This document shows, piece by piece, positions 1-64,000 of a stretch of 64,000 bases of DNA. Source of the stretch: Phenylobacterium sp. (GTDB taxonomy: Bacteria; Pseudomonadota; Alphaproteobacteria; Caulobacterales; Caulobacteraceae); the NCBI RefSeq assembly GCF_030697925.1, contig NZ_JAUYOJ010000064.1, positions 1 to 64,000 of the forward strand. The letters run 5' to 3'. A program made the position numbers and the translations under genes. The notes under the pieces were generated by a model. The model saw only the letters and a list, made by a program, of their open reading frames with translations, was not told the origin of the DNA and did no database searches. Each line of letters begins with the position of its first letter. The first letter of the stretch is position 1.

Positions 1-543
1 CAGCCCCTGCTTGGCGCAGTGCAGGGCGATGCCCTTGCTGAGCAGCCAGACCCCCGCCTTCGAGGCGTTGTAGACCGGCGAGTTGTGGGCCGCGATCAGG
101 CCCGCGATCGAGGAGATGTTGATGATCGAGCCCGGCTGGCAGGCGCGCATGTACTTCAGCGCGTGCTTGGTCCCCAGGAATACCGAGTCGACATTGACGC
201 TCATCACCAGCTTCCAGTCCTCGAGACTGAGCTGCTCGATATTGCCGCCGCGGCTGATGCCGGCGTTATTGACCAGGACCGAGATGCCGCCCATGGCCGC
301 GTCGGCCTCCTCCAGGGCGAAGATCCACTGGTCTTCCTTGGTGACGTCCAGGGGAAAGGCGAAGGCCGTGCCCTCCCCGTGCGCCGCGTTGATCTCGGCG
401 GCGACCGCCTTGGCGCCTTCGTGATTGATGTCGGCGATGGAGACCTTGGCCCCCTCGTCGGCCAGCTTGCGCGCCATGGCCGCGCCCAGGCCCTGAGCCC
501 CGCCGGTGATGAAGGCCTTCTTGCCCGCGACCCGTCCCGCCAT
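1..543 (-). CDS. SDR family oxidoreductase (C-terminus cut by window edge)
   Basis: A classical short-chain dehydrogenase/reductase that reads off the left edge without a stop. The start is the ATG at 543. Visible motifs in order are the TGGAQGLG nucleotide-binding loop near residues 13-20, the NNAG motif, the catalytic Ser in INISSIAG, and the YNASKAG motif with catalytic Tyr and Lys. Such enzymes use NAD(P)H to interconvert alcohols and ketones in the cytosol; the substrate cannot be read from sequence. It lies 19 bases before the pterin dehydratase on the same strand, so the two may be co-transcribed. About 181 codons are present out of a usual 250. Confidence 0.93.
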   Translation of the reverse strand, partial: MAGRVAGKKAFITGGAQGLGAAMARKLADEGAKVSIADINHEGAKAVAAEINAAHGEGTAFAFPLDVTKEDQWIFALEEADAAMGGISVLVNNAGISRGGNIEQLSLEDWKLVMSVNVDSVFLGTKHALKYMRACQPGSIINISSIAGLIAAHNSPVYNASKAGVWLLSKGIALHCAKQGL

Positions 544-562
544 CGTCATCTCCCGTCTGTTG

Positions 563-868
563 TTATTTGCCGCCAGCCGCCGCGGCGGCCTCGTTCATGA
601 AGGTGGCCAGGGTCACGTCCAGCTCGGTGACGCCGTCGGCGTCGTGGGTCGCGAGCGTCACGTCCACCCGGTTGTAGACGTTGAACCACTCCGGATGGTG
701 GTCGAGCTGTTCGGCCCGGATCGCCACCCGGGTCATGAATCCGAAGGCGGCATTGAAGTCGGCGAACTTGAAGCTGCGCTGGATGGCGTCGCGCTCCCCG
801 GCCAGGGCGCTCCAGCCCGGCAGGCGGGCGAGCGCCGCTTCGGCGCCGATCCTGGCCGGCCGGGTCAC
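563..868 (-). CDS. 4a-hydroxytetrahydrobiopterin dehydratase (pterin-4-alpha-carbinolamine dehydratase)
   Basis: A 101-residue protein with the family signature around [20 protein letters not shown], including the paired histidines and the WFNVYN core. The enzyme dehydrates 4a-hydroxytetrahydropterin so the pterin cofactor can be recycled after aromatic hydroxylation. The start is a GTG at 868 that overlaps the TGA of the upstream HAD gene as GTGA, which indicates translational coupling. The longer ATG-initiated frame from 1042 lies inside the HAD gene and is not needed. Length matches the family (about 95-110 residues). No phenylalanine hydroxylase gene is in view, so the partner is unknown. 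Confidence 0.9.
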
Positions 869-1524
869 GCCGAGACCTCCGCCTCGAAGATCAGGCCGGT
901 GGCGGCCGAGAGCTCGGCCAGGGTCAGGTCGACATCCGTCACCTTGATGGCGCGCATGCCCAGCGCCGCGGCCGGTTTGCAGTTGATGCCCAGGTCGTCG
1001 AGATAGACGCAGTTCTCCGGCGCCACGCCCAGGGCCTCGCACATCATCAGGTAGATCTTCGGATCGGGCTTGCGCACCCCGGCCTTGGAGCTTTCGATGA
1101 CATGGTCGAACAGCGGCAGGATCTGACCCATGGCGCCGGCCGCCTGCTGGGGTTCGTCGGCCCCCGGGCTGTGGTGGCTGACCATGTTGTTGGTTATGCA
1201 GCCGACCTTGAAATGTTCCTTGCAGGCCCGCAGCGCCGCCACCATCCGCGGCCGCACCGCGCCCGACAGCAGGGGCAAGACGTCGCGGCCGGGCACCGGG
1301 TGGCCGAGCGCCGTGGACTCGGCCAGGAACAGATCGTCGAACCCCTTGGCGTCGATCTCGTTGCGCTCGAACAGGGCCCAGGCGTTGGTGTCAGGATTGG
1401 TGGAGTTGACCTTGCGGATCAGGTCCTTCGGCACGCCGTTCTCCGCTTCGTAGCGCGCGAAGGCCTCAAAGGGCGAGGTGGTGAACACCCCGCCGAAGTC
1501 CCAGATCACCGCCTCGATCGCCAT
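865..1524 (-). CDS. HAD-IA family hydrolase (epoxide-hydrolase N-terminal-like phosphatase)
   Basis: A 219-residue haloacid-dehalogenase-fold protein. Motif I is WDFGGVFT near the N-terminus, with the nucleophile Asp but Gly in place of the second Asp. Motif II is ITNN, the motif III Lys lies in [11 protein letters not shown], and motif IV is YLDDLGINC. The DFGG variant is common in the HAD branch that includes YihX-type phosphatases and the N-terminal domain of soluble epoxide hydrolase, so it need not mean loss of activity. The start chosen is the ATG at 1524, directly before the conserved first strand; the longer frame to 1611 adds unconserved sequence. It heads a short operon with the pterin dehydratase. 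Confidence 0.85.
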
Positions 1525-1627
1525 GAATTCAATCCGCCGTTTGAAATGCGGTGCGACGCTAGCGCCCGGCCGCCGAAAGTGGAAACCGCTTTTGCCGGAA
1601 GCGGCGTTCACAGGCTAGAGAGGGCCT

Positions 1628-2026
1628 ATGCGCGCCACCTTCGCCTTCATCCCCCGGCCCCTTCGCCTGGGCGTCTTCCTGCTGGCGGTGGGCGTGATCC
1701 TCTATCTGACCCTGGCGCCCAGCGAGGATGTGCCGGGCGACAGCCTGATCTGGGACAAGGCGGCGCACGCCATCGCCTTCGGGCTGCTGGCGCTCATCGG
1801 CCTGCTGTTCTCCACCCATCGCCGCTGGAAGGTGGTGCTGGCGGTCTGGGGCCTGGCGGTCGGGATCGAGGTCGCCCAGGCCATGATGCCGTACGGCCGC
1901 CAGGGGGACTGGCGCGACGCCCTGGCCGACACCGTCGGAACCGGCCTCGCATTAACCTTCTGGGCCATTGCCCGGCGGTTCAAGCCGAAGCCGGCGCCGC
2001 TGGAAAAAGACCTTTCGTTACAATAG
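1628..2026 (+). CDS. VanZ family membrane protein
   Basis: A 132-residue protein with about four hydrophobic segments and VanZ-family landmarks: the DKAAHAIAFGLLAL segment, a conserved E..Q in GIEVAQAMMPYGRQGDW, and an Asp followed by TVGTGLA. VanZ proteins are small integral membrane proteins. The founding member gives low-level teicoplanin resistance by an unknown mechanism, and most bacterial copies have no assigned role. It is transcribed away from the HAD operon, with about 100 bases between the two divergent starts. Nothing in its neighbours suggests a specific function. Confidence 0.8.
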   Translation: MRATFAFIPRPLRLGVFLLAVGVILYLTLAPSEDVPGDSLIWDKAAHAIAFGLLALIGLLFSTHRRWKVVLAVWGLAVGIEVAQAMMPYGRQGDWRDALADTVGTGLALTFWAIARRFKPKPAPLEKDLSLQ

Positions 2027-2148
2027 AATATTCTTAATTGTCGCCCGTCAGGCGCGGTGGGCTCGCCCCGTGGGTGAAAGCCACAGCGTTAACGGGAATT
2101 GATCCGCATCCTTGGGGTTACGTCTCTGTAGCTGCCGGAAAATCCGCC

Positions 2149-2991
2149 ATGCGCCTGCGTTCGATCCTGCCTCTCGCCGCCTTCCTGGCGCTCGCCGCGT
2201 GCGACAACGCCGCCGTGCGGCCGAAGATCGCCTCCAAGGACGCCGCCACGGGCACGGTCACCCAGCCGTTGCCGGCGCCGAAGGCCGCCGCTCCGGGAAC
2301 CCAGGCCGCCGCCGGCTGCTGCGCCTGCCCGACGCCGGCCCAGGTCGCGGCCTGCCCGCCCAGCATGGCGCCCGAACGCGCCGCGCCTCCGGTGAAGGCC
2401 AGGCATCAAGGCGGCTATAAGGCCCACCGCCATGTCGCCGCCCGCGCCCCGGCTCGGGTCGAACGGCGTGCCGAGCGCCGATACGTCCGTGTCGAGCGTC
2501 CGGCCTATGCGCCCGTCGAGCGCGACTATGCGCGGGTCGAGCGCCACGAGGACGTGCGCATCGAGGAGCACCGCGACTATGCCCGCGAGGACTTCGAGCG
2601 CCGCGAGATGGAGCGCCGGGAATTCGAACGCCGAGAATTCGAACGTCGCGAGTTTGAGCGTCGGGAGTTCGCCCGCCGCGATCTGGAACGTCGCGAATTC
2701 GAACATCGCGAGATGGCTCGCCGCGACGAGGAGCGCCGCATGCAGGCGCGCTACGAGGAAGTGCGCCGCATGCAGCTTGCCTGGCGCGAACAGGAAGCCC
2801 GTCGCGCGGCCCGCGCCTATGACGAGGTCCGCCGCGAGGAGCGCTATGAATCCTCGGTCCGCTATTCGGAACGTAGCGGCGGCTATGGCTCGGCCGGATA
2901 CGCCTCCGGTGGGTCGGGCTGCAACGCCTGCATCCGCCCCGCCGCCGGCCGCGACGCCGCCGGCTTCCTGACCTGGCCCGGCAAGCGCTAG
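2149..2991 (+). CDS. Putative lipoprotein with tandem Arg/Glu-rich repeats
   Basis: A 280-residue secreted protein. The first 18 residues form a lipoprotein signal ending in the lipobox LALAAC, so Cys18 would be lipidated. The ATG at 2149 begins exactly at this signal; the longer upstream frame does not look coding. Residues from about 140 to 230 are a highly charged stretch with a five-residue period of the type ERREF/FERRE, coded by near-identical 15-base units at about 2595-2715. It probably forms an extended helix in the periplasm. Short Cys pairs lie before the repeats and near the C-terminus. No family is recognised. Confidence 0.75.
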   Translation: MRLRSILPLAAFLALAACDNAAVRPKIASKDAATGTVTQPLPAPKAAAPGTQAAAGCCACPTPAQVAACPPSMAPERAAPPVKARHQGGYKAHRHVAARAPARVERRAERRYVRVERPAYAPVERDYARVERHEDVRIEEHRDYAREDFERREMERREFERREFERREFERREFARRDLERREFEHREMARRDEERRMQARYEEVRRMQLAWREQEARRAARAYDEVRREERYESSVRYSERSGGYGSAGYASGGSGCNACIRPAAGRDAAGFLTWPGKR

Positions 2992-3042
2992 ACCGCGCGC
3001 CAAGGACGGCCCTGTCATCACCCCTGTTTCCGGGGGGAATCC

Positions 3043-3780
3043 ATGGCCAAGGGTCAGGCGAAGGGCGGCAAACCCGCCCCGTCGATCTATCTCGCGACGC
3101 CGGCCTATGGCGGCCTCGTCTACATCCACTACGCCCAGTCGCAGCTGGCCTTGCAGGCCGCCTGCGCCAGCCGGGGCGTGCGCCTGCGCACCGAGATGAT
3201 CGGCGGCGAGGCCCTGATCCAGCGGGGCCGCGCCCGGCTGCTGGCCAAGTTCCTCAATGAGACCGACGCCAGCCACATCCTTTTCTGCGACGCCGACATC
3301 GGCTTTTCGCCCGACAACCTGTGGCGGCTGCTGAAGTCGGGACATGACGTCGTGGGCGGCGTCTATCCCGCCAAGACCGTCAACTGGGAGAAGGCGCGCG
3401 CCGCGGCCCAGACCTATGTGGTTCGCTTCCTGCCCAACCCCGACAACAGCGTCCAGGTGGACGACGGCTTCGCCCGCGTCGCCTATTGCGGCACGGGCTT
3501 CCTGTTGATCAGCCGCAAGGCCGCCCGGGCGGTGCTCGCCGCCCATCCCGAACTCACCGCCAAGATGGGCGACATGGCCGAGGGCGGCGGCGAGGCGGTC
3601 ATGGTGTTCGACACCCTGATCGAGCCCGTCACCGGCGAATACCTTTCGGAGGACTACGCCTTTTGCCGTCGCTGGCGCGACCTGGGCGGCGAGGTTTGGG
3701 TCGATCTGGAATCGCCCCTCACCCATGTGGGGACGGCGACCTTCGCCGGCGCGGCCATCCACGCCCTGCGCAAGGGATAG
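3043..3780 (+). CDS. Putative GT-A-fold glycosyltransferase
   Basis: A 245-residue cytosolic protein. It begins with a strand IYLATPAYGG, then RARLLAKFL, then ILFCDADIGFSP, which contains the metal-binding DxD of GT-A glycosyltransferases. SEDYAFCRRWRDLGGEVWVD follows, where the ED and the later His in LTHVG are typical acceptor and metal residues. The length is short for a complete glycosyltransferase but matches a common alphaproteobacterial group of predicted nucleotide-diphospho-sugar transferases. A purine-rich ribosome site (GGGGGGAAT) lies just before the ATG. Donor and acceptor are unknown. Confidence 0.72.
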   Translation: MAKGQAKGGKPAPSIYLATPAYGGLVYIHYAQSQLALQAACASRGVRLRTEMIGGEALIQRGRARLLAKFLNETDASHILFCDADIGFSPDNLWRLLKSGHDVVGGVYPAKTVNWEKARAAAQTYVVRFLPNPDNSVQVDDGFARVAYCGTGFLLISRKAARAVLAAHPELTAKMGDMAEGGGEAVMVFDTLIEPVTGEYLSEDYAFCRRWRDLGGEVWVDLESPLTHVGTATFAGAAIHALRKG

Positions 3781-3801
3781 CGGGATCGTTCAACCGAACA
3801 G

Positions 3802-3846
3802 TTGACAATCCCTCGCGCGCCGATATGTTAAACCATATGGTTCAAC
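3802..3846 (+). promoter_or_regulatory. Promoter with overlapping ArsR-type palindromic operator
   Basis: TTGACA at 3802-3807 and TATGTT at 3824-3829, 16 bases apart, form a good sigma-70 promoter. The near-perfect palindrome GTTAAACCATATGGTTCAAC at 3827-3846 overlaps the -10 element and transcription start. A half-site GTTCAAC also occurs at 3788-3794. This is the style of operator used by ArsR regulators that precede SRPBCC genes, but no ArsR gene follows here. Confidence 0.7.
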
Positions 3847-3902
3847 AACTCGCCGCCAGCCTCGCCGAACGCCTTCGTATTCTCGAAGGCTTGCTGCGCC
3901 AA

Positions 3903-3974
3903 AGCCCGAAGGAGCAATCTGATCCCATGACCGCCGCCCTACGCCCGAAGGAGCAATCCGATAGGATGACGTCC
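3903..3974 (+). repeat. 39-bp tandem duplication of the start region
   Basis: Two copies of a block GCCCGAAGGAGCAATC then GAT, four bases, and ATGAC lie 39 bases apart, with start codons at 3927 and 3966. Each copy carries AAGGAG twelve bases before an ATG. The spacing of 39 keeps both ATGs in one frame, so the gene has two duplicated initiation sites. Confidence 0.8.
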
Positions 3975-4496
3975 GCCAATGGTCACGGCCGCGTGGTCGC
4001 GCCCGACACCGTCCGTTTCGAACGCCTGCTGCCCGGCCCCATCGACCGGGTCTGGGCCTATGTCACCGACGGGGAGATGCGCGGGAAGTGGCTGGCCTCC
4101 GGCGCCTGGGACCTGCGTGTGGGCGGCCGGGTCGAGCTGAATTTCATGCACGCCGACCTCTCGCCCATCAGGGAGCCCGCCCCGCCCGGCTTTGAGCAGA
4201 TGGCCTGCGGCCACGCGGCTGTGGGCGAGGTCCTGGCGATCGATCCACCGCGCATGGTGGCGATCACCTGGCAAGGCGGCTCGAACGTGACCTTCGAGCT
4301 GGCTGAACAGGGCGACGAGGTCCTGCTGACCCTCACCCACCGCAAGCTCGCCGGCCGCGACGAGATGCTGAACGTCGCCGGCGGCTGGCACGCCCACCTG
4401 GGGGTGCTGGAGGACCGGGCCCATGGGCGCACGCCCAAGCCGTTCTGGTCGACCTGGCTGGCGCTCAAGGGCGAGTACGAATCCCGCCTTCCCTGA
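3966..4496 (+). CDS. SRPBCC family (AHSA1-like) protein
   Basis: A 176-residue START/Bet v1-like ligand-binding protein. Landmarks are VRFERLLPGPIDRVWAYVTD, the GKWLASGAWDLRVGGRVELNF strand pair, and the C-terminal GGWHAHLGVLEDR helix. Homologues usually follow an ArsR repressor gene in a two-gene operon. Here the frame stays open upstream to ATGs at 3825, 3837 and 3927; the stretch 3825-3965 encodes no ArsR domain. The ATG at 3966 is chosen because family similarity begins right after it, and 3927 is an equally good ribosome site. The ligand is unknown. Confidence 0.82.
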   Translation: MTSANGHGRVVAPDTVRFERLLPGPIDRVWAYVTDGEMRGKWLASGAWDLRVGGRVELNFMHADLSPIREPAPPGFEQMACGHAAVGEVLAIDPPRMVAITWQGGSNVTFELAEQGDEVLLTLTHRKLAGRDEMLNVAGGWHAHLGVLEDRAHGRTPKPFWSTWLALKGEYESRLP

Positions 4497-4501
4497 CGGA
4501 C

Positions 4502-5545
4502 CTAGGCGGCCGAGTGCGCCACCGAGACCATGGTCCCCGGCTTGGCGTCGACCACCGCGACCTCGGCCTCCAGTTGCCGCGCCAGCGCCTCGACGATGCT
4601 GGTGCCCAGGCCTGGCGTGGCGCTGGCGGGATCCGTGGGCATGCCGACCCCATTGTCGCCCACCGACAACGTCCAACCGGACGCGGTCGCCTGGTAGCCG
4701 ACCATGATCTTCCCGGGCCGGCGGCCCGGGAAGGCGTGCTTGAGGGCGTTGATCACCAATTCCGTGACGATCAGGCCCAGACTCACCGAGACGTCCGGAC
4801 TGGTGACGGTGTCGTCCACCACCACCTCGATCGAGAGCTGGCCGTGGTCGTGAATCATCGAGGCGCCGAGGCTGGCGCAGAGCTTGGTGAGATAGGGCGC
4901 CAGCGCGACCTCGCTCAGGCTGGACGCCGCAAGCTGCTGCTGGACCGCGGCGATGGACATGACCCGGTTGTGGGCGTCGTGCAGGTGGGTGCGGGTTTCC
5001 TCGGACTGCACCTGGCGGGCGCTCTGCAGCAGCACGCTGGCGATGATCTGCAGGCTGTTGGCGACCCGATGCTGAATCTCCCGCAGCAGGATCGCCTTTT
5101 CGCGCAGCAGGTCGTCCTTCTCCTTCAGCGTATCGTCGGTGAGCTTGGCGCTGACCCGCGCCTCGGTGACGTCCGTGACCGTCAGCAGCAGCCGGATATG
5201 GTCCGGATCTCCGTAGTTGAGCTTCTGGGCGTGCAGCACCAGGCGGCGCGTCGACCGCGCGTCCTTGAAGTCCATCTCATAGGCTTCGATGGCCACGTCA
5301 CCGGACACCGTGGCGTTCAGCAGCGACCGCAGTTGCGGGATGTTCCATTCGCCCACCCCCAGGGCGAAGATCTGCAGGCCGGGCGCGTCGGCGGGGTCGA
5401 TCTGGAACTGGCGGCAGAACGAGGCGCTCGCGGCGATCACCATCAGGTCGCCGTCCAGCAGCAGTAGCGGCGAGGTCGAGGATGCCACGACGGCCAATGC
5501 CAGGTTGAGTGGACCATCAGGCTGTAGCGGTATTCGGGCAGCCAT
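4502..5545 (-). CDS. PAS-domain sensor histidine kinase of the HisKA_2/HWE type
   Basis: A 347-residue cytosolic kinase. Residues about 20-130 form a PAS-like sensor domain. A coiled linker with LKEKDDLLREKAILLREIQHR leads to the phospho-acceptor His159 in the HisKA_2 motif REIQHRVANSLQ. The ATPase domain has the N-box ELVINALKHAFP and G-box DNGVGMP and GLGTSIV. HisKA_2 kinases commonly feed the alphaproteobacterial general stress response or orphan receivers. No response regulator gene is adjacent, so its partner is encoded elsewhere. There is no membrane segment, so the signal should be cytosolic. Confidence 0.9.
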   Translation of the reverse strand: MAARIPLQPDGPLNLALAVVASSTSPLLLLDGDLMVIAASASFCRQFQIDPADAPGLQIFALGVGEWNIPQLRSLLNATVSGDVAIEAYEMDFKDARSTRRLVLHAQKLNYGDPDHIRLLLTVTDVTEARVSAKLTDDTLKEKDDLLREKAILLREIQHRVANSLQIIASVLLQSARQVQSEETRTHLHDAHNRVMSIAAVQQQLAASSLSEVALAPYLTKLCASLGASMIHDHGQLSIEVVVDDTVTSPDVSVSLGLIVTELVINALKHAFPGRRPGKIMVGYQATASGWTLSVGDNGVGMPTDPASATPGLGTSIVEALARQLEAEVAVVDAKPGTMVSVAHSAA

Positions 5546-5741
5546 GCTGTCCCTTCGGAAACCGGAGACTCAAGGGCGGCGAGCCGTCCCCGGTAGATTT
5601 TTCAATGAAAGCAAGGCGGGCTCAACTTGGAGCCGTGGACGAAGCCTGGGGACACCCTACCATGTTTCGCGAGAAGCTGCGCCCTATTCATTCCGCCGCG
5701 TGGATGAGTGAGGCTACGGCTCCCTGTCCCGGAGCCCGCCT

Positions 5742-6113
5742 GTGTTGAGCCCTGACCCCCAAACGGTCCTCGAACGCGTCCGCGCCGCCTGCCTGTCCCT
5801 GGCCGAGACCGACGAGGTCATCTCCCACGGCATCCCCGCCTTCCGGGTGGCGGGCAAGATGTTCGCCTATTTCCGGCACAACCATCACGGCGACGACCTG
5901 ACCGTGGTCTGCGTCAAGACCACCGGCCGCGACGAGCAGGAACTGCTGATGGAGCTCGATCCCGACCTCTATAGCTGGCCGGCCTATCTTGGCCCCTCGG
6001 GCTGGATCTCGATCAACCTCGCCCCCGACGACACCGACTGGGCCCACGTCGCCGAACGGCTCGGCGTCAGTTGGCGGCTCGCCGCGCCGAAGCGGTTGAT
6101 GGGGGTGGTCTAG
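5742..6113 (+). CDS. MmcQ/YjbR family protein
   Basis: A 123-residue protein with the YjbR (CyaY-like fold) pattern: FPG-equivalent SHGIPAFRVAGKMFAYF, a central VVCVKT strand, and YLGPSGWISINL followed by a C-terminal WRLAAPKRL helix. The family is described as possibly DNA-binding, with no settled function. The start is the GTG at 5742; no earlier in-frame start fits the family. It is the last chromosomal gene before the tRNA-Arg att fragment, so it marks the left chromosomal flank of the integrated element. Confidence 0.82.
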   Translation: MLSPDPQTVLERVRAACLSLAETDEVISHGIPAFRVAGKMFAYFRHNHHGDDLTVVCVKTTGRDEQELLMELDPDLYSWPAYLGPSGWISINLAPDDTDWAHVAERLGVSWRLAAPKRLMGVV

Positions 6114-6130
6114 GTTTTCAGGAGGACCGC

Positions 6131-6175
6131 TGGCGCACCCGACACGATTCGAACGTGTGACCTTTGCCTTCGGAG
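6131..6175 (-). other. ICE attachment site: 3' half of a tRNA-Arg(CCG) gene
   Basis: Read on the minus strand, this 45-base block ends in GCCA and contains the T-arm ACACG-TTCGAAT-CGTGT, the variable loop AGGTC, and the loop CTCCGAA with anticodon CCG. The bases beyond the anticodon loop do not pair as an anticodon stem, so only the 3' half of a tRNA is present. A tyrosine integrase begins 158 bases away. This is the usual arrangement of an att site left by tRNA 3'-end integration. The intact tRNA should lie at the far end of the element. Confidence 0.85.
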
Positions 6176-6332
6176 CCGGCTCCGAGCCGTTTTCTGGGCT
6201 TCGACCGAGTACGACACACTTCGATTAGCTTATAGATTTCATAAACTTACCTACGCCCGAGTTCGCTGGGGTGGGTTGCCGTTTCCCACCGCGGAGTTGC
6301 AGTGTGGTTGCAGTAGCAGCCGTCCGCGCCCC

Positions 6333-7694
6333 ATGCCCAAACTCACGAAAACTATCGTCGAGGCCCTGGAACCCTCCGTCAACCCATCGGGGACGGTGCA
6401 CTGGGACACCCAGCTCGCCGGCTTCGGTGTCCGGGTCTTCCCGTCCGGCGCCAGGAAGTTCGTGTTGAAGTACCGCACCCGCGGCGGTCGCCAGCGCTGG
6501 CTCACCCTGGGCGCCTTCGGGCCCCTGACCGTCGAGCGCGCCCGCGAAATCGCGCGGCTGGAATCCGCGGCCGTGATCGAAGGCGCCGACCCGGTCGCGG
6601 TCCGGCAAGAGGCGCGCGACGCCGTTACGATCAGCGAGCTGTGCGACCTCTATATGGACGCCGCCGAGAAGGGGTTGATCGTCGGACGCGGCGGCAAGTG
6701 CAAGCGCCCGTCGACAGTTGCGACCGACAAGAGCCGTATCAGCGCGCAGATCAAGCCGCTGATCGGGGCCATCAAGGCTGCCGAGCTCACGCGGGCCGAT
6801 GTTGAGAAGCTCAAGGTCAACATCGCTGAGGGCAAGGCGGCGCGGGACGTCAAGACCAAGCGCCGCGGCCGCTCGATCGTGCGCGGCGGCCGTGGCGCCT
6901 CGACCCGAGTGCTCGGCCTACTGGGCTCGATCTGCAACTGGGGCGTCGAGAACGGCTACCTCGCCGAGAACCCGGTGAAGCGTGTCCGGCGATTTGCCAG
7001 CGACCAGCGCAAGGCCCTGCTCACCGCGTATCAGTACCGCTTCCTCGGCGCGGCGCTGGACGCGCTCGCCGAACGCCGGGATCGTCACAACGAACCGCGT
7101 CACAATGCCGTCGGTCTGAAGCTGCTGCGCTTCATCGCGCTCTCGGGCGTTCGGCGCGGCGAGGGCGAGGGGCTGCGCTGGCGCGAGGTGGACAAGACCG
7201 GCACCTGCCTGGCGCTGACCATGACCAAGACCGGCCCGTCACTACGGCCGATCGGGAGCGCCGCTACCCGGCTCCTCGACATGCTCGAAGCGGAGTCTGA
7301 GTTCGTGTTCCCGAACGCCACCCAGGAGGCGGGCTACACGGGCCTGCCGCAGCTCTGGAGTACGGTGAAGGCTGAGGCCGCTCGCCTGGCCGGATGCGCC
7401 AAGGGCGAGGGGCCGCTCGAGGGCCTCACCATGCACCAGCTCCGGCACAGCTTCGCCGGCATTGCCGAGGATTGCGGCGCCTCGATCCCAACGATCGCCG
7501 CCTTGCTCGGCCATCGCCTGGGCGGGGTGACGGGCGGTTACATTCTCAAGCGGCCGGACCGCTACCTGCTGGACGCCGCCGACAAGGCGTCAGAACTGAT
7601 CGATCGCGCCCTGCGCGGCGGCGACTTCGGCGCCGAGATCCTGCGGTTCGAGCCCCGGTCCTCCAGATCCGATATCAGAGCGAAAGCCTCGTGA
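6333..7694 (+). CDS. int: Tyrosine-type site-specific integrase
   Basis: A 453-residue integrase. The N-terminal DUF4102-like arm-binding domain contains WDTQLAGFGVRVFPSG and WLTLGAFGPLTVERAR. The C-terminal catalytic domain shows the first Arg in LSGVRRGEGEGL, HQLRHSFAG (His-x-x-Arg), LLGHRLGG, and the nucleophile Tyr in GGYILKRPDRY. It catalyses recombination between the element and the tRNA-Arg gene whose fragment lies just upstream. The ATG at 6333 is chosen because MPKLTKTIVEAL matches the usual family N-terminus; the frame upstream is open but unconserved. No excisionase sits beside it; an AlpA-like gene lies at 28035. Confidence 0.95.
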   Translation: MPKLTKTIVEALEPSVNPSGTVHWDTQLAGFGVRVFPSGARKFVLKYRTRGGRQRWLTLGAFGPLTVERAREIARLESAAVIEGADPVAVRQEARDAVTISELCDLYMDAAEKGLIVGRGGKCKRPSTVATDKSRISAQIKPLIGAIKAAELTRADVEKLKVNIAEGKAARDVKTKRRGRSIVRGGRGASTRVLGLLGSICNWGVENGYLAENPVKRVRRFASDQRKALLTAYQYRFLGAALDALAERRDRHNEPRHNAVGLKLLRFIALSGVRRGEGEGLRWREVDKTGTCLALTMTKTGPSLRPIGSAATRLLDMLEAESEFVFPNATQEAGYTGLPQLWSTVKAEAARLAGCAKGEGPLEGLTMHQLRHSFAGIAEDCGASIPTIAALLGHRLGGVTGGYILKRPDRYLLDAADKASELIDRALRGGDFGAEILRFEPRSSRSDIRAKAS

Positions 7695-7790
7695 CCCACG
7701 GCACTTGCAGCCCGACCACAGCACAGGCGCTTGATCGCAGCCTTTAACGTCAGCCGACTGGTGAAATCGCCTGAAGCTGGACAAACAGCA

Positions 7791-7812
7791 AACACAACGA
7801 TATTGTTGTGTT
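7791..7812. promoter_or_regulatory. Palindromic operator before the MNT/HTH cassette
   Basis: A 22-base palindrome with arms AACACAAC and GTTGTGTT around a GATATT centre has a single mismatched pair. It ends one base before the ATG at 7814, so a bound protein would block transcription start or ribosome entry. The HTH protein at 8278 is the natural candidate for autoregulation. Confidence 0.65.
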
Positions 7813-7813
7813 C

Positions 7814-8281
7814 ATGATCCCGCCACTCATCGATGTCGGTTCGTCTGCGCCATGGTCCGTGCTCCCGCCCGGAATCCATGATGCGACGCTCGACGAGGTC
7901 GCTGCACACTTCGCAACCACTCCCCACCGCCAATGGCTCTTTGGCGGCTTCCTGAGGGTTGTGGACGCGCTGGTGTTGGCGAACTGCGCCTCCGTCTACC
8001 TCGACGGCAGCTTCACCACCGCCAAGCCGCATCCAGGTGATTTTGACGGTTGCTGGGATCACACGAATATGGATCTCACCCAGCTCGACCCCGTGCTGAA
8101 GACCTTCGCGAACAAGCGTGAGGCGCAGAAGAAAAAGTACCTGGGCGAGATGTTTCCGGCCTTTGGGGAGGGCGCGCCGGGGCTGACGTTTCTAGAGTTC
8201 TTCCAGGTCGAGAAATTCTCAGGTGAGCCGAAGGGCATCCTGCGGATTTCGCTCGCATCCTCGAAAGGGGCGACGCCATGA
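7814..8281 (+). CDS. DUF6932-like protein with minimal nucleotidyltransferase motif
   Basis: A 155-residue protein. The central stretch VYLDGSFTTAKPHPGDFDGCWD contains GS followed nine residues later by DxD, the catalytic signature of MNT/pol-beta nucleotidyltransferases. The N-terminus LPPGIHDATLDEVAAHF is typical of DUF6932 proteins as I recall them. MNT proteins often act as antitoxin or toxin partners that nucleotidylate another protein. It overlaps the HTH-peptidase gene by four bases (ATGA), so the two are translated together. The ATG at 7814 sits against a palindromic operator; a GTG at 7808 would lie inside it. Confidence 0.65.
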   Translation: MIPPLIDVGSSAPWSVLPPGIHDATLDEVAAHFATTPHRQWLFGGFLRVVDALVLANCASVYLDGSFTTAKPHPGDFDGCWDHTNMDLTQLDPVLKTFANKREAQKKKYLGEMFPAFGEGAPGLTFLEFFQVEKFSGEPKGILRISLASSKGATP

Positions 8282-9546
8282 TCACTAACGAAAAGCAGCA
8301 CCGCTCCACGCGCCTGCTCATCGACAAGCTGAAGGCCGGGCGCGCTGGCCTCGGCGCCGGCGGTAGCCCTGCCACCGACCCCCTGTTGCTCGAAATTCAG
8401 CGCGACGCGCTGACCAGCCAGATCGAGGAACTGGAAGATGACGTCGCGCTCTATGACGCCCTGCGATCGGGACAGGTCACCGCCTTTGTCGCGGAAGGCC
8501 TGAGCGAGCTCCCCGATATTCTCATCCGGGCGCGGATCGCCCGCGGCATGAGCCAGAAGGATCTCGCCGCCTTCCTTGGTCTCAAGGAGCAGCAGGTCCA
8601 GCGCTATGAGGCCGAACGCTATCGTTCTGCGAGCCTCGATCGGCTTGTCGAGGTGTCCGACGCGCTGGGCGTCCAGATCCATAAGCGCGCCGAACTGGTC
8701 GGCGACAGTCGGATGGAGAGTTATGATCCGGCAGCCTGGCAGGCCTTCCCGATCGCCGAGATGTTCAAGCGCGGTTGGTTCGAGGACTTCTCTGGCTCAA
8801 TGGCGGAGGCTCGCAAGGCCGCGCCGGAACTGGTGCCGGCTTTTCTGCGCGGCGCGCAGTCCCGGTTCGCGCCGGCCGCCCTCCACCGCAAATCCGTGCG
8901 CGCCAGCGGTCAGGTGCATGAAGCGGCCATCGCTGCGTGGGAAGCGCGCGTTCGGCAGCTGGCCGAGCGCGATCCGCCGCCAACGACGTTCGAGCGCGAA
9001 GGCATCAATGACCAGTGGATCGCAGCCCTCGTCGCCCTGACGCTAGATCCTGAGGGACCCGCCAAGGCAGCGGCGCAACTTCGCCAGATCGGTGTGACGC
9101 TCGTCGTCGAACGGCATCTGCCGGGCACCTTGCTGGATGGCGCGGCGCTATGCTCGCTCGACCGTCACGGCATCATTGCGCTGACGCTGCGCCATGATCG
9201 GCTGGACAATTTCTGGTTCACGCTCTTCCACGAGATCGGCCACCTGAAGCTACACATCGGAGAGGGCGAATACGCCGCGATCTTCGACGACACGGAGAGC
9301 CCTGCTTCTAGCGCGCTGGAAGAGGAGGCCGATCTGTTTGCGCAGGAGGCGTTGCTCCCGGCCGCCAAGTGGAATGTCGGCGTGGCCCGTTTCACGCGAA
9401 CGGAGAAGGCCGTGCTGACCGACGCGAAGCGCTTCGGTGTCGGCCCGTCCGTCATCGCCGGGCGCGTCCGGCGCGAGGCCCATGACTACACCTTGCTTCG
9501 CGGACTTGTTGGCGCTGGCGAAGTTCGTCGGCAGTTCGGGGTTTGA
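8278..9546 (+). CDS. XRE-type HTH and ImmA/IrrE metallopeptidase fusion protein
   Basis: A 422-residue protein. Residues about 80-135 form an XRE helix-turn-helix (ARGMSQKDLAAFLGLKEQQVQRYE). The C-terminal half holds the zinc peptidase motif HEIGH at 318-322, with the downstream acidic site EEEADLFAQEALLP. Such fusions act as repressor-plus-protease switches in phage, ICE and toxin-antitoxin operons. The first 60 residues are a helical region also found in HigA-like antitoxins. It sits between the MNT-like gene and the beta protein, with four-base overlaps on both sides, so all three form one operon. The palindrome at 7791 is its likely binding site. Confidence 0.82.
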   Translation: MITNEKQHRSTRLLIDKLKAGRAGLGAGGSPATDPLLLEIQRDALTSQIEELEDDVALYDALRSGQVTAFVAEGLSELPDILIRARIARGMSQKDLAAFLGLKEQQVQRYEAERYRSASLDRLVEVSDALGVQIHKRAELVGDSRMESYDPAAWQAFPIAEMFKRGWFEDFSGSMAEARKAAPELVPAFLRGAQSRFAPAALHRKSVRASGQVHEAAIAAWEARVRQLAERDPPPTTFEREGINDQWIAALVALTLDPEGPAKAAAQLRQIGVTLVVERHLPGTLLDGAALCSLDRHGIIALTLRHDRLDNFWFTLFHEIGHLKLHIGEGEYAAIFDDTESPASSALEEEADLFAQEALLPAAKWNVGVARFTRTEKAVLTDAKRFGVGPSVIAGRVRREAHDYTLLRGLVGAGEVRRQFGV

Positions 9547-10640
9547 GCACCGCGATGACCATCACGCCTCAGCACTACGTGCCCCTGCTCCGCTGGCGAA
9601 TGGGCGAGTATCAGGCCCTCGAGAAGCTTGGCGACGCGCAAAAGGATCGGATCGTTCCGCTACTGGAGGTCCTCCCGCCGGACTACGACTTCGAGCAGCG
9701 CCGGCCCAAGAAGGACATCGACGAACAGCTAAAAACCTTCGGCGACAAGCTCAAGAAGAAGTGGGACGCGCGCCCCGCCCTGCTCGATGGGGCTCAGCTT
9801 CCGGCCGCCACACGGATGGCGGATGGCCGCCATCCGATGACCTATCTATTCGACGAGGCGCGCCAGACCGGCACCTCACTAACGCCGGTGCTGACGCTCG
9901 AAAGCGATGCGGCCTACCGCGACGCGGTGCGGTTGATCGATGGGAACGACCTTCGAGGCGCGGCCCTGCGCTGCACGCTCGAAGAGGCGCTCGACCCCGA
10001 CTTCGACGATTCGGTCGAGACCCTGCTTGAGGCACTGGAGATCAACGCGGACTCGCTCGACATCGTCCTCGATCTGAAAACGCCTGCGTTCGATCCGCAG
10101 GCGAGCCTAGTCGCCGTCCTCACCGCCGCGCTGACCAGCTCTACCGCCTTCGGCCAGGCCCGCAGCATCACCATCATGGCGACGTCGTTTCCGGACTCGA
10201 TGACGACGCTAAAGCTGCCCATCCAGTTCGTCCCTCGCCGGGAGTGGGTTCTCTACAAGGCGCTTGTGGCTTCGCTCGCCCCGGAGGTCCGGCGGCCGAC
10301 CTTCGGCGACTACGGCGTCGCCGCGATCACCTTCGCCCAGGGCGACATGCGCTTCATGCGCGGCTCACCCAATGTCCGCTACGCCGTCGACGATGGGTGG
10401 CTTGTGGCCAAGGCCAAGCGTGAGAAGGGCGGGAGCAACGCACCCTATCCTGGCCTCTGCGCCTCGATCACCGGGTCCGGCCAGTTCAAGGGCTCAGCTT
10501 TTTCGGCCGGCGGCGCCTACATCGAAGGTTGCAGCATAGGCGCTCAGAAGCGCGGCAACCCGACCGTTTGGAAATGGGTCGCCACGAACCATCACATCAC
10601 GAAGGTCGTGGACGATCTCGCCACGCTTCCCGGTGCTTGA
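9543..10640 (+). CDS. Beta family protein
   Basis: A 365-residue protein of the beta family, known from phage T4 and from bacterial mobile islands. Landmarks are YVPLLRWRMGEYQALEKL at the N-terminus, VPLLEVLPPDYDFE, and a C-terminal YPGLCASITGSGQFKGSAF with YIEGCSIGAQKRGNPTVWK. The function is unsettled. The gene is repeatedly found beside sce7726-type nuclease-like proteins, as it is here. The start may be TTG at 9543 overlapping the previous TGA, or ATG at 9555. Its 3' end overlaps the convergent sce7726 gene by 44 bases. Confidence 0.75.
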   Translation: MSTAMTITPQHYVPLLRWRMGEYQALEKLGDAQKDRIVPLLEVLPPDYDFEQRRPKKDIDEQLKTFGDKLKKKWDARPALLDGAQLPAATRMADGRHPMTYLFDEARQTGTSLTPVLTLESDAAYRDAVRLIDGNDLRGAALRCTLEEALDPDFDDSVETLLEALEINADSLDIVLDLKTPAFDPQASLVAVLTAALTSSTAFGQARSITIMATSFPDSMTTLKLPIQFVPRREWVLYKALVASLAPEVRRPTFGDYGVAAITFAQGDMRFMRGSPNVRYAVDDGWLVAKAKREKGGSNAPYPGLCASITGSGQFKGSAFSAGGAYIEGCSIGAQKRGNPTVWKWVATNHHITKVVDDLATLPGA

Positions 10641-11190
10641 GGATTTCGCGGATTCGACGGGCAAGGTCCCGCCGCGGCATGGCGGCCGCCAGCTCGTGGT
10701 AGAGCACCTCTCGGGGAGCACGCAGCACGCGTTCCGTGTGACCAAGTTCCCTGAGCAGCTGCTGCACTTCCGGCCGCCACAGCAGCCGGGAGAGGGTGAC
10801 CGGGTTTGGGTGTCGATTGACGCGCTCTTCGCGCACTCGACCGAAAATGACCCCGCCGCCGGCGCCGCGGTTCGCAAGGATCACTCCCCACCAATCGGGG
10901 ATCATCGGCAGCGCGGCGTCGAGGTGCCGCCGCGCCACAATGAGGGACGCCTTGTCGACGACGTCCCCGTAGGCCGCGACCTGGTGCGGCAAGCGGGTGA
11001 GGGTGTCGGCTTCAGCCTTGATCTCGAGGCCCCGAATATGGCCGTTGATCACGGCGATATCGATGCGGCAAGCGCCGTGATCGATACCCAACTCATCGAC
11101 CACCAGGGTGTCTGGGCACCGGGTCGCATGGTGCAGCAGGCGCGCGTAAGCTGCGCGGCGCACATCGACATCCTTCAGCGCGATACCCAT
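10597..11190 (-). CDS. sce7726 family protein, PD-(D/E)xK nuclease-like
   Basis: About 197 residues. The core RIDIAVINGHIRGLEIKAEADTL has the D then E-x-K arrangement of restriction-endonuclease-like folds, and an earlier Glu lies in VVDELGI. This family accompanies beta/sce7725 proteins and is thought to be a nuclease component, although no activity is established as far as I know. The start is ATG at 11190; a TTG at 11196 is also possible. It is convergent with and overlaps the beta gene, so the two are probably regulated together but transcribed separately. Confidence 0.72.
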   Translation of the reverse strand: MGIALKDVDVRRAAYARLLHHATRCPDTLVVDELGIDHGACRIDIAVINGHIRGLEIKAEADTLTRLPHQVAAYGDVVDKASLIVARRHLDAALPMIPDWWGVILANRGAGGGVIFGRVREERVNRHPNPVTLSRLLWRPEVQQLLRELGHTERVLRAPREVLYHELAAAMPRRDLARRIREILKHREAWRDRPRPS

Positions 11191-11294
11191 GCACAAGGCT
11201 TAGCGCCCGCGATTCCGCCGGGGCAAGCGATTTGCTCGAAGTGCCCGGGCGTCTTGAGGACATCGGGGAAAAGGTCGCGGGGAAGGGGTGAGCG

Positions 11295-12563
11295 ATGGAC
11301 GTCACCTTCTTCCTGAAGCAGCGCACTGCATTCATCCGGAGCTTCTACGACGAGGGTGTTGCGCCGTTCTTGGAAACCCAAAGGCGGATCGACCAGGGCG
11401 AGCCGCCCTTCGATGACCCGCCCTATAGTGAAGACCCTGAACCGCCCTATCTGTCGGAATGGATCGACGCCGCCACCGGAGTCGACATCCTCAGTCAGGC
11501 TTGCGTGTCGCTGCTGTCCGATACCCTGAAGCTCTACTTCAACACGCTGCAGCAACGGATCATCGGCTTCTCGTTCGACAGAGGCGAGAAGGCCGTTCTG
11601 AAGAAGGGGTTCGTCGCGGCCTACAAGGTGACCCTGGGCCAAGTCTACGACACCGACTGGTCTGACTGCCCCGCCCGCTTCGACGTGATCGAACAGGTCG
11701 TACTGGCGCGCAATCTCAGCCAGCACGGCAGTCAGCTCACCTCGTTTCACCTATCCCACGACGCCAAGACGCTGCGCGATTACAGCCAACCCCTTTTTGC
11801 CAACCCGGCAGAATGGAAGGCATGGGTCGAGAATGGCGGCGGTGAGGCGAGCTTCCTCGTGCCGACGGTCAAGATTACGCGCGAAGCCCTGTTCGAGGCG
11901 ATCGACGAGATAGAAGGCCTCGCCGACTGGCTGGAATCCCAAACCGGCAAGATCGACGCCTGGCGTCAGTCTCAAGCTGGGGAGGCGCCGGACCCAGAGG
12001 CCGAGGTGTTCGGGCTACTCAGCGCCGCCCGCTCCGCGCTCGACCTTTGCGGCCAGGCCCTGGCGTTGTTTGAGGAACGGCGACCCGAGGTGATCGACCA
12101 AGGCGATGCAAAGGGTCTCGTCATTGACGGTCGGCGACTGGAGCGGACCACTAACGGTCCTCTCTCGGCGCGCGGCTTGATCGGCGCCCAGGCCTTCTTG
12201 GCCAATTTAGTGGTGGTCGAAAACTGCATCACCAAGCTCGCGGGACTGCGCGGCCTCCCGCCTCACATCAAGGTCAACACCGGGCGATCCCTGAAGGCGA
12301 TCAAGGCCGTCGTCGACCGCCAGGTGCGCAACACGGCGGAACACATCGATGATCGGGTGGTGGCCCGCGCCGATCAGAGCCTGATCTCGAGTTCGATCTT
12401 CGAGCCCGACCTCCTCTGCTCGACGCGAGCTGATGGCACCATTGGCGCCGTCTCGATCAGTCAGGCGACCTTGGACGCCGTCGCCCTGGCGCTCGACACC
12501 GTGGTCTGGACGCCGGAGCAGATCGCCGCGATGGCTCGCCCCCGTTCGCGCCCGCGGAAATGA
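11295..12563 (+). CDS. Hypothetical protein with two HEPN-like RNxxxH motifs
   Basis: A 422-residue, mostly helical protein with no family recognised. Two motifs of the R-x4-H type stand out: RNLSQH at 139-144 and RNTAEH at 345-350. Both are preceded by helices, which is the HEPN ribonuclease active-site pattern. The first half contains ILSQACVSLLSDTLKLYFN and the second VVVENCITKLAGLRGLP. The protein may therefore be a tandem HEPN protein. It lies alone between two minus-strand genes in the defence-like island and is convergent with a PIN nuclease gene 12 bases away. The function is inferred from motifs only. Confidence 0.6.
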   Translation: MDVTFFLKQRTAFIRSFYDEGVAPFLETQRRIDQGEPPFDDPPYSEDPEPPYLSEWIDAATGVDILSQACVSLLSDTLKLYFNTLQQRIIGFSFDRGEKAVLKKGFVAAYKVTLGQVYDTDWSDCPARFDVIEQVVLARNLSQHGSQLTSFHLSHDAKTLRDYSQPLFANPAEWKAWVENGGGEASFLVPTVKITREALFEAIDEIEGLADWLESQTGKIDAWRQSQAGEAPDPEAEVFGLLSAARSALDLCGQALALFEERRPEVIDQGDAKGLVIDGRRLERTTNGPLSARGLIGAQAFLANLVVVENCITKLAGLRGLPPHIKVNTGRSLKAIKAVVDRQVRNTAEHIDDRVVARADQSLISSSIFEPDLLCSTRADGTIGAVSISQATLDAVALALDTVVWTPEQIAAMARPRSRPRK

Positions 12564-12575
12564 TGCCGCAGCGCG

Positions 12576-13598
12576 CTAGGTGTCGAGCATGTCCCATTCG
12601 TCTCCAAGCACCCAGCGCAGGGCGCTCAGCTTGCCGTTGACCATCCCCCACTCGAAGTCTGACCAGGGCCCGAGGTCATCGGTGCGACGTGCCTCGACGC
12701 GGGCGGCGGCGGCCAGCGCGGCGGCCCAGGTGCTTTGCGACATCAATTCCCGCGGATATCGATCTCTCGGATAGTCGGCGTCTGGCACGACGGTGATTGC
12801 GCCGCTTTCGACCTCGTTCCGCAGGCCCCAGTGCCGGTTGTACCAAACCTGATCGAACAGGCGGTCGATGGCCTCGAGAATCTCCGGCAGGCGCCGGGAT
12901 TCCATCGACCACTCGGCCTCGAACCGCACCTCGTCCATGACCTCGGGCGCAAACTCCGCAAGGATCTCGGCAAGGCTGGTCGCATAGACCGAGTCCTGGT
13001 CGAACAGGCCGGCAAGGTCCGGGTGGGGTCGGCGGATGTCCCCCGTCGGGTCACTGAAGTCACGGGTGTTATGGGTGATGAAGGCGGTCCGCTCGGGACT
13101 GATCAGCTCGTCACAGGCGTCGACGTATTGCTCGATCAGGATGGCGTCGTTGATCGCATTCTTCTGCCGATGAAACGGGGCCTTGCCGAGGATCGCCCGC
13201 TCGCTGGCGCGGACCTTGACGGCGTCCGAGGCGGGCACGATCTCGGCGGCCGCGAACAACGCCTCGATCCGCTCCACGGTTTCGCGGGCGGCGTCAGCCA
13301 GGATGGCGACGCGGTGATCGACCTCATCCAGTCCCCGAACGATCGCGGATTTCGTCTCGACCGGCCCAAACCGCTCCACCGTGTCCTTCACCCGGCGGAA
13401 CAGGCCTGAGAGGCTCTGAGCGCCCTCGCGGACAATGCGGTCCTTGTTGCGGCCGAACTCGTCGACGACGGTCTGCGGCACGATAAGGGCGACGTCCCCT
13501 TGCTCGACGAGAGTTTCGAGGCACGACAGGATCGGCAGCTGCCGATGGTCCTTGGCGAGCTCGAGCCAGACACACGTGTCGATCAGCATGTGCAGCAT
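12576..13598 (-). CDS. PIN-domain protein (DUF4935-like)
   Basis: About 340 residues. The N-terminal PIN domain has the acidic site spread across LIDTCVWLEL, VPQTVVDEFGRNKDR, KNAINDAILIE and ITHNTRDFS, which supply the usual Asp/Glu residues for metal-dependent RNA cleavage. A C-terminal helical region of about 150 residues follows, with no clear match. Large PIN proteins of this type are found in defence islands and are presumed RNases. No small antitoxin gene precedes it. Starts at 13598 and 13589 are both possible, with no clear ribosome site. Confidence 0.75.
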   Translation of the reverse strand: MLHMLIDTCVWLELAKDHRQLPILSCLETLVEQGDVALIVPQTVVDEFGRNKDRIVREGAQSLSGLFRRVKDTVERFGPVETKSAIVRGLDEVDHRVAILADAARETVERIEALFAAAEIVPASDAVKVRASERAILGKAPFHRQKNAINDAILIEQYVDACDELISPERTAFITHNTRDFSDPTGDIRRPHPDLAGLFDQDSVYATSLAEILAEFAPEVMDEVRFEAEWSMESRRLPEILEAIDRLFDQVWYNRHWGLRNEVESGAITVVPDADYPRDRYPRELMSQSTWAAALAAAARVEARRTDDLGPWSDFEWGMVNGKLSALRWVLGDEWDMLDT

Positions 13599-13687
13599 GA
13601 CAGTCGGGACCGATTTTCCGTTTGCAGCCCCGATCATAGCAGCCAAGTTTGTGGCCGAGGACCGATGGTCGGTGGGTGAACAGGGCT

Positions 13688-14069
13688 ATGGCGACGACTG
13701 TCAGCGAGGTGGTGGCCGCCTTTCAGCACCTGTACGAAAGCATCCACGACCGGGACTGCTGCAAGACCCTTCCCTTGCGCACCTACAACGAGCGCACCCT
13801 GGCGCCACTGGTCCGCACCTTCCTGCTCGGTTGGTTCGGGCACGTCTCGCCGGAGAAGCGCGCGGCGCTTCACCGAGCTGACACTTGGCGCACCCCTCGC
13901 CCCTGGCGACGCCGATGGCGTCCACGGTTGGCGACTGGAGCGGTTCGTGGCCGACGAGCTGTTGCGATGTCGGCAGGGCTGGCTCTTTGACAACACCATG
14001 GACCCCAACCTCGACGAACTTCTCTATCACCGCGGCGATCTTCATCGCCGTGGACTTCGGGGCGGATGA
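13688..14069 (+). pseudogene. Hypothetical gene split by a frameshift near 13862
   Basis: The frame from ATG 13688 encodes a protein with LYESIHDRDCCKTLPLRTYN and VRTFLLGWFGHVSPEKRA. From about 13862 sensible coding continues only in the next frame, through FTELTLGAPL, WRLERFVADELLRCRQGW, LFDNTMDPNLDELLYHRG, to a TGA at 14069. A one-base indel therefore splits the gene, or the assembly has an error. No family is recognised. It lies between the PIN gene and the Ubl operon. A third frame also reads to 14079 but is less convincing. Confidence 0.5.
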
Positions 14070-14110
14070 TTGGGACTAGATCGGAACAGCTCGGTGCCAC
14101 CCGCTAGCGA

Positions 14111-14470
14111 TCAGCACCAGTTGATCCGCCCCCTGGTGAGATAGAAGTGGCTTTCGCATCCCGTCTTCCGCCAGATCGACGGCGTCACCGACGGGTGACC
14201 GGTCGCGTCGGTCACGACCGACCAACGGGGTGAGCGCGCGCCGAAGAACCGCAGATGTAGAGTTGCGCGACAGCCACAGGGACAGACCATAAAGCCGAAC
14301 GTCGGCTGACCCTGTTGGGAGGTCACGTAGAGCCGGTGCGGTCGCAAGTGGGCGGGCCGTTCCGTTGAAGGGACAACCGCGATCGGTGGCCGCCAGCGGT
14401 CGCGCATTCCGCGCCGCCAGCGCTTCCATCCTGACCCGATCGCCTCGATGTGTTTTTGAACCCACCTCAT
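14111..14470 (-). CDS. DUF6527 family protein, fourth gene of the ubiquitin-like operon
   Basis: A 119-residue cysteine-rich protein. The core FMVCPCGCRATLHLRFFG is followed by HPSVTPSIWR, GCESHFYLTRGRINWC, giving CPCGC, GC.SHF and a final WC. These residues look like a zinc site. As I recall, DUF6527 proteins are encoded next to multi-ubiquitin-type Ubl, E2-like and E1/JAB proteins. Its role is unknown; it might be a ligase, a substrate adaptor or a target. The ATG at 14470 overlaps the TGA of the JAB-E1 gene as ATGA, so it is translationally coupled as the last gene of the operon. Confidence 0.78.
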   Translation of the reverse strand: MRWVQKHIEAIGSGWKRWRRGMRDRWRPPIAVVPSTERPAHLRPHRLYVTSQQGQPTFGFMVCPCGCRATLHLRFFGARSPRWSVVTDATGHPSVTPSIWRKTGCESHFYLTRGRINWC

Positions 14471-15843
14471 GCGGCGTCCTCGAGGCGGCTGGACATCAAC
14501 AACGGTGCGCAATCGCCGCGGCCGACATATCGCGCCAGTTCGAGGTCAGGCTCTCCGTCCGGTCTCGTCGCAATACGGCCATGGGTCAGCAGTAGCTTTT
14601 GCACCGCGAATTTGGCGTTGGGCTCCGTCCGATACGGATGGAGCCTCGCCAGGAACTCATTCACCGCAGTGGCCGCGGTCAGCGTGTTGACGCTGATCAC
14701 CGCGGGACTATCAACCCGTACGCCGCGGATGTAGCCTCGGCGAACCTGGTCTTCATAGAAGTTCGGATCGGTACGCTTGAGGTATTCGGCGTGAAGCACG
14801 GCGTCGCTGTAGACGCCGCGGCTCTTCAGGCTCGATCCCCCAGGTTGCAGGTAGTGGACACCAGCCGAGACGCTCTCCACGCCGCCGGTCCCGTCGGCGT
14901 CCAGCCGGACGCCCAGGTCGAAATAGGGGAGACTATAGAACGCGGCGATCCGGTTGAGGATATCGCGCCCTTCGACCGAATCGACGCAGCCGAACACGAT
15001 GTCGCAGGTGCTGAGCAAGGCGACGGCCTCGGGGGTGTCGACGCGGGCCTGACAGACCACCAGTTCCGTCCCCAGGCCAACGGCGTCCAGATGGGTTTTC
15101 ATCATCTGCGCCTTGTTGGTCCCCGCTTCGGCGTCGGCACGTTTCGAACCCCAGATACGGTTCAGGTTCTTTCCCTCGACAATGTCAGGCTCGATCTCGA
15201 CGATGCGACCGACGCCCAGGCGCGCCAGCATTTCGACAGTCGGACTGCCCGTGCCGGAGACCCCCACCACACCCACGCTGAGAGTCGACAGCAAGTTGGT
15301 GGTCCGGTCGCCGAACATCTGACGGTGACGCTGGTCGAAATCCTGCGGCGCGCAACCGCGCGGCTCCGGCCAGTACGAGAGGTTGTCGCCCACCACGGCC
15401 ACGCGCTCGACGGCCGCAAAGCCGCCGTCGGCGTCTACTTCGCGGGCGAACATCTCGCCGTCCGGCAGCATCACGGCGCTGAGGTGGGGGCCTGCGACCT
15501 TTAGGGCGACCGAGCGGAAGATCTCGACGTCCGACGCGTCGTCGCGCGCCGAGAATTCTCGGAAACCTTCAGGGTGAGAGTGCACCTTCATCACCGACAG
15601 ACCGAGCCGCGCCGCCTCGGTTAGGGCGTCGCGCAGACGCCGCGTCGGCCAGGTTACGAAGTCGCGCCCGCGCTGGCACTCGCTGTGCGGAATCTCGATC
15701 ACCTTGTGGACCAGATGGACTCGGCGGCCCTCGCTCTCGGCCCGGCCGCAGAGGGCGATGGCGACCCCCTCGAAGCCGCTGCCATCGAACAGATGCAACT
15801 GAAGCTGGCCGTGCTGGGTCGCCGTCATGCGTAGTTTGCTCAT
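14467..15843 (-). CDS. JAB deubiquitinase-like domain fused to ThiF/E1 adenylating enzyme
   Basis: A 458-residue fusion. The N-terminal JAB/MPN domain has Glu25 (FEGVAIALCG) and a full JAMM motif HSHPEGFREFSARD with His88, His90, Ser98 and Asp101, so zinc protease activity is expected. The C-terminal ThiF/E1 domain has the loop GVSGTGS (194-200), EPDIVEGKNLNR with Asp220 and Arg229, and FGCVDSVEGRD around Cys286. It should adenylate the C-terminus of the Ubl and may form a thioester. The start at 15843 is favoured because GGAG lies six bases upstream; ATG 15855 is alternative. It lies between the E2 and DUF6527 genes. Confidence 0.88.
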   Translation of the reverse strand: MSKLRMTATQHGQLQLHLFDGSGFEGVAIALCGRAESEGRRVHLVHKVIEIPHSECQRGRDFVTWPTRRLRDALTEAARLGLSVMKVHSHPEGFREFSARDDASDVEIFRSVALKVAGPHLSAVMLPDGEMFAREVDADGGFAAVERVAVVGDNLSYWPEPRGCAPQDFDQRHRQMFGDRTTNLLSTLSVGVVGVSGTGSPTVEMLARLGVGRIVEIEPDIVEGKNLNRIWGSKRADAEAGTNKAQMMKTHLDAVGLGTELVVCQARVDTPEAVALLSTCDIVFGCVDSVEGRDILNRIAAFYSLPYFDLGVRLDADGTGGVESVSAGVHYLQPGGSSLKSRGVYSDAVLHAEYLKRTDPNFYEDQVRRGYIRGVRVDSPAVISVNTLTAATAVNEFLARLHPYRTEPNAKFAVQKLLLTHGRIATRPDGEPDLELARYVGRGDCAPLLMSSRLEDAA

Positions 15844-15859
15844 CGCGATCTCCATGGGG

Positions 15860-16243
15860 TTAGCGCTTGCGAAGTTCGTGCTTCAGCCAGGCCCGGACCC
15901 GGCGGAGGTGACTGCACAAGGTGTCGATCCCCGAGCGCCATCCGTAGTGGCGAGACCACTGCTGGAAGGCCTTCCCGTCGATCTGCAAGACGCTGAGGTT
16001 GTTGATGGCCTTGCCGTCGCTGCGCGCCAGCGGCGGATAGAAGTAGACCATGTCGATGATGCCAGGCGGATAGGTGTCGATGCGGATCGCCGCGCACGCC
16101 GTCAGGTGACTGAAGCCCGCAGGGATCGGATGGTCGTGGATCAAGATCCACCGAACGCCTCCGTCGCGGACGGTCTCCCAAGTCAGTCCGAGCGCATCAA
16201 GCGCCCGGACATCCTCAGGGCCGAGTTCGAACTCCCGGCGCAT
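15860..16243 (-). CDS. E2/UBC-like protein (prokaryotic E2 family E type)
   Basis: A 127-residue protein with a UBC-fold pattern: WILIHDHPIPAGF, IRIDTYPPGIIDMVYFYPP with the YP and PP turn typical of E2s, then AFQQWSRHYGWRSGIDTLC and a C-terminal helix. It matches the E2-like proteins found with multi-ubiquitin domain proteins. The classical His-x-Asn before an E2 cysteine is absent. Only Cys50 and Cys110 are present, and neither can be assigned as catalytic from sequence alone. It lies four bases downstream of the Ubl gene and 16 bases before the JAB-E1 gene. It presumably receives Ubl from the E1. Confidence 0.8.
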   Translation of the reverse strand: MRREFELGPEDVRALDALGLTWETVRDGGVRWILIHDHPIPAGFSHLTACAAIRIDTYPPGIIDMVYFYPPLARSDGKAINNLSVLQIDGKAFQQWSRHYGWRSGIDTLCSHLRRVRAWLKHELRKR

Positions 16244-16247
16244 CGCG

Positions 16248-16664
16248 TCAGCCCTCGGTCTCGTCGAGCGGGAAGGTCTCGAAGACCTCGATGCCGCGCT
16301 CGCCGAGATCGACCGATTGGTCGAGCTCGACAGCCACGTAGTGTCCGCCGTGCATCCGCTTCTCGATCTCGTAGTGCTCGGGCGGCGCCTTGCCGGCGAT
16401 CACCAGCAGTTCGCGGCCGGTCACGAAGCGCTTCCGGATGACGTGGTGCTCGTGATCGATCTTCACCCGGTAGCTGTGGGCCAAGGGCGGCAGGCGGTTG
16501 TCCCGGCCGCATTCTTCGATGTCCACGATCTCGATGACGATGCGTTCGTGATCGCCGTGGTGTTCGACGTCGACGGCGATCACCGTGCGGTCGCCGTCGA
16601 TGTGTTCGGCGACCACCACAACGTCGGGGTGGGCGCGATCGGGAGTGTTGGAACGATTGTCCAT
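16248..16664 (-). CDS. Ubiquitin-like modifier with one multi-ubiquitin-type domain
   Basis: A 138-residue protein. Residues 1-60 are acidic and His-rich, with IVIEIVDIEECG. Residues about 65-131 form one beta-grasp domain of the multi-ubiquitin family, with YRVKIDHEHHVI, VTGRELLVIAGKAPPEHYE and the terminal VFETFP. The chain ends in DETEG, so the last residue is Gly and no cleavage would be needed to expose it. It is the first gene of the operon, preceded by GAGG five bases before the ATG. It should be the conjugated modifier of the system. Confidence 0.85.
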   Translation of the reverse strand: MDNRSNTPDRAHPDVVVVAEHIDGDRTVIAVDVEHHGDHERIVIEIVDIEECGRDNRLPPLAHSYRVKIDHEHHVIRKRFVTGRELLVIAGKAPPEHYEIEKRMHGGHYVAVELDQSVDLGERGIEVFETFPLDETEG

Positions 16665-16817
16665 AGTGACCTCGTAGTGTCGGACGAGGCCACCGCGGCC
16701 CGTCTTCGCTAAATGTGCGAAGCGGTGCTAAGTTTGTCAAGCGAACTTAGAGGTGCTTGACGAATTTAGCGGAATGCCTACGTTACGCCACCCCAAAAAT
16801 AGCAGACGGGTGCGCCC
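16665..16817. promoter_or_regulatory. Divergent promoters with nested inverted-repeat operators
   Basis: Between the Ubl operon and the XRE gene lie two nested perfect inverted repeats: outer CGCTAAAT (16707-16714) with ATTTAGCG (16764-16771), and inner CTAAGTT (16728-16734) with AACTTAG (16744-16750). Plus-strand TTGACG at 16757-16762 and TACGTT at 16779-16784 are 16 bases apart. Minus-strand TTGACA (complement of 16735-16740) faces the Ubl gene, with a weak -10 near 16712-16717. All four half-sites share CTAARTT, so one repressor, probably the XRE protein, could control both directions. Confidence 0.75.
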
Positions 16818-17186
16818 ATGAGCCCAGCAAGGAAGAAGGATGATACGACGCCAGAACTCGGCAAGTTCCTGAAAGACATCAGAGTTTCCCGAGGGTTTTC
16901 GCTGCGCGAGGTAGAGCGAATCACCGAGGGAAAGATTTCCAACGGCTACCTGAGCCAGCTTGAAAACGGCGAGATCGCCAAGCCGTCGGCGATCATGTTG
17001 CACCGACTGTCCGCCGCCTACGGCGTCGATTATGGCACGCTAATGGAGCGGGCCGGGTTCGTCAGCGAATCGGAAGCGCCGGTCAACCGTGTCGCCACTT
17101 CGATTCTCGGCGAGCTCACTTCGGACGAGGAGGAGCAGTTGCTGAATTATCTCGGCTTCCTGCGTAGTCAGAAGGCGAAGAAATAA
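16818..17186 (+). CDS. XRE family transcriptional regulator
   Basis: A 122-residue protein. Residues about 15-75 form an XRE helix-turn-helix (LRVSRG-type IRVSRGFSLREVERITEGKISNGYLSQLENG). The C-terminal part ends in SILGELTSDEEEQLLNYLGFLRS, a short helical tail common in regulators paired with ImmA peptidases. It overlaps the ImmA gene as TAATG. The divergent operators at 16707-16771 make it the likely repressor of both its own operon and the Ubl operon. Confidence 0.88.
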   Translation: MSPARKKDDTTPELGKFLKDIRVSRGFSLREVERITEGKISNGYLSQLENGEIAKPSAIMLHRLSAAYGVDYGTLMERAGFVSESEAPVNRVATSILGELTSDEEEQLLNYLGFLRSQKAKK

Positions 17187-18103
17187 TGCGGCCGGATGAT
17201 TCGACCGTCTCGCGCGAGCAAAGCATCGAAATCCGCCTCGCAGCCACAAAGATGCTGCAGGACGCCGGCGCCTTGGGGACCTACCCCACGCCGGTCGATG
17301 AGATCATGCGCGCGGCCAAGATCGAAATCGTCCCCATCGCCCTCGACGAGAGTTACCTCGCCAAACTACGGCGCAGGGCCGAGCAGACTGGCAAGGCGCT
17401 GCTTAGCGCGCTGAGCAAACTATGGGGCGTCTTCGATCCGAAGGCCCGCATCGCTTTCATCGATCCGGAGACGCCCAAGGAGAAGGTGCCGTTCCTCAAG
17501 CTTCATGAGGGTGGGCACGCGGTGTTGCCCTGGCAGAGCATCTTTGGCCTGTTCGAAGATTGCCGAAAGACCCTGGACCCCGAGATCAAGGCTCAGTTCG
17601 AGCGTGAGGCCAATGTCTTCGCCTCCGACGTCCTGTTCCAGCTCGACGGCTTCGCTCTCGAAGCGGCCGACCATAAATTCGGCATCACCGTGCCGTTGCG
17701 CTTGGCCAAACGCTACGGGGCGTCGGTGTACGCGACCGTGCGGCGCTACGTGACGAGCAGCGACCGGACCTGCGCGGTAGTGGTCCTTAACCCGCCCGAG
17801 CTCGCTGAAGTCGTCGGCTACTTCTGCACCATTCGGCGCGCCATCACCTCGCCAGCTTTCGACCGGAAGTTTCCGGGTTTGGCCTGGCCGACGACGGTCA
17901 CGCCAGACGACGCGCTGGGCAAGATCATCCCGGTGAACCGAATGACCGGGCCACGTCCGCTACGCATCGTAGACGCCAACGGCGACACCCAGGAGTTCGT
18001 CGCCGAGGCGTTCAAGACACCGCATCAGACGTTCATTCTCATCCACGCCGCCGAGAAAATCCGACGTCGCGTGCTCCTAGCCACCGAGTTCGAAGCCGTC
18101 TGA
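17186..18103 (+). CDS. ImmA/IrrE family zinc metallopeptidase
   Basis: A 305-residue protein. The zinc motif HEGGH is at 107-111 in FLKLHEGGHAVLPW, and the third ligand is likely within QFEREANVFASDVL near 137-150. ImmA/IrrE peptidases cleave a partner XRE repressor after damage or infection and so switch on the repressed genes. The partner is almost certainly the XRE protein encoded immediately upstream. The C-terminal 120 residues, with a PVNRMTGPRPLRIVDANGD stretch, may sense a signal. The 3' end overlaps the convergent membrane-protein gene by 27 bases. Confidence 0.85.
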   Translation: MRPDDSTVSREQSIEIRLAATKMLQDAGALGTYPTPVDEIMRAAKIEIVPIALDESYLAKLRRRAEQTGKALLSALSKLWGVFDPKARIAFIDPETPKEKVPFLKLHEGGHAVLPWQSIFGLFEDCRKTLDPEIKAQFEREANVFASDVLFQLDGFALEAADHKFGITVPLRLAKRYGASVYATVRRYVTSSDRTCAVVVLNPPELAEVVGYFCTIRRAITSPAFDRKFPGLAWPTTVTPDDALGKIIPVNRMTGPRPLRIVDANGDTQEFVAEAFKTPHQTFILIHAAEKIRRRVLLATEFEAV

Positions 18104-18880
18104 TCCCTTGGCGCAGATCATCGGATACGCTGACGGCGCAGCCCACCGAGTCGCGATCGCGTTCCAGATTCTTCGCCAAGGGGGCAGTCGTTCGGGAACA
18201 TCGCCGGGGCCCCGCTTTGCGATCGTCGCCTTGAGGTCTTCGAACGCACCTTCGTGAAAGCCCATTAGAAACAGCGCGCGCAGCTTGTCTTTGGCGATCG
18301 GCGTCGGCTGTACGGTCTTCGCCTCTCGACGGGCATAGTCGAGCAGGAGTTCGCAGCGGGCATGAACATCGGCGATGTCCTGGATGTACTCTTCGATCTC
18401 CGATTTGAGGATGTTGCGGCGACCAGCCGTGCCCGCCACCACATCGGCCTGCAGCCCCCGGAGTCTGCCGGCCTGCACTTGAAGATGGCCGAGCAGATCG
18501 GCGATCACATCCGCGACGTCGTTCGAAGCTGCTTCGATTGCGACGGCAAGCGCTGCGGTTTCGTCCTGCGGAATCGCGGGAACCTGCCAGGCGATCAGCG
18601 CCTCGCGCTGCACGTGATCGCCGGGCGCCGCCAGATATAGGTTGCGCAGGTCTCGGCCAACGGCCCGCGCATACTCCATGATGTTGCTCAGCACGAGCGG
18701 CAGCGTAGAGCGCGCCGCCGCGTGACGCCGGTGAAGCCGGTCGCGCTCGAAGATGCGCGCCTGGCGGGTTTGATGGTAGACAAAGCCGGTGCCAATCAGC
18801 GCCGCGACGATCGCCAGCAGACCGGCAATCAGCGTTTGCCACTTTTCGGCAAGGGCCATCCAATCCGACACGGCGTTCAC
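18077..18880 (-). CDS. Hypothetical membrane-anchored protein
   Basis: A 267-residue protein with one N-terminal membrane segment (WQTLIAGLLAIVAALIGTGFVY, residues about 14-35). A helical, probably coiled cytosolic part follows with HQTRQARIFERDRLHRRHAAARS. No family is recognised. It overlaps its upstream neighbour by four bases (ATGA at 18877-18880), so the two are translated as a unit. A membrane-anchored coiled partner next to a nuclease-like protein is a layout seen in several phage-defence pairs, but this is inference. Its 3' end is convergent with the ImmA gene. Confidence 0.65.
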   Translation of the reverse strand: MNAVSDWMALAEKWQTLIAGLLAIVAALIGTGFVYHQTRQARIFERDRLHRRHAAARSTLPLVLSNIMEYARAVGRDLRNLYLAAPGDHVQREALIAWQVPAIPQDETAALAVAIEAASNDVADVIADLLGHLQVQAGRLRGLQADVVAGTAGRRNILKSEIEEYIQDIADVHARCELLLDYARREAKTVQPTPIAKDKLRALFLMGFHEGAFEDLKATIAKRGPGDVPERLPPWRRIWNAIATRWAAPSAYPMICAKGSDGFELGG

Positions 18881-19770
18881 CCCTCGGGCAGAGCGACGGA
18901 CACGGCGATCGCTGCCGCGATCGGCCCAGATCGACGTTCGAGGAGTCGTCCGACGATCTCCTGGCGATCTTCGCCGAACTGCTGACCGACCTTACATCGC
19001 AGGAGAAGATCGGCCGCCCAGGTCTCCAATCGCCAGTTGCTCGAAGGCCCGGCCTTCTCCAGCCCGCCCAGAGTTGGCGCGGCACCCTTGTCCAGCTTGG
19101 CCAGAATCGGGGCGACATCGGCCATCGTGTAGACGCGACAGCCAAGCGGCGGTTGTGTCACGGCCTGATACGACGCCACCGGATAGCGCACGGTCGTCGG
19201 TATGACGGGCGGATTGTAGAAGAGATAATAGACCGCATCGCCGAACTCCTCGTTCAGCCGGTTGATCACCTCCACCTGATCGCTCTCTGCGGTGAGCGCG
19301 GCATAAGTGCAATCGTCAGTGAAATCGAACTGTCGGTGCAGCTTGCCGAGAGGTGACTTGGGATCGCGGCGAAGAAATTTGTTCATGCCGTAGGCGAAGC
19401 CGACGGGATCATCGTCATCGACATCGTTGTTTGCCGGATATAGCCGCTTGGACTGCAGCAGCCCGATCTTCTGGGACAGCAAAGTCCCTGCTTGGTAGAC
19501 GAACACAAGGACGGCGATATCGGCGGTTTCCCAGCGACCGAGACGTCGAAGCCCGCCGATATTGTGGACGTTCATTTCAACCACCGTGCCGGAGGGCAGC
19601 AGTCGCGGCGGGGAGTAGGGAATCACGGCCTCGATCAGGCCATCATCCAAGGCCGTCTCCCGGATATTCGGCACATTGATCAGCCGCTCGGTCACCTTGC
19701 GGTTCGCCTCGGCGAAAACCGCTCGGAACCAATCGATCGCGTCGTCAGGAATTTCCGGCCAGACTGCCAT
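18877..19770 (-). CDS. Hypothetical protein with nuclease-like core
   Basis: A 297-residue protein. The region at about 60-110 reads VVEMNVHNIGG, then WETADIAVLVFVYQAG, then SQKIGLLQSKRLYP. The spaced Glu, Asp and the Q-x-K/QSK after strands resemble a PD-(D/E)xK nuclease site, though this is a reading by eye. The rest includes a conserved FAYGMNKFLRRDP and YYLFYNPP. No Pfam family is recognised. It starts the two-gene operon with the membrane protein at 18077 and is the last cargo gene before the ICE backbone. Its exact role is unknown. Confidence 0.6.
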   Translation of the reverse strand: MAVWPEIPDDAIDWFRAVFAEANRKVTERLINVPNIRETALDDGLIEAVIPYSPPRLLPSGTVVEMNVHNIGGLRRLGRWETADIAVLVFVYQAGTLLSQKIGLLQSKRLYPANNDVDDDDPVGFAYGMNKFLRRDPKSPLGKLHRQFDFTDDCTYAALTAESDQVEVINRLNEEFGDAVYYLFYNPPVIPTTVRYPVASYQAVTQPPLGCRVYTMADVAPILAKLDKGAAPTLGGLEKAGPSSNWRLETWAADLLLRCKVGQQFGEDRQEIVGRLLERRSGPIAAAIAVSVALPEG

Positions 19771-20517
19771 CCCACTCGCATAGCAACGCTACGTCGATGC
19801 GTCGTCCCAAAAGCCCGGATGGGGCGAGCGAAGCCCTTCAAACTGCGCGGCCTATCGCGACAACAGGGCCAAGACGGCCATCGCCAGCCCCACACGCGGC
19901 CAGCAACTTGATGAATTCGATCTGATGGGAGGGATGAACGTCGGTCGTCCTGCGAAGAAGGGCGACACCTAAGATGTCCACATTTCGCGCCACGTCTACA
20001 CGGTGGGACTGTGCAACGATCGAATGATCCCGCTGGCGACGCCATCCGTCCAAGTCTGGGGGAACGCACCTTTGTGGCGGAACGTCAGGCCCGACGGCTC
20101 GACTAAGCCCGCTCAGCCCCCTCGATCAGCCGACGAAACGTGAGCCGCCGGCGGTCGGGCTCGGTCCCGTCGCTTCGCTCCTCCTACGGGTCCGACCCTG
20201 CGGGCGCCTTCGGCGCCGCCGGCCGCTCGACGGCGCGTCCCGCCCACGCTGCGCGTGGGCTCCTTGCAGCCTCCTCCTCGTCTCGCCCCGATCCGAGCGG
20301 GATCGCGGCTCGGGTGGCTTAGGGCCAGCCCTCGGCGCACTCCGGAGCGTCTTCCGCCCAGCTTCGGTCGTCGCCCTGATCTCATGCCGCCCAAGGCTCT
20401 CAAAGCCCTGCAGCCGGGTCCCCGCGAAGGCGCCCCTCCGTTTGCACACCCGGTCTCGCCGACGGGCAGGGGTTCAGGCGCGCCTTGCGCCTGCACCCTG
20501 ACCCCAAGGAGGTTCCT
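19771..20517. other. Long gene-free region before parB
   Basis: Nearly 750 bases with no convincing gene on either strand. The part from about 20130 to 20517 is a very GC-rich leader with many short inverted repeats, ending in AAGGAGG seven bases before the parB ATG. Long antisense frames here are compositional shadows. This is probably the junction between the cargo island and the conjugative backbone, and may hold partition (parS-like) or regulatory RNA sequences that I cannot identify. Confidence 0.5.
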
Positions 20518-22491
20518 ATGACTGCCAAGTTTGAGGCCGTCCTCGACCACGGCGCCGTGGTCGAAATCCCGCTCAACAAGCTCAAGAAGTCGCCGAAGAA
20601 CGTGCGGAAGGTCCCGCACAGCCCCGGCGAGATCGAGGCCCGTGCCGCCAGCATCGCCGCCAAGGGCGTGCTTCAGCCGCTGGTGGTGGAGCCCGAGCGC
20701 GACGAGGCGGGCCAGCCGACCGGCTGCTACCTCGTCACCATCGGCGAGGGCCGCCGCCTCGCCCAGTGCCTGCGGGCCAGCCGCAAGCAGATCAGGAAGA
20801 CCGAGCCGGTGCGCTGCGTGATCGACACGCAGAATGACCCCTCGGAAATCTCCCTGGACGAGAACGTCAGCCGCACGGACATGCACCCGGCCGACCAGTT
20901 CGAGGCTTTCCGCGACCTCGGCGAGCGCAAGGGCTGGGGGCCGGAGGAGATCGGCGCTCGGTTCGGGGTGTCGGCGCATGTGGTGAGGCAGCGGCTTCGC
21001 CTGGGCGCCGTCAGCCCCAGGCTGCTGGACATCTACCGCGAGGACGGCCTGACCCTGGACCAATTGATGGCCTTCGGCGTCACCGAGGACCACACCCGCC
21101 AGGAGCAGGTGTTCGAGCAGTTGTCGTACAACCGCAGCCCGCCGCTGATCCGCCGGGCGATGACCGAGGCCAAGGTCCAGGCCGACGACCGGCGGGCCGT
21201 GTTCGTCGGCGTCGAGGCCTATGCCGAGGCGGGCGGGCCGGTCCTGCGCGATCTCTTCACCGAGGATCGCGGCGGCTGGCTGGAGGACGTGGCCCTGCTG
21301 GACCGGCTGGTGCTGGAGAAGCTGGTCGGCCTCGCCACCGAGTTGCGCGAAACCGAGGGCTGGAAGTGGGCGCAGGCGCACCTCGACTATCCGTCCAGCC
21401 ACGGCTGCCTGCGGGTCTATCCACACCGCGTGGAGCGCACCCCAGAGGACGAGGCCAGGATCGCCGAGCTTTCGGCGGCCTACGATGCGCTCACCGGGGA
21501 GTGGGCCGAGGTCGAGGACCTGCCGGAAGACGTCGAAGCCCGATTCGCTGAGATCGACGCCGAGCTTCAGGCCTTCGGCGACGGCTACGGCTTCGACCCC
21601 GACGAGGTCGCGCGCGGCGGGGTGCTGGTCATCCTGGGCCATGACGGTCAGGCCCGCGTCGAGCGCGGCTGGGTCCGGCCCGAGGACGTGCCGGCGCCGG
21701 TGGAGGCGGAGGCGACGGACGACGACGGCGGCGATGGCGAAGCCGCGCAGGACGGGGCGGACGGCGACCGCGTTGAGGACGACGAGGCAGAGGATGCGCT
21801 GGCGCCGCTGTCGGACAAGCTGATCGCCGACCTCACCGCCCACCGTACGGCGGGCCTGCGCGACGCCCTGGCCGAGAACCCGGACGTGGCCCTGCTCTGC
21901 CTCGTCCACGCCCTGGTGCTGCGGACCTTCCATGGCGCCGTGCCCGCCTCCTGCGTCGATGTCCGCTGCGGCTCGGTCGGCCTGGGGCAATACGCCCCCG
22001 GCATCGAGGACGCCCCGGCCAGCCGGGCGGTCGAGGCTCGGCACGAGGCCTGGGCCCGGCAGCTGCCGGACGACCCCGCCGAGCTTTGGGGCTTCGTGGT
22101 CGGGCTGGACGGCGACAGCCGCGCCGCGCTCATGGCCCACTGCGTGGCCTTGAGCGTCAACGCGGTGCGGTCTTGGGAACGGCGCCCCCTGGCGCTGGCC
22201 CACGCCGACGCGGTGGCGCAGGCCGTCGGCCTCGACATGACCGGCTACTGGGCGCCCACGGCGGCGGGCTACTTCGGGCGGGTGACCAAGGCCCGCATCC
22301 GCGAAGCGGTGGGCGAGGCGGTGTCGAGCGAGGCGGCCGAGCGGCTGGCGAGCCTGACGAAGCCGGAGATGGCGCAGGCCGCCGAACAGGCGGTGGCCGG
22401 GACCGGCTGGCTGCCGGCGCTGCTGCGCCAGCCCCCCGGTGTCGCGGCTGAACCGGCGGACGCCGAGCCGTCCGCCGTGGCCGCCGAGTAG
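20518..22491 (+). CDS. parB: ParB/RepB/Spo0J family partition protein
   Basis: A 657-residue ParB-like protein, longer than chromosomal ParB (about 300). The N-terminal ParB/CTPase domain has IPLNKLKKSPKNVRKVP, the box TIGEGRRLAQCLRA and ENVSRTDMHPADQFEAF. The HTH that follows reads EIGARFGVSAHVVRQRLRLG. A long C-terminal extension, acidic around residues 395-425, is typical of ICE and plasmid ParB copies. It binds centromere-like sites for stable inheritance of the excised element or acts as a KorB-type regulator. The partner ParA is 7 kb away. Ribosome site AAGGAGG precedes the ATG. Confidence 0.92.
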   Translation: MTAKFEAVLDHGAVVEIPLNKLKKSPKNVRKVPHSPGEIEARAASIAAKGVLQPLVVEPERDEAGQPTGCYLVTIGEGRRLAQCLRASRKQIRKTEPVRCVIDTQNDPSEISLDENVSRTDMHPADQFEAFRDLGERKGWGPEEIGARFGVSAHVVRQRLRLGAVSPRLLDIYREDGLTLDQLMAFGVTEDHTRQEQVFEQLSYNRSPPLIRRAMTEAKVQADDRRAVFVGVEAYAEAGGPVLRDLFTEDRGGWLEDVALLDRLVLEKLVGLATELRETEGWKWAQAHLDYPSSHGCLRVYPHRVERTPEDEARIAELSAAYDALTGEWAEVEDLPEDVEARFAEIDAELQAFGDGYGFDPDEVARGGVLVILGHDGQARVERGWVRPEDVPAPVEAEATDDDGGDGEAAQDGADGDRVEDDEAEDALAPLSDKLIADLTAHRTAGLRDALAENPDVALLCLVHALVLRTFHGAVPASCVDVRCGSVGLGQYAPGIEDAPASRAVEARHEAWARQLPDDPAELWGFVVGLDGDSRAALMAHCVALSVNAVRSWERRPLALAHADAVAQAVGLDMTGYWAPTAAGYFGRVTKARIREAVGEAVSSEAAERLASLTKPEMAQAAEQAVAGTGWLPALLRQPPGVAAEPADAEPSAVAAE

Positions 22492-22498
22492 GCGTACG

Positions 22499-22528
22499 GG
22501 ACCGGAGCCGCGTCGGCGGCTCCGGTCC
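22499..22528 (+). terminator. Intrinsic terminator after parB
   Basis: A perfect 12-bp stem, GGACCGGAGCCG with CGGCTCCGGTCC, and a six-base loop begins eight bases after the parB stop and is followed by TTTCC. Confidence 0.8.
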
Positions 22529-22722
22529 TTTCCGCATTTGCGGATTTGCGGCTGGGCGCGCGCGTGGCGCACGACAGCCGGCCAGTTGCGGCCCACGTCC
22601 CAGGCCAACGCCCGGCGTCCTGTCGAGACCCCTTGCGGGAATCCCCAACGTCCGCAACTATGGCGAGAGCGTCCTACAACCCGGCCTCTCGGGAGCGCCC
22701 CCTCCGGCGGAGAGACCTGTCC

Positions 22723-23418
22723 ATGCTGCGAAACGGCCTCCTCGCCGCCCTGGGCGACGCGGGCGACCTGCTCAGCCCGCACCTGCGCGACGTGACCCTG
22801 CGCGCGGGCGCGGTGCTCTGCGAGCCCGGCGACGACCTCGCCTTCGTCTACTTCCTGCACGAGGGTGCGGTCTCCAAGCTCGCGGCGTTCGAGAGCGGCG
22901 CCGAGATCGAATGCGCCCTGATCGGCCGCGAGGGCGCGGTGGGCGCGGCGGCGGTGTTCGGCGTCCGCCAATCGCTGACCCGCGACGTCTGTCTCGTCGA
23001 GGCTCGGGCCTCCCGCATCGAGGCCGAGCGGCTGCGGCAGGCCTGCGCCCGCTCGGCGGTGATCGACCAGGCCCTGCGCCAATACGTGCTGAAGAAGTTC
23101 TACGCCGCCATGCGCAGCGGCGCCTGCAACGGCCAGCACCCGGTGGAGCAGCGGCTGCCGCGCTGGCTGCTGGCGGCTTCCGACGCCCTCGGATCGGCCG
23201 AGATCGTCCTGCCGCAGGACGCGGTCGCCCGCATGCTCGGCGTCCAGCGCAGCTCGGTGAACCCGGTGCTGCAGGACCTGCAGGCCGCCGGCATCGTGGC
23301 CCTCGGGCGGGGCCGGCTCACCCTCCTCGACCGGCCGCGGCTGCTCGGCCGCGCCTGCGAATGCTATGCCGCCGTGCGCGGCGAGGCGGCGCCCTTCGCC
23401 TCGTATGGCCGCGGTTAG
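22723..23418 (+). CDS. Crp/Fnr family transcriptional regulator
   Basis: A 231-residue regulator. The N-terminal cyclic-nucleotide-binding-like beta roll has LRAGAVLCEPGDDLAFVYFLHEGAVS and IECALIGREGAVG. The C-terminal winged helix contains VLPQDAVARMLGVQRSSVNPVLQDLQAAG, the recognition helix. No Cys cluster for an Fnr iron-sulfur centre is evident at the N-terminus. Crp/Fnr genes of this type recur in alphaproteobacterial ICEs between parB and the DUF cluster. The ATG at 22723 follows GGAGAGA; the frame is open upstream to 22546 but that part is not conserved. Confidence 0.88.
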   Translation: MLRNGLLAALGDAGDLLSPHLRDVTLRAGAVLCEPGDDLAFVYFLHEGAVSKLAAFESGAEIECALIGREGAVGAAAVFGVRQSLTRDVCLVEARASRIEAERLRQACARSAVIDQALRQYVLKKFYAAMRSGACNGQHPVEQRLPRWLLAASDALGSAEIVLPQDAVARMLGVQRSSVNPVLQDLQAAGIVALGRGRLTLLDRPRLLGRACECYAAVRGEAAPFASYGRG

Positions 23419-23544
23419 GCGCGCAAGCGTCGCTTGCGTCCAGGACCGGACAGACCGCAAGCTTCCCTTACGTCAACTTGCGGCTCCAGCGCCCGCAGAG
23501 GCGCCGATCATCGGGCGGCCCGCGGCGCCCAGGCGGGAGGACCG

Positions 23545-23754
23545 ATGCGCATCCTGAAGATCCTGCCGGCCGGCCCCGGCTGCTGGCAGCTCACTGGCCT
23601 CGGCGAGCCCACCTATTTCCGCTCTGGGCGCGCGGCCGAGGCGACCGGGCGCCGGCTCGCCTCGGCCGCGGCCGTCCAGGGGCCGGTCGAGTTGCAGGTC
23701 TACGACCTGAGCGGCGGCCTGGCCGGCAAGCTGCGGTTCAACGGCGCCGCCTGA
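23545..23754 (+). CDS. Small hypothetical protein
   Basis: A 69-residue protein preceded by GGGAGG five bases before the ATG. It reads MRILKILPAGPGCWQL, then SGRAAEATGRRLA and QVYDLSGGLAGKLRFNG. The mix of strands and a helix suggests a compact fold resembling DUF2188-type proteins. No function is recognised. It stands alone between the Crp/Fnr gene and the convergent mucR gene. Confidence 0.55.
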   Translation: MRILKILPAGPGCWQLTGLGEPTYFRSGRAAEATGRRLASAAAVQGPVELQVYDLSGGLAGKLRFNGAA

Positions 23755-23882
23755 GCCCAGCGTCCAGGTTGGACTGCCGCCGCTTGCGCGCACCCAGGCG
23801 ACGGCGAAGCCGTGCGGATGGCTGCCGCGTAGCCGATGGGGGCGGAGCTTGCGGCGCTCCCGCCGACGCCGGACGGAACGTC

Positions 23883-23908
23883 GGCCGCGCGCCTTCCGGC
23901 GCGCGGCC
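23883..23908. terminator. Bidirectional hairpin terminator between convergent genes
   Basis: Perfect 11-bp arms GGCCGCGCGCC and GGCGCGCGGCC flank the loop TTCC. On the plus strand TTTCCC follows. It lies five bases beyond the mucR stop and 129 bases after the small ORF, so it can serve both directions. Confidence 0.7.
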
Positions 23909-23913
23909 TTTCC

Positions 23914-24414
23914 CTATTTCGCGGCGACAGCCTTCGCGCGACGGCCGCGCTTGGCGGGCGCGGGCGCGGGCGCCGCCGCCCGCTGCTGGCGGCCCAGTTG
24001 GCCGAGCCCCAGGCTCTTGGCCATCTGCGAGCGTGCGGCGCTGTAGTTGGGCGAGACCATCGGATAGTCGCGCGGCAGGTTCCACTTCTCGCGATACTGC
24101 TCGGGCGTCAGTCCGCGTGTCGCCAGATGGCGCTTGAGCGTCTTGTACGGCTTGCCGTCTTCGAAGCTGACCAGGGCCGCAGGCGTGATCGACTTGCGGA
24201 TTTGGGCGGGGGTGGCTCGGACCTGAGCCTCCGGAGCGGTTTCGGCGGCCGGCTCGGCGGCCGCTTCTTCGACCGTCGCCTCGCCAAGACTGTTCAGGCT
24301 GGCGGCGATCTCGCGGATCACACTGGAGATCTCAGACTGCGGCACGTGCGAGTTCGAGAAATAGGCCGCCGCCACTTCCGCGACGATTTCCTTGAAACGA
24401 TCACCTTCGGCCAT
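23914..24414 (-). CDS. MucR/Ros family transcriptional regulator
   Basis: A 166-residue Ros/MucR regulator. The core reads IRKSITPAALVSFEDGKPYKTLKRHL followed by GLTPEQYREKWNLPRDYPMVSPNYSAARS, which is the family's DNA-binding region. In typical members the first zinc ligand is a Cys (VCLEDG); here it is Ser (VSFEDG), while Asp and the KRHL His remain. Some rhizobial Ros homologues are known to fold without zinc. MucR proteins bind AT-rich DNA and act as H-NS-like silencers in alphaproteobacteria. The C-terminus is a basic tail rich in Ala, Pro and Lys. Confidence 0.88.
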   Translation of the reverse strand: MAEGDRFKEIVAEVAAAYFSNSHVPQSEISSVIREIAASLNSLGEATVEEAAAEPAAETAPEAQVRATPAQIRKSITPAALVSFEDGKPYKTLKRHLATRGLTPEQYREKWNLPRDYPMVSPNYSAARSQMAKSLGLGQLGRQQRAAAPAPAPAKRGRRAKAVAAK

Positions 24415-24606
24415 CCCGCCCGCTCCTGTTGTCCAGCGCGAGCGTTTAGCGGGCGAAGCACTTGCTCGCAAGTCTTGGCGTGACCCGGTCGTCCCCGGCG
24501 AAGACCTGGGCACGCAATATTAGGTGAGGCGGCTATAGTTCCCGACTCAATAGACGCCGGTTTTCGCGCTTAGGCTCGCCGGGTGTTTACCTTGTCGGCG
24601 CCCGCC

Positions 24607-24999
24607 TCAAGCGACGGTCGCCACGGCGCACAACACCTCGCCCGCAGCCAAGGGCAGGTAGAGCCGGGCCAGGCGCACCCGGCGCCCGGCCAGGCTCAGC
24701 GTCGCCTCGACCAGGATCTCGCGGCCGGTTTCGTCGGCCGCCTGCGCCTCGCACGCCGCCGCCTCCTCGCCAGCCGACAGGGCCCGGGCGGACTCGCCCA
24801 CAAAGGCGCCGCCATAGAGCTCCGCCAGCCGGGCGTCGGCCGCATCGATCCGCCAGCCGCCCGGGTCCTCCAGCCGCAGCCAGGCGACCGGGGCCTCGCG
24901 ACCGCGCAAGGCCTCGGCCGGCACGACGCCGCCATGGGTGCGCCAGGCCTCGATCAGCCGGTGCAAATGCGGATGCCGCGTAGCGATCAAGTCCGTCAT
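24607..24999 (-). CDS. Hypothetical protein, PAS-like
   Basis: A 130-residue protein with a PAS_5-like pattern: HLHRLIEAWRTHGGVVP, WLRLEDPGGWRIDAADARLAELYGG, and a final pair of strands RVRLARLYLPLAAGEVLCAV. Short PAS proteins of this form are common in alphaproteobacteria and have no known ligand. It is divergent from the XRE gene at 25089 across an 89-base region holding two operator-like direct repeats, so the two are likely co-regulated. Confidence 0.6.
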   Translation of the reverse strand: MTDLIATRHPHLHRLIEAWRTHGGVVPAEALRGREAPVAWLRLEDPGGWRIDAADARLAELYGGAFVGESARALSAGEEAAACEAQAADETGREILVEATLSLAGRRVRLARLYLPLAAGEVLCAVATVA

Positions 25000-25018
25000 C
25001 CTCGTCTCCCCGCGTTCA

Positions 25019-25050
25019 ACCAGATTTTCTGATTACCAGATTTTCCGGTT
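25019..25050. promoter_or_regulatory. Two abutting 16-bp direct repeats in a divergent promoter region
   Basis: ACCAGATTTTCTGATT at 25019-25034 is followed immediately by ACCAGATTTTCCGGTT at 25035-25050, differing at two positions. Each contains a partial palindrome around ATTTT. They lie between divergent genes 24607-24999 and 25089-25340, and the XRE product is the likely binder. Confidence 0.65.
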
Positions 25051-25088
25051 ACTGGCTCTGTCGGCCTCAACCTCGCCGACGCGGGCGT

Positions 25089-25340
25089 ATGTCCAAGACC
25101 TTACGCTCCCTTCGCCAGCAGCGCCTCATCGAACTCCTGGTCGAACGCCGCAAGCAGGCGGGCCTCAGTCAGGCTGTGCTGGCCGACAAGCTCGGCCGCT
25201 ATCAGTCGGTGGTCGCCGCCATCGAATCCGGGGGCCGTCGCCTCGATGTGGTCGAGTTCCTGGAGCTGGCCGAGGTGCTGGGCTTCGACCCGCACGAGAT
25301 CCTCGACCTCGTGCGAGCGACGCCACGCAGACCCGCCTGA
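25089..25340 (+). CDS. XRE-type helix-turn-helix regulator
   Basis: An 83-residue protein that is almost all HTH: RKQAGLSQAVLADKLGRYQSVVAAIESGGRRLDVVEFLELAEVLG. The family is XRE/Cro. Small regulators like this sit in the control region of conjugative elements. The two 16-bp repeats upstream at 25019-25050 are its most likely operator, giving control of itself and of the divergent PAS-like gene. Confidence 0.85.
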   Translation: MSKTLRSLRQQRLIELLVERRKQAGLSQAVLADKLGRYQSVVAAIESGGRRLDVVEFLELAEVLGFDPHEILDLVRATPRRPA

Positions 25341-25554
25341 CCCGCCGAACGCCGGTCAATCATGATGGGCGGCGAGCCTCATCCCCGCTGAAGCCCCTCT
25401 CGAAGACCGAGCGCGCCTGACGCTGGCCGACGCCGCTGCGCGGTCAAGCCCGGCCCGCACCTGCAACCGGGTTGGGCCTGACCGCGCAGCTGAACCGCGT
25501 CGGCCCCGCCTCCTGCGCCCTCGCTCCGAGAGCTTCAGCCAAGGGAGGCCCGCC

Positions 25555-25902
25555 ATGACCGTCATCATCACGCCTGAGGAACGGGTCCAGCTCCTCGCCA
25601 ACGGCGCGCGCAGCGCAGCCGGCGAGGACATCGATCCCTTCCCGGTCCTCAAGCTGTTCACGCCCGACGCCAACGCCACATGGCTGCTGACCGAGCTCGA
25701 TCCCGAGGATCCTGATATCGCCTTCGGCCTTTGCGACCTCGGCATGGGGTTTCCGGAGCTGGGCGGGGTGCGGCTGTCGGAGATCACCTCCGTCCGCGGC
25801 CCGCTCGGGCTGCCCGTTGAGCGCGACCTGTGGTTCAAGGCAAACAAGCCACTAAGCCACTACGCCGAGGCGGCGCGAGCGAGCGGCGGCATCCGCGCCT
25901 AG
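25555..25902 (+). CDS. DUF2958 domain-containing protein
   Basis: A 115-residue protein of the DUF2958 family, recognised from the pattern ITPEERVQLLANG, PVLKLFTPDANATWLLTELDPEDPDIAFGLCDLGMGFPELG, and a C-terminal RDLWFKANKPLSHYA. The family is almost confined to plasmids and ICEs and has no known function. It is preceded by AAGGGAGG. It belongs to the block of small ICE proteins between mucR and repA. Confidence 0.9.
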   Translation: MTVIITPEERVQLLANGARSAAGEDIDPFPVLKLFTPDANATWLLTELDPEDPDIAFGLCDLGMGFPELGGVRLSEITSVRGPLGLPVERDLWFKANKPLSHYAEAARASGGIRA

Positions 25903-26057
25903 GGCGCCGTGCAGACGCGTCCTGCCCTCCGGCGGGGCGCGTTTTCCGCTTTTGCGTATCGGCGGAATGGGGGGCTTGCGGGTCTACGGGACGTCGGCGG
26001 ATCGGGCCACGCCATACCCGGTGGCTGCGAGGGAGCCGAGCGGCTATCTACGCGCCG

Positions 26058-26372
26058 GTGAAACCGTTCCTCGATCTCGTCGGCCGCTCCGGCGCCTCCT
26101 ATCGGCTGAAGCTGGCCGCGCCCGACCGGTTGCCGACCACTGCCGGCAACTTCGTGTTCCTGCGCGCCTCGGCCAGCGGCGAGCAGGTGGTCTGCTGCGG
26201 CACGGCCAGGAGCTTGACCCGCGCGGCCGGCCTCTGGACCACGGCGGTCGAACAGCACCGGGCGAACCGCATCTATGTCCGGCTCAATGTCTCGCGCGAG
26301 GCGCGCGAACGGGAGCACGAGGATCTCCTCGGCGCCCTGCAACCGGTGATGGTCGCGGCCGAGCTGGACTGA
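26058..26372 (+). CDS. Conserved small ICE protein, function unknown
   Basis: A 104-residue protein starting at GTG 26058, with PFLDLVGRSGASYRLKLA, TTAGNFVFLRASASGEQVVCCGTARSL, and RIYVRLNVSREAREREHEDLL. The frame is open further upstream to 25830, but that part is Arg-rich and looks like non-coding shadow. Related proteins occur beside DUF736 and DUF2958 genes in alphaproteobacterial ICEs, as I recall them. No function is known. Confidence 0.6.
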   Translation: MKPFLDLVGRSGASYRLKLAAPDRLPTTAGNFVFLRASASGEQVVCCGTARSLTRAAGLWTTAVEQHRANRIYVRLNVSREAREREHEDLLGALQPVMVAAELD

Positions 26373-26577
26373 GCGGACAAGCCGCTCGCCTTCTCCCGGC
26401 GCAAAACGGGGCGATATGGGCCTCGGCTAGGTTCGAATCCGGACCTCGCCGGCTCACCTGGTCATGCGGTCCGGACGCCAGGGAACGGCCTCCCGTCGCA
26501 ACCCCACCCAGGCGGACCTCTCCTGGCCTGATCTAGCCGAGGGTTAAGCGGCTGACGCCGCCGATCCTTGGCCGCAA

Positions 26578-26653
26578 CGGCGGGCGGCGACTTTCTTCCC
26601 CTGCCGGCTGCGCCGACATTCCTCGCGCCAGGCAACAAAGTCGCCGCCCGCCG
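26578..26653 (+). repeat. Perfect 17-bp inverted repeat in the DUF736 leader
   Basis: Left arm CGGCGGGCGGCGACTTT (26578-26594) and right arm AAAGTCGCCGCCCGCCG (26637-26653) flank 42 bases. It lies in the 388-base gap between the small ICE gene and DUF736, about 110 bases before the DUF736 start. In RNA it would form a long hairpin, or in DNA a protein- or relaxase-recognition structure. No other gene is supported in this gap. Confidence 0.75.
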
Positions 26654-26760
26654 TCCTTCGCTGACGCTGCGGGGCTGGCGCCTGCGGGTCGGACCGCCCT
26701 CGGCCGGTCGATCGCCATCGAGGCCGCGATGGGCGCGGCTCGAAACTGAGGAGACAAGCC

Positions 26761-27069
26761 ATGGCGACCATCGGAACCTTCCAGAAGAGCGACACCGGCT
26801 ACGCCGGCTCGATCAAGACCCTGACCCTCGACGTCAAGCGGGCCCAGTTCCGCGCGGTGGAGAAGGAGAACGACAAGGCCCCCGACTTCCGCATCTTCGC
26901 CGACAAGACCGAGTTCGGCGCGGCCTGGAAGAAGACCTCCCGCGAGAACCGCGACTACCTCTCGGTCAAGCTGGACGATCCGAGCTTCTCCGCGCCGATC
27001 TACGCCTCGCTGGTCGAAACCGAGGACGGCATGAGCCTGATCTGGTCGCGCAGCCGCACGGCCGATTGA
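26761..27069 (+). CDS. DUF736 domain-containing protein
   Basis: A 102-residue protein of the DUF736 family: [61 protein letters not shown], and the final MSLIWSRSR. The family is a marker of alphaproteobacterial plasmids and ICEs; its function is unknown. A strong ribosome site GAGGAG lies before the ATG. A GC-rich hairpin follows the stop. Confidence 0.95.
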
Positions 27070-27075
27070 GCCCCC

Positions 27076-27101
27076 GGAGCCCCGCCGCCGGGCGGGGCTC
27101 C
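27076..27101 (+). terminator. Hairpin after DUF736 gene
   Basis: Perfect 11-bp arms GGAGCCCCGCC and GGCGGGGCTCC with loop GCCG start seven bases after the stop. No T-run follows, so termination would be weak or Rho-assisted. Confidence 0.6.
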
Positions 27102-27196
27102 CCCGTCCGCAGAGCCGCCGATGCGGAAATCCGCCGATCCGGACCTACGGCCTTGCGTGAAAGCCCGAGAGCACTATCTCCCATCACACGCGGAAC

Positions 27197-27956
27197 GTGC
27201 GCCGCGTCGCCTGGGAGTTGTCGATGCCGCGCGCCGCCTATCTCTACCTGCTGGCCCTGGATGGCGCGGGTCTGGCCTGGGAATACCTCCGCCGCGATCC
27301 GGCCTATCGCGCCAGCTGGCGGCGCGACCCCGCCGCGCGATGGAGGTTGCGATGTCCCAGAGGACCCCAGCCTCGACGCCCGCGACGCGGCGCCCGCCTG
27401 GGGACCTGATCCGGCCACGTCGGTTCGACTGGTCCGCGCCGAGGACGCGGGGCCCGAGGCGCCGACCTTCGACCTCTGGGCCCTGCCCGGCCGCAAGCGC
27501 CTGGTCCACGACGGTGCGCGCCTGACCCTGGCCGGTGACGCGCCGGCCGGACCGATCCGCGCCGTGCTCACCGCCGACCTGGCGCACGGTCGACCCTACG
27601 GCTACGCCGTTCCGGCCGGCGAGGCGGCCCGCGAGCGTCTCGGCGCCATCGAGGCCTTCCAACACCGGGCCCGCCGCGCCGCCGCCGTCGCCCGCCCGTT
27701 CGACCGCGGTGCGATGGCCCACCTGAAGGCGATCCAGGCGCTGGACGCCCAGGCCGCCGGCGCGGCGCACCGGGAGATCGCCGCGGCCCTCTTCGGCCAC
27801 GCGGCGGTGGCCGGCCGCTGGTCGCCCGACGGCGACCTGCGCGCCCAGGTTCGCGATGCGCTGGCCCGCGGCCGGGCGTTCCGCGACGGCCGCTGGCGCG
27901 AGCTCGTGTGGCCGTCGGCGAGAGGGAGATTTTCCGAGGACGCCCAATCTCCCTGA
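27197..27956 (+). pseudogene. DUF6499-DUF2285 gene with a frameshift near 27358
   Basis: The first frame from GTG 27197 (or ATG 27224) gives the DUF6499 part: MPRAAYLYLLALDG, LAWEYLRRDPAYRASWRRDP. At about 27358 sensible coding moves to the next frame and continues EDPSLDARDAAPAWGPD, LPGRKRLVHDG, and the DUF2285 signature MAHLKAIQALDAQAAGAAHREIAAALFG, ending at 27956. Skipping one A at 27358-27360 restores one reading frame of about 250 codons. The family is a transcription-factor-like ICE protein. Either the gene is broken here or the assembly has a one-base error. Confidence 0.72.
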
Positions 27957-28034
27957 TGCGCGCGCCCAAGCCCCTCCACCCTGGCTGCGGCCTGCGGAGC
28001 CCCGCTCCGCCGCGACCGAGGACGAGGACATCCC

Positions 28035-28259
28035 ATGGGCGAGACGACGCCGGCGCGCCGCTACCTCAGCAATGACGAGGCGGCCGAGTATCTGAAGCTC
28101 TCGCCGCGCACGCTTGAAAAGCAGCGGGTGATCGGCGGCGGGCCGAAGTTCCGCAAGTTCGGCCGGCGCGTGGTCTATGCGCTCGCCGACCTGGAGGCGT
28201 GGGCCGAGGCGCGCGCCTGCGACACCACCTCCGACCCCCGTTACGTCACGCTGCGCTGA
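28035..28259 (+). CDS. AlpA/excisionase-like helix-turn-helix protein
   Basis: A 74-residue MerR-type small HTH protein: RRYLSNDEAAEYLKLSPRTLEKQRVIGGGPKFRKFGRRVVYALADLEAWAEAR. The pattern of HTH then wing then DLEAW is shared by AlpA regulators and excisionases. Given the integrase at the left end, it may be the recombination directionality factor, although these proteins next to repA are usually called regulators. It is ten bases upstream of repA. Confidence 0.85.
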   Translation: MGETTPARRYLSNDEAAEYLKLSPRTLEKQRVIGGGPKFRKFGRRVVYALADLEAWAEARACDTTSDPRYVTLR

Positions 28260-28268
28260 GCCGCCGCC

Positions 28269-29150
28269 GTGCCCCGCAGCACTGTCCTTGCGCCTCGGCA
28301 GCTGGAGCTGTTTCGCGCGCTCGGCGGCGAGTTCGCCCCCCGCGACGCCCAGGACCTCATGGCCTATCCCTTCTTCAGCCTGGCCAAGACGCCACGCACC
28401 GCGCCGATCGACTACCGGGCCGGCGGGGTCTCGATCCGGGTGGAGGCCACCGCCGAGCACGGCATGGCCACCATCTGGGACGCCGACGTGCTGATCTGGG
28501 CGGCGAGCCAGATCGTCGAGGCGCGCGATGCAGGCCTGCGCCCCTCGCGGCTGATGGCGGCGACCCCCTACCAGATCCTGGCCTTCATCGGACGCGGGGT
28601 GGGGGCTCGCGACTACCAGCGGCTGAAGGCGGCCTTGGACCGGCTGCAGTCGACGACCGTGGCGACCAGCCTGCGGCAGCCGACCAGCCGCCGGCTGCAC
28701 CGCTTCTCCTGGATCAACGAATGGAAGGAAACCGCCGACGGGGCGGGCCGGCCGCTCGGCCTGGAGCTCGTCCTGCCCGACTGGTTCTTCGCCGGCGTGC
28801 TCGACCAGGCGCTGGTGCTCTCCATCGACCGGGCCTATTTCGAGCTCACCGGCGGGCTGGAGCGCTGGCTCTACCGGCTGGTGCGCAAGCATGGCGGGCG
28901 CCAGTCCGGCGGCTGGTGTTTCGACTTCCGCCACCTGCACGCCAAGTCCGGCAGTCTCGCCCGCTTCTCCAACTTCGCCTTCGAGCTCCGCGCCATCGCC
29001 GCGCGCCAGCCCCTGCCGGGATACCGGCTGCGGGTGCGGGCCCTGCGCGGCGGCGGCGAGGCCCTGGTCTTCGCGCCGGTGGCCCGCGACCCGCTGGCGC
29101 GGCTGGCGGTCCAGCTCGAGGCGCGCGCCTTCGCGGAGGACGAGCTGTGA
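28269..29150 (+). CDS. repA: Replication initiator RepA
   Basis: A 293-residue replication initiator of the plasmid RepA family (PF10134 type). Landmarks are LFRALGGEFAPRDAQDLMAYPFFSLAK, the ATIWDADVLIWAASQI stretch, TPYQILAFIGRG, DRLQSTTVATSL, and a C-terminal winged-helix part WCFDFRHLHAKSGSLARFSNFAFEL. The start is a GTG at 28269. It should bind the three iteron-like repeats that begin eight bases after its stop and let the excised ICE replicate as a plasmid. Confidence 0.93.
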   Translation: MPRSTVLAPRQLELFRALGGEFAPRDAQDLMAYPFFSLAKTPRTAPIDYRAGGVSIRVEATAEHGMATIWDADVLIWAASQIVEARDAGLRPSRLMAATPYQILAFIGRGVGARDYQRLKAALDRLQSTTVATSLRQPTSRRLHRFSWINEWKETADGAGRPLGLELVLPDWFFAGVLDQALVLSIDRAYFELTGGLERWLYRLVRKHGGRQSGGWCFDFRHLHAKSGSLARFSNFAFELRAIAARQPLPGYRLRVRALRGGGEALVFAPVARDPLARLAVQLEARAFAEDEL

Positions 29151-29157
29151 ATCCCCT

Positions 29158-29220
29158 CGTGCTATCGCGGGCGGCGGCTATCGTGCCATCAGGGGCGCCA
29201 ACCACGTGCTATCGCGGGCG
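29158..29220. repeat. Iteron-like repeats (candidate oriV)
   Basis: CGTGCTATCGCGGGCG occurs at 29158-29173 and 29205-29220, with a degenerate copy CGTGCCATCAGGGGCG at 29182-29197. Spacings of 24 and 23 bases put them on nearly the same helix face. Their place directly after repA is typical of RepA-controlled origins. Confidence 0.78.
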
Positions 29221-29279
29221 CCGACTGGGCCTAAGCCGTTGCGGCGGCTCGCAAATTCGGCCGCCTAACGATTCTAACC

Positions 29280-29298
29280 CAGACTCCTTCGGAGTCTG
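29280..29298 (+). terminator. Short hairpin between iterons and parA
   Basis: CAGACTCC and GGAGTCTG form a perfect 8-bp stem with a three-base loop TTC. It may end the repA transcript or be part of the origin. There is no T-run. Confidence 0.5.
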
Positions 29299-29316
29299 TC
29301 TAACGGGGCCACCCCC

Positions 29317-29955
29317 GTGATCGTGGCCCTACTCAACCAGAAGGGCGGGGTCGGCAAGACCACGCTGGCCCTGCACCTGGCCGGCGCCTGGGCCGCGCTC
29401 GGCCGGCGCACGGTGGTGATCGACGCCGACCCGCAGGGCTCGGCGCTCGACTGGAGCCAGGCCCGGGCCGGGGCCGGCGCGCCGCGGCTGTTCGGGGTGG
29501 TGGGCTTGGCCCGCGAGACCCTGCACCGCGAGGCCGGCGAGCTCGCCCGCGGCCTCGACCATGTGGTGATCGACGGCCCGCCGCGGGTGACGGCGCTCGC
29601 CCGCTCGGCGCTGCTGGCCGCCGACCTGGTGCTGATCCCGGTGCAGCCCTCGCCGCTCGACGGCTGGGCCTCGGCCGAGATGCTGCGGCTGCTCGAGGAG
29701 GCGCGTGTCTTCCGGCCGCAGCTGCGCGCCCGCTTCGTGCTCAACCGCTGCGCCGCCCGCACGGTGATCGCCCGCGACACCGCTGCGGCCTTGGCCGAGA
29801 GCCAGCCCGCGCCGCTCATCGCCCGCATCGGGCAGCGGGTGATCTATCCGGAAAGCGCCGCGCAGGGGCGGCTCGCCTTCGAGCTGGACCCTGAGGGGCC
29901 GGCCGCGGCGGAGGTCGCCGCGTTCGCCATGGAAGTGCTGGAGGTCGGGCGTTGA
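29317..29955 (+). CDS. parA: ParA family partition ATPase
   Basis: A 212-residue ParA/MinD-family ATPase without an N-terminal HTH. The deviant Walker A is NQKGGVGKTT with the signature first Lys, then VVIDADPQGSALDWSQAR and VVIDGPPR for Walker A-prime and B. It drives segregation of the element. The start is GTG at 29317. The following RHH gene overlaps it as TTGA and is a likely ParG-like partner. Confidence 0.93.
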   Translation: MIVALLNQKGGVGKTTLALHLAGAWAALGRRTVVIDADPQGSALDWSQARAGAGAPRLFGVVGLARETLHREAGELARGLDHVVIDGPPRVTALARSALLAADLVLIPVQPSPLDGWASAEMLRLLEEARVFRPQLRARFVLNRCAARTVIARDTAAALAESQPAPLIARIGQRVIYPESAAQGRLAFELDPEGPAAAEVAAFAMEVLEVGR

Positions 29956-30197
29956 GCGATCGCCCCGCCTTCGCCCAGAGGCCAGGCCAGGCCGAGGCCT
30001 GGGTCCGCGCCGCCGGGCCCGTCACCGCCGGCAAGGCCGAGCTGTTCACGGCCCGGCTGACCATCGATGTGACGCCGCAGCTGCGCGGCCGGATCAAGGT
30101 CGCCGCCTTCCAGCGCGGGCTCACCGTCGCCGAGATGCTGCGGGCCATGCTGGAGGACGCCTTCGGCGAGCCGCCGACGGCCGGAGATGCGCCATGA
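29952..30197 (+). CDS. ParG-like ribbon-helix-helix protein
   Basis: An 81-residue protein with a C-terminal ribbon-helix-helix: LFTARLTIDVTPQLRGRIKVAAFQRGLTVAEMLRAMLEDAF. The N-terminal 30 residues are flexible, as in ParG. It overlaps parA by four bases with a TTG start, so it is most likely the DNA-binding partner of ParA. It precedes the DUF2840 gene with a further overlap. Confidence 0.75.
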   Translation: MSDRPAFAQRPGQAEAWVRAAGPVTAGKAELFTARLTIDVTPQLRGRIKVAAFQRGLTVAEMLRAMLEDAFGEPPTAGDAP

Positions 30198-30655
30198 GCG
30201 CGCTCACCCGGGTGGAGCTGCTGTTCTGGCCAGGCCGCCTCAACGACCGGCTGCGGTTCGGCGCCCCGGTCGCCGAGCGGCGCCTGGACCGCCGCCGCGC
30301 CCAGACCTTCTTCGCCCCTGGCCAGCGGTTCGCCTTCGTCCGCTGGCGGGCCGGTGACTGCGGGACCGAGGTCTGGCGGCTGTGGGTGCTGCGCGCGGTC
30401 GCGCCGGACGAGGCCGCCGCCACGATCGCCGGCGTGGCGCCCGGCGCGGCGATCCTGGTCGCCGCCGCCGGCGACGGCCCGGTGAAGCGGGCGCTGGCGC
30501 TGATCGACGCCATCGAGGCCGCCGGCGCCGATCCGGCCCAGGCGCCGGAGGCCTACTGGCGCATGGCGGCCAACCGGCTGGCGGTGCGGCGACCCCTGCG
30601 GGTCTACGGCGCCGCCGAGCAGGGCTGGGCGGTGCGGCTGGAGCCGCTGTCGTGA
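30194..30655 (+). CDS. DUF2840 domain-containing protein
   Basis: A 153-residue DUF2840 protein: TRVELLFWPGRLNDRLRFG, RAQTFFAPGQRFAFVRWRAGDCGTEVWRLWVLRA, and YWRMAANRLAVRRPL. The family is restricted to conjugative elements and lies between parA and traF in this type of ICE. The function is unknown. It has four-base overlaps with both neighbours (ATGA upstream, GTGA downstream). Confidence 0.92.
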   Translation: MSALTRVELLFWPGRLNDRLRFGAPVAERRLDRRRAQTFFAPGQRFAFVRWRAGDCGTEVWRLWVLRAVAPDEAAATIAGVAPGAAILVAAAGDGPVKRALALIDAIEAAGADPAQAPEAYWRMAANRLAVRRPLRVYGAAEQGWAVRLEPLS

Positions 30656-31158
30656 ACCCCGGCGGCCGCGAGGTGCTGGTCGCGAGCGCCTTGGCCTTCG
30701 GTCTGTTGACGGCGGCAAGCGCCGCATCGCGCCCCATCCTGGTGGCTTACAACGCCACCGCCAGCGCCCCCCGCGGCTGGTATCGCATCACACCGCTAGA
30801 CGTTCCTGCGAGCGGCCAGCTGGTCCTCACCCGCCTGCCGCGCGCGCCTGAAGCGCTCGCCGATGCGCGGCGCTACCTGCCGGCCGGCGTCCCCCTGATC
30901 AAGCCGGTGGCCGCCGGCCCGGGCGCCCGCGTCTGCCGGCTGGGGGCGCGGGTTGCGATCGACGGCCGGCTGGCGGCGCGGGCCCGCTTGCGCGACCGGG
31001 CGGGGCGACCGCTGCCGGTCTGGCGGGGCTGCCGTCGGCTCGGCGAAGGCGAGGTCTTCCTGCTGTCCGACCGGCCCGACAGCTTCGACGGCCGCTATTT
31101 CGGGCCCACGCCGACGGGCCTGATCCTCGGCGAGGCGCGGCCGCTATGGACCTGGTGA
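30652..31158 (+). CDS. traF: S26 family signal peptidase, conjugative TraF type
   Basis: A 168-residue membrane peptidase. An N-terminal membrane segment (LVASALAFGLLTAASAA) is followed by the catalytic Ser in SAPRGWYRI and the catalytic Lys in LIKPVAAGPGARVC. The C-terminal DSFDGRYFGP is typical. TraF processes and cyclises the TrbC pilin in RP4-type systems. The start GTG 30652 overlaps the previous stop as GTGA. Its last 13 bases overlap the transglycosylase gene. Confidence 0.9.
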   Translation: MNPGGREVLVASALAFGLLTAASAASRPILVAYNATASAPRGWYRITPLDVPASGQLVLTRLPRAPEALADARRYLPAGVPLIKPVAAGPGARVCRLGARVAIDGRLAARARLRDRAGRPLPVWRGCRRLGEGEVFLLSDRPDSFDGRYFGPTPTGLILGEARPLWTW

Positions 31159-31727
31159 GCCTCGCCGCGGCGGTGGCGACGGCGTCCGCGCCAGCCGCAC
31201 AGCCCTATGCCGCCCATGTGGCCGAGGCCGCCCGGCGGTTCGACCTTCCCGAAGCCTGGATCTGGGCGGTGCTGCGGGCCGAGAGCGCTGGCCGGCCCTG
31301 GGCCGTCTCGCCCAAAGGCGCCATGGGTCTGATGCAGCTGATGCCCGCCACCTATGCCGAGCTGCGGGTCCGCCATGGCCTCGGCCCCGATCCGTTCCAG
31401 CCGCGCGACAACATCCTGGCGGGCGCCGCCTACCTGCGCCAGATGTTCGACCTCTACGGCGCGCCGGGCTTTCTGGCCGCCTACAACGCCGGTCCCGGCC
31501 GCATGGACGCCCACCTGGCTGGGCGGCCGCTGCCCGCCGAGACCCGCGCCTATGTCGCGGGCCTGGCGCCGCGGCTCGGGCTCTCCGGGTCATCACCGCC
31601 CCAGGTCCGCCCGGGAACCGCGCCGCTGTTCGCCGTCCGCACGATGATCGCCAACCCACCCACGGCTCCGGCGTGGGGCGCCGGCGGGATGTTCGTCCCC
31701 TTGGCCGCCGCCCATGTGCAGGACTGA
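31146..31727 (+). CDS. Lytic transglycosylase (VirB1/TrbN type)
   Basis: A 193-residue SLT-fold enzyme. Catalytic Glu lies in WAVLRAESAGRPWAVSPKGAMGLMQLMPATYAELR, followed by PRDNILAGAAYLRQMFDLYG and FLAAYNAGPGRM. It should cut peptidoglycan locally to let the mating channel pass. The N-terminus has a weak hydrophobic segment LAAAVATASAPAA for export. It overlaps traF by 13 bases. Confidence 0.92.
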   Translation: MDLVSLAAAVATASAPAAQPYAAHVAEAARRFDLPEAWIWAVLRAESAGRPWAVSPKGAMGLMQLMPATYAELRVRHGLGPDPFQPRDNILAGAAYLRQMFDLYGAPGFLAAYNAGPGRMDAHLAGRPLPAETRAYVAGLAPRLGLSGSSPPQVRPGTAPLFAVRTMIANPPTAPAWGAGGMFVPLAAAHVQD

Positions 31728-31933
31728 TCCCCAGCCGCCGGAGCGCGGTCGAATCTCGATAGGTCTTGAGGGCAAGATTAAAGCCGCCACCTCGTCCAGG
31801 GGTCGATGGCCTTGTCTGCACATGGGGATCGGCGGCGCCAGTCGCCGCGACGCGCGCGCGGCGGGTCACGGCATCGACCTCTGGCGCCTCGTCCTTTCGC
31901 GAGGTTGGCCCCCTCGAACGCGCTGGACCGCCC

Positions 31934-33859
31934 ATGGCCCGCGGCGCTGACGAGGACCGCTTTCGGCCGCGGCCAGGGCGGGCGCGGGCCGGCGGGACGC
32001 CGCCGCGCCGGTTCACCAGCCAGGTGCTGCAGGCGGCGCAGAAGGCCGGCGTCGGGGTGGCCTCGCGGCTGGGCCGTAAGCCCGGCCGGGGTGGCATCAA
32101 CGGCCGCGGCCGGGTCGCCGCCCGGATGCTGGAGGGCCGCCTCGGCGCCAAGAGCCGCCGGGTGGTGGTCAAGGCCCGGCTGGTGGTGCTGGCCAGGGCC
32201 GCGCCGGGCTCGGCGGCCGCCCACCTGCGCTACATCCGCCGCGACGGGGTCGCGCCGCAGGGAGAGCCCGGCCAGCCCTACGGTCCCAGCGCAGACCGCG
32301 CCGACGGCGAAGCCTTCCTGGAACGCGGCCGGGACGACCGCCACCAGTTCCGGTTCATCGTCTCCCCGGAGGACGCCCAGGCGGTCGGCGCGGCCTTCAC
32401 CCGCCGATTGATGGGCCAGGTGGAGGCGGACCTCGGGACCCGGCTGGACTGGATCGCCGTCGACCACCACGACACGGACAATCCCCACACCCACCTGATC
32501 GTCCGCGGCGTCGACGACCAGGGCCGCGACCTGGTCATCGCCCGCGACTACATCGCCCACGGCTTCCGGCTGCGCGCCTCGATGCTCGCGACCGAGCTCC
32601 TGGGTCCGCAGAGCGAGCGCGAGCTCGCCGAACGCATGGCCCGGGAGGTGGAGGCTGAGCGCTGGACGTCCCTCGACCGCCGCTTGGCCGAACAGGCGCG
32701 GGCGGGCGGGGTGGCGCTGGACGGCGACGACCGCCTGCTGCGCGGCCGGCTGGCGACCCTGGAGCGGCTGGGCCTCGCCCAGCCCGTCGCCGGCGGCTGG
32801 CGGTTGCGGGGCGACTTCGAGCCCACCCTGCGGGCCATGGGCGAGCGCGGCGACATCCTGCGCGCCCTGCAGCGCGCGTTTTCCGAGCCGCGGCCACTTG
32901 AGATCCTGCATGCGGACGCCGCCCCCAGGGTCGGGATTGGCCGGATCGTCGCCAAGGGCCTGGCCGACGAGCTTTCCGGGCGCGGCTACCTCGTCCTCGA
33001 CGGGCTCGACGGCAGGGGCCGCTATCTGGCCCTGCCCGCGGGCGCCGAGCTGGCGGACTTCCCGAAGGGCGCCGTGGTCGAGGTCCGGGCGGGCGCCGCC
33101 GGCCCTCGGGCCGCCGACCGGGCCTTGGCGGCCGCGGCCGAGGCCGGCCTCTACCGGCCGAGCCGTCGTCTCGACCAGCTTCGCGCGGAGGGCGGCGGCC
33201 CCGATCCCGACGCCATGGTGCGCGCCCACGTCCGCCGGCTCGAAGCCATGCGCCGCGCCGGGATCGCCGAGCGGCTCGACACCGATCTCTGGCGCCTCCC
33301 AGCCGATTTCCTGGACCGCGCGGCGGCCCATGACGCCGGCCGCTTCGGCGCGCTCAGGGTCGAGGTGCTGGCGGTGGAGCCGCCCGAGCGCCTTGCCCGG
33401 GCCATCGGCGCCACCTGGCTGGACCGGGCGCTGATCGCGGGCCTGCGTCCGGCGGCGAGCGGCTTCGGAGCCGAGGCGCAGGCGGCGCTGGACATCCGCC
33501 GCGATTTCCTGGTCGGGCAGGGCCTCGCGACCCGCCGGGGCCCGAGCGTGCGTCTGGACCGCGACCTGCTGGCGACCCTGCGCCGGCGCGAGCTGGCGGG
33601 CGTCGGCGCGCGGATCGCGGCGGAGAGCGGGCTCGCGCACCGCGAGCCGGCGCCCGGCGACACGGTGCGCGGGACCTATCGCCGCTCCCTCACCCTGGTC
33701 AGCGGCCGCTTCGCCATGATCGACGATGGCCTGGGCTTTTCCCTGGTCCCCTGGCGGCCGGTGCTGGCCAGGCGGCTGGGACAGGCCGTCGAGGGCGCGA
33801 TCGGTCGCGGCGGGGGCGTCGACTGGACCTTCGGGCGCTCGCGCGGACTCAACCTTTAG
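31934..33859 (+). CDS. Relaxase/mobilization nuclease with DUF3363 domain
   Basis: A 641-residue relaxase. Tyr100 in HLRYIRRDGV is the likely catalytic tyrosine. The metal-binding histidines are in DHHDTDNPHTHLIVRG (His185 and His187 of HTH). RDYIAHGFRLRASMLATELLGP follows. The C-terminal half is the DUF3363 region. It nicks oriT and carries the single strand into the recipient. The ATG at 31934 is chosen over 31766 because the region between is not conserved. The 200 bases upstream hold no gene. Confidence 0.92.
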   Translation: MARGADEDRFRPRPGRARAGGTPPRRFTSQVLQAAQKAGVGVASRLGRKPGRGGINGRGRVAARMLEGRLGAKSRRVVVKARLVVLARAAPGSAAAHLRYIRRDGVAPQGEPGQPYGPSADRADGEAFLERGRDDRHQFRFIVSPEDAQAVGAAFTRRLMGQVEADLGTRLDWIAVDHHDTDNPHTHLIVRGVDDQGRDLVIARDYIAHGFRLRASMLATELLGPQSERELAERMAREVEAERWTSLDRRLAEQARAGGVALDGDDRLLRGRLATLERLGLAQPVAGGWRLRGDFEPTLRAMGERGDILRALQRAFSEPRPLEILHADAAPRVGIGRIVAKGLADELSGRGYLVLDGLDGRGRYLALPAGAELADFPKGAVVEVRAGAAGPRAADRALAAAAEAGLYRPSRRLDQLRAEGGGPDPDAMVRAHVRRLEAMRRAGIAERLDTDLWRLPADFLDRAAAHDAGRFGALRVEVLAVEPPERLARAIGATWLDRALIAGLRPAASGFGAEAQAALDIRRDFLVGQGLATRRGPSVRLDRDLLATLRRRELAGVGARIAAESGLAHREPAPGDTVRGTYRRSLTLVSGRFAMIDDGLGFSLVPWRPVLARRLGQAVEGAIGRGGGVDWTFGRSRGLNL

Positions 33860-33907
33860 ATCTATTTTCAGGGTCGGCGAGCCCGGCCCGGCGCGCTCGG
33901 ATTTCCT

Positions 33908-33949
33908 TAAGATTGACCGGGTCTTACCCCTGGCCTCGGCGGTCAGGGG
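33908..33949. other. Paired inverted repeats between relaxase and traG (candidate oriT)
   Basis: TAAGA (33908-33912) with TCTTA (33922-33926), and CCCCTG (33927-33932) with CAGGGG (33944-33949), form two adjacent perfect inverted repeats in the 171-base gap between relaxase and coupling-protein genes. Such repeats beside a relaxase gene are typical of oriT but are too short to be sure. Confidence 0.35.
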
Positions 33950-34030
33950 CGATACCCGCTTGGTCTTTGACGCACTGCAACAAGCCCGACGAACCTGCAG
34001 CCTCCGCGTGTGCAGCTTCGGAAGGGCGGT

Positions 34031-36028
34031 ATGACGCCGACCAAGATCCTGTTCGGCCAGATCCTTGTGGTGTTCGCCGCCGCGCTTGGCGCGGTCTGGG
34101 CGGCCACCCAGTGGACCGCAGCCGCGCTGGGCCACCAGGCGGCGCTGGGCGAGGCTTGGTTCCGCCTGCTGGGCGCGCCGCTCTACGCCCCCTGGTCGCT
34201 GTTTCCCTGGTGGTTCGCCTACGGCGCCTATGCGCCGCGCCTGTTCGAGACCGGCGGCCTGATCGCCGCCAGCGGCGGGATCCTCGGGGCGAGCCTGGCG
34301 GTGGCGGGCTCGGTCTGGCGCGCGCGCCAGTCGCGGCTGGTCACCACCTACGGCTCGGCCCGCTGGGCGCAGCGGCGGGACCTCGCCCGCGCCGGGCTGC
34401 TGCCGCCGGCCGGCGTGTTCCTGGGCAAGGCCGGGTCCGACTATCTGCGCCACGACGGGCCGGAGCACGTGATGGCCTTCGCCCCCACCCGCTCCGGCAA
34501 GGGCGTGGGCCTGGTGGTGCCGACCCTGCTCAGCTGGAGCGGCAGCTGCGTGGTGCACGACATCAAGGGCGAGAACTGGACGCTCACCGCCGGCTTCCGC
34601 GCGCGGTTCTCCCACGCCCTGCTGTTCAATCCCACCGATCGGCGCTCGGCCGCCTACAACCCGCTGCTGGAGGTCCGCCGCGGGGCGCAGGAGGTCCGCG
34701 ACGTCCAGAACATCGCCGACATCCTGGTCGACCCGGAAGGCTCGATCGAGAAGCGCAACCACTGGGAAAAGACCAGCCACGCGTTGCTGGTCGGCGCCAT
34801 CCTCCACGTCCTCTATGCGGAGCCCGACAAGACGCTCCGCGGCGTGGCGAACTTCCTCTCCGACCCGGCGCGGCCGTTCGAGCGGACGCTCAAGGTGATG
34901 CTGACCACCGCGCACCTCGGCGCGGCGGGCGTCCACCCCGTTGTCGCCGGCGCGGCGCGCGAGGTGCTGAACAAGTCGGAGAACGAGCGCTCGGGCGTGC
35001 TCTCCACCGCCATGAGCTTCCTGGGCCTCTATCGCGATCCGACCGTCGCGCTGGTGACCGAGCGTTGCGACTGGCGGATCGCCGACCTGGTCTCGGCCGC
35101 CCATCCGCTCAGCCTCTATCTGGTGGTCCCGCCGTCGGACATCAGTCGCACCAAGCCGCTGATCCGGTTGATCCTCAACCAGATCGGCCGGCGGCTGACC
35201 GAGGAGTTGGAGGCGACGCCGAAGGACAAGGCCGCGCGGCGTCGCCAGGTCCTGCTGATGCTCGACGAGTTCCCGGCGCTCGGGCGGCTCGACTTCTTCG
35301 AGTCGGCGCTGGCCTTCATGGCCGGATATGGCCTGCGGGCCTTCCTGATCGCCCAGTCGCTCAACCAGATCGAGAAGGCCTACGGCCCCAACAACGCGAT
35401 CCTCGACAACTGCCATGTGCGAGTGACCTTCGCGACCAACGACGAGCGCACGGCGAAGCGGATCTCCGACGCACTCGGCACGGCCACCGAGCTGCGCGCC
35501 CAGAAGAACTACGCCGGCCACCGGCTCTCCCCCTGGCTCGGCCACCTGATGGTCAGCCGCCAGGAGACCGCGCGGGCGCTGCTCACCCCCGGCGAGGTGA
35601 TGCAACTGCCGCCGGACGAGGAGATCGTCATGGTCTCCGGGCATCCGCCGGCGCGGGCGAAGAAGCTGCGCTACTACGAGGACGCCAACTTCCGCCCCCG
35701 CCTCGCGCCGCCACCGCTGCTTTCGGCAGAGGGCTACGCCGACCGCCCGGCGAGCCGGGCCGACGACTGGACCGGCCTCACCGCGCCGGTGTTCGACGCG
35801 CGGATCGACGGCGCATCGGCGTCGGAGGCCGAGGACGGCGCCCAGCGCCGCCAGCCGGAGCTGGATGTCCCGCCGGCGGTCCTGGACGAAGCGGACCCGG
35901 CCGACGAGCTCACCCGGCTGGACGAGGACTTCGTGGGCGCCGAGGCTTCGCCGTTCGCTCCGGACCGCCGGCTGCAAGCCGCCGCCCGTCTGGCGGCGCT
36001 CGATCCCGACGACGGGATCGCCCTGTGA
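34031..36028 (+). CDS. traG: Type IV coupling protein TraG/VirD4
   Basis: A 665-residue coupling ATPase. Two N-terminal membrane segments lie in residues about 5-25 and 70-95. Walker A is APTRSGKGVGLVVPTLL near residue 151, Walker B is LLMLDEFPALGRL. Other landmarks are VHDIKGENW and QNKNYAGH-type QKNYAGHRLSPWLGHLMVSRQE. It hands the relaxase-DNA complex to the transport channel. It starts at ATG 34031 and overlaps the RHH gene by four bases. Confidence 0.96.
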   Translation: MTPTKILFGQILVVFAAALGAVWAATQWTAAALGHQAALGEAWFRLLGAPLYAPWSLFPWWFAYGAYAPRLFETGGLIAASGGILGASLAVAGSVWRARQSRLVTTYGSARWAQRRDLARAGLLPPAGVFLGKAGSDYLRHDGPEHVMAFAPTRSGKGVGLVVPTLLSWSGSCVVHDIKGENWTLTAGFRARFSHALLFNPTDRRSAAYNPLLEVRRGAQEVRDVQNIADILVDPEGSIEKRNHWEKTSHALLVGAILHVLYAEPDKTLRGVANFLSDPARPFERTLKVMLTTAHLGAAGVHPVVAGAAREVLNKSENERSGVLSTAMSFLGLYRDPTVALVTERCDWRIADLVSAAHPLSLYLVVPPSDISRTKPLIRLILNQIGRRLTEELEATPKDKAARRRQVLLMLDEFPALGRLDFFESALAFMAGYGLRAFLIAQSLNQIEKAYGPNNAILDNCHVRVTFATNDERTAKRISDALGTATELRAQKNYAGHRLSPWLGHLMVSRQETARALLTPGEVMQLPPDEEIVMVSGHPPARAKKLRYYEDANFRPRLAPPPLLSAEGYADRPASRADDWTGLTAPVFDARIDGASASEAEDGAQRRQPELDVPPAVLDEADPADELTRLDEDFVGAEASPFAPDRRLQAAARLAALDPDDGIAL

Positions 36029-36531
36029 CCCGGCCGCCCATCCCTCGCGCGCGCCTCAGCGTCTATCTCGAGCCCGACGCCGAGCAGCGCCTGGCCGAGG
36101 TCGCCGCGCTGAAGGGGCTTTCCAAGTCCTCGATCGTCGCCGCGGCGCTCTGGTCCTACCTGACGCCGGACGGCGGCGACCGGCGCGAGGCGGCGATCGC
36201 GGGGCGACTGGACCGGCTCTCGCGGCAGTTCGACCGCCTGGAGCGCGACCAGACCATCCTCATCGAGACCGTCGCCCTCTTCGTGCGCCACAGCCTCACC
36301 GTCACGGCGCCGCTGCCGCCGGCCCACCAGGCGGCGGCGGTGGCGCAGGGGCGCGAGCGGTTCCGCCAGTTCGTCGACCAGCTGGCCCGGCGGCTGCAGC
36401 GCGGCGCCAGCCTGGTGAAGGACGTCCACGCCGAGATCTGCCCCGACGAGAGCCGTTTCTTCCGGCTGGCGGACGTGGTGAGCGAGCCCGAACCGGGCGA
36501 GGGCGCGCCTGCGGCGGAGCCGGCGTCATGA
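36025..36531 (+). CDS. Ribbon-helix-helix (CopG-like) protein
   Basis: A 168-residue protein. Residues 7-45 form a CopG-like ribbon-helix-helix: RARLSVYLEPDAEQRLAEVAALKGLSKSSIVAAALW. A long helical C-terminal part follows (RLDRLSRQFDRLERDQTILIETVALFVRHSLTV). It sits invariably between traG and trbB in these ICEs and may be an oriT-binding or regulatory protein. The start GTG overlaps traG as GTGA. Confidence 0.85.
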   Translation: MTRPPIPRARLSVYLEPDAEQRLAEVAALKGLSKSSIVAAALWSYLTPDGGDRREAAIAGRLDRLSRQFDRLERDQTILIETVALFVRHSLTVTAPLPPAHQAAAVAQGRERFRQFVDQLARRLQRGASLVKDVHAEICPDESRFFRLADVVSEPEPGEGAPAAEPAS

Positions 36532-37523
36532 ACGGCCCCGCCGACATCGCCGTCGCGCGTCAGGTGCGGATGCTGAGGACGGCGCTCGGGCCCGCCATCG
36601 CCGCGGCCCTGGCCGACCCCGACGTGGTCGAGGTGCTGGTCAATCCGGACGGGACGCTCTGGACCGACCGGCTCTCGCGCGGCCGCGCCCACACCGGCCT
36701 CTTCATCTCGCCGGAGGACGCCGAGCGCATCATCCGGGTGGTCGCACACCATGTGGGGGCGGAGGTGGACCGCCGACGGCCGATCCTCTCGGCCGAGCTG
36801 CCCCAAAGTGGCGAAGGTCTCGGCGGCGAGCGCTTCGAAGGCGTGCTGCCGCCGGTGACAGCTGCGCCGTCGTTCGCCATCCGCAAGCGCGCCAGCCTGG
36901 TCTTCAGCCTCGACGCTTACGTGGCCGATGGCGTGATGAGCGCCGAGCAGGCCGCGGCGCTCCGGCTCGCCGTGCGCGAGCGGCTGAACATCGTCATCGC
37001 CGGAGCGACCTCCACCGGCAAGACCACGCTCGCCAACGCCCTGCTGGACGAGGTGGCCCGCACCGGCGACCGGGTGATCATCCTGGAGGACACCCGCGAG
37101 CTGCAGTCGCTTTCCGACGACCAGGTGCCGCTGCGCACCCAGCCCGGCGTCGCCTCCATGGCCGAGCTGGTCCGTTCCACGCTCAGGCTGCGTCCCGACC
37201 GCATCGTCATCGGCGAGGTGCGCGGGCCCGAGGCGCTGGACCTGCTGAAGGCCTGGGGCACCGGCCATCCGGGCGGCATCGCCACCCTGCACGCCGGCTC
37301 GGCGGCCGGCGCGCTCACCCGGCTGGAGCAGCTGGTGCAGGAAGCCGTGGTCGGCGTGCCCCGCGCCCTGATCGCCGAGGCGGTGGACGTCATCGTGCTG
37401 ATCGCCGGCCGCGGCGGCGCGCGCCGCGTGCGCGAGCTCGTCCGGGTCACCGGCCTGACGGCCGACGGCTACCGGCTCGAGCCCCTCATCCCCGCCCACC
37501 ACTCCCCAGGAGACACGCCATGA
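36528..37523 (+). CDS. trbB: P-type conjugative transfer ATPase TrbB
   Basis: A 331-residue VirB11-type hexameric ATPase. Walker A is GATSTGKTT near residues 159-167, the Asp box is [10 protein letters not shown], Walker B is [25 protein letters not shown], and the His box is [14 protein letters not shown]. It powers pilus assembly and substrate transfer. The ATG at 36528 overlaps the preceding stop. It is the first gene of the ten-gene trb operon. Confidence 0.97.
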
Positions 37524-37870
37524 CGACGAAGCGGATCTACGGAAATGTCGATAGCCGGTTCTGCGGATCGGCGGCTCTACGGGTTTCCGCGATCGCGGCC
37601 CTCACCCTTTGGCCGGCCGCGGCGCTCGCCGCCGGCGCCTCCATGCCCTGGGAGCAGCCGCTGCAGCAGATCCTGGCCTCCATCGAAGGCCCGGTGGCCA
37701 AGATCCTGGCGGTGATCGTGATCATCATCACCGGCCTGACCCTGGCCTTCGGCGACAGCTCCGGCGGCTTCCGCAAGCTGATCCAGATCGTCTTCGGCCT
37801 TTCGATCGCCTTTGCCGCCTCTTCCTTCTTCCTCTCCTTCTTCAGCTTCGCCGGTGGGGCCGTGGTCTGA
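37520..37870 (+). CDS. trbC: TrbC/VirB2 family pilin
   Basis: A 116-residue pilin precursor. The signal segment ends around WPAAALAAGAS, and two hydrophobic segments follow (ILAVIVIIITGLTLAF and LIQIVFGLSIAFAASSFFLSFF). The mature pilin would be processed by the TraF peptidase upstream. The N-terminal 25 residues are unusually long and are encoded by a GCGGAT/CTACGG-rich repeat stretch (37531-37590) also seen elsewhere in the ICE. Confidence 0.92.
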   Translation: MTTKRIYGNVDSRFCGSAALRVSAIAALTLWPAAALAAGASMPWEQPLQQILASIEGPVAKILAVIVIIITGLTLAFGDSSGGFRKLIQIVFGLSIAFAASSFFLSFFSFAGGAVV

Positions 37871-38154
37871 TGACCGCCGCGGATGGCCTGCCGGACGGCT
37901 TCCCCTCTGGATTTGAAGTCCCGCTGCACCGGGCGCTCACCGAGCCGATCCTGCTCGGCGGCGCGCCGCGCGCCGCGGCGATCGCGGTCGGCACCCTGGC
38001 CGCCGCGGTCGGCATCGGCCTGCAGCTCTGGGTGGCTGGTGGCCTGATCTGGCTGCTCGGCCATGGCCTGGCGGTGTGGGGGGCGCGGGCCGATCCGCTG
38101 TTCGTGGAGGTGTTCGCCCGCCACCTGAAGCAGCGCCCTCTGCTGGACGCCTGA
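37870..38154 (+). CDS. trbD: Conjugal transfer protein TrbD (VirB3-like)
   Basis: A 94-residue VirB3-like inner-membrane protein: EVPLHRALTEPILLGGAPRAAAI, then two hydrophobic segments IAVGTLAAAVGIGLQLWVAGGLIWLLGHGLAV, and a final DPLFVEVFARHLK. The ATG overlaps the trbC stop (TGATG). It helps place the TrbE ATPase at the membrane. Confidence 0.93.
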   Translation: MTAADGLPDGFPSGFEVPLHRALTEPILLGGAPRAAAIAVGTLAAAVGIGLQLWVAGGLIWLLGHGLAVWGARADPLFVEVFARHLKQRPLLDA

Positions 38155-38155
38155 G

Positions 38156-40576
38156 ATGCATCTGGCCGAATACCGCAAGCGCCCGGCCTGCCTCGCCGAC
38201 TGGCTGCCCTGGGCCGGGCTGGTCGCCCCCGGCGTGGTGCTGAACAAGGACGGCGGCTTCCAGCGCAGCGCCCGCTTCCGGGGGCCCGACCTGGCCTCGG
38301 CCAGTGAGGCCGAACTGGTGGCGGTCTCCGCACGGCTCAACAATGCGCTGAAGCGCCTGGGCTCCGGCTGGGCGCTCTTCGTCGAGGCCGAGCGGCGCCC
38401 GGCCGCGCCCTATCCGGCCGCCGAGTTCGCCGAGCCCCTGGCCTGGCTGATCGACGAGGAGCGACGAGCGGCGTTCGACGCCGCGGGCGAGCTCTTCGAG
38501 AGCGCCTACACCCTGACCGTCGTCTACTTGCCGCCGGAGGAGGCGCGCGCCCGCGCCGGGGCCCTGTTGTTCGAGAACACAGAGCCGCGGCAGGCCGATT
38601 GGCGCGGCCAGCTCGCCCGCTACGTGGACCAGACCGAGCGCATCTCTGACCTGCTCGAGGGCGTGCTGCCGGAGTTCGCCTGGCTGGGCGACGGCGAGAC
38701 CCTGACCTATCTGCACGGCACGGTCTCGACGCGGCGCCATCCCGTCGCGGTCCCGGAGGCGCCGGTCTATCTCGACGCCCTGCTGGCCGATGCGCCCCTG
38801 GTCACCGGCCTGAAGCCCAAGCTCGGCGCGGCGTCCTTGAGGACCCTGACGGTGCGGGGCTTCCCGGCCGCCACCTGGCCGGGGCTGCTCGACGAGCTCA
38901 ATTGCCTGGCCTTCCCCTATCGCTGGGTCGTGCGTTTCCTGTTCCTCGACAAGGCCGAGGCCGAGCGCGAGCTCGGCAGGCGGCGGCGCCAGTGGTTCGC
39001 CAAGCGCAAGGGCGTGGCGACCCTGTTGCGCGAGACGCTGTTCCGCGAGGAGAGCCAGCTGGTGGACTCCGACGCGGCCAACAAGGCGGCCGACGCCGAC
39101 GACGCCCTGCAGGCCCTGGGGTCGGACGCCGTGGGTTTTGGCTATCTGACCGCCACGGTCAGCGTCTGGGACGCGGACGCCGAGGTCGCCGAGGCGCGGC
39201 TGCGCGAGGCCGAGCGGATGATCCAGGCCCGCGGCTTCGTCACCATCCCCGAGACCCTGAACGCCGTGGAGGCCTGGCTCTCGTCCATCCCCGGCCAGGT
39301 CTACGCCAATGTCCGCACCCCGGTGGTCTCGACCCTGAACCTCGCCCACCTGATGCCGGTCTCGGCGGTCTGGGCCGGTCCGGAGCGCAACGCCCATCTG
39401 GACGGCCCGCCGCTGCTGATCACCCGCACCGAGGGGGCGACGCCCTTTAGGCTCACCACCCATGTGGGCGACGTGGGCCACGCCCTGGTGGTAGGCCCCA
39501 CGGGCGCCGGCAAATCGGTGCTGCTGGCCCTGCTGGTCCTGCAGTTCCGCAAATACGCCGATGCGCAGATCAGCGTCTTCGACAAGGGTGGCTCGATCCG
39601 CGCGGCCGTGCTCGGGCTGGGCGGCGCCTGGCACGACCTGGGGGACTCCGGCGGGCCGGCCTTCCAGCCCCTGCGCGGCATCGACGATCCCGCGACCCTG
39701 GCCTGGGCCGCCGGCTGGGTCGCGGGGCTGCTGGCGCAGGAAGGCGTCAGCCTGGAGCCGGAGGTGAAGGACGCCGTCTGGCGGGCGCTCTCCAGCCTGG
39801 CCTCCGCGCCGGTGGAGGAGCGGACCCTCACCGGCCTTTCGATCCTGATGTCCTCGGCGCGCCTGCGCCAGGCGCTCGCCCCCTACACCGTCGCCGGCCC
39901 CCACGGCCGGCTGCTGGACGCCGACACGGAGCGTTGGAGCCTTGGCGACCTGCAGGCCTTCGAGATGGAGGCGCTGATGCGCGCGCCCGGCCTGGCGGCC
40001 GCCGTGCTCGCCTACCTGTTCCACCGGATTGAGCTCAGCTTCACCGGGGCGCCGGGCCTGCTGGTGCTCGACGAGGCCTGGGTGTTCCTCGACAACCCGC
40101 TGTTCGCCCGGCGCATCCGCGACTGGCTGAAGACCCTGCGCAAGAAAAACGTCGCCGTGGTGTTCGCCACCCAGTCCCTGGCCGACATCCAGGCCAGCGC
40201 CATCGCGCCTTCGATCGTCGAGAGCTGCCCGACCCGGATCTTCCTGCCCGCACCCCAGGCGCTCGAGCCGCAACTCACGCCGCTCTATGCCGGCTTCGGG
40301 CTCAATCCGCGGCAGATCGAGATCGTCGCCCACGCCCGGGGGAAGCGCGACTACTACCTGGCCTCGCCGCTCGGGAACCGGCTGTTCGAGCTCGGCCTCG
40401 GCGAGCTCGCCCTGGCCTTCGCCGGCGCCTCCACCCCCGCCGACCACGCCGGCATGGATGAGCTCGTGGCCAGCGCGCCCGGCCCCGCCTTCGCCCCGGC
40501 CTGGCTGCGATGCCGCGGCCTCGCCTGGGCCGCCGAGCTGATCGATCCCCAACCCCCAGCGTCTGAGGAGACCTGA
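38156..40576 (+). CDS. trbE: Conjugal transfer ATPase TrbE (VirB4-like)
   Basis: An 806-residue VirB4-type ATPase. The N-terminal CagE/VirB4 domain contains RDLASASEAELV-type text and FLFLDKAEAERELGRRRRQWFAKRKG. Walker A is VVGPTGAGKSVLLALLV near residues 448-456. Walker B is LLVLDEAWVFLDNP, followed by KKNVAVVFATQSLADI. Full length for the family (about 810-850). It energises pilus biogenesis. Confidence 0.96.
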   Translation: MHLAEYRKRPACLADWLPWAGLVAPGVVLNKDGGFQRSARFRGPDLASASEAELVAVSARLNNALKRLGSGWALFVEAERRPAAPYPAAEFAEPLAWLIDEERRAAFDAAGELFESAYTLTVVYLPPEEARARAGALLFENTEPRQADWRGQLARYVDQTERISDLLEGVLPEFAWLGDGETLTYLHGTVSTRRHPVAVPEAPVYLDALLADAPLVTGLKPKLGAASLRTLTVRGFPAATWPGLLDELNCLAFPYRWVVRFLFLDKAEAERELGRRRRQWFAKRKGVATLLRETLFREESQLVDSDAANKAADADDALQALGSDAVGFGYLTATVSVWDADAEVAEARLREAERMIQARGFVTIPETLNAVEAWLSSIPGQVYANVRTPVVSTLNLAHLMPVSAVWAGPERNAHLDGPPLLITRTEGATPFRLTTHVGDVGHALVVGPTGAGKSVLLALLVLQFRKYADAQISVFDKGGSIRAAVLGLGGAWHDLGDSGGPAFQPLRGIDDPATLAWAAGWVAGLLAQEGVSLEPEVKDAVWRALSSLASAPVEERTLTGLSILMSSARLRQALAPYTVAGPHGRLLDADTERWSLGDLQAFEMEALMRAPGLAAAVLAYLFHRIELSFTGAPGLLVLDEAWVFLDNPLFARRIRDWLKTLRKKNVAVVFATQSLADIQASAIAPSIVESCPTRIFLPAPQALEPQLTPLYAGFGLNPRQIEIVAHARGKRDYYLASPLGNRLFELGLGELALAFAGASTPADHAGMDELVASAPGPAFAPAWLRCRGLAWAAELIDPQPPASEET

Positions 40577-40579
40577 CCC

Positions 40580-41323
40580 ATGCGCAAGACCCCCAGCTCG
40601 CGATTGAAGGCCCTGGCCGCCGCCGCGGCCCTGGCCATCGCCGCCGCCGCCCCGGCCCAGGCCCTGGTGGTGTTCGACCCCAGCAACTACGCGCAGAACC
40701 TGCTCACCGCGGCGCGGACCCTGCAGCAGATCAACAACCAGATCACCTCGCTGCAGAACGAGGCCCAGTTGCTGCTCAACGGGGCCAAGAACCTCACCAG
40801 CCTCAACTTCACCGCCCTGGCCGAGCTCAAGACCAATCTCGCCCGCACCCGGGCCCTGATCGACCAGGCCAAGGGCCTGGCCTTCGAGGTTTCCAAGCTG
40901 GAGGCGAAGTTCACGTCGCTCTACCCGGACGGCTATCCCGCCGGCGCCACCGGCGCGGCCCTGGCGACGGGGGCCCAGAACCGCTGGAGCGCCTCGCTGG
41001 AATCGCTGCGCACCGCCATGCAGGTGCAGGCCGAGGTGTCGGGCCAGATTGCCGCCGACGAGGCGACCCTCTCCGAGATCAGCTCGCGCAGCAGCGCGGC
41101 GGTCGGCGTGCTGCAGGCGACCCAGGCCACCAATGAGCTGCTGGCGCTTGGCGCCAAGCAGGCCATGCAGGGCCAGCAACTGGCCTTGGCGGAAGGTCGC
41201 GCCGCGGCCTCCGAGGCGGCCCGGGCGCTGGCGGCCGAGGCCCGGGCCAAGGCGGTGCGCGCCCAGTTCGCCGGGGCGCCCGCGGCCTATGCGCCGCTGC
41301 CGGTCAAGGCGTTCGGGCGGTGA
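40580..41323 (+). CDS. trbJ: P-type conjugative transfer protein TrbJ
   Basis: A 247-residue VirB5-like periplasmic protein. A signal peptide ends after AAAPAQA. The mature N-terminus VVFDPSNYAQNLLTAARTLQQINNQITSLQNEAQ is the family signature, followed by long helices. VirB5 homologues sit at the pilus tip. Its 3' end overlaps trbK by four bases. Confidence 0.93.
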   Translation: MRKTPSSRLKALAAAAALAIAAAAPAQALVVFDPSNYAQNLLTAARTLQQINNQITSLQNEAQLLLNGAKNLTSLNFTALAELKTNLARTRALIDQAKGLAFEVSKLEAKFTSLYPDGYPAGATGAALATGAQNRWSASLESLRTAMQVQAEVSGQIAADEATLSEISSRSSAAVGVLQATQATNELLALGAKQAMQGQQLALAEGRAAASEAARALAAEARAKAVRAQFAGAPAAYAPLPVKAFGR

Positions 41324-41622
41324 AGCTGGGCTTGATCCTGGCGGGCGCCCTCGCCGCGGCGGCGTGTGATCGCCGGCCCGTCGCGCCCGCCGACCGCCCG
41401 GCCGAGGTCCCGCGGCGCGCGGCCGCGCCCTCAGCGCTGGTGGCGCGCCTCGCCGCCGATCGGGCCGCGCTGGAAGCGGCCCGCGCGACCTGCAGGGCGC
41501 AGGCGGCGCAGGCGACCCCGGAGCTCTGCGCCGCGGTCGCGGAAGCCACGCGGCGGCGGTTCCTGGGGAAGACCCAGCCCTATGCGCCGGCGCCGGTCGA
41601 CGCCGTCTCGGAGGGGGGCTGA
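41320..41622 (+). CDS. trbK: TrbK-like entry-exclusion lipoprotein
   Basis: A 100-residue lipoprotein. The lipobox LAAAAC gives Cys16, and a conserved pair of Cys lies in TCRAQAAQATPELCAAV, as in TrbK-alt proteins of ICE trb operons. TrbK blocks entry of a second copy of the same element. The start is GTG at 41320, overlapping the trbJ stop as GTGA. Confidence 0.82.
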   Translation: MKLGLILAGALAAAACDRRPVAPADRPAEVPRRAAAPSALVARLAADRAALEAARATCRAQAAQATPELCAAVAEATRRRFLGKTQPYAPAPVDAVSEGG

Positions 41623-41625
41623 GCC

Positions 41626-42819
41626 ATGGACAATGTCAATGTCATCGACCGCTTCACCAACACCTTCGCCGGCTACATCGATTCCGGCTTCGGCCTGGTG
41701 GACGGCGAGGTGTCGAGCCTGGCCGCCACCCTGATCGCCATCGACATGACCCTGGCCGGGCTCTTCTGGGCGCTGGGCGGGGCCGACGACGTCATCGCCC
41801 GGCTGATCAAGAAGGTGCTCTATGTGGGCGCCTTCGCCTTCATCATCGGCAATTTCAACGCCCTGGCCGGGATCATCTTCCGCTCCTTCGCCGGCCTGGG
41901 GCTGCAGGCCTCCGGCGGGACGATCAGCGAGGCCGATCTCTTGCAGCCGGGGCGGTTGGCGGCCGTCGGCGTCGAGGCCGGGCGACCGTTCTATGAGGCC
42001 ATCGGCCAGCTCGCCGGGTTCCCCGACGTCTTCGCCAACCTCGACACCATCGCCGTCCTCATCCTCGCCTTCCTGGTGGTGGTGCTGAGCTTCTTCATCC
42101 TGGCGGTGCAGGTGTTCGTGGCGATTATCGAGTTCAAGCTCACCACGCTCGCCGGCTTCGTCCTGGTCCCCTTCGCGCTCTGGACCAAGACGTCGTTCCT
42201 GGCCGAGAAGGTGCTGGGCAATGTGATGGCCTCGGGGGTGAAGATCCTCGTCCTGGCGGTGATCGTCGGCATCGGCACGGGCCTCTTCGCCGAGTTCAAG
42301 GCGCCGGCCGGGACCGAGCCCACCTTCGACCAGGCCCTGGCCCTGATCCTGGCGTCCATCACCTTCTTGGGTCTCGGGATCTTCGGTCCGGCCATCGCCG
42401 GCGGGCTGATTTCCGGGGCGCCGCAGCTGGGCGCCGGCGCCGCGGTGGGCGCCACGGCCGCCGCGGCCGGCCTGGTGGTCGCCGGCGGCGCGGGCGCCAT
42501 GGCCGCCGGGCGCCTCGCCGGCGGCGGCGTTGCGGCGGCGACCCGCCTCTCGGCCAGCGCCCGCGGCGCCTATGCGGCCGGCGCCGCCGGCCGGACCGGC
42601 GTCAGCGGCGTGGCGGGCGGCCTGGCGGGCGTCGCCCGCGCCGGGGCCGCCGCCGCCAAGGGCGGCGGGCAGGGAGCCGACACCGCACCAGCCTGGGCGG
42701 CCAAGCTCAAGCGCGACCAGACCTGGCGCCACGCCGCGTCCGGCGCGGCCCACGCCCTGCGCGCCGGCGACCATGGAGGCTCCGGCGCCGCCCCCACCCT
42801 GCGCGATCCGGAGACTTGA
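41626..42819 (+). CDS. trbL: P-type conjugative transfer protein TrbL
   Basis: A 397-residue VirB6-like polytopic membrane protein. It begins NVIDRFTNTFAGYIDSGFGLV and has about six hydrophobic segments, including VLYVGAFAFIIGNFNAL and IIEFKLTTLAGFVLVPFALWTK. The C-terminal 120 residues are Ala/Gly-rich and soluble. It forms part of the inner-membrane channel. Confidence 0.95.
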   Translation: MDNVNVIDRFTNTFAGYIDSGFGLVDGEVSSLAATLIAIDMTLAGLFWALGGADDVIARLIKKVLYVGAFAFIIGNFNALAGIIFRSFAGLGLQASGGTISEADLLQPGRLAAVGVEAGRPFYEAIGQLAGFPDVFANLDTIAVLILAFLVVVLSFFILAVQVFVAIIEFKLTTLAGFVLVPFALWTKTSFLAEKVLGNVMASGVKILVLAVIVGIGTGLFAEFKAPAGTEPTFDQALALILASITFLGLGIFGPAIAGGLISGAPQLGAGAAVGATAAAAGLVVAGGAGAMAAGRLAGGGVAAATRLSASARGAYAAGAAGRTGVSGVAGGLAGVARAGAAAAKGGGQGADTAPAWAAKLKRDQTWRHAASGAAHALRAGDHGGSGAAPTLRDPET

Positions 42820-42823
42820 GATC

Positions 42824-43528
42824 ATGCGCTTCCGACGATCTTCCGTGCGCTATGGCGAGACGCCCGAGCCCGCCACCCCCTACCAGCGGGCCGGCCAGGT
42901 CTGGGACGAGCGGCTGGGCTCGGCGCGTGTGCAGGCGAAGAACTGGCGGCTGATGGCCTTCGGCTGCCTGGCCCTGGCCATGGGCTCGGCCGCGGGCCTG
43001 GTCTGGCAGGGCTCGCGGGCCAGCGTCACCCCCTATGTCGTGGAGGTGGACCACGCGGGGCAGGTGCGGGCCGTGGCTCCGGCCGCCGAGGCCTACAGGC
43101 CCACCGACGCCCAGATCGCCTTCCACCTTGCCCGCTTCATCACCGCGGTCCGGGCGCTTCCGAGCGATCCGGTGGTGGTGCGGCAGAACTGGCTGGAGGC
43201 CTACGACTTCACCACCGACCGCGGGGCGATTGCGCTCAACGACTACGCCCGGCGCGAAGACCCCTTCGCCAGGCTGGGCCGCACGTCCATCGCCGTGGAG
43301 GTGACCAGCGTGGTGCGGGCCTCGCCCGGCTCGTTCCAGGTCCGCTGGATCGAGCGGTCCTATGTCGACGGGGCGCTCTCCGCCAGTGAACGCTGGACCG
43401 CGATCGTCGGCGTCGTGCTGCAGCCGCCGCGCACCGAGGCCAAGCTGCGCAAGAACCCGCTCGGCGTCTATGTCGACGCCCTCAACTGGAGCCGGGAGCT
43501 CGGCTCCCCCCAAGGGGACCGCCCATGA
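42824..43528 (+). CDS. trbF: Conjugal transfer protein TrbF (VirB8-like)
   Basis: A 234-residue VirB8-like protein with one N-terminal membrane segment (LMAFGCLALAMGSAAGLVW) and a periplasmic domain: TPYVVEVDHAGQVRAV, FHLARFITAVRALPSDPVVVRQNW and PLGVYVDALNWSREL. The ATG at 42824 begins the family match. It overlaps trbG by four bases (ATGA). Confidence 0.95.
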   Translation: MRFRRSSVRYGETPEPATPYQRAGQVWDERLGSARVQAKNWRLMAFGCLALAMGSAAGLVWQGSRASVTPYVVEVDHAGQVRAVAPAAEAYRPTDAQIAFHLARFITAVRALPSDPVVVRQNWLEAYDFTTDRGAIALNDYARREDPFARLGRTSIAVEVTSVVRASPGSFQVRWIERSYVDGALSASERWTAIVGVVLQPPRTEAKLRKNPLGVYVDALNWSRELGSPQGDRP

Positions 43529-44313
43529 ACCGAAAGCTTCTTCCCGCCCTGGCCTCGCTGCTGGCGCTCGTCCCCGCGGGCGTTGGCGCCGCCCCGCCGG
43601 CCGCGCACCCGGTCCCGGCGGCGGTGGAATCAGCCGCCCAGGTCTGGCCCTATGCGGCCGGGACGGTCTACCCGGTCCAGGCCAGCCCCGGCCGGGTCAC
43701 CGACATCGCCCTGCAGCCGGGCGAGAAGCTGGTCTCGGTGTCGGCCGGCGACACCGCCCGCTGGATCATCGGCGACACCTCCAGCGGCTCGGGCGCCGAC
43801 GCCCGCGCCCACGTGCTGGTGAAGCCGACCGCCTCCGGCCTTGCGACCAACCTCCTGCTGCACACCGACCGACGCACCTACCATCTGGAGCTGACGGCGC
43901 GTCCCACGGGCTGGATGGCCGCCGCGGGTTGGCGCTATCCCGAGGGCGAGCTGATCGCGGTGAAGGCCGCCGAGGCGCAGGCCCAGGCGGCCGCGCCGGT
44001 GGCCGATGGCGTGGCTCTCGAGCGCCTGAACTTCGGCTACGTCCTCCGCGGCGACAAGCCGGCCTGGCGCCCGGTACTGGCCTTCGACGACGGCGCGCGG
44101 ACCTATATCCGCTTCCCAGACGCGCCGGACGAGCTGCCGCCGCTGTTCGTGCTGGGCCCCAAGGGCGAGGCCCAGCTGGTCAACTATCGGGCCCGTCCGC
44201 CCTATTATGTGGTCGACGGCCTGTTCGCCGCCGCCGAGCTGCGCCTGGGGACCGGCAAGCAGGTCCGGGTTCGCATCGAGCGGAGCGGGCGAGCGGGGCG
44301 TGGCCGGCGATGA
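43525..44313 (+). CDS. trbG: P-type conjugative transfer protein TrbG (VirB9-like)
   Basis: A 262-residue VirB9 homologue with a signal peptide (LLALVPAGVGA) and strands VYPVQASPGRVTDIALQPGEKLVSVSAGDTARWI, then LNFGYVLRGDKPAWRPVLAFDDGARTYIRFP. It forms the outer part of the core complex with TrbI. The overlap with both neighbours indicates a single operon. Confidence 0.95.
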   Translation: MNRKLLPALASLLALVPAGVGAAPPAAHPVPAAVESAAQVWPYAAGTVYPVQASPGRVTDIALQPGEKLVSVSAGDTARWIIGDTSSGSGADARAHVLVKPTASGLATNLLLHTDRRTYHLELTARPTGWMAAAGWRYPEGELIAVKAAEAQAQAAAPVADGVALERLNFGYVLRGDKPAWRPVLAFDDGARTYIRFPDAPDELPPLFVLGPKGEAQLVNYRARPPYYVVDGLFAAAELRLGTGKQVRVRIERSGRAGRGRR

Positions 44314-45467
44314 GCGCGGGCAAGGAGCCGCCCGAGGCCCTGGCGCTGCGGGCCAGGCCGAAGCCGGTGACCCGCCTTTCCCGCAAGGCGCTCGCTGTCC
44401 TGCTGGGCGCCGCCGCCCTGCTGGTGCTCGCGGGCGCGGTCTGGGCGCTGCGCCCGCCGGTCCATTTCGGCGGCCCGCCGGAACCGCTCTACTCCACCGA
44501 CCGCCGCACGGCCGCCGAGGGCCTGGCCGCGCTGCCGCGCGACTATGCGGAGGCCAGACCCGCCCCGCCGCAGCTCGGCCCGCCGCTGCCCGGCGACCTC
44601 GGCCCGGCCATGCTGAACGCTCAGGCCGAGGGGCGCATGCCGTCCCCCCGCGGCGCGAGCGCCGCCGAGGCAGAGCGCGAACGGCTGCGGAAGGGGGGCG
44701 AGGATGCGCTCGCCTCGCCCCTGCTCGCCAAGACTGCCGGCCGGACTGCCCCGGCGCCGAGCCTCGGCCCCGACGTCGCCCCGCTTCTGGGCGGCCTACC
44801 ACCGGCCACGAGCGGGCAGACCCGCCGCGAAGCCTTCCTCGCCGCGCCGAGCGACGTCGCGACCGTCTCGCCGCATCGCCTGCAGGGGCCGGCCTCGCCG
44901 CACAGCCTGATGGCCGGAACGATGATCCCCGCCGCCCTGGTCAGCGGGCTCAACGCCGACCTGCCGGGTCTCGTGATCGCCACGGTGACGGCGCCGGTGT
45001 TCGACAGCCTCAGCGGCCGCGCGCTTCTGATCCCGCAAGGTGCGCGCCTGATCGGGACCTATGACAGCGAGGTGGGCTTCGGCGAGGACCGCGCCCTGGT
45101 GGTCTGGACCCGGCTCATCCTGCCCAACGGCCGCTCGATGGTGCTCGACCGGCTGCCGGCGACGGACGCCCAGGGCCAGGCTGGCTTGGCTGACCGTGTG
45201 GACCGCCACTGGCGCCGGCTGGCGGCCGGGGCGGCGCTCTCGACCCTGGTCGGCGTCGGCGCAGAGCTCGCCGCCCCGGAGCGGGGCGGCGACGACGGCG
45301 TGGTGATCGTCGCCGCCCGCGGCGGGCTGCAGGACGGCGCCAGCCAGGTGGGCCAGCAGCTCACCCGGCGAAATCTCGAGGTGAAACCCACCCTCACCGT
45401 GCGGCCGGGCTTCCGCCTCCACGTCCTCGTCAGCCGCGACCTGGTGCTGGAGCCCTACGCCGATTGA
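44310..45467 (+). CDS. trbI: Conjugal transfer protein TrbI (VirB10-like)
   Basis: A 385-residue VirB10 homologue. One membrane segment (ALAVLLGAAALLVLAGAVWAL) is followed by a Pro/Ala-rich linker and the C-terminal domain: LMAGTMIPAALVSGLNADLPGLVIATVTAPVFDS, LLIPQGARLIGTYDSEVGFGEDRALVVWTRLILPNG, and LTVRPGFRLHVLVSRDLVLEPY. It spans both membranes of the secretion channel. It is the last trb gene and its 3' end overlaps the convergent LysR gene by 13 bases. Confidence 0.96.
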   Translation: MSAGKEPPEALALRARPKPVTRLSRKALAVLLGAAALLVLAGAVWALRPPVHFGGPPEPLYSTDRRTAAEGLAALPRDYAEARPAPPQLGPPLPGDLGPAMLNAQAEGRMPSPRGASAAEAERERLRKGGEDALASPLLAKTAGRTAPAPSLGPDVAPLLGGLPPATSGQTRREAFLAAPSDVATVSPHRLQGPASPHSLMAGTMIPAALVSGLNADLPGLVIATVTAPVFDSLSGRALLIPQGARLIGTYDSEVGFGEDRALVVWTRLILPNGRSMVLDRLPATDAQGQAGLADRVDRHWRRLAAGAALSTLVGVGAELAAPERGGDDGVVIVAARGGLQDGASQVGQQLTRRNLEVKPTLTVRPGFRLHVLVSRDLVLEPYAD

Positions 45468-46339
45468 TCCTCGCCGGCGAGCTTGGCGAGCGCCAGGGCC
45501 CGCGCGGCGACGGGGGAGGGATCGTCGCGCCGCAGGGTCATCCAGGTGGTCAGCACCGCACCCGGCTCCTCGAACGGGCGCATCGTCACCGGGTCGGAGA
45601 CTTCGATGCCGGACAGGGGCGCCAGCGCGAGGCCCGCTCCGCTGGCGGCCAGGCGCAGCGCGCTCTGCGGACTTCCCGCCAGCAGCGGCTCATGTGCATC
45701 GATCCCCGCTCGCGCGAGCACCGCGTGGAGCTGGGCCGCCGCCCCGGGGAAGATCGCCGGATCCGGCAGCACCCAGCGCGCCTCCCGGTGATGCGAGAGC
45801 CGGGTCGGCGTGCGATCGTCCGCGCGGTCGGCGGCCACCAGCATCAGGGGCTCGGACCACACCGGCTCGCCCGCGAACTCGGCCGCCGGCGGCGGCGAGA
45901 AGCTCAGCACGGCGTCGAGCGCGCCGCGCGCCAGCAGGTCGAGGAGTTCGGCGGCCGAGCGTTCGCGCAGCACCACCGGCAGCGGCGGCTCGGACGCGGC
46001 GGCGAGCCGCATGAGCCGGCCGAAGCTCGGGCCGGCGCCGCTCTCCGCCAAGCCGAGCCGCAGGGGCGCGGCCTTGGCCGTGGCGAAGGCCTGGACGTCG
46101 GCGATCGAGGTCTCGATGTCGTCGAGAATCCGCCGCGCATGGCCCATCAGCCGCTCGCCGGCGGGCGTGAGCCGCGTCGAGCGGCTCGTGCGGTGGAAGA
46201 GCCGCACCCGCAGGTCCGCCTCCAGGTCGCGGATCTGCCGGCTGAGCGGCGACTGCTCGATGCCCAGCCGCGCGGCGGCCCGGGCGAAATGCAGTTCCTC
46301 GGCGAGCGCCAGGAAATAGCGCAGGTGGCGAAGCTCCAT
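45455..46339 (-). CDS. LysR family transcriptional regulator
   Basis: A 294-residue LysR regulator. The N-terminal winged HTH reads MELRHLRYFLALAEELHFARAAARLGIEQSPLSRQIRDLEADLRVRLFHR. The effector domain follows with AAPLRLGLAESGAGPSFGRL. The ATG at 46339 matches the family start. A GGAAAAT/CGTCTA motif lies 53-79 bases upstream. LysR genes are often found just after trbI in this ICE type, so it could belong to the ICE or to the catabolic block beyond. The inducer is unknown. Confidence 0.92.
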   Translation of the reverse strand: MELRHLRYFLALAEELHFARAAARLGIEQSPLSRQIRDLEADLRVRLFHRTSRSTRLTPAGERLMGHARRILDDIETSIADVQAFATAKAAPLRLGLAESGAGPSFGRLMRLAAASEPPLPVVLRERSAAELLDLLARGALDAVLSFSPPPAAEFAGEPVWSEPLMLVAADRADDRTPTRLSHHREARWVLPDPAIFPGAAAQLHAVLARAGIDAHEPLLAGSPQSALRLAASGAGLALAPLSGIEVSDPVTMRPFEEPGAVLTTWMTLRRDDPSPVAARALALAKLAGEDQSA

Positions 46340-46391
46340 GGGCGGGCTCCCGGTGTGAATCGACCCGGCCCGCCCCGCCCGGCTCGATACA

Positions 46392-46418
46392 TAGACGAGC
46401 CAGGCGGGTGAATTTTCC
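46392..46418 (-). promoter_or_regulatory. ECF-type promoter motif, copy A (before LysR)
   Basis: Read on the minus strand: GGAAAAT, 14 bases, CGTCTA. It lies in the 103-base gap between the ligase stop and the LysR start, which is 53 bases downstream. It is one of five copies with identical spacing. Confidence 0.65.
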
Positions 46419-46442
46419 AGATGCAACTGCCGCGGCTGTCCG

Positions 46443-48038
46443 TCAGCCGGGGGCGGCCGGGGGCAAAAGCTCGCGCAGTTCGCGCTTCAACACCTTGCCG
46501 ATCGGGCTGCGCGGCAGCTCGGGAAGGACGCGGAGCTCGGCGATCCGCTGCGCCTTGCCGAGCCGGGCGTTGGCCCAGCTCCGCAGCGCCTCCAAGTCCG
46601 GTGCGGTCCCGGCGCGGAGGACGACGAAGGCCACCGGAGTCTCGCCCCAATCGGCGCTGGGCGCGCCAATCACCGCCGCGTCGGCCACGTCCGGATGCGC
46701 CAGGAGCACCCTCTCCAGGTCGATGGCGTAGATGTTGAAGCCGCCGGAGATGATCATGTCCTTCTTGCGGTCCAGCAGGTGCAGGAAGCCGTCGGCGTCC
46801 AGCCAGCCGACGTCGCCGCTGCGGTGGAAGCGCCGGCCCTGCTCGTCGTACCAGCTGGCCTCGGCCGTCGCTTCCTCGCGGTTGTGGTAGCCGACCATCA
46901 TCTTGGAGCCGCGCCCGACGATCTCGCCCACCTCGCCCCGCGGCAGCTCGCGGGCCTCCTCGTCGACGATCCTGAGGTCGCAGTCGGGGGCGGGCAGCCC
47001 CACCGTGTCGAGCTTGTCCGGGTGCTCATGGGCGGCGAGCACGCAGTTCACCCCGCCTTCGGTCATGCCGTAGAACTCGGTCAGCCCGCCGGCCGGCCAG
47101 CGGTCGAGGATCTCGCGCTTGACGCTCGCGTGCAGCGGCGCGCTGGTGCAGAACTTGGCCCGGTAGGACGACAGGTCGAAGCGGTCGAAGTCCGGCTCCT
47201 TCAACAGCCGCGTGAACTGCACCGGCACCACCACGGCGTGGGTGATGCGCTCGACCTGGCTGAGCGCCAGGAACCCCGCCGGGTGGAACTTCTCCATGAT
47301 GACCGCCGAGCCGCCGGCGGCCATGGTCGCCACGAACAGGAAGAGGGTGGTGTTGGAATAGAGCGGCGTGGAGACCAGGGTGCGCATGGTCTCGTCCAGC
47401 CCGAAGCCGGCGATCATGTCCTGGGCTTCCTGGGCGCGGAACCGGCGGTCCTGCAGGATCCCTTTGGGCGTGCCGGTGGTGCCGGAGGAATAGATCAGGT
47501 TGAAACCGTGGTCGGGAGAAATCTCGACGGCGGGCGAGGCTTCGGGCGCGTCGGCGATGAACGCCTCGAAGCTGCGCCGCGCGTCGAGCTCGAAGCCGAG
47601 CGTCATCAGCCCGCCGGGGGCGAGCCCCGGCATCTCCCGCTCGCGGGCGATCATGTCGGCGGCGTAGTCCTCGCCTAGGAAGAGATGCTTCGCGCCGCTG
47701 TCCTGCACCATGCTGACGAGCGCCTCGGGTGAGGCCAGGCCGGATAGGGGCGTGACGCAGGCGCCGGCGCGCAGGGCCCCGAAGATCAGCTCGGCGTAGG
47801 CGACGCTGTTGCGGGCGAGGATGGCCACCCGGTCGTTGGGCTCCACGCCCGCCCTGATCAGGGCGTTGGCGATGCGGTTGATGCGGGCGTCGAATTCGGC
47901 CCAGGTCAGGGACCGCTGGGAGTCCTGCAGCGCAGAGCGGCCCGGGTGGCGCTTGGCCGCGGCGCGTAGGCGCACATCGATGTCCACTGGTCGCGCGGGC
48001 TCCGTCCCCGCAACCCTCACCTGCGCTGCCGCCGCCAT
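46443..48038 (-). CDS. AMP-binding acyl-CoA ligase
   Basis: A 531-residue ANL-superfamily acid-CoA ligase. The P-loop is LIYSSGTTGTPKGI, the A5 motif is TEFYGMTEGG, then RSGDVGWLDADGFLHLLDRKKDMIISGG, and the catalytic Lys lies in RSPIGKVLKRELRE. It activates a carboxylic acid, likely a fatty or aromatic acid, to its CoA ester. The ATG at 48038 follows GGAGGAGAG. It belongs to a catabolic block with the MFS and acyl-CoA dehydrogenase genes and has an ECF-type motif upstream. A decayed paralogue is at 52833-53125. Confidence 0.92.
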   Translation of the reverse strand: MAAAAQVRVAGTEPARPVDIDVRLRAAAKRHPGRSALQDSQRSLTWAEFDARINRIANALIRAGVEPNDRVAILARNSVAYAELIFGALRAGACVTPLSGLASPEALVSMVQDSGAKHLFLGEDYAADMIAREREMPGLAPGGLMTLGFELDARRSFEAFIADAPEASPAVEISPDHGFNLIYSSGTTGTPKGILQDRRFRAQEAQDMIAGFGLDETMRTLVSTPLYSNTTLFLFVATMAAGGSAVIMEKFHPAGFLALSQVERITHAVVVPVQFTRLLKEPDFDRFDLSSYRAKFCTSAPLHASVKREILDRWPAGGLTEFYGMTEGGVNCVLAAHEHPDKLDTVGLPAPDCDLRIVDEEARELPRGEVGEIVGRGSKMMVGYHNREEATAEASWYDEQGRRFHRSGDVGWLDADGFLHLLDRKKDMIISGGFNIYAIDLERVLLAHPDVADAAVIGAPSADWGETPVAFVVLRAGTAPDLEALRSWANARLGKAQRIAELRVLPELPRSPIGKVLKRELRELLPPAAPG

Positions 48039-48123
48039 GTTCTCTCCTCCGCTCGTATTCTCGCGCCGCGAGCCGCCGTCCTGCGCCAGCGGGCGCCGGG
48101 CTGCGCCCGCGGACGCTATGACT

Positions 48124-48150
48124 GGGACGAATGAGGCGGCCGCATTTTCC
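48124..48150 (-). promoter_or_regulatory. ECF-type promoter motif, copy B (before ligase)
   Basis: Minus strand: GGAAAAT, 14 bases, CGTCCC. It lies 86-112 bases before the ligase ATG, just past the end of an MFS remnant. The surrounding sequence resembles copy C, which has the same position before the decayed ligase. Confidence 0.65.
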
Positions 48151-48165
48151 ACCCGCTGGGCGGCC

Positions 48166-48430
48166 TCAGCCGTGGTGTGCGCCCACGAATAGGAGCCGCA
48201 GGAAGAGCTGCGCAGCACCCATCGGCTCCACGCCCGGGACCAAATGCGGCGTCTCGGCCGCCGCCAGCACCGTCAGGATCTGCCGGTCCATCAAGAGCAG
48301 GACATTGACCAGCACGAGGACCGCCAACGTGTAGATGCCGTAGGCGCGTGTGGATGCCGGCGCCGCGTCCCCCGGCTCCGCGGTTGGGCGGGGACCGATT
48401 CCCGCAGAGTCACCAAGATTGGCTGCGACA
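48166..48430 (-). pseudogene. Remnant of an MFS transporter gene (N-terminal part only)
   Basis: The minus strand encodes YGIYTLAVLVLVNVLLLMDRQILTVLA, closely matching YSLYALSVLVLVNVFVLMDRQVLGVLA of the intact MFS gene at 53290-54963. The Ala/Pro-rich N-terminal extension also matches. After about 35 conserved residues the frame jumps to PGVEPMGAAQLF, which resembles the intergenic text after the other MFS gene. So most of the transporter has been deleted. There is no start codon upstream in good context. Confidence 0.72.
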
Positions 48431-48732
48431 GCTAGCCACCACTGCAGCCTGCGCCATGTCTGAACTCAATGCCTCGCTCTCCGATCATTAGCTCTGCCGG
48501 CGCGCCGCAACCTGCCTGAGTGGCCGCCCTTGGCCGGGCCCCGTCGGGGCAGGTGCTGCCGCCGCAGGCCGCGGCACACCTGGCCACGGCCGCAAGGTCG
48601 CTCGTCGCTCCGCTGCTCACAAGTAGACGGTTCAGCGCGACCGCGGCGCGCCCCGCAGCCGCTCGTGCGACACGGCTGCCGTCCGCCTGACAAATGCAGG
48701 ACATCGTTCTAGCCGCGCCGGGCCGCCCGCAG
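48431..48732. other. Gene-free region between MFS remnant and HupE-like gene
   Basis: No supported gene. TAGACG at 48624-48629 keeps the -10 block of the ECF-type motif in the position expected for the lost MFS promoter, but the partner ATTTTCC block is replaced. Short ORFs here have unlikely composition. Confidence 0.5.
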
Positions 48733-49749
48733 CTAGGCGAAGAACGCCGCGCTGCGCTCGACGAGCCAGTAGGAGGCTGCGACCCCCACCGCGCCGGACG
48801 CGGCGAGGCGCAGGGGCGCGCCGGCGAGGGTCTGCGCCAACCGCTGCGGCGCGGCCCTCCGCGCCAGCGCGACGGCCACGAGGATTGCGCCCGCGAACAG
48901 CACCTGCCCTAGCTCGACGCCGAGGTTGAAGAACAGCAGCCCGGTGACGAGCTCGGTCTGCGGCAGGCCCACCTCGCCGAGCACGGCGGCGAAGCCCAGG
49001 CCGTGCAGCAGGCCGAAGCTGGTGGAGACGGCGATCGGATGGCGCCAGGTGAGCGTCTCGCGCCGGCCCTTGGCGATTTCCGTGGCCAGGAAGACGATGG
49101 AGAGCGCGATCGCCGCCTCCACCGGCGGGACGGGCAGGCGCACGACCTGAAGCGCCGCCAGCGCCAGGGTGACCGAGTGGGCGAGCGTAAAGCCCGTGAC
49201 GGTGACGAAGATGCGCCGCGGGCGTCCGGCGATCCACAGGAGGCACACCAGGAAGAGCAGATGGTCGATCCCAGCCCAGATGTGGCGCACGCCGAGCAGG
49301 GTGTAGTCGTACGCCACCCCGGCGCGCGTCTCGCCCCGGGGCACGGTCCAGCGGGTATCCTGCGGCCCCAGCAGCGCCGTGTGCCGCTGGCCGGAGGCCA
49401 TCTTGAGCTTGATCAGGCTGGAGACGGCGGGGTTGAACCGCGGATAGCGGATCGCCACCGTCCGGCCGGCGAGGCTCTCGTCGCACCGGTAGAGGACCGC
49501 GCCCACCAGGCTGGCGGCGCCGCTTTCAGCCTCGGGCCCGTTCAGCGGGCGGCAGTCCGCCGGCAGCGCCACGGCGGGCGCGTTCATGGGCGGGATCGAC
49601 GGCGGCGCGCGCCACCGCACCCTGTAGGTGTTCGCCTGGGTCTCGGTGATCTCGACGTGCAGCGGCCGGCTCTCGTGCGCCCGCGCGACCCCGGCCGGCG
49701 CCAGCAGCGGCACGAGCATCGCCAGGGCCGCGAGCGCGAACCGCCTCAT
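48733..49749 (-). CDS. HupE/UreJ family membrane protein
   Basis: A 338-residue protein. A signal segment (LAALAMLVPLLAPAGVARA) is followed by a periplasmic part and then about six membrane segments. The HupE signature HIWAGIDHLLFLVCLLW has the two His and Asp that suggest metal binding; FTLAHSVTLALAAL, STSFGLLHGLGFAAVLGE follow. HupE/UreJ proteins are presumed nickel or cobalt transporters, but this subfamily (HupE_UreJ_2) travels with a PPIase and a DUF3604 protein and may act with them. The ATG at 49749 overlaps the PPIase stop by four bases. Confidence 0.82.
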   Translation of the reverse strand: MRRFALAALAMLVPLLAPAGVARAHESRPLHVEITETQANTYRVRWRAPPSIPPMNAPAVALPADCRPLNGPEAESGAASLVGAVLYRCDESLAGRTVAIRYPRFNPAVSSLIKLKMASGQRHTALLGPQDTRWTVPRGETRAGVAYDYTLLGVRHIWAGIDHLLFLVCLLWIAGRPRRIFVTVTGFTLAHSVTLALAALQVVRLPVPPVEAAIALSIVFLATEIAKGRRETLTWRHPIAVSTSFGLLHGLGFAAVLGEVGLPQTELVTGLLFFNLGVELGQVLFAGAILVAVALARRAAPQRLAQTLAGAPLRLAASGAVGVAASYWLVERSAAFFA

Positions 49750-50732
49750 GGCGCGCCTGAGCCGGTTCGCCGCAGCGCTCCCACCACCTCGACGTCGTAG
49801 CCGGCGACAATGGCGCCGATGGACTTCTCGTAGTCCGCCGCCTCTGCCGCCTGGCGCGCATCCTGCTCGACCTGGCTCCGCACGTCCTCGAAGGGCGGGA
49901 CGTGGCTCGCTGTGCGCTGGGTCAGCAGCACCAGGTGGAAGCCGTAGGGCGAGCGGAAGGGGCCGCGCCAAGTGTGCGAGTCGGGCTCGAAGGCGAAGAC
50001 CTCGGCCCGCATCGCCGGGCCAAAGTGGCTGGCGACCTCCTCGGCCTCCTTCTCCACATAATTCAGGTGGTAGAGGAACCGCTCGCCGTGGGCGACGGCG
50101 GCGTGGAACGGCGTGCGGGTGCGGTTGAGCTCCGCAAGTTTCGAGCGGGCCCGGGCCTCGGCCCCAGGGCGCTCGCCGTTGAAGAAGACGTGGGTGAAGG
50201 TGACCTTGGCCGGGACGCGATAGGCGCCCTGGCGGGCGGCGTAGAAGGCCCGCAGCTCCGCCTCGGTCGGGTTGGCCTCGGCCGCGGCGACGCCGCGGGC
50301 GACGAACTCGAGCTGCTGGATCAGGCGGCGGCGGGCCACGTCGTCGTTGCGGTCGAGCCCCATCGCCTTGGCCTCGCGGTAGAGCGCCTCCTCGCGGGCG
50401 TAGTCGGCCACCAGCTCGTCGAGCTCGGGCTTGGGCAGGGCGTCCAGCGCTCGGCCGAACCCCACCGGCTCGAAGACCTTGGCGCGATACTGCATGTAGT
50501 TCAGCAGTCGCTCGCGGTCGACGACGATCCGGCGCGTCGCCTCGTCGTCGTCAGGCGCGATTAGGCCGTGCAATAGGAAGAGCGCTAGGCCGGCCACCAG
50601 GAAGTGGACCAGCGGCTCCTTCGAAAGCCAGATTCGTAGCCGCGGGCGACGCTTCGGCTCCGGCGGCGGACCTGCCGTCTCGACCGGCTTCAGGATCCCC
50701 CCGGCGGGTCGCAATGGTGACCTTACGGACAT
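49746..50732 (-). CDS. Parvulin-type peptidyl-prolyl isomerase, membrane-anchored
   Basis: A 328-residue protein with one membrane segment (VHFLVAGLALFLLHGL, about 42-57). A periplasmic domain follows with helices of a chaperone type (LIQQLEFVARGVAAAEANPTEAELRAFY), then a parvulin-like region: VTFTHVFFNGE and FGPAMRAEVFAFEPDSHTWRGPFRSPYGFHLVLLTQR. It should help fold secreted partners, perhaps the DUF3604 protein encoded just upstream in the same operon, six bases away. Confidence 0.82.
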   Translation of the reverse strand: MSVRSPLRPAGGILKPVETAGPPPEPKRRPRLRIWLSKEPLVHFLVAGLALFLLHGLIAPDDDEATRRIVVDRERLLNYMQYRAKVFEPVGFGRALDALPKPELDELVADYAREEALYREAKAMGLDRNDDVARRRLIQQLEFVARGVAAAEANPTEAELRAFYAARQGAYRVPAKVTFTHVFFNGERPGAEARARSKLAELNRTRTPFHAAVAHGERFLYHLNYVEKEAEEVASHFGPAMRAEVFAFEPDSHTWRGPFRSPYGFHLVLLTQRTASHVPPFEDVRSQVEQDARQAAEAADYEKSIGAIVAGYDVEVVGALRRTGSGAP

Positions 50733-50738
50733 CGGCCG

Positions 50739-52751
50739 CTATCCGGGCGTGTACCAGATGGGCGAGGTGTAGGCCCGCTCCTGGGTGACCATCGGGACCT
50801 CCGGCGGGATGTCCTTCAGCTTGAAGACCTTGGCGTCGTAGGCCGTCCAGCGCGGCGTCGGGATCTCGATCACCCGCACGTAGTAGAAGGCGAGTTCGCT
50901 CGGATCGAAGTCCGGATCGGTCCAGACTATCGCCAGCTCCGGATCGCCGATGGAGTTCGTATAGCTGGCGTTTTTCACGTCCACCGTCGAACCGACCGGC
51001 GGCGCCTTGCCGTCCCGGCCCTCCAGCCGGCCGTCGGACAGGGCGACGTTGTAGACCTCCTCGTGCAAATCGCCGTCGCGGCTGCGCCAGCCCTTGATCA
51101 CCTGCGCTCGGTCGAGGTTGGCGCCGTCCGGGTCCTTCACCGCCCGGATCAGGAACGACGGCGCCTTGCCCTTCGGCGCGTGGGTGAGATCACCGCCCAT
51201 CGGCACGCCCTTGGCGTAGCCGATCTTGACCAGGTCGGGGCGCCAGGCGTCCTGGGGCTGATAGTCCCAGCCGCCGAAGAGCCGTACGACCATCCGCGGC
51301 CCAGTGCTGGCGTAGGTTTCACGGCGCTTCATTGCCGCAAACAGCGCCTCGCGTGTGTTCTGGGTGGCCCAGACCGCGGCGTAGCCGGCGGCCGCCATGT
51401 CCCAGCCCCGCCATCCCCATTCGTCGACTCGTGAGAACAGCCGATGCGGACTGGGCTCCCAGAGCGAGAACTTTCCCCAATAGTTGTCCTCGGCAACTGC
51501 GCTCAGCGCCGTGTGCGCGTCGGTGCTCCCGATCATTCCGAACTTGAACGGATTGGTCCCGAGTCTAGCCTGTTCTGCCAATCCCAATTTCAACGCCGAA
51601 CGCGCGTATTCCGCCCGCTTTTTCTCTTGTCCGGCTTCAGACTTACTAACCCGGCCCCTTGGATTTGACCAAGTGCTCCAGGTTTCATAGTCGGCGAACT
51701 CATCCGTTGGCGAGAGCATCGGGTGGGTCTCGCTATCGCCCTTAATCTGCGTGACCTCCAACAGCGGTTCCCAGCGGCTCCGCTGGCTGGCGTAGGTTCG
51801 TCCAATAGGCCGCCCCACGGAATCTCGCACCGCGAACATTTTGCCATCGCTGACGTTGCTGTTGTGCGGGATCGCGATAACCTCGCCGCCGGTTTGAATC
51901 TCGTATCTATGCAGGAACGACCAGAGCGCCTCAGGCTCTGAGCTATCTTGCGCTGAGAATGGAAGAATTTTGCCGACCTTCTCGGCCCCGTCCTTGAAAA
52001 CAACGACCCGATGAATTCCGTCAGGTGTCCACTCATATCCGACGAAGGTGGTGAATAAACCGGGCTCATTGTGCCGATCAGCTGTCGCCGCGACCTCGGA
52101 CCACACCGAGTGCCTGAAATTCTCATCCCCAATAGACTTTCCTGTGAACCCGTCCCAGAAGAAGCTCCGGCGCCTCAAGCTTTTCAAGTCAAACACCGAC
52201 TGGATCACTTCACCGAAGTACTCGGCCGTGCCCTGCAGCGCCTCGGCAAGCCGTAGGGGGTATCTACGCGACTGTTCGTACCAGCGCCGCCCAGTCTTCG
52301 TATTGAGAAGTCGCGGATCTCCCGCCTCAAGTCGCGGCATCACGCCCAGATTCTCTGCGTGATCGGCAACGACCAAAAAATCCAGCGGCCGCTGGAGCTT
52401 CACAGCAGGGCCGCTCTCCGCCGTGATCAGTTCGCCCTTCGCGAACCGATACGCGTCGTCTGGCCCAAGAGCCTTGTTCCCCATGCCATTGGAATCCAGC
52501 GACATGCGCGTGTGAAGGTGAGTATCTCCCCAATAGACCGTATTCGGATATATCGCCGGCACATCGCGAGAGTATGAACTGTCCTCGGCCGCCATCGCAG
52601 ACGGCGAGGCCAGCCAAGCCAGTAGTGCCATGGGGAGGAATCCGCGCCTCGACCCCGGCGAAAACGCAGAGCCGCGACGTCTGTGGGAGCGGCACCCGCC
52701 GGAGGCGGCGGTCCCTGTCTTCAAGGGCGAGTATCTCTGCCGTTCGTCCAT
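50739..52751 (-). CDS. DUF3604 family secreted protein with Tat signal
   Basis: A 670-residue DUF3604 protein. The long N-terminal leader carries SRRGFLPMALLAWLASPSAMA, a twin-arginine signal. The mature part begins TVYWGDTHLHTRMSLDSNGMG, a PHP-like metal site, and continues with PLDFLVVADHAENLGVMPRL and FVGYEWTP. The family is presumed a metal-dependent phosphoesterase; no substrate is established to my knowledge. The start at 52751 has GGAG five bases upstream. The coding stretch around 51500-52700 is visibly poorer in GC than its neighbours, a hint of transfer. Confidence 0.85.
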   Translation of the reverse strand: MDERQRYSPLKTGTAASGGCRSHRRRGSAFSPGSRRGFLPMALLAWLASPSAMAAEDSSYSRDVPAIYPNTVYWGDTHLHTRMSLDSNGMGNKALGPDDAYRFAKGELITAESGPAVKLQRPLDFLVVADHAENLGVMPRLEAGDPRLLNTKTGRRWYEQSRRYPLRLAEALQGTAEYFGEVIQSVFDLKSLRRRSFFWDGFTGKSIGDENFRHSVWSEVAATADRHNEPGLFTTFVGYEWTPDGIHRVVVFKDGAEKVGKILPFSAQDSSEPEALWSFLHRYEIQTGGEVIAIPHNSNVSDGKMFAVRDSVGRPIGRTYASQRSRWEPLLEVTQIKGDSETHPMLSPTDEFADYETWSTWSNPRGRVSKSEAGQEKKRAEYARSALKLGLAEQARLGTNPFKFGMIGSTDAHTALSAVAEDNYWGKFSLWEPSPHRLFSRVDEWGWRGWDMAAAGYAAVWATQNTREALFAAMKRRETYASTGPRMVVRLFGGWDYQPQDAWRPDLVKIGYAKGVPMGGDLTHAPKGKAPSFLIRAVKDPDGANLDRAQVIKGWRSRDGDLHEEVYNVALSDGRLEGRDGKAPPVGSTVDVKNASYTNSIGDPELAIVWTDPDFDPSELAFYYVRVIEIPTPRWTAYDAKVFKLKDIPPEVPMVTQERAYTSPIWYTPG

Positions 52752-52832
52752 GTCTGCTCCAAATTTGAGGCCTTGAACTTGTGCGTTACGCGCACTCCAT
52801 GAGTTCTCGGGGATAGTATTGGTCCGAAGCGA

Positions 52833-53125
52833 GATGCAGGCGCCGGCGCGCAGGTCCCGAGAATCAGTTCGGCGTAGGCGACGGAGTTGTGGGCGAGGAT
52901 GGCGACGCGGTCGTTGGGCGCGACGCCCACGCCTATCAGGGCGTTACCGATCCGGTTGATCCGCGGGTCGAGTTCGCCCCAGCTGATCGCGCGGTGCGAA
53001 TCCTTCAGCGCCGGCCGCTCCGGATGCCGCGCCGCCGCCGCGCGCAGGCGCAGGTCCACGTCGATCGGACCTGCCTCCGCGATCTCGCTCGCCATCGTCG
53101 CCTTCCCCTGAACCGCCGCGCTCAT
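52833..53125 (-). pseudogene. Truncated AMP-ligase paralogue
   Basis: The first 90 residues match the ligase at 46443-48038: VDLRLRAAAARHPERPALKDSHR, RINRIGNALIGVGVAPNDRVAILAHNSVAYAELILG. One base is then missing (GGGACCTGCGCG), after which the shifted frame still matches RAGAC to 52833. Beyond that the ligase similarity ends and the DUF3604 leader begins. So the gene is frameshifted and has lost its C-terminal 440 residues, perhaps by the insertion of the DUF3604/PPIase/HupE cassette. Confidence 0.78.
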
Positions 53126-53194
53126 CCGCGCTCCCCGCCTCGGCCGCCGCCCTGCGCCGGGGGGCGCTGTGCTGCGCCGGGCGCGCTTGTGAGT

Positions 53195-53221
53195 GGGACG
53201 AACGAGCCGGACACATTTTCC
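53195..53221 (-). promoter_or_regulatory. ECF-type promoter motif, copy C (before truncated ligase)
   Basis: Minus strand: GGAAAAT, 14 bases, CGTCCC. It lies 70-96 bases before the start of the ligase fragment and now probably drives the DUF3604 operon behind it. Confidence 0.62.
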
Positions 53222-53289
53222 ATTCGCGTCAGAGGCGCGAAATATAGAACCGACCGCGCCCGTGGGCTCGACACCCGGCACCGCGCCAC

Positions 53290-54963
53290 TCAAATCAGTT
53301 CGCCTAAGGCTTTGGCTCGGGTGAGACGGCTGTCTGTGTCTCGCGCCAAGTTGAGGGTCGCGAGAATCAGCATCACAGCGGTGACGATGAAAACGAGCAG
53401 GCTCAAGAGAATTCCTTGGCGCAGACCGGACCCCGGGTCCGCCCCGGCCGCGATGAACAAGTCGCTCAAGTAGCCCATCATGTAGGGGCCGAGGGCGATC
53501 CCGAAGAGGGTGATCATGATGAGATAGAAGGCGGAGGAGACGCCACGCATCCGCGGCATCACCAGAGAGTTCGCGATCGCCGGCCCAATACCGTACCATG
53601 CGGTCGAGGTCAGGTAGAACAGGCCGATGAAGAGATAGGCTTGGTGCTTGCTGGCGGTGAACAGCATTGCAACGATCGACGGTGCCGCAAGGGCTAACGA
53701 CCCGAGAAGCACGTAGAGTCGCGCCCTCGGCGTATGGCGCTCAAGCGCGTCGGACAGCACCCCTCCCACGAGCGTGCCCACAATCCCGCCGCCAGAGGTC
53801 AGAATGCCTAGCGCGACGCCCGCCTCCAGGGGACTGACCTGGTGGACCCTTATCAGGAAGGGCGCTACCCAGGCGCCAACCCCTGCGACGACGAAGACAT
53901 AGGCGGCCAGACCCATGTTGGTGAGCAGCAGGCTTCGGCATCGGAAGATCATTTCAAAGGTCGCCGGATCGCGCAGCGCCAGCGCTTGTATCCATCCGGC
54001 GAGGCAGTAGGCGCCGACGCCAATCGCGATCCACTGGGCGGCGCTGCCAGTGATCTCGATCAGGGTCCACGAGATGAGCGCGATCATTAGTCCCAGCGCG
54101 GCGTTTAGGCCGATGGCCCGCAAGTCGCCGCCCAGCCGTCGGATCAGGAACACGCTGACGACGGGGAGCACGGCCTGCATCTCACCCCAGGCCTCACGAA
54201 ACGGGTGCGCATGCGGCGTGGTCGCCAAGCCTTCGCTCTGGCCTCGCACCGGTTCCCTCAGCGTAAAGAGCCAGAGCGCGAGGAAGGGCCCCGGCGTGGC
54301 GATGCAGATGAACGCCGCCTGCCACCCCGTCAGCCCGAACGGCGCCAGTGCCGGATCGGGATAAGCGGCGCCCCAGGCGTTCAAGACGAAGCCCCCGACA
54401 AACAGTCCGAGTCCGGCGCCGATGGGGACGCCGGCGGAAAAAACGGACATCGCCGTACTGCGCAAGCGCGAGGGAAAGTAGTCCGCGATCATCGACAAAG
54501 CCGCGGGACCCGCGCCGGCTTCGCCCACGCCAACGCCGGCCCTGAACACGGCGAAGGCCCCAATGTTCCGAGCCGAGCCGGTCAAGACAATCATGGCGCT
54601 CCAGGCGCCGACGGAAGCGGCCAGGAGATTCTTCCGCGTCCACACGTCGGCGAGGCGCCCGAACGGAATGCTGAAGATTGCATAGAAGACGGACAGCGCC
54701 GTCCCGTAGATGAAGCCGATGTCGGCGTCGGAGATACCGAGGTCCGCTTTGATGTCCTCCGCCAAGACCCCCAGGACCTGACGGTCCATTAGGACGAACA
54801 CGTTGACGAGCACTAAGACGGATAGCGCATAGAGGGAGTAATTCCTGTCCATCGGCGGCGAAGAGGCGGCGCCGGCGGCCTCCCCATTCAGGGCGACAGG
54901 CGCGACTCGGCCTAGGGTTGGATCGGCCGCAATTGCGGCCGCTCGCGATACGTCTGAATTCAA
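53290..54963 (-). CDS. MFS transporter
   Basis: A 557-residue 12-helix major facilitator. The first helix YSLYALSVLVLVNVFVLMDRQVLGVLAEDI is followed by the MFS motif GRLADVWTRKNLL. SMIADYFPSRLRSTAMSVFSAGVPIGAGLG and TSTAWYGIGPAIANSLVMP are typical of the spinster-like subgroup found in sterol or aromatic catabolism clusters. It imports or exports an organic acid or lipid. The start is ATG 54963; an internal Met at about residue 38 could also serve. An ECF-type motif lies 140-166 bases upstream. Confidence 0.93.
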   Translation of the reverse strand: MNSDVSRAAAIAADPTLGRVAPVALNGEAAGAASSPPMDRNYSLYALSVLVLVNVFVLMDRQVLGVLAEDIKADLGISDADIGFIYGTALSVFYAIFSIPFGRLADVWTRKNLLAASVGAWSAMIVLTGSARNIGAFAVFRAGVGVGEAGAGPAALSMIADYFPSRLRSTAMSVFSAGVPIGAGLGLFVGGFVLNAWGAAYPDPALAPFGLTGWQAAFICIATPGPFLALWLFTLREPVRGQSEGLATTPHAHPFREAWGEMQAVLPVVSVFLIRRLGGDLRAIGLNAALGLMIALISWTLIEITGSAAQWIAIGVGAYCLAGWIQALALRDPATFEMIFRCRSLLLTNMGLAAYVFVVAGVGAWVAPFLIRVHQVSPLEAGVALGILTSGGGIVGTLVGGVLSDALERHTPRARLYVLLGSLALAAPSIVAMLFTASKHQAYLFIGLFYLTSTAWYGIGPAIANSLVMPRMRGVSSAFYLIMITLFGIALGPYMMGYLSDLFIAAGADPGSGLRQGILLSLLVFIVTAVMLILATLNLARDTDSRLTRAKALGELI

Positions 54964-55102
54964 GGTGGTCCTCCCGCTGTTTGGTTCAGCGCGCAGTCGA
55001 GGCCGCTTGACGCCGCTGGCGCTGGCGTGGTGGATCGCCGCGCGAGAACCCCGCTTGCGCCGCGGCGGTGCGCGGGCTCCGTGATGCCCAGTTCCTCAGA
55101 GG

Positions 55103-55129
55103 TAGACGGTTCCGGCGCGCCTATTTTCC
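55103..55129 (-). promoter_or_regulatory. ECF-type promoter motif, copy D (before MFS)
   Basis: Minus strand: GGAAAAT, 14 bases, CGTCTA. It lies in the 193-base gap between the serine hydrolase stop and the MFS start. Confidence 0.65.
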
Positions 55130-55156
55130 GGTGGATGGCCCGATGGCGGCGGCCGC

Positions 55157-56443
55157 CTAATCATCGAGGACCGCCTGATAGGTCATCTGGTGGAACCGCG
55201 CGCGCGTCGTCAGAGCGACGCCGTTCGGCAAGACCTGGGTCAAGACTACGGCAGAGATCCCGCGCTTTGGGTCGATCCAAAAGTCGGTGCTGGCCGCGCC
55301 GCCCCAGCGGTACTCCCCGTTGGAGCCCGCTGTGCCGTTCGCCACCGCATCGGTCACGACAAGTCCGCCGAACCCATGGCCAAGGCCGTCCTTCCCCGCC
55401 CAGGGTGCCGCTAGGCTCGCCAGCGGACGGCTTCCGAACTCCGGCCCCAGATGGTTCGCCAACATGAGCTTCACGCTTGTTGGGCTGAGCACTCGGACGC
55501 CGTCGAGTTCACCGCCGTTCAGTAGCATCTGCGCAAAACGCAGATAGTCAGCTGCGGTCCCGACCAGTCCTGCGCCGCCCGATTCGAAGCTTGGCGGCAT
55601 GCTGAAATCATTCCACTCGACGGTGCGCTCGATGAAGTCCGCCGGCGGCAGCGTATCGCTCGCGACGAGATTTCCGTCCGCCCCCATTTCGTAGAGCCGG
55701 GCCAGCCGCGGCAGCTTCTCGGCGGGCACATAGAAGCCCGAGTCTGACATTCCAAGCGGGCTGAACAATCGGTCCGCCAGAAAGTGCCCATACGACCCGC
55801 CACAGACGACTTCGAGCAGGCGGCCCAGCACGTCCATGGATTCGCTGTAGCACCACGCTGTTCCAGGTTGGAAAGCAAGCGGGAGGCCGGCGATCTTGCG
55901 GATGTACTCCTCGGTCGTCAGGGTTTCCCGCGCCCTGGCGAACATCAGGCCGGCCCCGCGGTACTCGTCCGCGACCACGTCCCCCTCGTGGAAGAAGTAA
56001 CTGATCCCGCCCGTGTGAGTTAGAAGATGACGGATGGTGAGCGGGCGCTCCAAATCCGCCAGTCTCCCCTTCTGATAAACCCGGAGTGCGCCGAACTCCG
56101 GAAGGTAGGCGGCCAAAGGATCGTCGAGAAAAAACCGGCCTTCCTCGTACGCGACCATGACGGCCGCCGCCGTCACCGGCTTGGTCATCGAATAGATGCG
56201 AAAAATCGTGTCCGGCTCGAGGCGCGCCTGGCGCTCTACGTCCGCATAGCCTTGCGCCGCGAAGTGCACGATCTTACCGTGGCGCGCGACGGCCGTGAGC
56301 AATCCGGGCACCTCTCGCCGCTCAACGTACCCCCGCATGGCGAGTTCGATGCGATCCAGGCGCGCCGTGGACATATGCACGTCCTCGGCGGCGGTTGTCG
56401 GCAATCCGTAGGCGCGGTCGGGGGAACGGATCTTGCTCGACAT
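55157..56443 (-). CDS. Class C beta-lactamase-like serine hydrolase
   Basis: A 428-residue serine hydrolase of the EstB/beta-lactamase class C fold. The nucleophile is in RIYSMTKPVTAAAVM (Ser-x-x-Lys), the second-motif Tyr in AWCYSESMDVLGRL, and the third motif is WGGAAST. LTIRHLLTHTGGISY is typical of the family. No signal peptide is evident. These enzymes usually act as esterases rather than true lactamases. Its place among catabolic genes suggests an ester substrate. The start is at 56443, with an alternative Met about 24 residues in. Confidence 0.9.
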   Translation of the reverse strand: MSSKIRSPDRAYGLPTTAAEDVHMSTARLDRIELAMRGYVERREVPGLLTAVARHGKIVHFAAQGYADVERQARLEPDTIFRIYSMTKPVTAAAVMVAYEEGRFFLDDPLAAYLPEFGALRVYQKGRLADLERPLTIRHLLTHTGGISYFFHEGDVVADEYRGAGLMFARARETLTTEEYIRKIAGLPLAFQPGTAWCYSESMDVLGRLLEVVCGGSYGHFLADRLFSPLGMSDSGFYVPAEKLPRLARLYEMGADGNLVASDTLPPADFIERTVEWNDFSMPPSFESGGAGLVGTAADYLRFAQMLLNGGELDGVRVLSPTSVKLMLANHLGPEFGSRPLASLAAPWAGKDGLGHGFGGLVVTDAVANGTAGSNGEYRWGGAASTDFWIDPKRGISAVVLTQVLPNGVALTTRARFHQMTYQAVLDD

Positions 56444-56591
56444 CTTCTTTCAATTTCGATAGCCGCGCGCACACCGACCCCCGGCAGCTACGCGACTGGC
56501 TAGGGCGCTGCTTTGGATCCCGCCAGGCTGCGCGCCCCATCCGGGTGGAGGCCGCTCGGCGCGCTCAGCGGCCCCACGCCTACGTCCTGCC

Positions 56592-59180
56592 CTAGAAGCT
56601 GTAGTCGAGGCTGATGCCGTAAGTCCGCGGCTCCATGTACTGCTGCGTGAGCCCGAATTTGATGAAGCTTAGGAAGACGGAGTTGGTCGGCGTGCGAACG
56701 TCCGTCAGGTTCTTACCCCAGAAGGCAAGTCGCCAGTGCGAGTCGGGCGAGCGATAGCTGATGCGGGCGTCCACGAGGCTGTGGCTCGGCAGAAGCTGGT
56801 CGGACGTATTCGCCACGCCAGCGGCCGAGAACCGATCATCCGTGAAGCGGTAATCTGCGCGCGCGATAATGGCCGCCCCGCTCGACAGGGGCGCCTCGTA
56901 CTGGGCGGCGACATTGATCGTCCATTTGGGCGCCAAGGGCACGCGATTCCCGCTGGCGTCGATGATGCCGAGACCGCCCTCCGAAATGGGCCGTGCATCC
57001 GTCACGCCCTCGAACCTGTCGAACTTGGAATCGACATATCCGACACCGGCATTGATCATGAGCGCCTCGGTTGGCCGAAGCACAAGCTCAGCCTCGAAGC
57101 CTTTCGACGTCACCGATGCGGCGTTACTGAGGATGTTGACGCCTTTGATAATCGTTCCGCAATCTGGACACCACGTCCTGACTTGGAGATCTGTATAATC
57201 CATGTAAAATGCCGCGAAGTTGGCGGTCATTCGGCCGTTGAGCCAGCGACTCTTGGCACCGACTTCATAGCTCGTCACATACTCCGGCTCTGCGATCAGG
57301 TTCTGCGCGGCAAAATCCCGAACGGGGTTGGACGAATTGTTGAAGGCTCCCGACTTGAATCCCGTGGAGATGCTGCCGTAGGCCATGACGTCTCTGGTCG
57401 GCTTATAGCGCAGGCCGAGGGTCCAGGATGGCTCACGCGCCACAAGGTTCACGGGTGCCGGAATCTGCACGCCAGCGGGAATTCCGAAGTTCGAGCAGAG
57501 CGCTGCGGGTGTGCACGAGGTGGGATGGGAGACCATCTCCTTCTTTTCATAGGTATAACGGGCCCCGCCGAAGAGGGTGATCTCGTCGTTCAAGCGGAAA
57601 TTCGCGTGAAAGAAGGCGGCGTAGCTGAGCGCATCCACCGATTGCTCCATGAACACCTTGCCGGTCCAGTCGGGCCCGAGGAACCCGAGCCAGGCCTGGC
57701 CCGCGTGGAACGTGGGCGCCACGTCGTTCTTCTGGTCGAAGTAGTACAGGCCGGCCACGAAGTCGTAGCGTCGGCCGGCGGGGGATGCCAGGCGGAGTTC
57801 CTGAGAGATCAGCTTCTGGGTTGCCGTGTACTCGAAATTGAAGGCGTCAAGTGGCGAGCCCTCGAGGTCCAAGAGGCTGAAGGCCTTGTCCTTTCTGACG
57901 CCGGTGATCGACGTCGCCACGAAGCCGCCCAAGGGACCGTCCGCAAACTCATGCTGGATGTTCAGGGAAGCGCCGCGATTGTCCTGCTTCGAGCGGTCGG
58001 TGACGTCGGTGAAGATCGTGTAGCGCCGGTTGTCATCTTGCACGTATTCGACGAAGTAGAAGTCGCTGTCGGACAGCGACTTATCCAGGTTGAGCTGGAT
58101 GTCCGTAGCGGCAGTTGGCGTATACCGCAATTGGAGGCGGCCGCTCTTCTGATCAAGATTGCCGACGTCATTGTTTGCCGTGGTCAGGTTCGTGACATAG
58201 CCGTCGCGCTGAACCGTCGCCAATGACAGCCGCGCTGCGAGAACGTCCGCCACAAGCGGCACATTAATGCTCCCCCGGAACCGGCGGAGGTCGTAGTTTC
58301 CGGCCTCCGCCGTAAGCTCGCCGCCAAACTCAGTGGACGGCTGGGTGCTGATGATGTTGATGGCGCCCGCGATGGTGTTCTTCCCGAACAGCGTCCCTTG
58401 CGGCCCGCGGAGCACCTCCACGCGCTCGATCGGCCCGAGGTCCACATTGAGCGCGTTCTGTTTGCCCATGTAGACGCCGTCGAGATAAACGCCGAAGCCC
58501 TGGTCGAAACCTACAGCCTCGCCAACCACGATCGAATAGATGCCCCGGATCGAGATATCGGCCTGGTTTGGCACATAGCCGTTGGGCCAGACGAAGTTGG
58601 GAATCGAACTTGCAAGGTCCTGGAGGTTCTCCGATCCGGTCTGCTCGATATGCTCGCGGCCGAGCGCCGTGATGGCGATCGGCACGTCGTGCAGCGACTC
58701 GGCGCGCTTGGTCGCCGTGACAATCACCTCCTCGATCGCTGCTGGGGCGGGCTCCGCCGCCCGCACCGACCCCGCGTCACCCGCCGGGACCTGCACCGCC
58801 TGCGACACTGCCTTCGTCGGGGCCATTACCACTAGGTAACTGCCGTCGCTATTGCGGCGGAACGTCAGGCCGGACCCGGCGAGTAGCCGACGCAGCGCCT
58901 CCTCCGACGTCATGCTCCCGCTGACCGGCCGCGCGGTCCTGCCGGCGGCAAGCTCCGACGGGACATAGACCGAGATGCCGGTCTTTTGGGCGAGCTCCAA
59001 GATCGCTGCGTCCAGTGGGCCGGCGGCCACCGTGATGGGCTTGGCCGCCTCCTGGGCGGTGGCGGGCGCAAGGGCGCCGGCGCTGACGGTGAAGGCGGCG
59101 GCCAGGGCGAGCGCCGAGGCGGCGCTCGCCAGGCGGCGGCGGTGTTGTTGAGCGGCGGCGCGCGTGCGCTGAGCAATCAT
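56592..59180 (-). CDS. TonB-dependent receptor with STN signalling domain
   Basis: An 862-residue outer-membrane receptor. A signal peptide is followed by the STN domain (ITVAAGPLDAAILELAQKTGISVYV, ARPVSGSMTSEEALRRLLAGSGLTF). The plug starts at EEVIVTATKRAESLHDVPIAITAL and has RVEVLRGPQGTLFGKNTIAGAINI. The barrel ends in YSF. STN receptors signal through FecR to an ECF sigma factor, and both are encoded just upstream. The ligand could be a siderophore or a hydrophobic carbon source. The ATG at 59180 is chosen because the signal peptide follows at once. Confidence 0.94.
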   Translation of the reverse strand: MIAQRTRAAAQQHRRRLASAASALALAAAFTVSAGALAPATAQEAAKPITVAAGPLDAAILELAQKTGISVYVPSELAAGRTARPVSGSMTSEEALRRLLAGSGLTFRRNSDGSYLVVMAPTKAVSQAVQVPAGDAGSVRAAEPAPAAIEEVIVTATKRAESLHDVPIAITALGREHIEQTGSENLQDLASSIPNFVWPNGYVPNQADISIRGIYSIVVGEAVGFDQGFGVYLDGVYMGKQNALNVDLGPIERVEVLRGPQGTLFGKNTIAGAINIISTQPSTEFGGELTAEAGNYDLRRFRGSINVPLVADVLAARLSLATVQRDGYVTNLTTANNDVGNLDQKSGRLQLRYTPTAATDIQLNLDKSLSDSDFYFVEYVQDDNRRYTIFTDVTDRSKQDNRGASLNIQHEFADGPLGGFVATSITGVRKDKAFSLLDLEGSPLDAFNFEYTATQKLISQELRLASPAGRRYDFVAGLYYFDQKNDVAPTFHAGQAWLGFLGPDWTGKVFMEQSVDALSYAAFFHANFRLNDEITLFGGARYTYEKKEMVSHPTSCTPAALCSNFGIPAGVQIPAPVNLVAREPSWTLGLRYKPTRDVMAYGSISTGFKSGAFNNSSNPVRDFAAQNLIAEPEYVTSYEVGAKSRWLNGRMTANFAAFYMDYTDLQVRTWCPDCGTIIKGVNILSNAASVTSKGFEAELVLRPTEALMINAGVGYVDSKFDRFEGVTDARPISEGGLGIIDASGNRVPLAPKWTINVAAQYEAPLSSGAAIIARADYRFTDDRFSAAGVANTSDQLLPSHSLVDARISYRSPDSHWRLAFWGKNLTDVRTPTNSVFLSFIKFGLTQQYMEPRTYGISLDYSF

Positions 59181-59367
59181 GGTCCAGTCCCCCCTGGGAT
59201 GTATTCGTCTCGTTTGGAGGGCGCGCCGACGGGTGTTCTTGGGACCGTCGCCAGCGGGCTCCTCGCAAGAAGGACAGGCCGGGCGGGACAAGTTTTCAGT
59301 GTTCGGCTGATTTTTTCAGCTTTTGTGACGGGCCGGCGTCGCGGGCGGGCCATGCGCCAGGCGCGCC

Positions 59368-60420
59368 TTACGGCTTGCGGCGGATCACTACGCCGCCGTC
59401 GGACCGCTGGACGACCACGGGTCCGGTCTCCGCCAGACCCTCCAGCAGGGCGTCGGTCTGGTCGGTGCGCACCGCCATGGTGATGGGCAGGTCCATCAGC
59501 GCCGCGTCGGCCAGCGTGATCTTGTCGGTCCGGTAGCGGTTGACCTCCGCCACCACGTCCTGAAGGCGGGCGTTGCGGTAGACCAGCCGGCCCTGCCGCC
59601 ACGGCGCGGCTTGGCTTGGGTCGAAGTCTTCGATGGGGCCGAGGCGGCCCTCTAGCGAGGCCGTGACGCGTTGGCCGGCCTTTAGGCGCACGCCGCTGGT
59701 CGTCGCCTCGGCCTCGGCGGCGGCCGGGGCGACTTGAACCACGCCCTCGACGACGGCGACACGCACATGCTGCGGGGCGCGGTTGACGTCGAACTGGGTG
59801 CCGACCACCCGGATGCGGGTGGACGCCGCGGCGACCGTAAAGGGCTTGGCCGGATTGGAGGCGACGTCGAAGTAGGCGCCGCCCTGGACCAGGTTGACGT
59901 GGCGGCGCTTCTTCGAGAATTCCGTCTGGACGGAGGATGCGGCGGCCAGGGTGACCTTCGAGCCGTCGGGCAGGCCGACGGTGCGGATCTCGCCCGTGCG
60001 GGTCGCGTAGCTCGCCGTTGTCACCGGGTCGTAGATCTGGGTGCGCCAGACGCCGACCGAGACCACCACCGTCGCGGCGATCGCGGCTGCCGCGGCGATC
60101 GTGCGGCGGCGGGCGATCACGGCGGGGCGGCGGCGGCGGCGCTGTTCGAAGGCGATCACGCGCTCGGCGGCGTGCTCCGGGCTCGCGCGCTCGCGAAAGA
60201 AGCCCTCGGCGCCGGGGACCGCCATGTCCTGCCAAGTCTGCTGCATCGCGCGGTAGGCGCGGGCGTTGGCCGGGGACTGCTGCAGCCACTCGGCGAAATC
60301 GCGGTGGCCTTCGTCGGTGGCCTCGCCGGAATAGAGATAGGCGAGCCAGCGGGCGGCCTCTTCGCCGGGGCCGCCGGGCGCCCCCTCGCGCGGGGGCAGG
60401 ATGTGGGCCGCGTCGCTCAT
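59368..60420 (-). CDS. FecR family anti-sigma/transmembrane sensor
   Basis: A 350-residue sensor. The N-terminal DUF4880-like part has EAARWLAYLYSGEATDEGHRDFAEWLQQSPANARAY. One membrane segment (TIAAAAAIAATVVVSVGVW) leads to the FecR domain: TRTGEIRTVGLPDGSKVTLAAASSVQTEF and RRHVNLVQGGAYFDVASNPAKPF. The C-terminal STN-like tail binds the receptor. It overlaps the sigma gene by four bases (ATGA). The ATG at 60420 is chosen for that overlap; the frame upstream lies within the sigma gene. Confidence 0.93.
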   Translation of the reverse strand: MSDAAHILPPREGAPGGPGEEAARWLAYLYSGEATDEGHRDFAEWLQQSPANARAYRAMQQTWQDMAVPGAEGFFRERASPEHAAERVIAFEQRRRRRPAVIARRRTIAAAAAIAATVVVSVGVWRTQIYDPVTTASYATRTGEIRTVGLPDGSKVTLAAASSVQTEFSKKRRHVNLVQGGAYFDVASNPAKPFTVAAASTRIRVVGTQFDVNRAPQHVRVAVVEGVVQVAPAAAEAEATTSGVRLKAGQRVTASLEGRLGPIEDFDPSQAAPWRQGRLVYRNARLQDVVAEVNRYRTDKITLADAALMDLPITMAVRTDQTDALLEGLAETGPVVVQRSDGGVVIRRKP

Positions 60421-61178
60421 TTCCGCTCCGCCAGTTTCCGGGTCGGACTTGTCTCGGTAGTCTTGCCGCCGCCGCCCGCCGGCGCGTCGGCCGAGGTCCG
60501 GCCGAGCGCCGCCTGCAGGGCGAGCATCGCCGCGGTGAGCTGGCGCGAGATGTCCGGGCTGCTCCAGCCGGTCTCGGCGGAGATCTGGGCATAGGTCTGG
60601 CCCAAGAAACGGCTCCTTCTCACGATCTCCTGCTGCTTCTCGCTCAGGGTCTCCAGGGCGCGGCCCATGAGGTCCCACTGTTCCCTATCCAGATAGACAC
60701 GCTCAGGCGTGATTTCTTCCAGAGGTTGTCCCGCGCGGTTCAGCTCATGCTCGACGAACCGGTCGGTGCGCTTGCGCCAATGGAACTCGTCCAGCGCCGC
60801 ATGCACCGCCGTCGCATAGAGGTAGGACTTGGAATGCTCGATGCGCTCGAGATTGTCGTGCGCCGCCAGCTTGGCGAACGCCGCCTGGGCGATGTCCTCC
60901 GGCGCCGGCGGTCCCGCGCCATAGCGCCGCCGCAGCCAGCCGACCAGGTTGTTCCAGTGCGCGCGATAGAGCTCGTCGAGGAAGCGGCGCTTGGCGGCGA
61001 GCGAGGCGTCGGTCGGCGGCGCGCCCTTCAGCGGAGAGGCGCCTCCATCCCCACTTTCCGACGCTCCACCCATGGACTGGTTCTTGTTTATCTTAGTCCC
61101 CCCGTCCGCCTTCGTAGCATGACCTAAGGGAAACCGCGACTGCGCGCCGCCGCGCCGCGCGTCCGCGGCGAGGCTCAC
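60417..61178 (-). CDS. FecI-type ECF sigma factor
   Basis: A protein of 253 residues if started at GTG 61178 (GGAGG upstream), or 218 from ATG 61073. Region 2 includes LYRAHWNNLVGWLRRRYGAGPPAPEDIAQAAFAKL and SYLYATAVHAALDEFHWRKRTDRF. Region 4 includes ALETLSEKQQEIVRRSRFLGQTYAQISAETGWSSPDISRQL. It should be held by FecR until the receptor signals. Five GGAAAAT-N14-CGTC motifs in this window are candidate targets, resembling the AAAT/CGT pattern used by related iron-starvation sigma factors. Confidence 0.9.
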   Translation of the reverse strand: MSLAADARRGGAQSRFPLGHATKADGGTKINKNQSMGGASESGDGGASPLKGAPPTDASLAAKRRFLDELYRAHWNNLVGWLRRRYGAGPPAPEDIAQAAFAKLAAHDNLERIEHSKSYLYATAVHAALDEFHWRKRTDRFVEHELNRAGQPLEEITPERVYLDREQWDLMGRALETLSEKQQEIVRRSRFLGQTYAQISAETGWSSPDISRQLTAAMLALQAALGRTSADAPAGGGGKTTETSPTRKLAERK

Positions 61179-61206
61179 CGCCCCACCTCCGAATGGCCCG
61201 GGGGGC

Positions 61207-63006
61207 CTAGCATCCGATGAACTGGTCGGGCGTCGTGGTCAGGCAGGTGTCGTCCAGGCGCGCGACCACGGCGAGCTGTGCGAACACCTTGGGGAGCTCA
61301 TGGCGGTAGAAGAACCGGCAGGCGGCGAGCTTGCCCTGGTAGAAGGCGGTGTCGGCGCCATCGCCCCTCGCCTGGCCGTCCACGGCGGCCAACGCCTGGC
61401 GCAGCCAAATCCAGGCGATCGCCACATGGCCGAAGGCGTCGAGGTAGAGCGTGGCGTTGGCCAGCCGGCGCTCGGCTCCGGGATGCGCCAGCACACGCTC
61501 GGTCGTGGTCTTCAGGACGCTGACCGCGCGGCGCAGCTCGGCGGCGTGGCGCCACAGGTCCGGCGTGTGCAGGGCCTGCTCCGCGGTGCGCTCGGTGTCG
61601 CCGATGAAGTCGCTGAGCGCCGCGCCCTCGGCCACGGCGACCTTGCGGCCCAGCAGATCGATGGCCTGCACGCCGTGCGTGCCCTCATGGATCGCGTTCA
61701 GGCGGTTGTCGCGGTAGAAGCGCTCCACCGGATGGTCGCGGGTGTAGCCCGCGCCGCCCAGAACCTGGATGGCGTGCTTGTTGGCCTCCAGGCAGAATTC
61801 CGACGGCCAGGACTTGGCGATCGGGGTCAGCAGGTCGAGCAGCCGCGACAGTCGCGCGCGCGCCTTCGGGTCCTCGGTGACCTGTTGCAGGTCGAGCAGG
61901 AAGGCGCAGTGGGCCAGCAGGCCGATCGCCCCCTCCACATAGGCCTTCTGGGCCATCAGCAGCCGTTTGACGTCGGTGTGCTCGACGATCATCACCGGCG
62001 GCGTGGCGGGATCCTTGTCCTGCGGGCGGCGTCCCTGCGGCCGGCTGCGGGCATAGTCCAGGGAATAGAGGAACCCCGCCAGGCCGCTCATCGCCGCGCC
62101 GTAGCCGACGCCGATCCGCGCCTCGTTCATCATGTGGAACATGCAGGCCAGGCCCTGGTGCGGCTCGCCGACCAGCTCGCCCAGGCAGTCGCCGGCCTCA
62201 CCGAAGTTGAGCAGGGTGTTGGTCGTGCCCCGGTGGCCCATCTTGTGGTTCAGGCCCACCAGCGTGACATTGTTGCCCTCGCCCGGCGCGCCGCGGTCGT
62301 CCAGCCGGCGCTTGGGGACGATGAACAGCGAGATCCCCTTCACGCCGGGCGGTCCGCCGGGGATCTTCGCCAACACCAGGTGGACGATATTCTCCGAGAT
62401 CTCCTGCTCGCCGCCGGAGATCCACATCTTCGCCCCCTGGATCCGGTAGCGGCCGTCCGGCGTCGGGATCGCCCGGGTGGCGATGTCCGCCAGCGACGAG
62501 CCGGCCTGCGGCTCGGACAGGCACATGGTCCCGAACCAGCGGCCCTGCAGCATCGGCGGCAGGAAGCGAGCCTTCTGCTCGGGGCTGCCATGGGCGGCGA
62601 TCAGGTTGGCCGCTGCGATGGTCAGGAACGGGTAGCTGGCGATCCCCGGATTGGCGCAGCTGAACAGCCCGCCGGCCAGCAGCGTCACCACCTGCGGCAG
62701 CTGCAGGCCGCCCAGCTCGGCCGGGAAGCCGGCGGCGAAGAACCCGGCCTCGGCGTGCGCCCGGAGCGCCACCGCGACCTCCGGGATCAGCGCCACCCGC
62801 CCGTCCTTCAGGCGCGGCTCGGTGGCGTCCAGCTTGGCGGCGCAGGGCGCGAAGGCCGCCTCGGCGATGCGCTGGGCGAGGTCGAGCACGGCGGCCACGC
62901 TGGCGCGGTCGTGTCCCTGGTAGCGCGGGGCCTGCAGCAGGGCCCCGAGGCCCAGGACCTCATAGAGCAGGAAATCCAGGTCCCGGCGGTTGACGATCAT
63001 CGACAT
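61207..63006 (-). CDS. Acyl-CoA dehydrogenase
   Basis: A 599-residue acyl-CoA dehydrogenase of the long type with N- and C-terminal extensions. The N-terminus MSMIVNRRDLDFLLYEVLGL is an AcylCoA_DH_N signature. The flavin site is MCLSEPQAGSSLADI and the catalytic Glu lies in YTRDHPVERFYRDNRLNAIHEGTHGVQAIDLLG. The C-terminal domain follows. It introduces the 2,3-double bond in an acyl-CoA using FAD and passes electrons to ETF. The ATG at 63006 matches family starts. An ECF-type motif lies 110-136 bases upstream. Confidence 0.94.
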   Translation of the reverse strand: MSMIVNRRDLDFLLYEVLGLGALLQAPRYQGHDRASVAAVLDLAQRIAEAAFAPCAAKLDATEPRLKDGRVALIPEVAVALRAHAEAGFFAAGFPAELGGLQLPQVVTLLAGGLFSCANPGIASYPFLTIAAANLIAAHGSPEQKARFLPPMLQGRWFGTMCLSEPQAGSSLADIATRAIPTPDGRYRIQGAKMWISGGEQEISENIVHLVLAKIPGGPPGVKGISLFIVPKRRLDDRGAPGEGNNVTLVGLNHKMGHRGTTNTLLNFGEAGDCLGELVGEPHQGLACMFHMMNEARIGVGYGAAMSGLAGFLYSLDYARSRPQGRRPQDKDPATPPVMIVEHTDVKRLLMAQKAYVEGAIGLLAHCAFLLDLQQVTEDPKARARLSRLLDLLTPIAKSWPSEFCLEANKHAIQVLGGAGYTRDHPVERFYRDNRLNAIHEGTHGVQAIDLLGRKVAVAEGAALSDFIGDTERTAEQALHTPDLWRHAAELRRAVSVLKTTTERVLAHPGAERRLANATLYLDAFGHVAIAWIWLRQALAAVDGQARGDGADTAFYQGKLAACRFFYRHELPKVFAQLAVVARLDDTCLTTTPDQFIGC

Positions 63007-63114
63007 GCGGGCGACCCGTCCGCCTGGGCCGCCGCCTTCAAACTGTCCGTCACCCTCACGCCTCCCGACCACGCGCAAGCGCCGGCCGCGCGCGCGTCCG
63101 GTCACCCTCTGCAG

Positions 63115-63378
63115 TTAGACGGTCGTGGGCGGCGAATTTTCCAGGCCAGATCCGTGGCGTGCGGCGGATCGGGCCTCGGGCCCGCTCGGCGTCACCAGGA
63201 TCTCCCGCCAGCCGCTCGCGCCTCGCACCAAGGCGTGCCGCGGCTCACCGAGCCGACGCACATGGGCCCAGGCGGCGGCCAGCGCCCGGGCCCGCGAAGG
63301 GAACGAACCCACCTCGGCGCAACGCTCGTCCAGCAGCCGCCAGGCCGGGCCATAGGCGAAGATCGTCAGGCAGAGCAT
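63115..63378 (-). CDS. Small hypothetical protein
   Basis: An 87-residue protein: CLTIFAYGPAWRLLDERCAEVGSFPSRARALAAAWAHVRRLG and WREILVTPSGPEARSAAR. No family is recognised. It overlaps the end of the nitronate monooxygenase gene by 13 bases, which supports coupled translation. Its last nine codons lie within the ECF-type motif of the dehydrogenase gene, so the C-terminus and a promoter share sequence. It may be real, but evidence is modest. Confidence 0.55.
   Translation of the reverse strand: MLCLTIFAYGPAWRLLDERCAEVGSFPSRARALAAAWAHVRRLGEPRHALVRGASGWREILVTPSGPEARSAARHGSGLENSPPTTV
63116..63142 (-). promoter_or_regulatory. ECF-type promoter motif, copy E (before acyl-CoA dehydrogenase)
   Basis: Minus strand: GGAAAAT, 14 bases, CGTCTA. 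It lies within the 3' end of the small ORF 63115-63378 and 110 bases before the dehydrogenase ATG. Confidence 0.65.
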
Positions 63379-64000
63379 CCGAAGGCCTCCGCCGCGTCGG
63401 GGGTCGGGAAGAGGCCGGCGGCGCCCCGGAGCGCCGCGTCGGCGACATCGCGCACGATCTCGCCTGCCAGCCGCACTTCGTGGATCTGACCGACCCCTTG
63501 GCCGGCCCAGAGCGACATGACCTCGACCGCGCCCGTGACCTCCGCCGTCGGCGTGGCGCTGGCGTAGCGGACGATCGGCCCAAGCGCGCCCTGCGCCACC
63601 ACTTCGCCCTCGCCGGGGCGGCGGCCCGACGCAGGGCGGCCGGCGGCCGCCCAGGCGTCCAGGGTCGGGTTGCGCAGCACCCGGTGCGGCGCGCCGGGCC
63701 AGCCCAGGTCGAACAGGCCGGTGTGCGCCGTGTCGGTCTCCCCCGCGGCCAGCAGGCGCGCGCGATAGGTCGGATGAATGTTCGCTTCGGCGCTGGCCAG
63801 GAACCGGGTCCCTATCCAGACGCCGGCCGCGCCCAGGGCCAGTGCGGCGGCCAGGCCCTGCCCGTCGACGATCCCGCCCGCGGCGAGCACCGGCGCCGGC
63901 CCGACGGCCGCGACGACGGCGCGCACCAGCGGCAGGGTGGCGACCTCGCCCAGCACGTGGCCGCCGGCCTCCCAGCCCTGGGCCACGATGATGTCGCTTC
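63366..64000 (-). CDS. Nitronate monooxygenase (N-terminus cut by window edge)
   Basis: The C-terminal 211 residues of a nitronate monooxygenase/2-nitropropane dioxygenase-type flavoprotein. Landmarks are IIVAQGWEAGGHVLGEVATLPL, VLAAGGIVDGQGLAAALALGAAGVWIGTRFLASAEANIHPTYRARLL, and the C-terminal GQGVGQIHEVRLAGEIVRDV. These enzymes oxidise nitronates with FMN; many homologues in catabolic clusters have other reductase roles. The frame stays open to the right edge, so the start is outside. Confidence 0.92.
   Translation of the reverse strand, partial: SDIIVAQGWEAGGHVLGEVATLPLVRAVVAAVGPAPVLAAGGIVDGQGLAAALALGAAGVWIGTRFLASAEANIHPTYRARLLAAGETDTAHTGLFDLGWPGAPHRVLRNPTLDAWAAAGRPASGRRPGEGEVVAQGALGPIVRYASATPTAEVTGAVEVMSLWAGQGVGQIHEVRLAGEIVRDVADAALRGAAGLFPTPDAAEAFGCSA

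What the first reader, a model, noticed from the sequence alone, without database searches (positions are those of the whole stretch)
14111..16664. Complete bacterial ubiquitin-like conjugation operon: Ubl, E2, JAB-E1 fusion, DUF6527
Four minus-strand genes, spaced or overlapping by a few bases, encode a single-domain multi-ubiquitin-type modifier, a UBC-fold E2-like protein, an E1 fused to an intact JAMM protease, and a Cys-rich DUF6527 protein. The E1 and JAB motifs look intact. Related operons were predicted by comparative genomics, and other bacterial Ubl systems (Bil/Bub types) act against phages, but this four-gene form with a fused JAB-E1 and DUF6527 has, to my knowledge, no firm function. 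Its place in an ICE defence island suggests anti-phage or anti-plasmid activity.
Basis: partly seen in the sequence, partly recalled or inferred. Interest (0 to 1): 0.9.

Follow-up and report, generated by a model that had tools for sequence, protein, structure and literature searches.

The report
A mobile bacterial ubiquitin-like (Bub) operon
A bacterial mobile element carries a complete, intact-looking ubiquitin-like protein-tagging operon of the already described Bub type with a DNA-damage-type switch beside it; the type is known, but the job of its fourth protein (DUF6527) is still open.

Summary
In detail: four minus-strand genes at 14111-16664 encode a single beta-grasp Ubl, an E2-family protein, a JAB-E1 fusion and DUF6527, with the checked motifs intact. 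The interpretation needs correcting. This is a standard Bub operon: the fusion matches solved Citrobacter BubCD (E 1.5e-73), the E2 matches BubB (2.8e-27), the layout was described in 2006 (type 6e), and DUF6527 follows BubCD in 80 of 80 related loci examined. The E2 family has no conserved cysteine and the E1 loop carries Ser/Thr, which fits a non-thioester route. The operon is cargo of a conjugative element beside PD-Lambda-2 homologues. Anti-phage activity is plausible but not shown; a 2026 paper says Bub has not been demonstrated to protect. Open is DUF6527: invariant C-x3-C...C-x2-H, a confident all-beta model without a clear match among solved structures, a near-invariant extra cysteine, and rare stand-alone phage homologues.

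The parts
16248..16664 (-). BubA-type ubiquitin-like modifier, 138 aa; single beta-grasp (62-132) after a low-confidence N-terminus; ends ...FPLDETEG with an exposed C-terminal Gly
   Evidence: PF14452 E 2.1e-12; C-terminal EG in all 65 rows of A3 (window plus 64 of 67 hits); AF2 block means of pLDDT 94-98 over residues 61-130; Foldseek best 8u38 E 7.2e-5, Citrobacter BubA 9ea8_B E 1.3e-3, TMt 0.80
15860..16243 (-). BubB-type E2/UBC-family protein without conserved Cys, 127 aa; W96-S97-R98-H99 and H112 invariant in the set examined
   Evidence: PF14462 E 9.2e-27; Citrobacter BubB E 2.8e-27; conservation over 81 sequences
14467..15855 (-). BubCD: N-terminal JAMM domain fused to a ThiF/E1-type adenylating domain, 462 aa (ATG 15855) or 458 aa (ATG 15843)
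   Evidence: ThiF E 8.4e-25; Citrobacter BubCD E 1.5e-73; JAMM and E1 residues identical in 120 of 120 and in 81-82 of 82
14111..14470 (-). DUF6527 protein, 119 aa; C63-P-C65-G-C67 ... C105-x2-H108; overlaps the BubCD stop by ATGA
   Evidence: PF20137 E 1.3e-19; four ligand-type residues in 103 of 103; AF2 pLDDT 93.1
16665..16817 (-). Divergent intergenic promoter/operator region: GCTAAATTCGTCAAGC-N12-GCTTGACAAACTTAGC, with a TTGACA box inside the second arm
   Evidence: 14 of 16 paired; best of 60 dinucleotide shuffles 12; second half-site identical in L029 and L019, not in 7 other loci tested
16818..17186 (+). HTH repressor, CapH-like, 122 aa
   Evidence: HTH_19 E 3.4e-10; PADLOC HTH_VI E 4.6e-8, capH E 1.9e-5
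17186..18103 (+). ImmA/IrrE (M78) metallopeptidase, CapP-like, 305 aa, HExxH intact (HEGGH from residue 107)
   Evidence: PF06114 E 2.3e-5; PADLOC capP E 1.8e-16; HEGGH

Best explanation
This is a Bub (bacterial ubiquitination-like) operon carried as cargo of a conjugative integrative element and controlled by an adjacent CapH/CapP-type pair. Proposed working: DNA damage (for example by an incoming phage or element) activates the CapP-like protease, which cleaves the CapH-like repressor sitting on the inverted repeat over the -35 box. The four genes are then made. The E1 half of BubCD adenylates the ready-made C-terminal glycine of BubA and passes it to a Ser/Thr (S342) in its catalytic loop rather than to a cysteine; the cysteine-less BubB positions or completes transfer to target proteins. 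The JAMM half removes the modifier again and keeps the system quiet. DUF6527, a small zinc-type protein, serves as an adaptor for targets or for the transfer complex. Shown here: gene content, intact motifs, family membership, regulator pair, a half-site shared by three loci, constant linkage of DUF6527 in the loci examined. From a paper: ssDNA-activated CapP cleaving CapH. Inferred: conjugation chemistry in this protein set, targets, zinc binding and role of DUF6527, damage induction at this locus, defence function.
For: BubCD E 1.5e-73 and BubB E 2.8e-27 to Citrobacter Bub proteins. Best Foldseek matches of BubA are bacterial multi-ubiquitin proteins. JAMM (E29, H92, H94, S102, D105) and adenylation residues (D224, N230, R233, K248) 120 of 120; S342 is Ser or Thr in 117 of 120 and 78 of 82; the window has no Cys between 318 and 362. 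BubA ends in EG in 65 of 65 aligned. BubA and BubB upstream in 79 of 80 loci (the 80th, L081, is cut by its contig) and DUF6527 downstream in 80 of 80 (the best 80 of 299 relatives). CapH/CapP-like pair in the same divergent place in L019, and an ImmA/IrrE plus HTH pair in that place on Synechocystis plasmid pSYSX. Operator. 219 of 544 Bub operons have CapW or CapH+CapP, and CapP activated by ssDNA cleaves CapH (PMC13373217, passages and section 7 read). Operon type 6e of Iyer et al. 2006 (PMC1779556, passages read).
Against: No experiment on this operon. Prok-JAB scores just under its Pfam cut-off. The oxyester idea rests on conservation plus my memory of Ye et al. 2026, whose text is not held; S342 is Asp in 3 and Gly in 1 of 82. 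Position 330, near the loop, is Cys in 42 of 82, though the window has Ser there. H112 of BubB is Gln in Citrobacter BubB. PADLOC at E up to 1 matched nothing for BubA, BubB or DUF6527, and for the HTH protein ranks HTH_VI (4.6e-8) above capH (1.9e-5). At E 1e-30 only 2 of 35 congeners have a homologue, both distant, so there is no close genomic comparison. Of 9 other loci tested for the inverted repeat, only L019 and L029 share the half-site, and L019's repeat does not exceed its shuffles (6 of 60 reach it). No sigma-70 promoter was found by the consensus scan.
Confidence: 0.82

Rival explanations
1. A Bub operon whose main job is a stress response or element maintenance (for example timing or stabilising transfer of the mobile element after DNA damage), not defence against phages.
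For: The authors of PMC13373217 themselves leave open that Bub operons mediate global stress responses (passage). The operon sits between the integrase (6276-7694) and ParB-like, RepA, ParA and T4SS genes; 99 of 72,556 plasmid records carry a relative of BubCD at E 1e-20, 54 of them predicted conjugative.
Against: It lies beside PD-Lambda-2 B/C homologues, and its regulator type recurs at CBASS and other defence operons (PMC13373217); anti-phage systems are common cargo, so location on an element favours neither reading.
Confidence: 0.3
2. A Bil-type system (canonical Cys-E1, Cys-E2, separate JAB; features recalled), that is, the anti-phage ISG15-like system.
For: Same set of activities (Ubl, E1, E2 family, JAMM). 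BubA's best sequence hit among solved structures is labelled BilA by its depositors (8u38, E 1.9e-5), though the record title calls it a multi-ubiquitin domain protein.
Against: JAB is fused to E1; no Cys column in the E2 family; E1 loop Ser/Thr; the closest solved relatives of BubCD and BubB are named Bub.
Confidence: 0.03
3. A degenerate operon that only looks complete (pseudo-operon in transit on the element).
For: Patchy distribution: at E 1e-30 only 2 of 35 congeners have a homologue, both distant.
Against: All four frames open, starts and overlaps tidy, JAMM and E1 residues that are identical in 120 aligned sequences are present, HExxH of the protease intact and operator present.
Confidence: 0.03

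Closest known systems
Bub (bacterial ubiquitination-like) operons; Citrobacter BubA/BubB/BubCD (PDB 9ea4, 9ea5, 9ea8, 9eae, 9eav)
   Same: Same protein families and JAB-E1 fusion; on Citrobacter freundii plasmid pNY2385-HI2 a DUF6527 gene follows the ThiF gene
   Different: On that plasmid a 363-codon multiubiquitin gene precedes the ThiF gene, no separate E2 gene is annotated, and a winged-helix regulator lies upstream; here BubA is a separate single-domain Ubl and the switch is CapH/CapP-like. Whether this plasmid is the source of the solved proteins was not checked
Operon type 6e of Iyer, Burroughs and Aravind 2006 (PMC1779556)
   Same: polyUbl, inactive E2/RWD-like protein, JAB-E1 fusion, protein with C-x3-C-x(35-38)-H-x2-C signature (passages)
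   Different: Here the last pair is C-x2-H; the model shows no helix in the cysteine-bearing part, where the 2006 paper suggested perhaps a treble clef. That DUF6527 is the 2006 paper's protein Y is my inference
Synechocystis sp. PCC 6803 plasmid pSYSX operon
   Same: Same six-gene layout: ImmA/IrrE and HTH divergent from multiubiquitin, E2/UBC, ThiF, DUF6527
   Different: ThiF protein only 30.2% identical
CapH/CapP regulator pair of CBASS and other immune operons
   Same: HTH plus M78 peptidase with HExxH, beside the operon promoter
   Different: Weak CapH score (1.9e-5, behind HTH_VI); cleavage and ssDNA response not tested
Bil (BilABCD) anti-phage system
   Same: Ubl, E1, E2, JAMM logic
   Different: Fused JAB-E1, no conserved E2 Cys, DUF6527 present; Bil details recalled, not tested by a call
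DUF6791-ThiF / Multi_ubiq / DUF6527 operons (DUF6791-ThiF by Pfam in L017, L022, L023)
   Same: DUF6527 next to an E1; Multi_ubiq Ubl found by Pfam in L017, L018, L020, L024
   Different: E1 fused to DUF6791 instead of JAB; no Prok-E2_E match in these genomes

Membership tests
Bub operon | Multi_ubiq-type Ubl with C-terminal Gly | tested here: met
Bub operon | Prok-E2_E protein without catalytic Cys (BubB) | tested here: met
Bub operon | JAMM domain fused N-terminally to E1 (BubCD) | tested here: met
   Prok-JAB Pfam score slightly under cut-off
Bub operon | Protein Y / DUF6527 next to the E1 | tested here: met
   (80 of 80 loci)
Bub operon | Damage-responsive regulator (CapW, CapH+CapP or CapKS) adjacent (frequent, not defining) | tested here: met
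   by sequence only; frequency from PMC13373217
Bub operon | Covalent Ubl conjugation by E1/E2 without Cys thioesters (recalled) | not testable with these tools
   needs biochemistry; Ser/Thr at the E1 loop is only consistent with it
CapH/CapP pair | HTH repressor plus M78 protease with HExxH next to the operon promoter | tested here: met
   PADLOC capH 1.9e-5 (HTH_VI 4.6e-8 ranks higher), capP 1.8e-16; HEGGH
CapH/CapP pair | ssDNA-activated cleavage of the repressor | not testable with these tools
   stated for other CapH+CapP in PMC13373217
Bil system | E2 with catalytic Cys (recalled) | tested here: not met
   no column with more than 10 Cys in 81 sequences
Bil system | JAMM enzyme as a separate protein (recalled) | tested here: not met
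   fused
Treble-clef / RING E3 (for DUF6527) | Treble-clef or RING zinc fold | tested here: inconclusive
Conjugative integrative element (carrier) | Integrase, T4SS ATPase, coupling protein and mating-pair genes | tested here: met
   integrase, VirD4/TraG, TrbE-like, TrbL, RepA, ParA; element ends and relaxase not determined

The most novel reading that the evidence does not exclude
DUF6527 is the missing catalytic or targeting piece of a ubiquitin-like cascade whose E1 and E2 have no catalytic cysteine: a new, non-RING zinc fold that supplies a reactive cysteine (C65 of the 119-aa protein, the middle Cys of C-P-C-G-C, not needed as a ligand in the two relatives that lack it) as an E3-like transfer factor shared by two E1 types. 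The stand-alone DUF6527 genes in phages would then be decoys or hijackers of this tagging.
Probability: 0.08. Interest if true: 0.85.

Novelty: new member of a known kind. Interest (0 to 1): 0.4.

Why it matters
As a find it adds one intact-looking, mobile Bub operon with a complete CapH/CapP-type switch and a compact single-domain BubA. The useful result is around DUF6527: it is a constant fourth component in the loci examined (80 of 80, the best 80 of 299 relatives) and also sits beside a second E1 type (Pfam-checked in three loci); its confident model has no clear match among solved structures, and it has rare stand-alone phage relatives. The same six-gene layout exists on a plasmid of the laboratory strain Synechocystis PCC 6803, so its role could be tested by gene removal.

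Tried and rejected
Rejected: Bil membership (Cys-less E2, fused JAB). Rejected: a two-domain BubA; residues 1-24 are under pLDDT 50, and 30-54 form a hairpin and helix of moderate confidence, not a second beta-grasp. Rejected: a conserved C-terminal Cys in DUF6527 (last residue Cys in only 24 of 97). Rejected as evidence: the JAB-E1-DUF6527 'fusion' P0068, known from one 2.8-kb contig (two member sequences) with both parts truncated. Foldseek and VIA-align found no clear solved relative of the DUF6527 model; this does not prove a new fold. The first genome-contig scan, with DUF6527 alone, found nothing. The promoter scan found no sigma-70 site in 13900-17300, although TTGACA is present. In the regulator tally, L104 was misfiled: its M78 gene lies downstream of the operon, so 26, not 27, loci of 79 have a divergent M78 gene under 480 aa. 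My BubA model found one beta-grasp in 78 of 79 loci, but a model trained on single domains may miss diverged repeats. The no-match for Multi_ubiq in four phage records had no ringing control and proves little. Dropped before counts: 3 of 120 BubCD homologues for length, 3 of 67 BubA hits (P0136, P0174, P0201). Ubl-E1 and Ubl-E2 complex predictions were not run (single-chain tool, both jobs used).
Full report
What is there. Four minus-strand genes fill 14111-16664 with gaps of 4 bases or a 4-base overlap. The order is Ubl (138 aa), E2-family protein (127 aa), JAB-E1 (462 or 458 aa), DUF6527 (119 aa from ATG 14470). The JAB part is marginal in Pfam (23.6 bits, cut-off 25) but secure through the match to Citrobacter BubCD (residues 7-417, E 1.5e-73).

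What it belongs to. By sequence the closest solved relatives are named BubCD and BubB. BubA's best sequence hits are the Methylobacterium multi-ubiquitin protein, labelled BilA in 8u38 (E 1.9e-5); Citrobacter BubA is found by fold (9ea8_B, E 1.3e-3, TMt 0.80). The operon architecture was described in 2006 as type 6e: polyUbl, inactive E2/RWD-like protein, JAB-E1 fusion and a cysteine/histidine protein (PMC1779556, passages read). A 2026 paper by the group that named Bub counts 544 Bub operons, 219 of them with CapW or CapH+CapP (PMC13373217, passages and section 7 read). Gong et al. 2025 and Ye et al. 2026 were seen only as references because their text is not held. My memory is that Ye et al. 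describe an oxyester intermediate; no call confirms it, and a search for papers holding oxyester, Bub, bacterial and Ubl found none. A review (PMC12687455, passages read) says such systems appear to act mainly in phage defence; PMC13373217 says that Bub has not been demonstrated to protect.

Catalytic anatomy. In 120 aligned sequences (window, L019, L021, and 117 of the 120 listed homologues, kept by length) the JAMM residues E29, H92, H94, S102, D105 and the E1 residues D224, N230, R233, K248 are identical in all. In the loop where a cysteine would be expected the window has P338-G-G-S-S342; position 342 is Ser or Thr in 117 of 120 and 78 of 82 in a second, overlapping set, and Citrobacter has Thr there. 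That this is the catalytic loop is inferred from the family's layout. Position 330 is Cys in 42 of 82 but Ser here. Across 81 BubB sequences no column has more than 10 Cys; W96-S97-R98-H99 and H112 are invariant in these 81, though Citrobacter BubB has Gln at the position of H112. BubA ends in Glu-Gly in all 65 aligned rows (window plus 64 of 67 hits; P0136, P0174 and P0201 were left out), so no tail has to be removed before activation; the JAMM domain most likely removes conjugates.

Control. Divergent to the operon lie an HTH protein and an M78 peptidase with HEGGH. PADLOC scores the peptidase best as capP (1.8e-16); for the HTH protein it ranks HTH_VI (4.6e-8) first and capH (1.9e-5) second. 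The 153-base gap holds GCTAAATTCGTCAAGC-N12-GCTTGACAAACTTAGC, 14 of 16 paired, against at most 12 in 60 shuffles. Brevundimonas abyssalis (L029) has both half-sites unchanged; L019, whose BubCD is only 33% identical, keeps GCTTGACAAACTTAGC unchanged, although its pairing does not beat its own shuffles (6 of 60 reach it). The other 7 loci tested do not share the half-site. L019 also keeps the divergent HTH-M78 pair, and Synechocystis pSYSX has an ImmA/IrrE and HTH pair there. Among the 80 loci, within about 4.5 kb of BubA, 26 have a divergent M78 gene under 480 aa, 4 a codirectional one, 11 an M78 domain in a protein over 1000 aa (one, L045, checked: a UvrD helicase), 5 have BubA within 1.5 kb of a contig end, 33 had none found (32 plus L104) and one (L081) has no BubA (corrected for L104).

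Phage relatives. With an L020 DUF6527, tblastn found three phage genes among 50,697 records (Erwinia phage pEa_SNUABM_29 3e-15, Burkholderia phage FLC9 1e-9, Dulem virus 40 1e-8). An L019 query added a weak one, Thiobacimonas phage vB_ThpS-P1 (E 0.01; profile support). The window's own DUF6527 found none at E 1. The four records have no ThiF match (control rang). In IMG/VR 8 loci were found: 7 without a detected E1 or Ubl in the flanks held (up to 6 kb), 1 with a DUF6791-E1 operon. BubCD itself occurred in 0 phage records at E 1e-5 and in 1 IMG/VR contig with a full operon. Of 7 phage or viral loci whose neighbour was checked, the Erwinia phage has a head-and-packaging virion protein before DUF6527 and L120 a weak major-head-protein match; the others gave no such match. 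In the Thiobacimonas phage the gene lies between terminase subunits. What these phage genes do is unknown.

Setting. The window is contig 160 of a 4.8-Mb draft genome. Integrase (6276-7694), a ParB-like gene (below Pfam cut-offs), RepA, ParA, VirD4/TraG, TrbE-like and TrbL genes mark a conjugative element, and PD-Lambda-2 B and C homologues lie at 8278-10640. BubCD relatives at E 1e-30 occur in 2 of 35 congeners, at 40% and 34% identity, and at E 1e-20 in 99 of 72,556 plasmid records. This fits horizontal spread.

Verdict. Observation confirmed; kind known; the four-gene form is the rule in the loci examined, not an exception. A defence role is my favoured guess but unproven. Open and testable: the function of DUF6527 and the chemistry of a cascade without conserved catalytic cysteines.

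Noticed in passing
window 7808-10640 (+): Homologues of PD-Lambda-2 B (E 2.6e-80) and C (E 2.1e-42) directly after a DUF6932 gene: a second likely defence system in the same cargo region.
   Followed up: partly
window 12576-13646 (-): PIN_12-domain protein (E 1.4e-20) on the same strand, 464 bases downstream of DUF6527; probably not part of the Bub operon.
   Followed up: no
L110:2896-3165, L112:2803-3117, L111:3905-4189, L109:4887-5183; IMG/VR L113, L115-L120: Stand-alone DUF6527 homologues in phages and viral contigs, without a detected E1 or Ubl nearby.
   Followed up: partly
L045:3704-7135 (L046-L049 have an ORF of the same size in the same place): UvrD helicase with an N-terminal M78 peptidase domain and a PD-(D/E)XK nuclease domain directly upstream of Bub (domains checked for L045 only; positions).
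   Followed up: no
L032:3835-7248: AAA ATPase plus subtilase pair directly upstream of the Bub operon; gene pairs of similar size sit upstream in L040, L050 and L090 (only L032 was domain-checked).
   Followed up: no
L098:5458-7185: RtcR-type sigma-54 activator divergent from a Bub operon, another possible switch.
   Followed up: no
window 16479-16529 (BubA residues 46-62): Conserved stretch just before the beta-grasp; E50, G53, R54, P59, P60 invariant in 65 of 65; function unknown.
   Followed up: no
window 26358-26451 (+): ARAGORN tRNA-Glu (ctc), 94 bases, inside the element; not checked further.
   Followed up: no
Caulobacter vibrioides control genome: Rings for DUF6527 over its cut-off but not for Prok-E2_E: another DUF6527 outside a JAB-E1/E2 operon of this type.
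   Followed up: no
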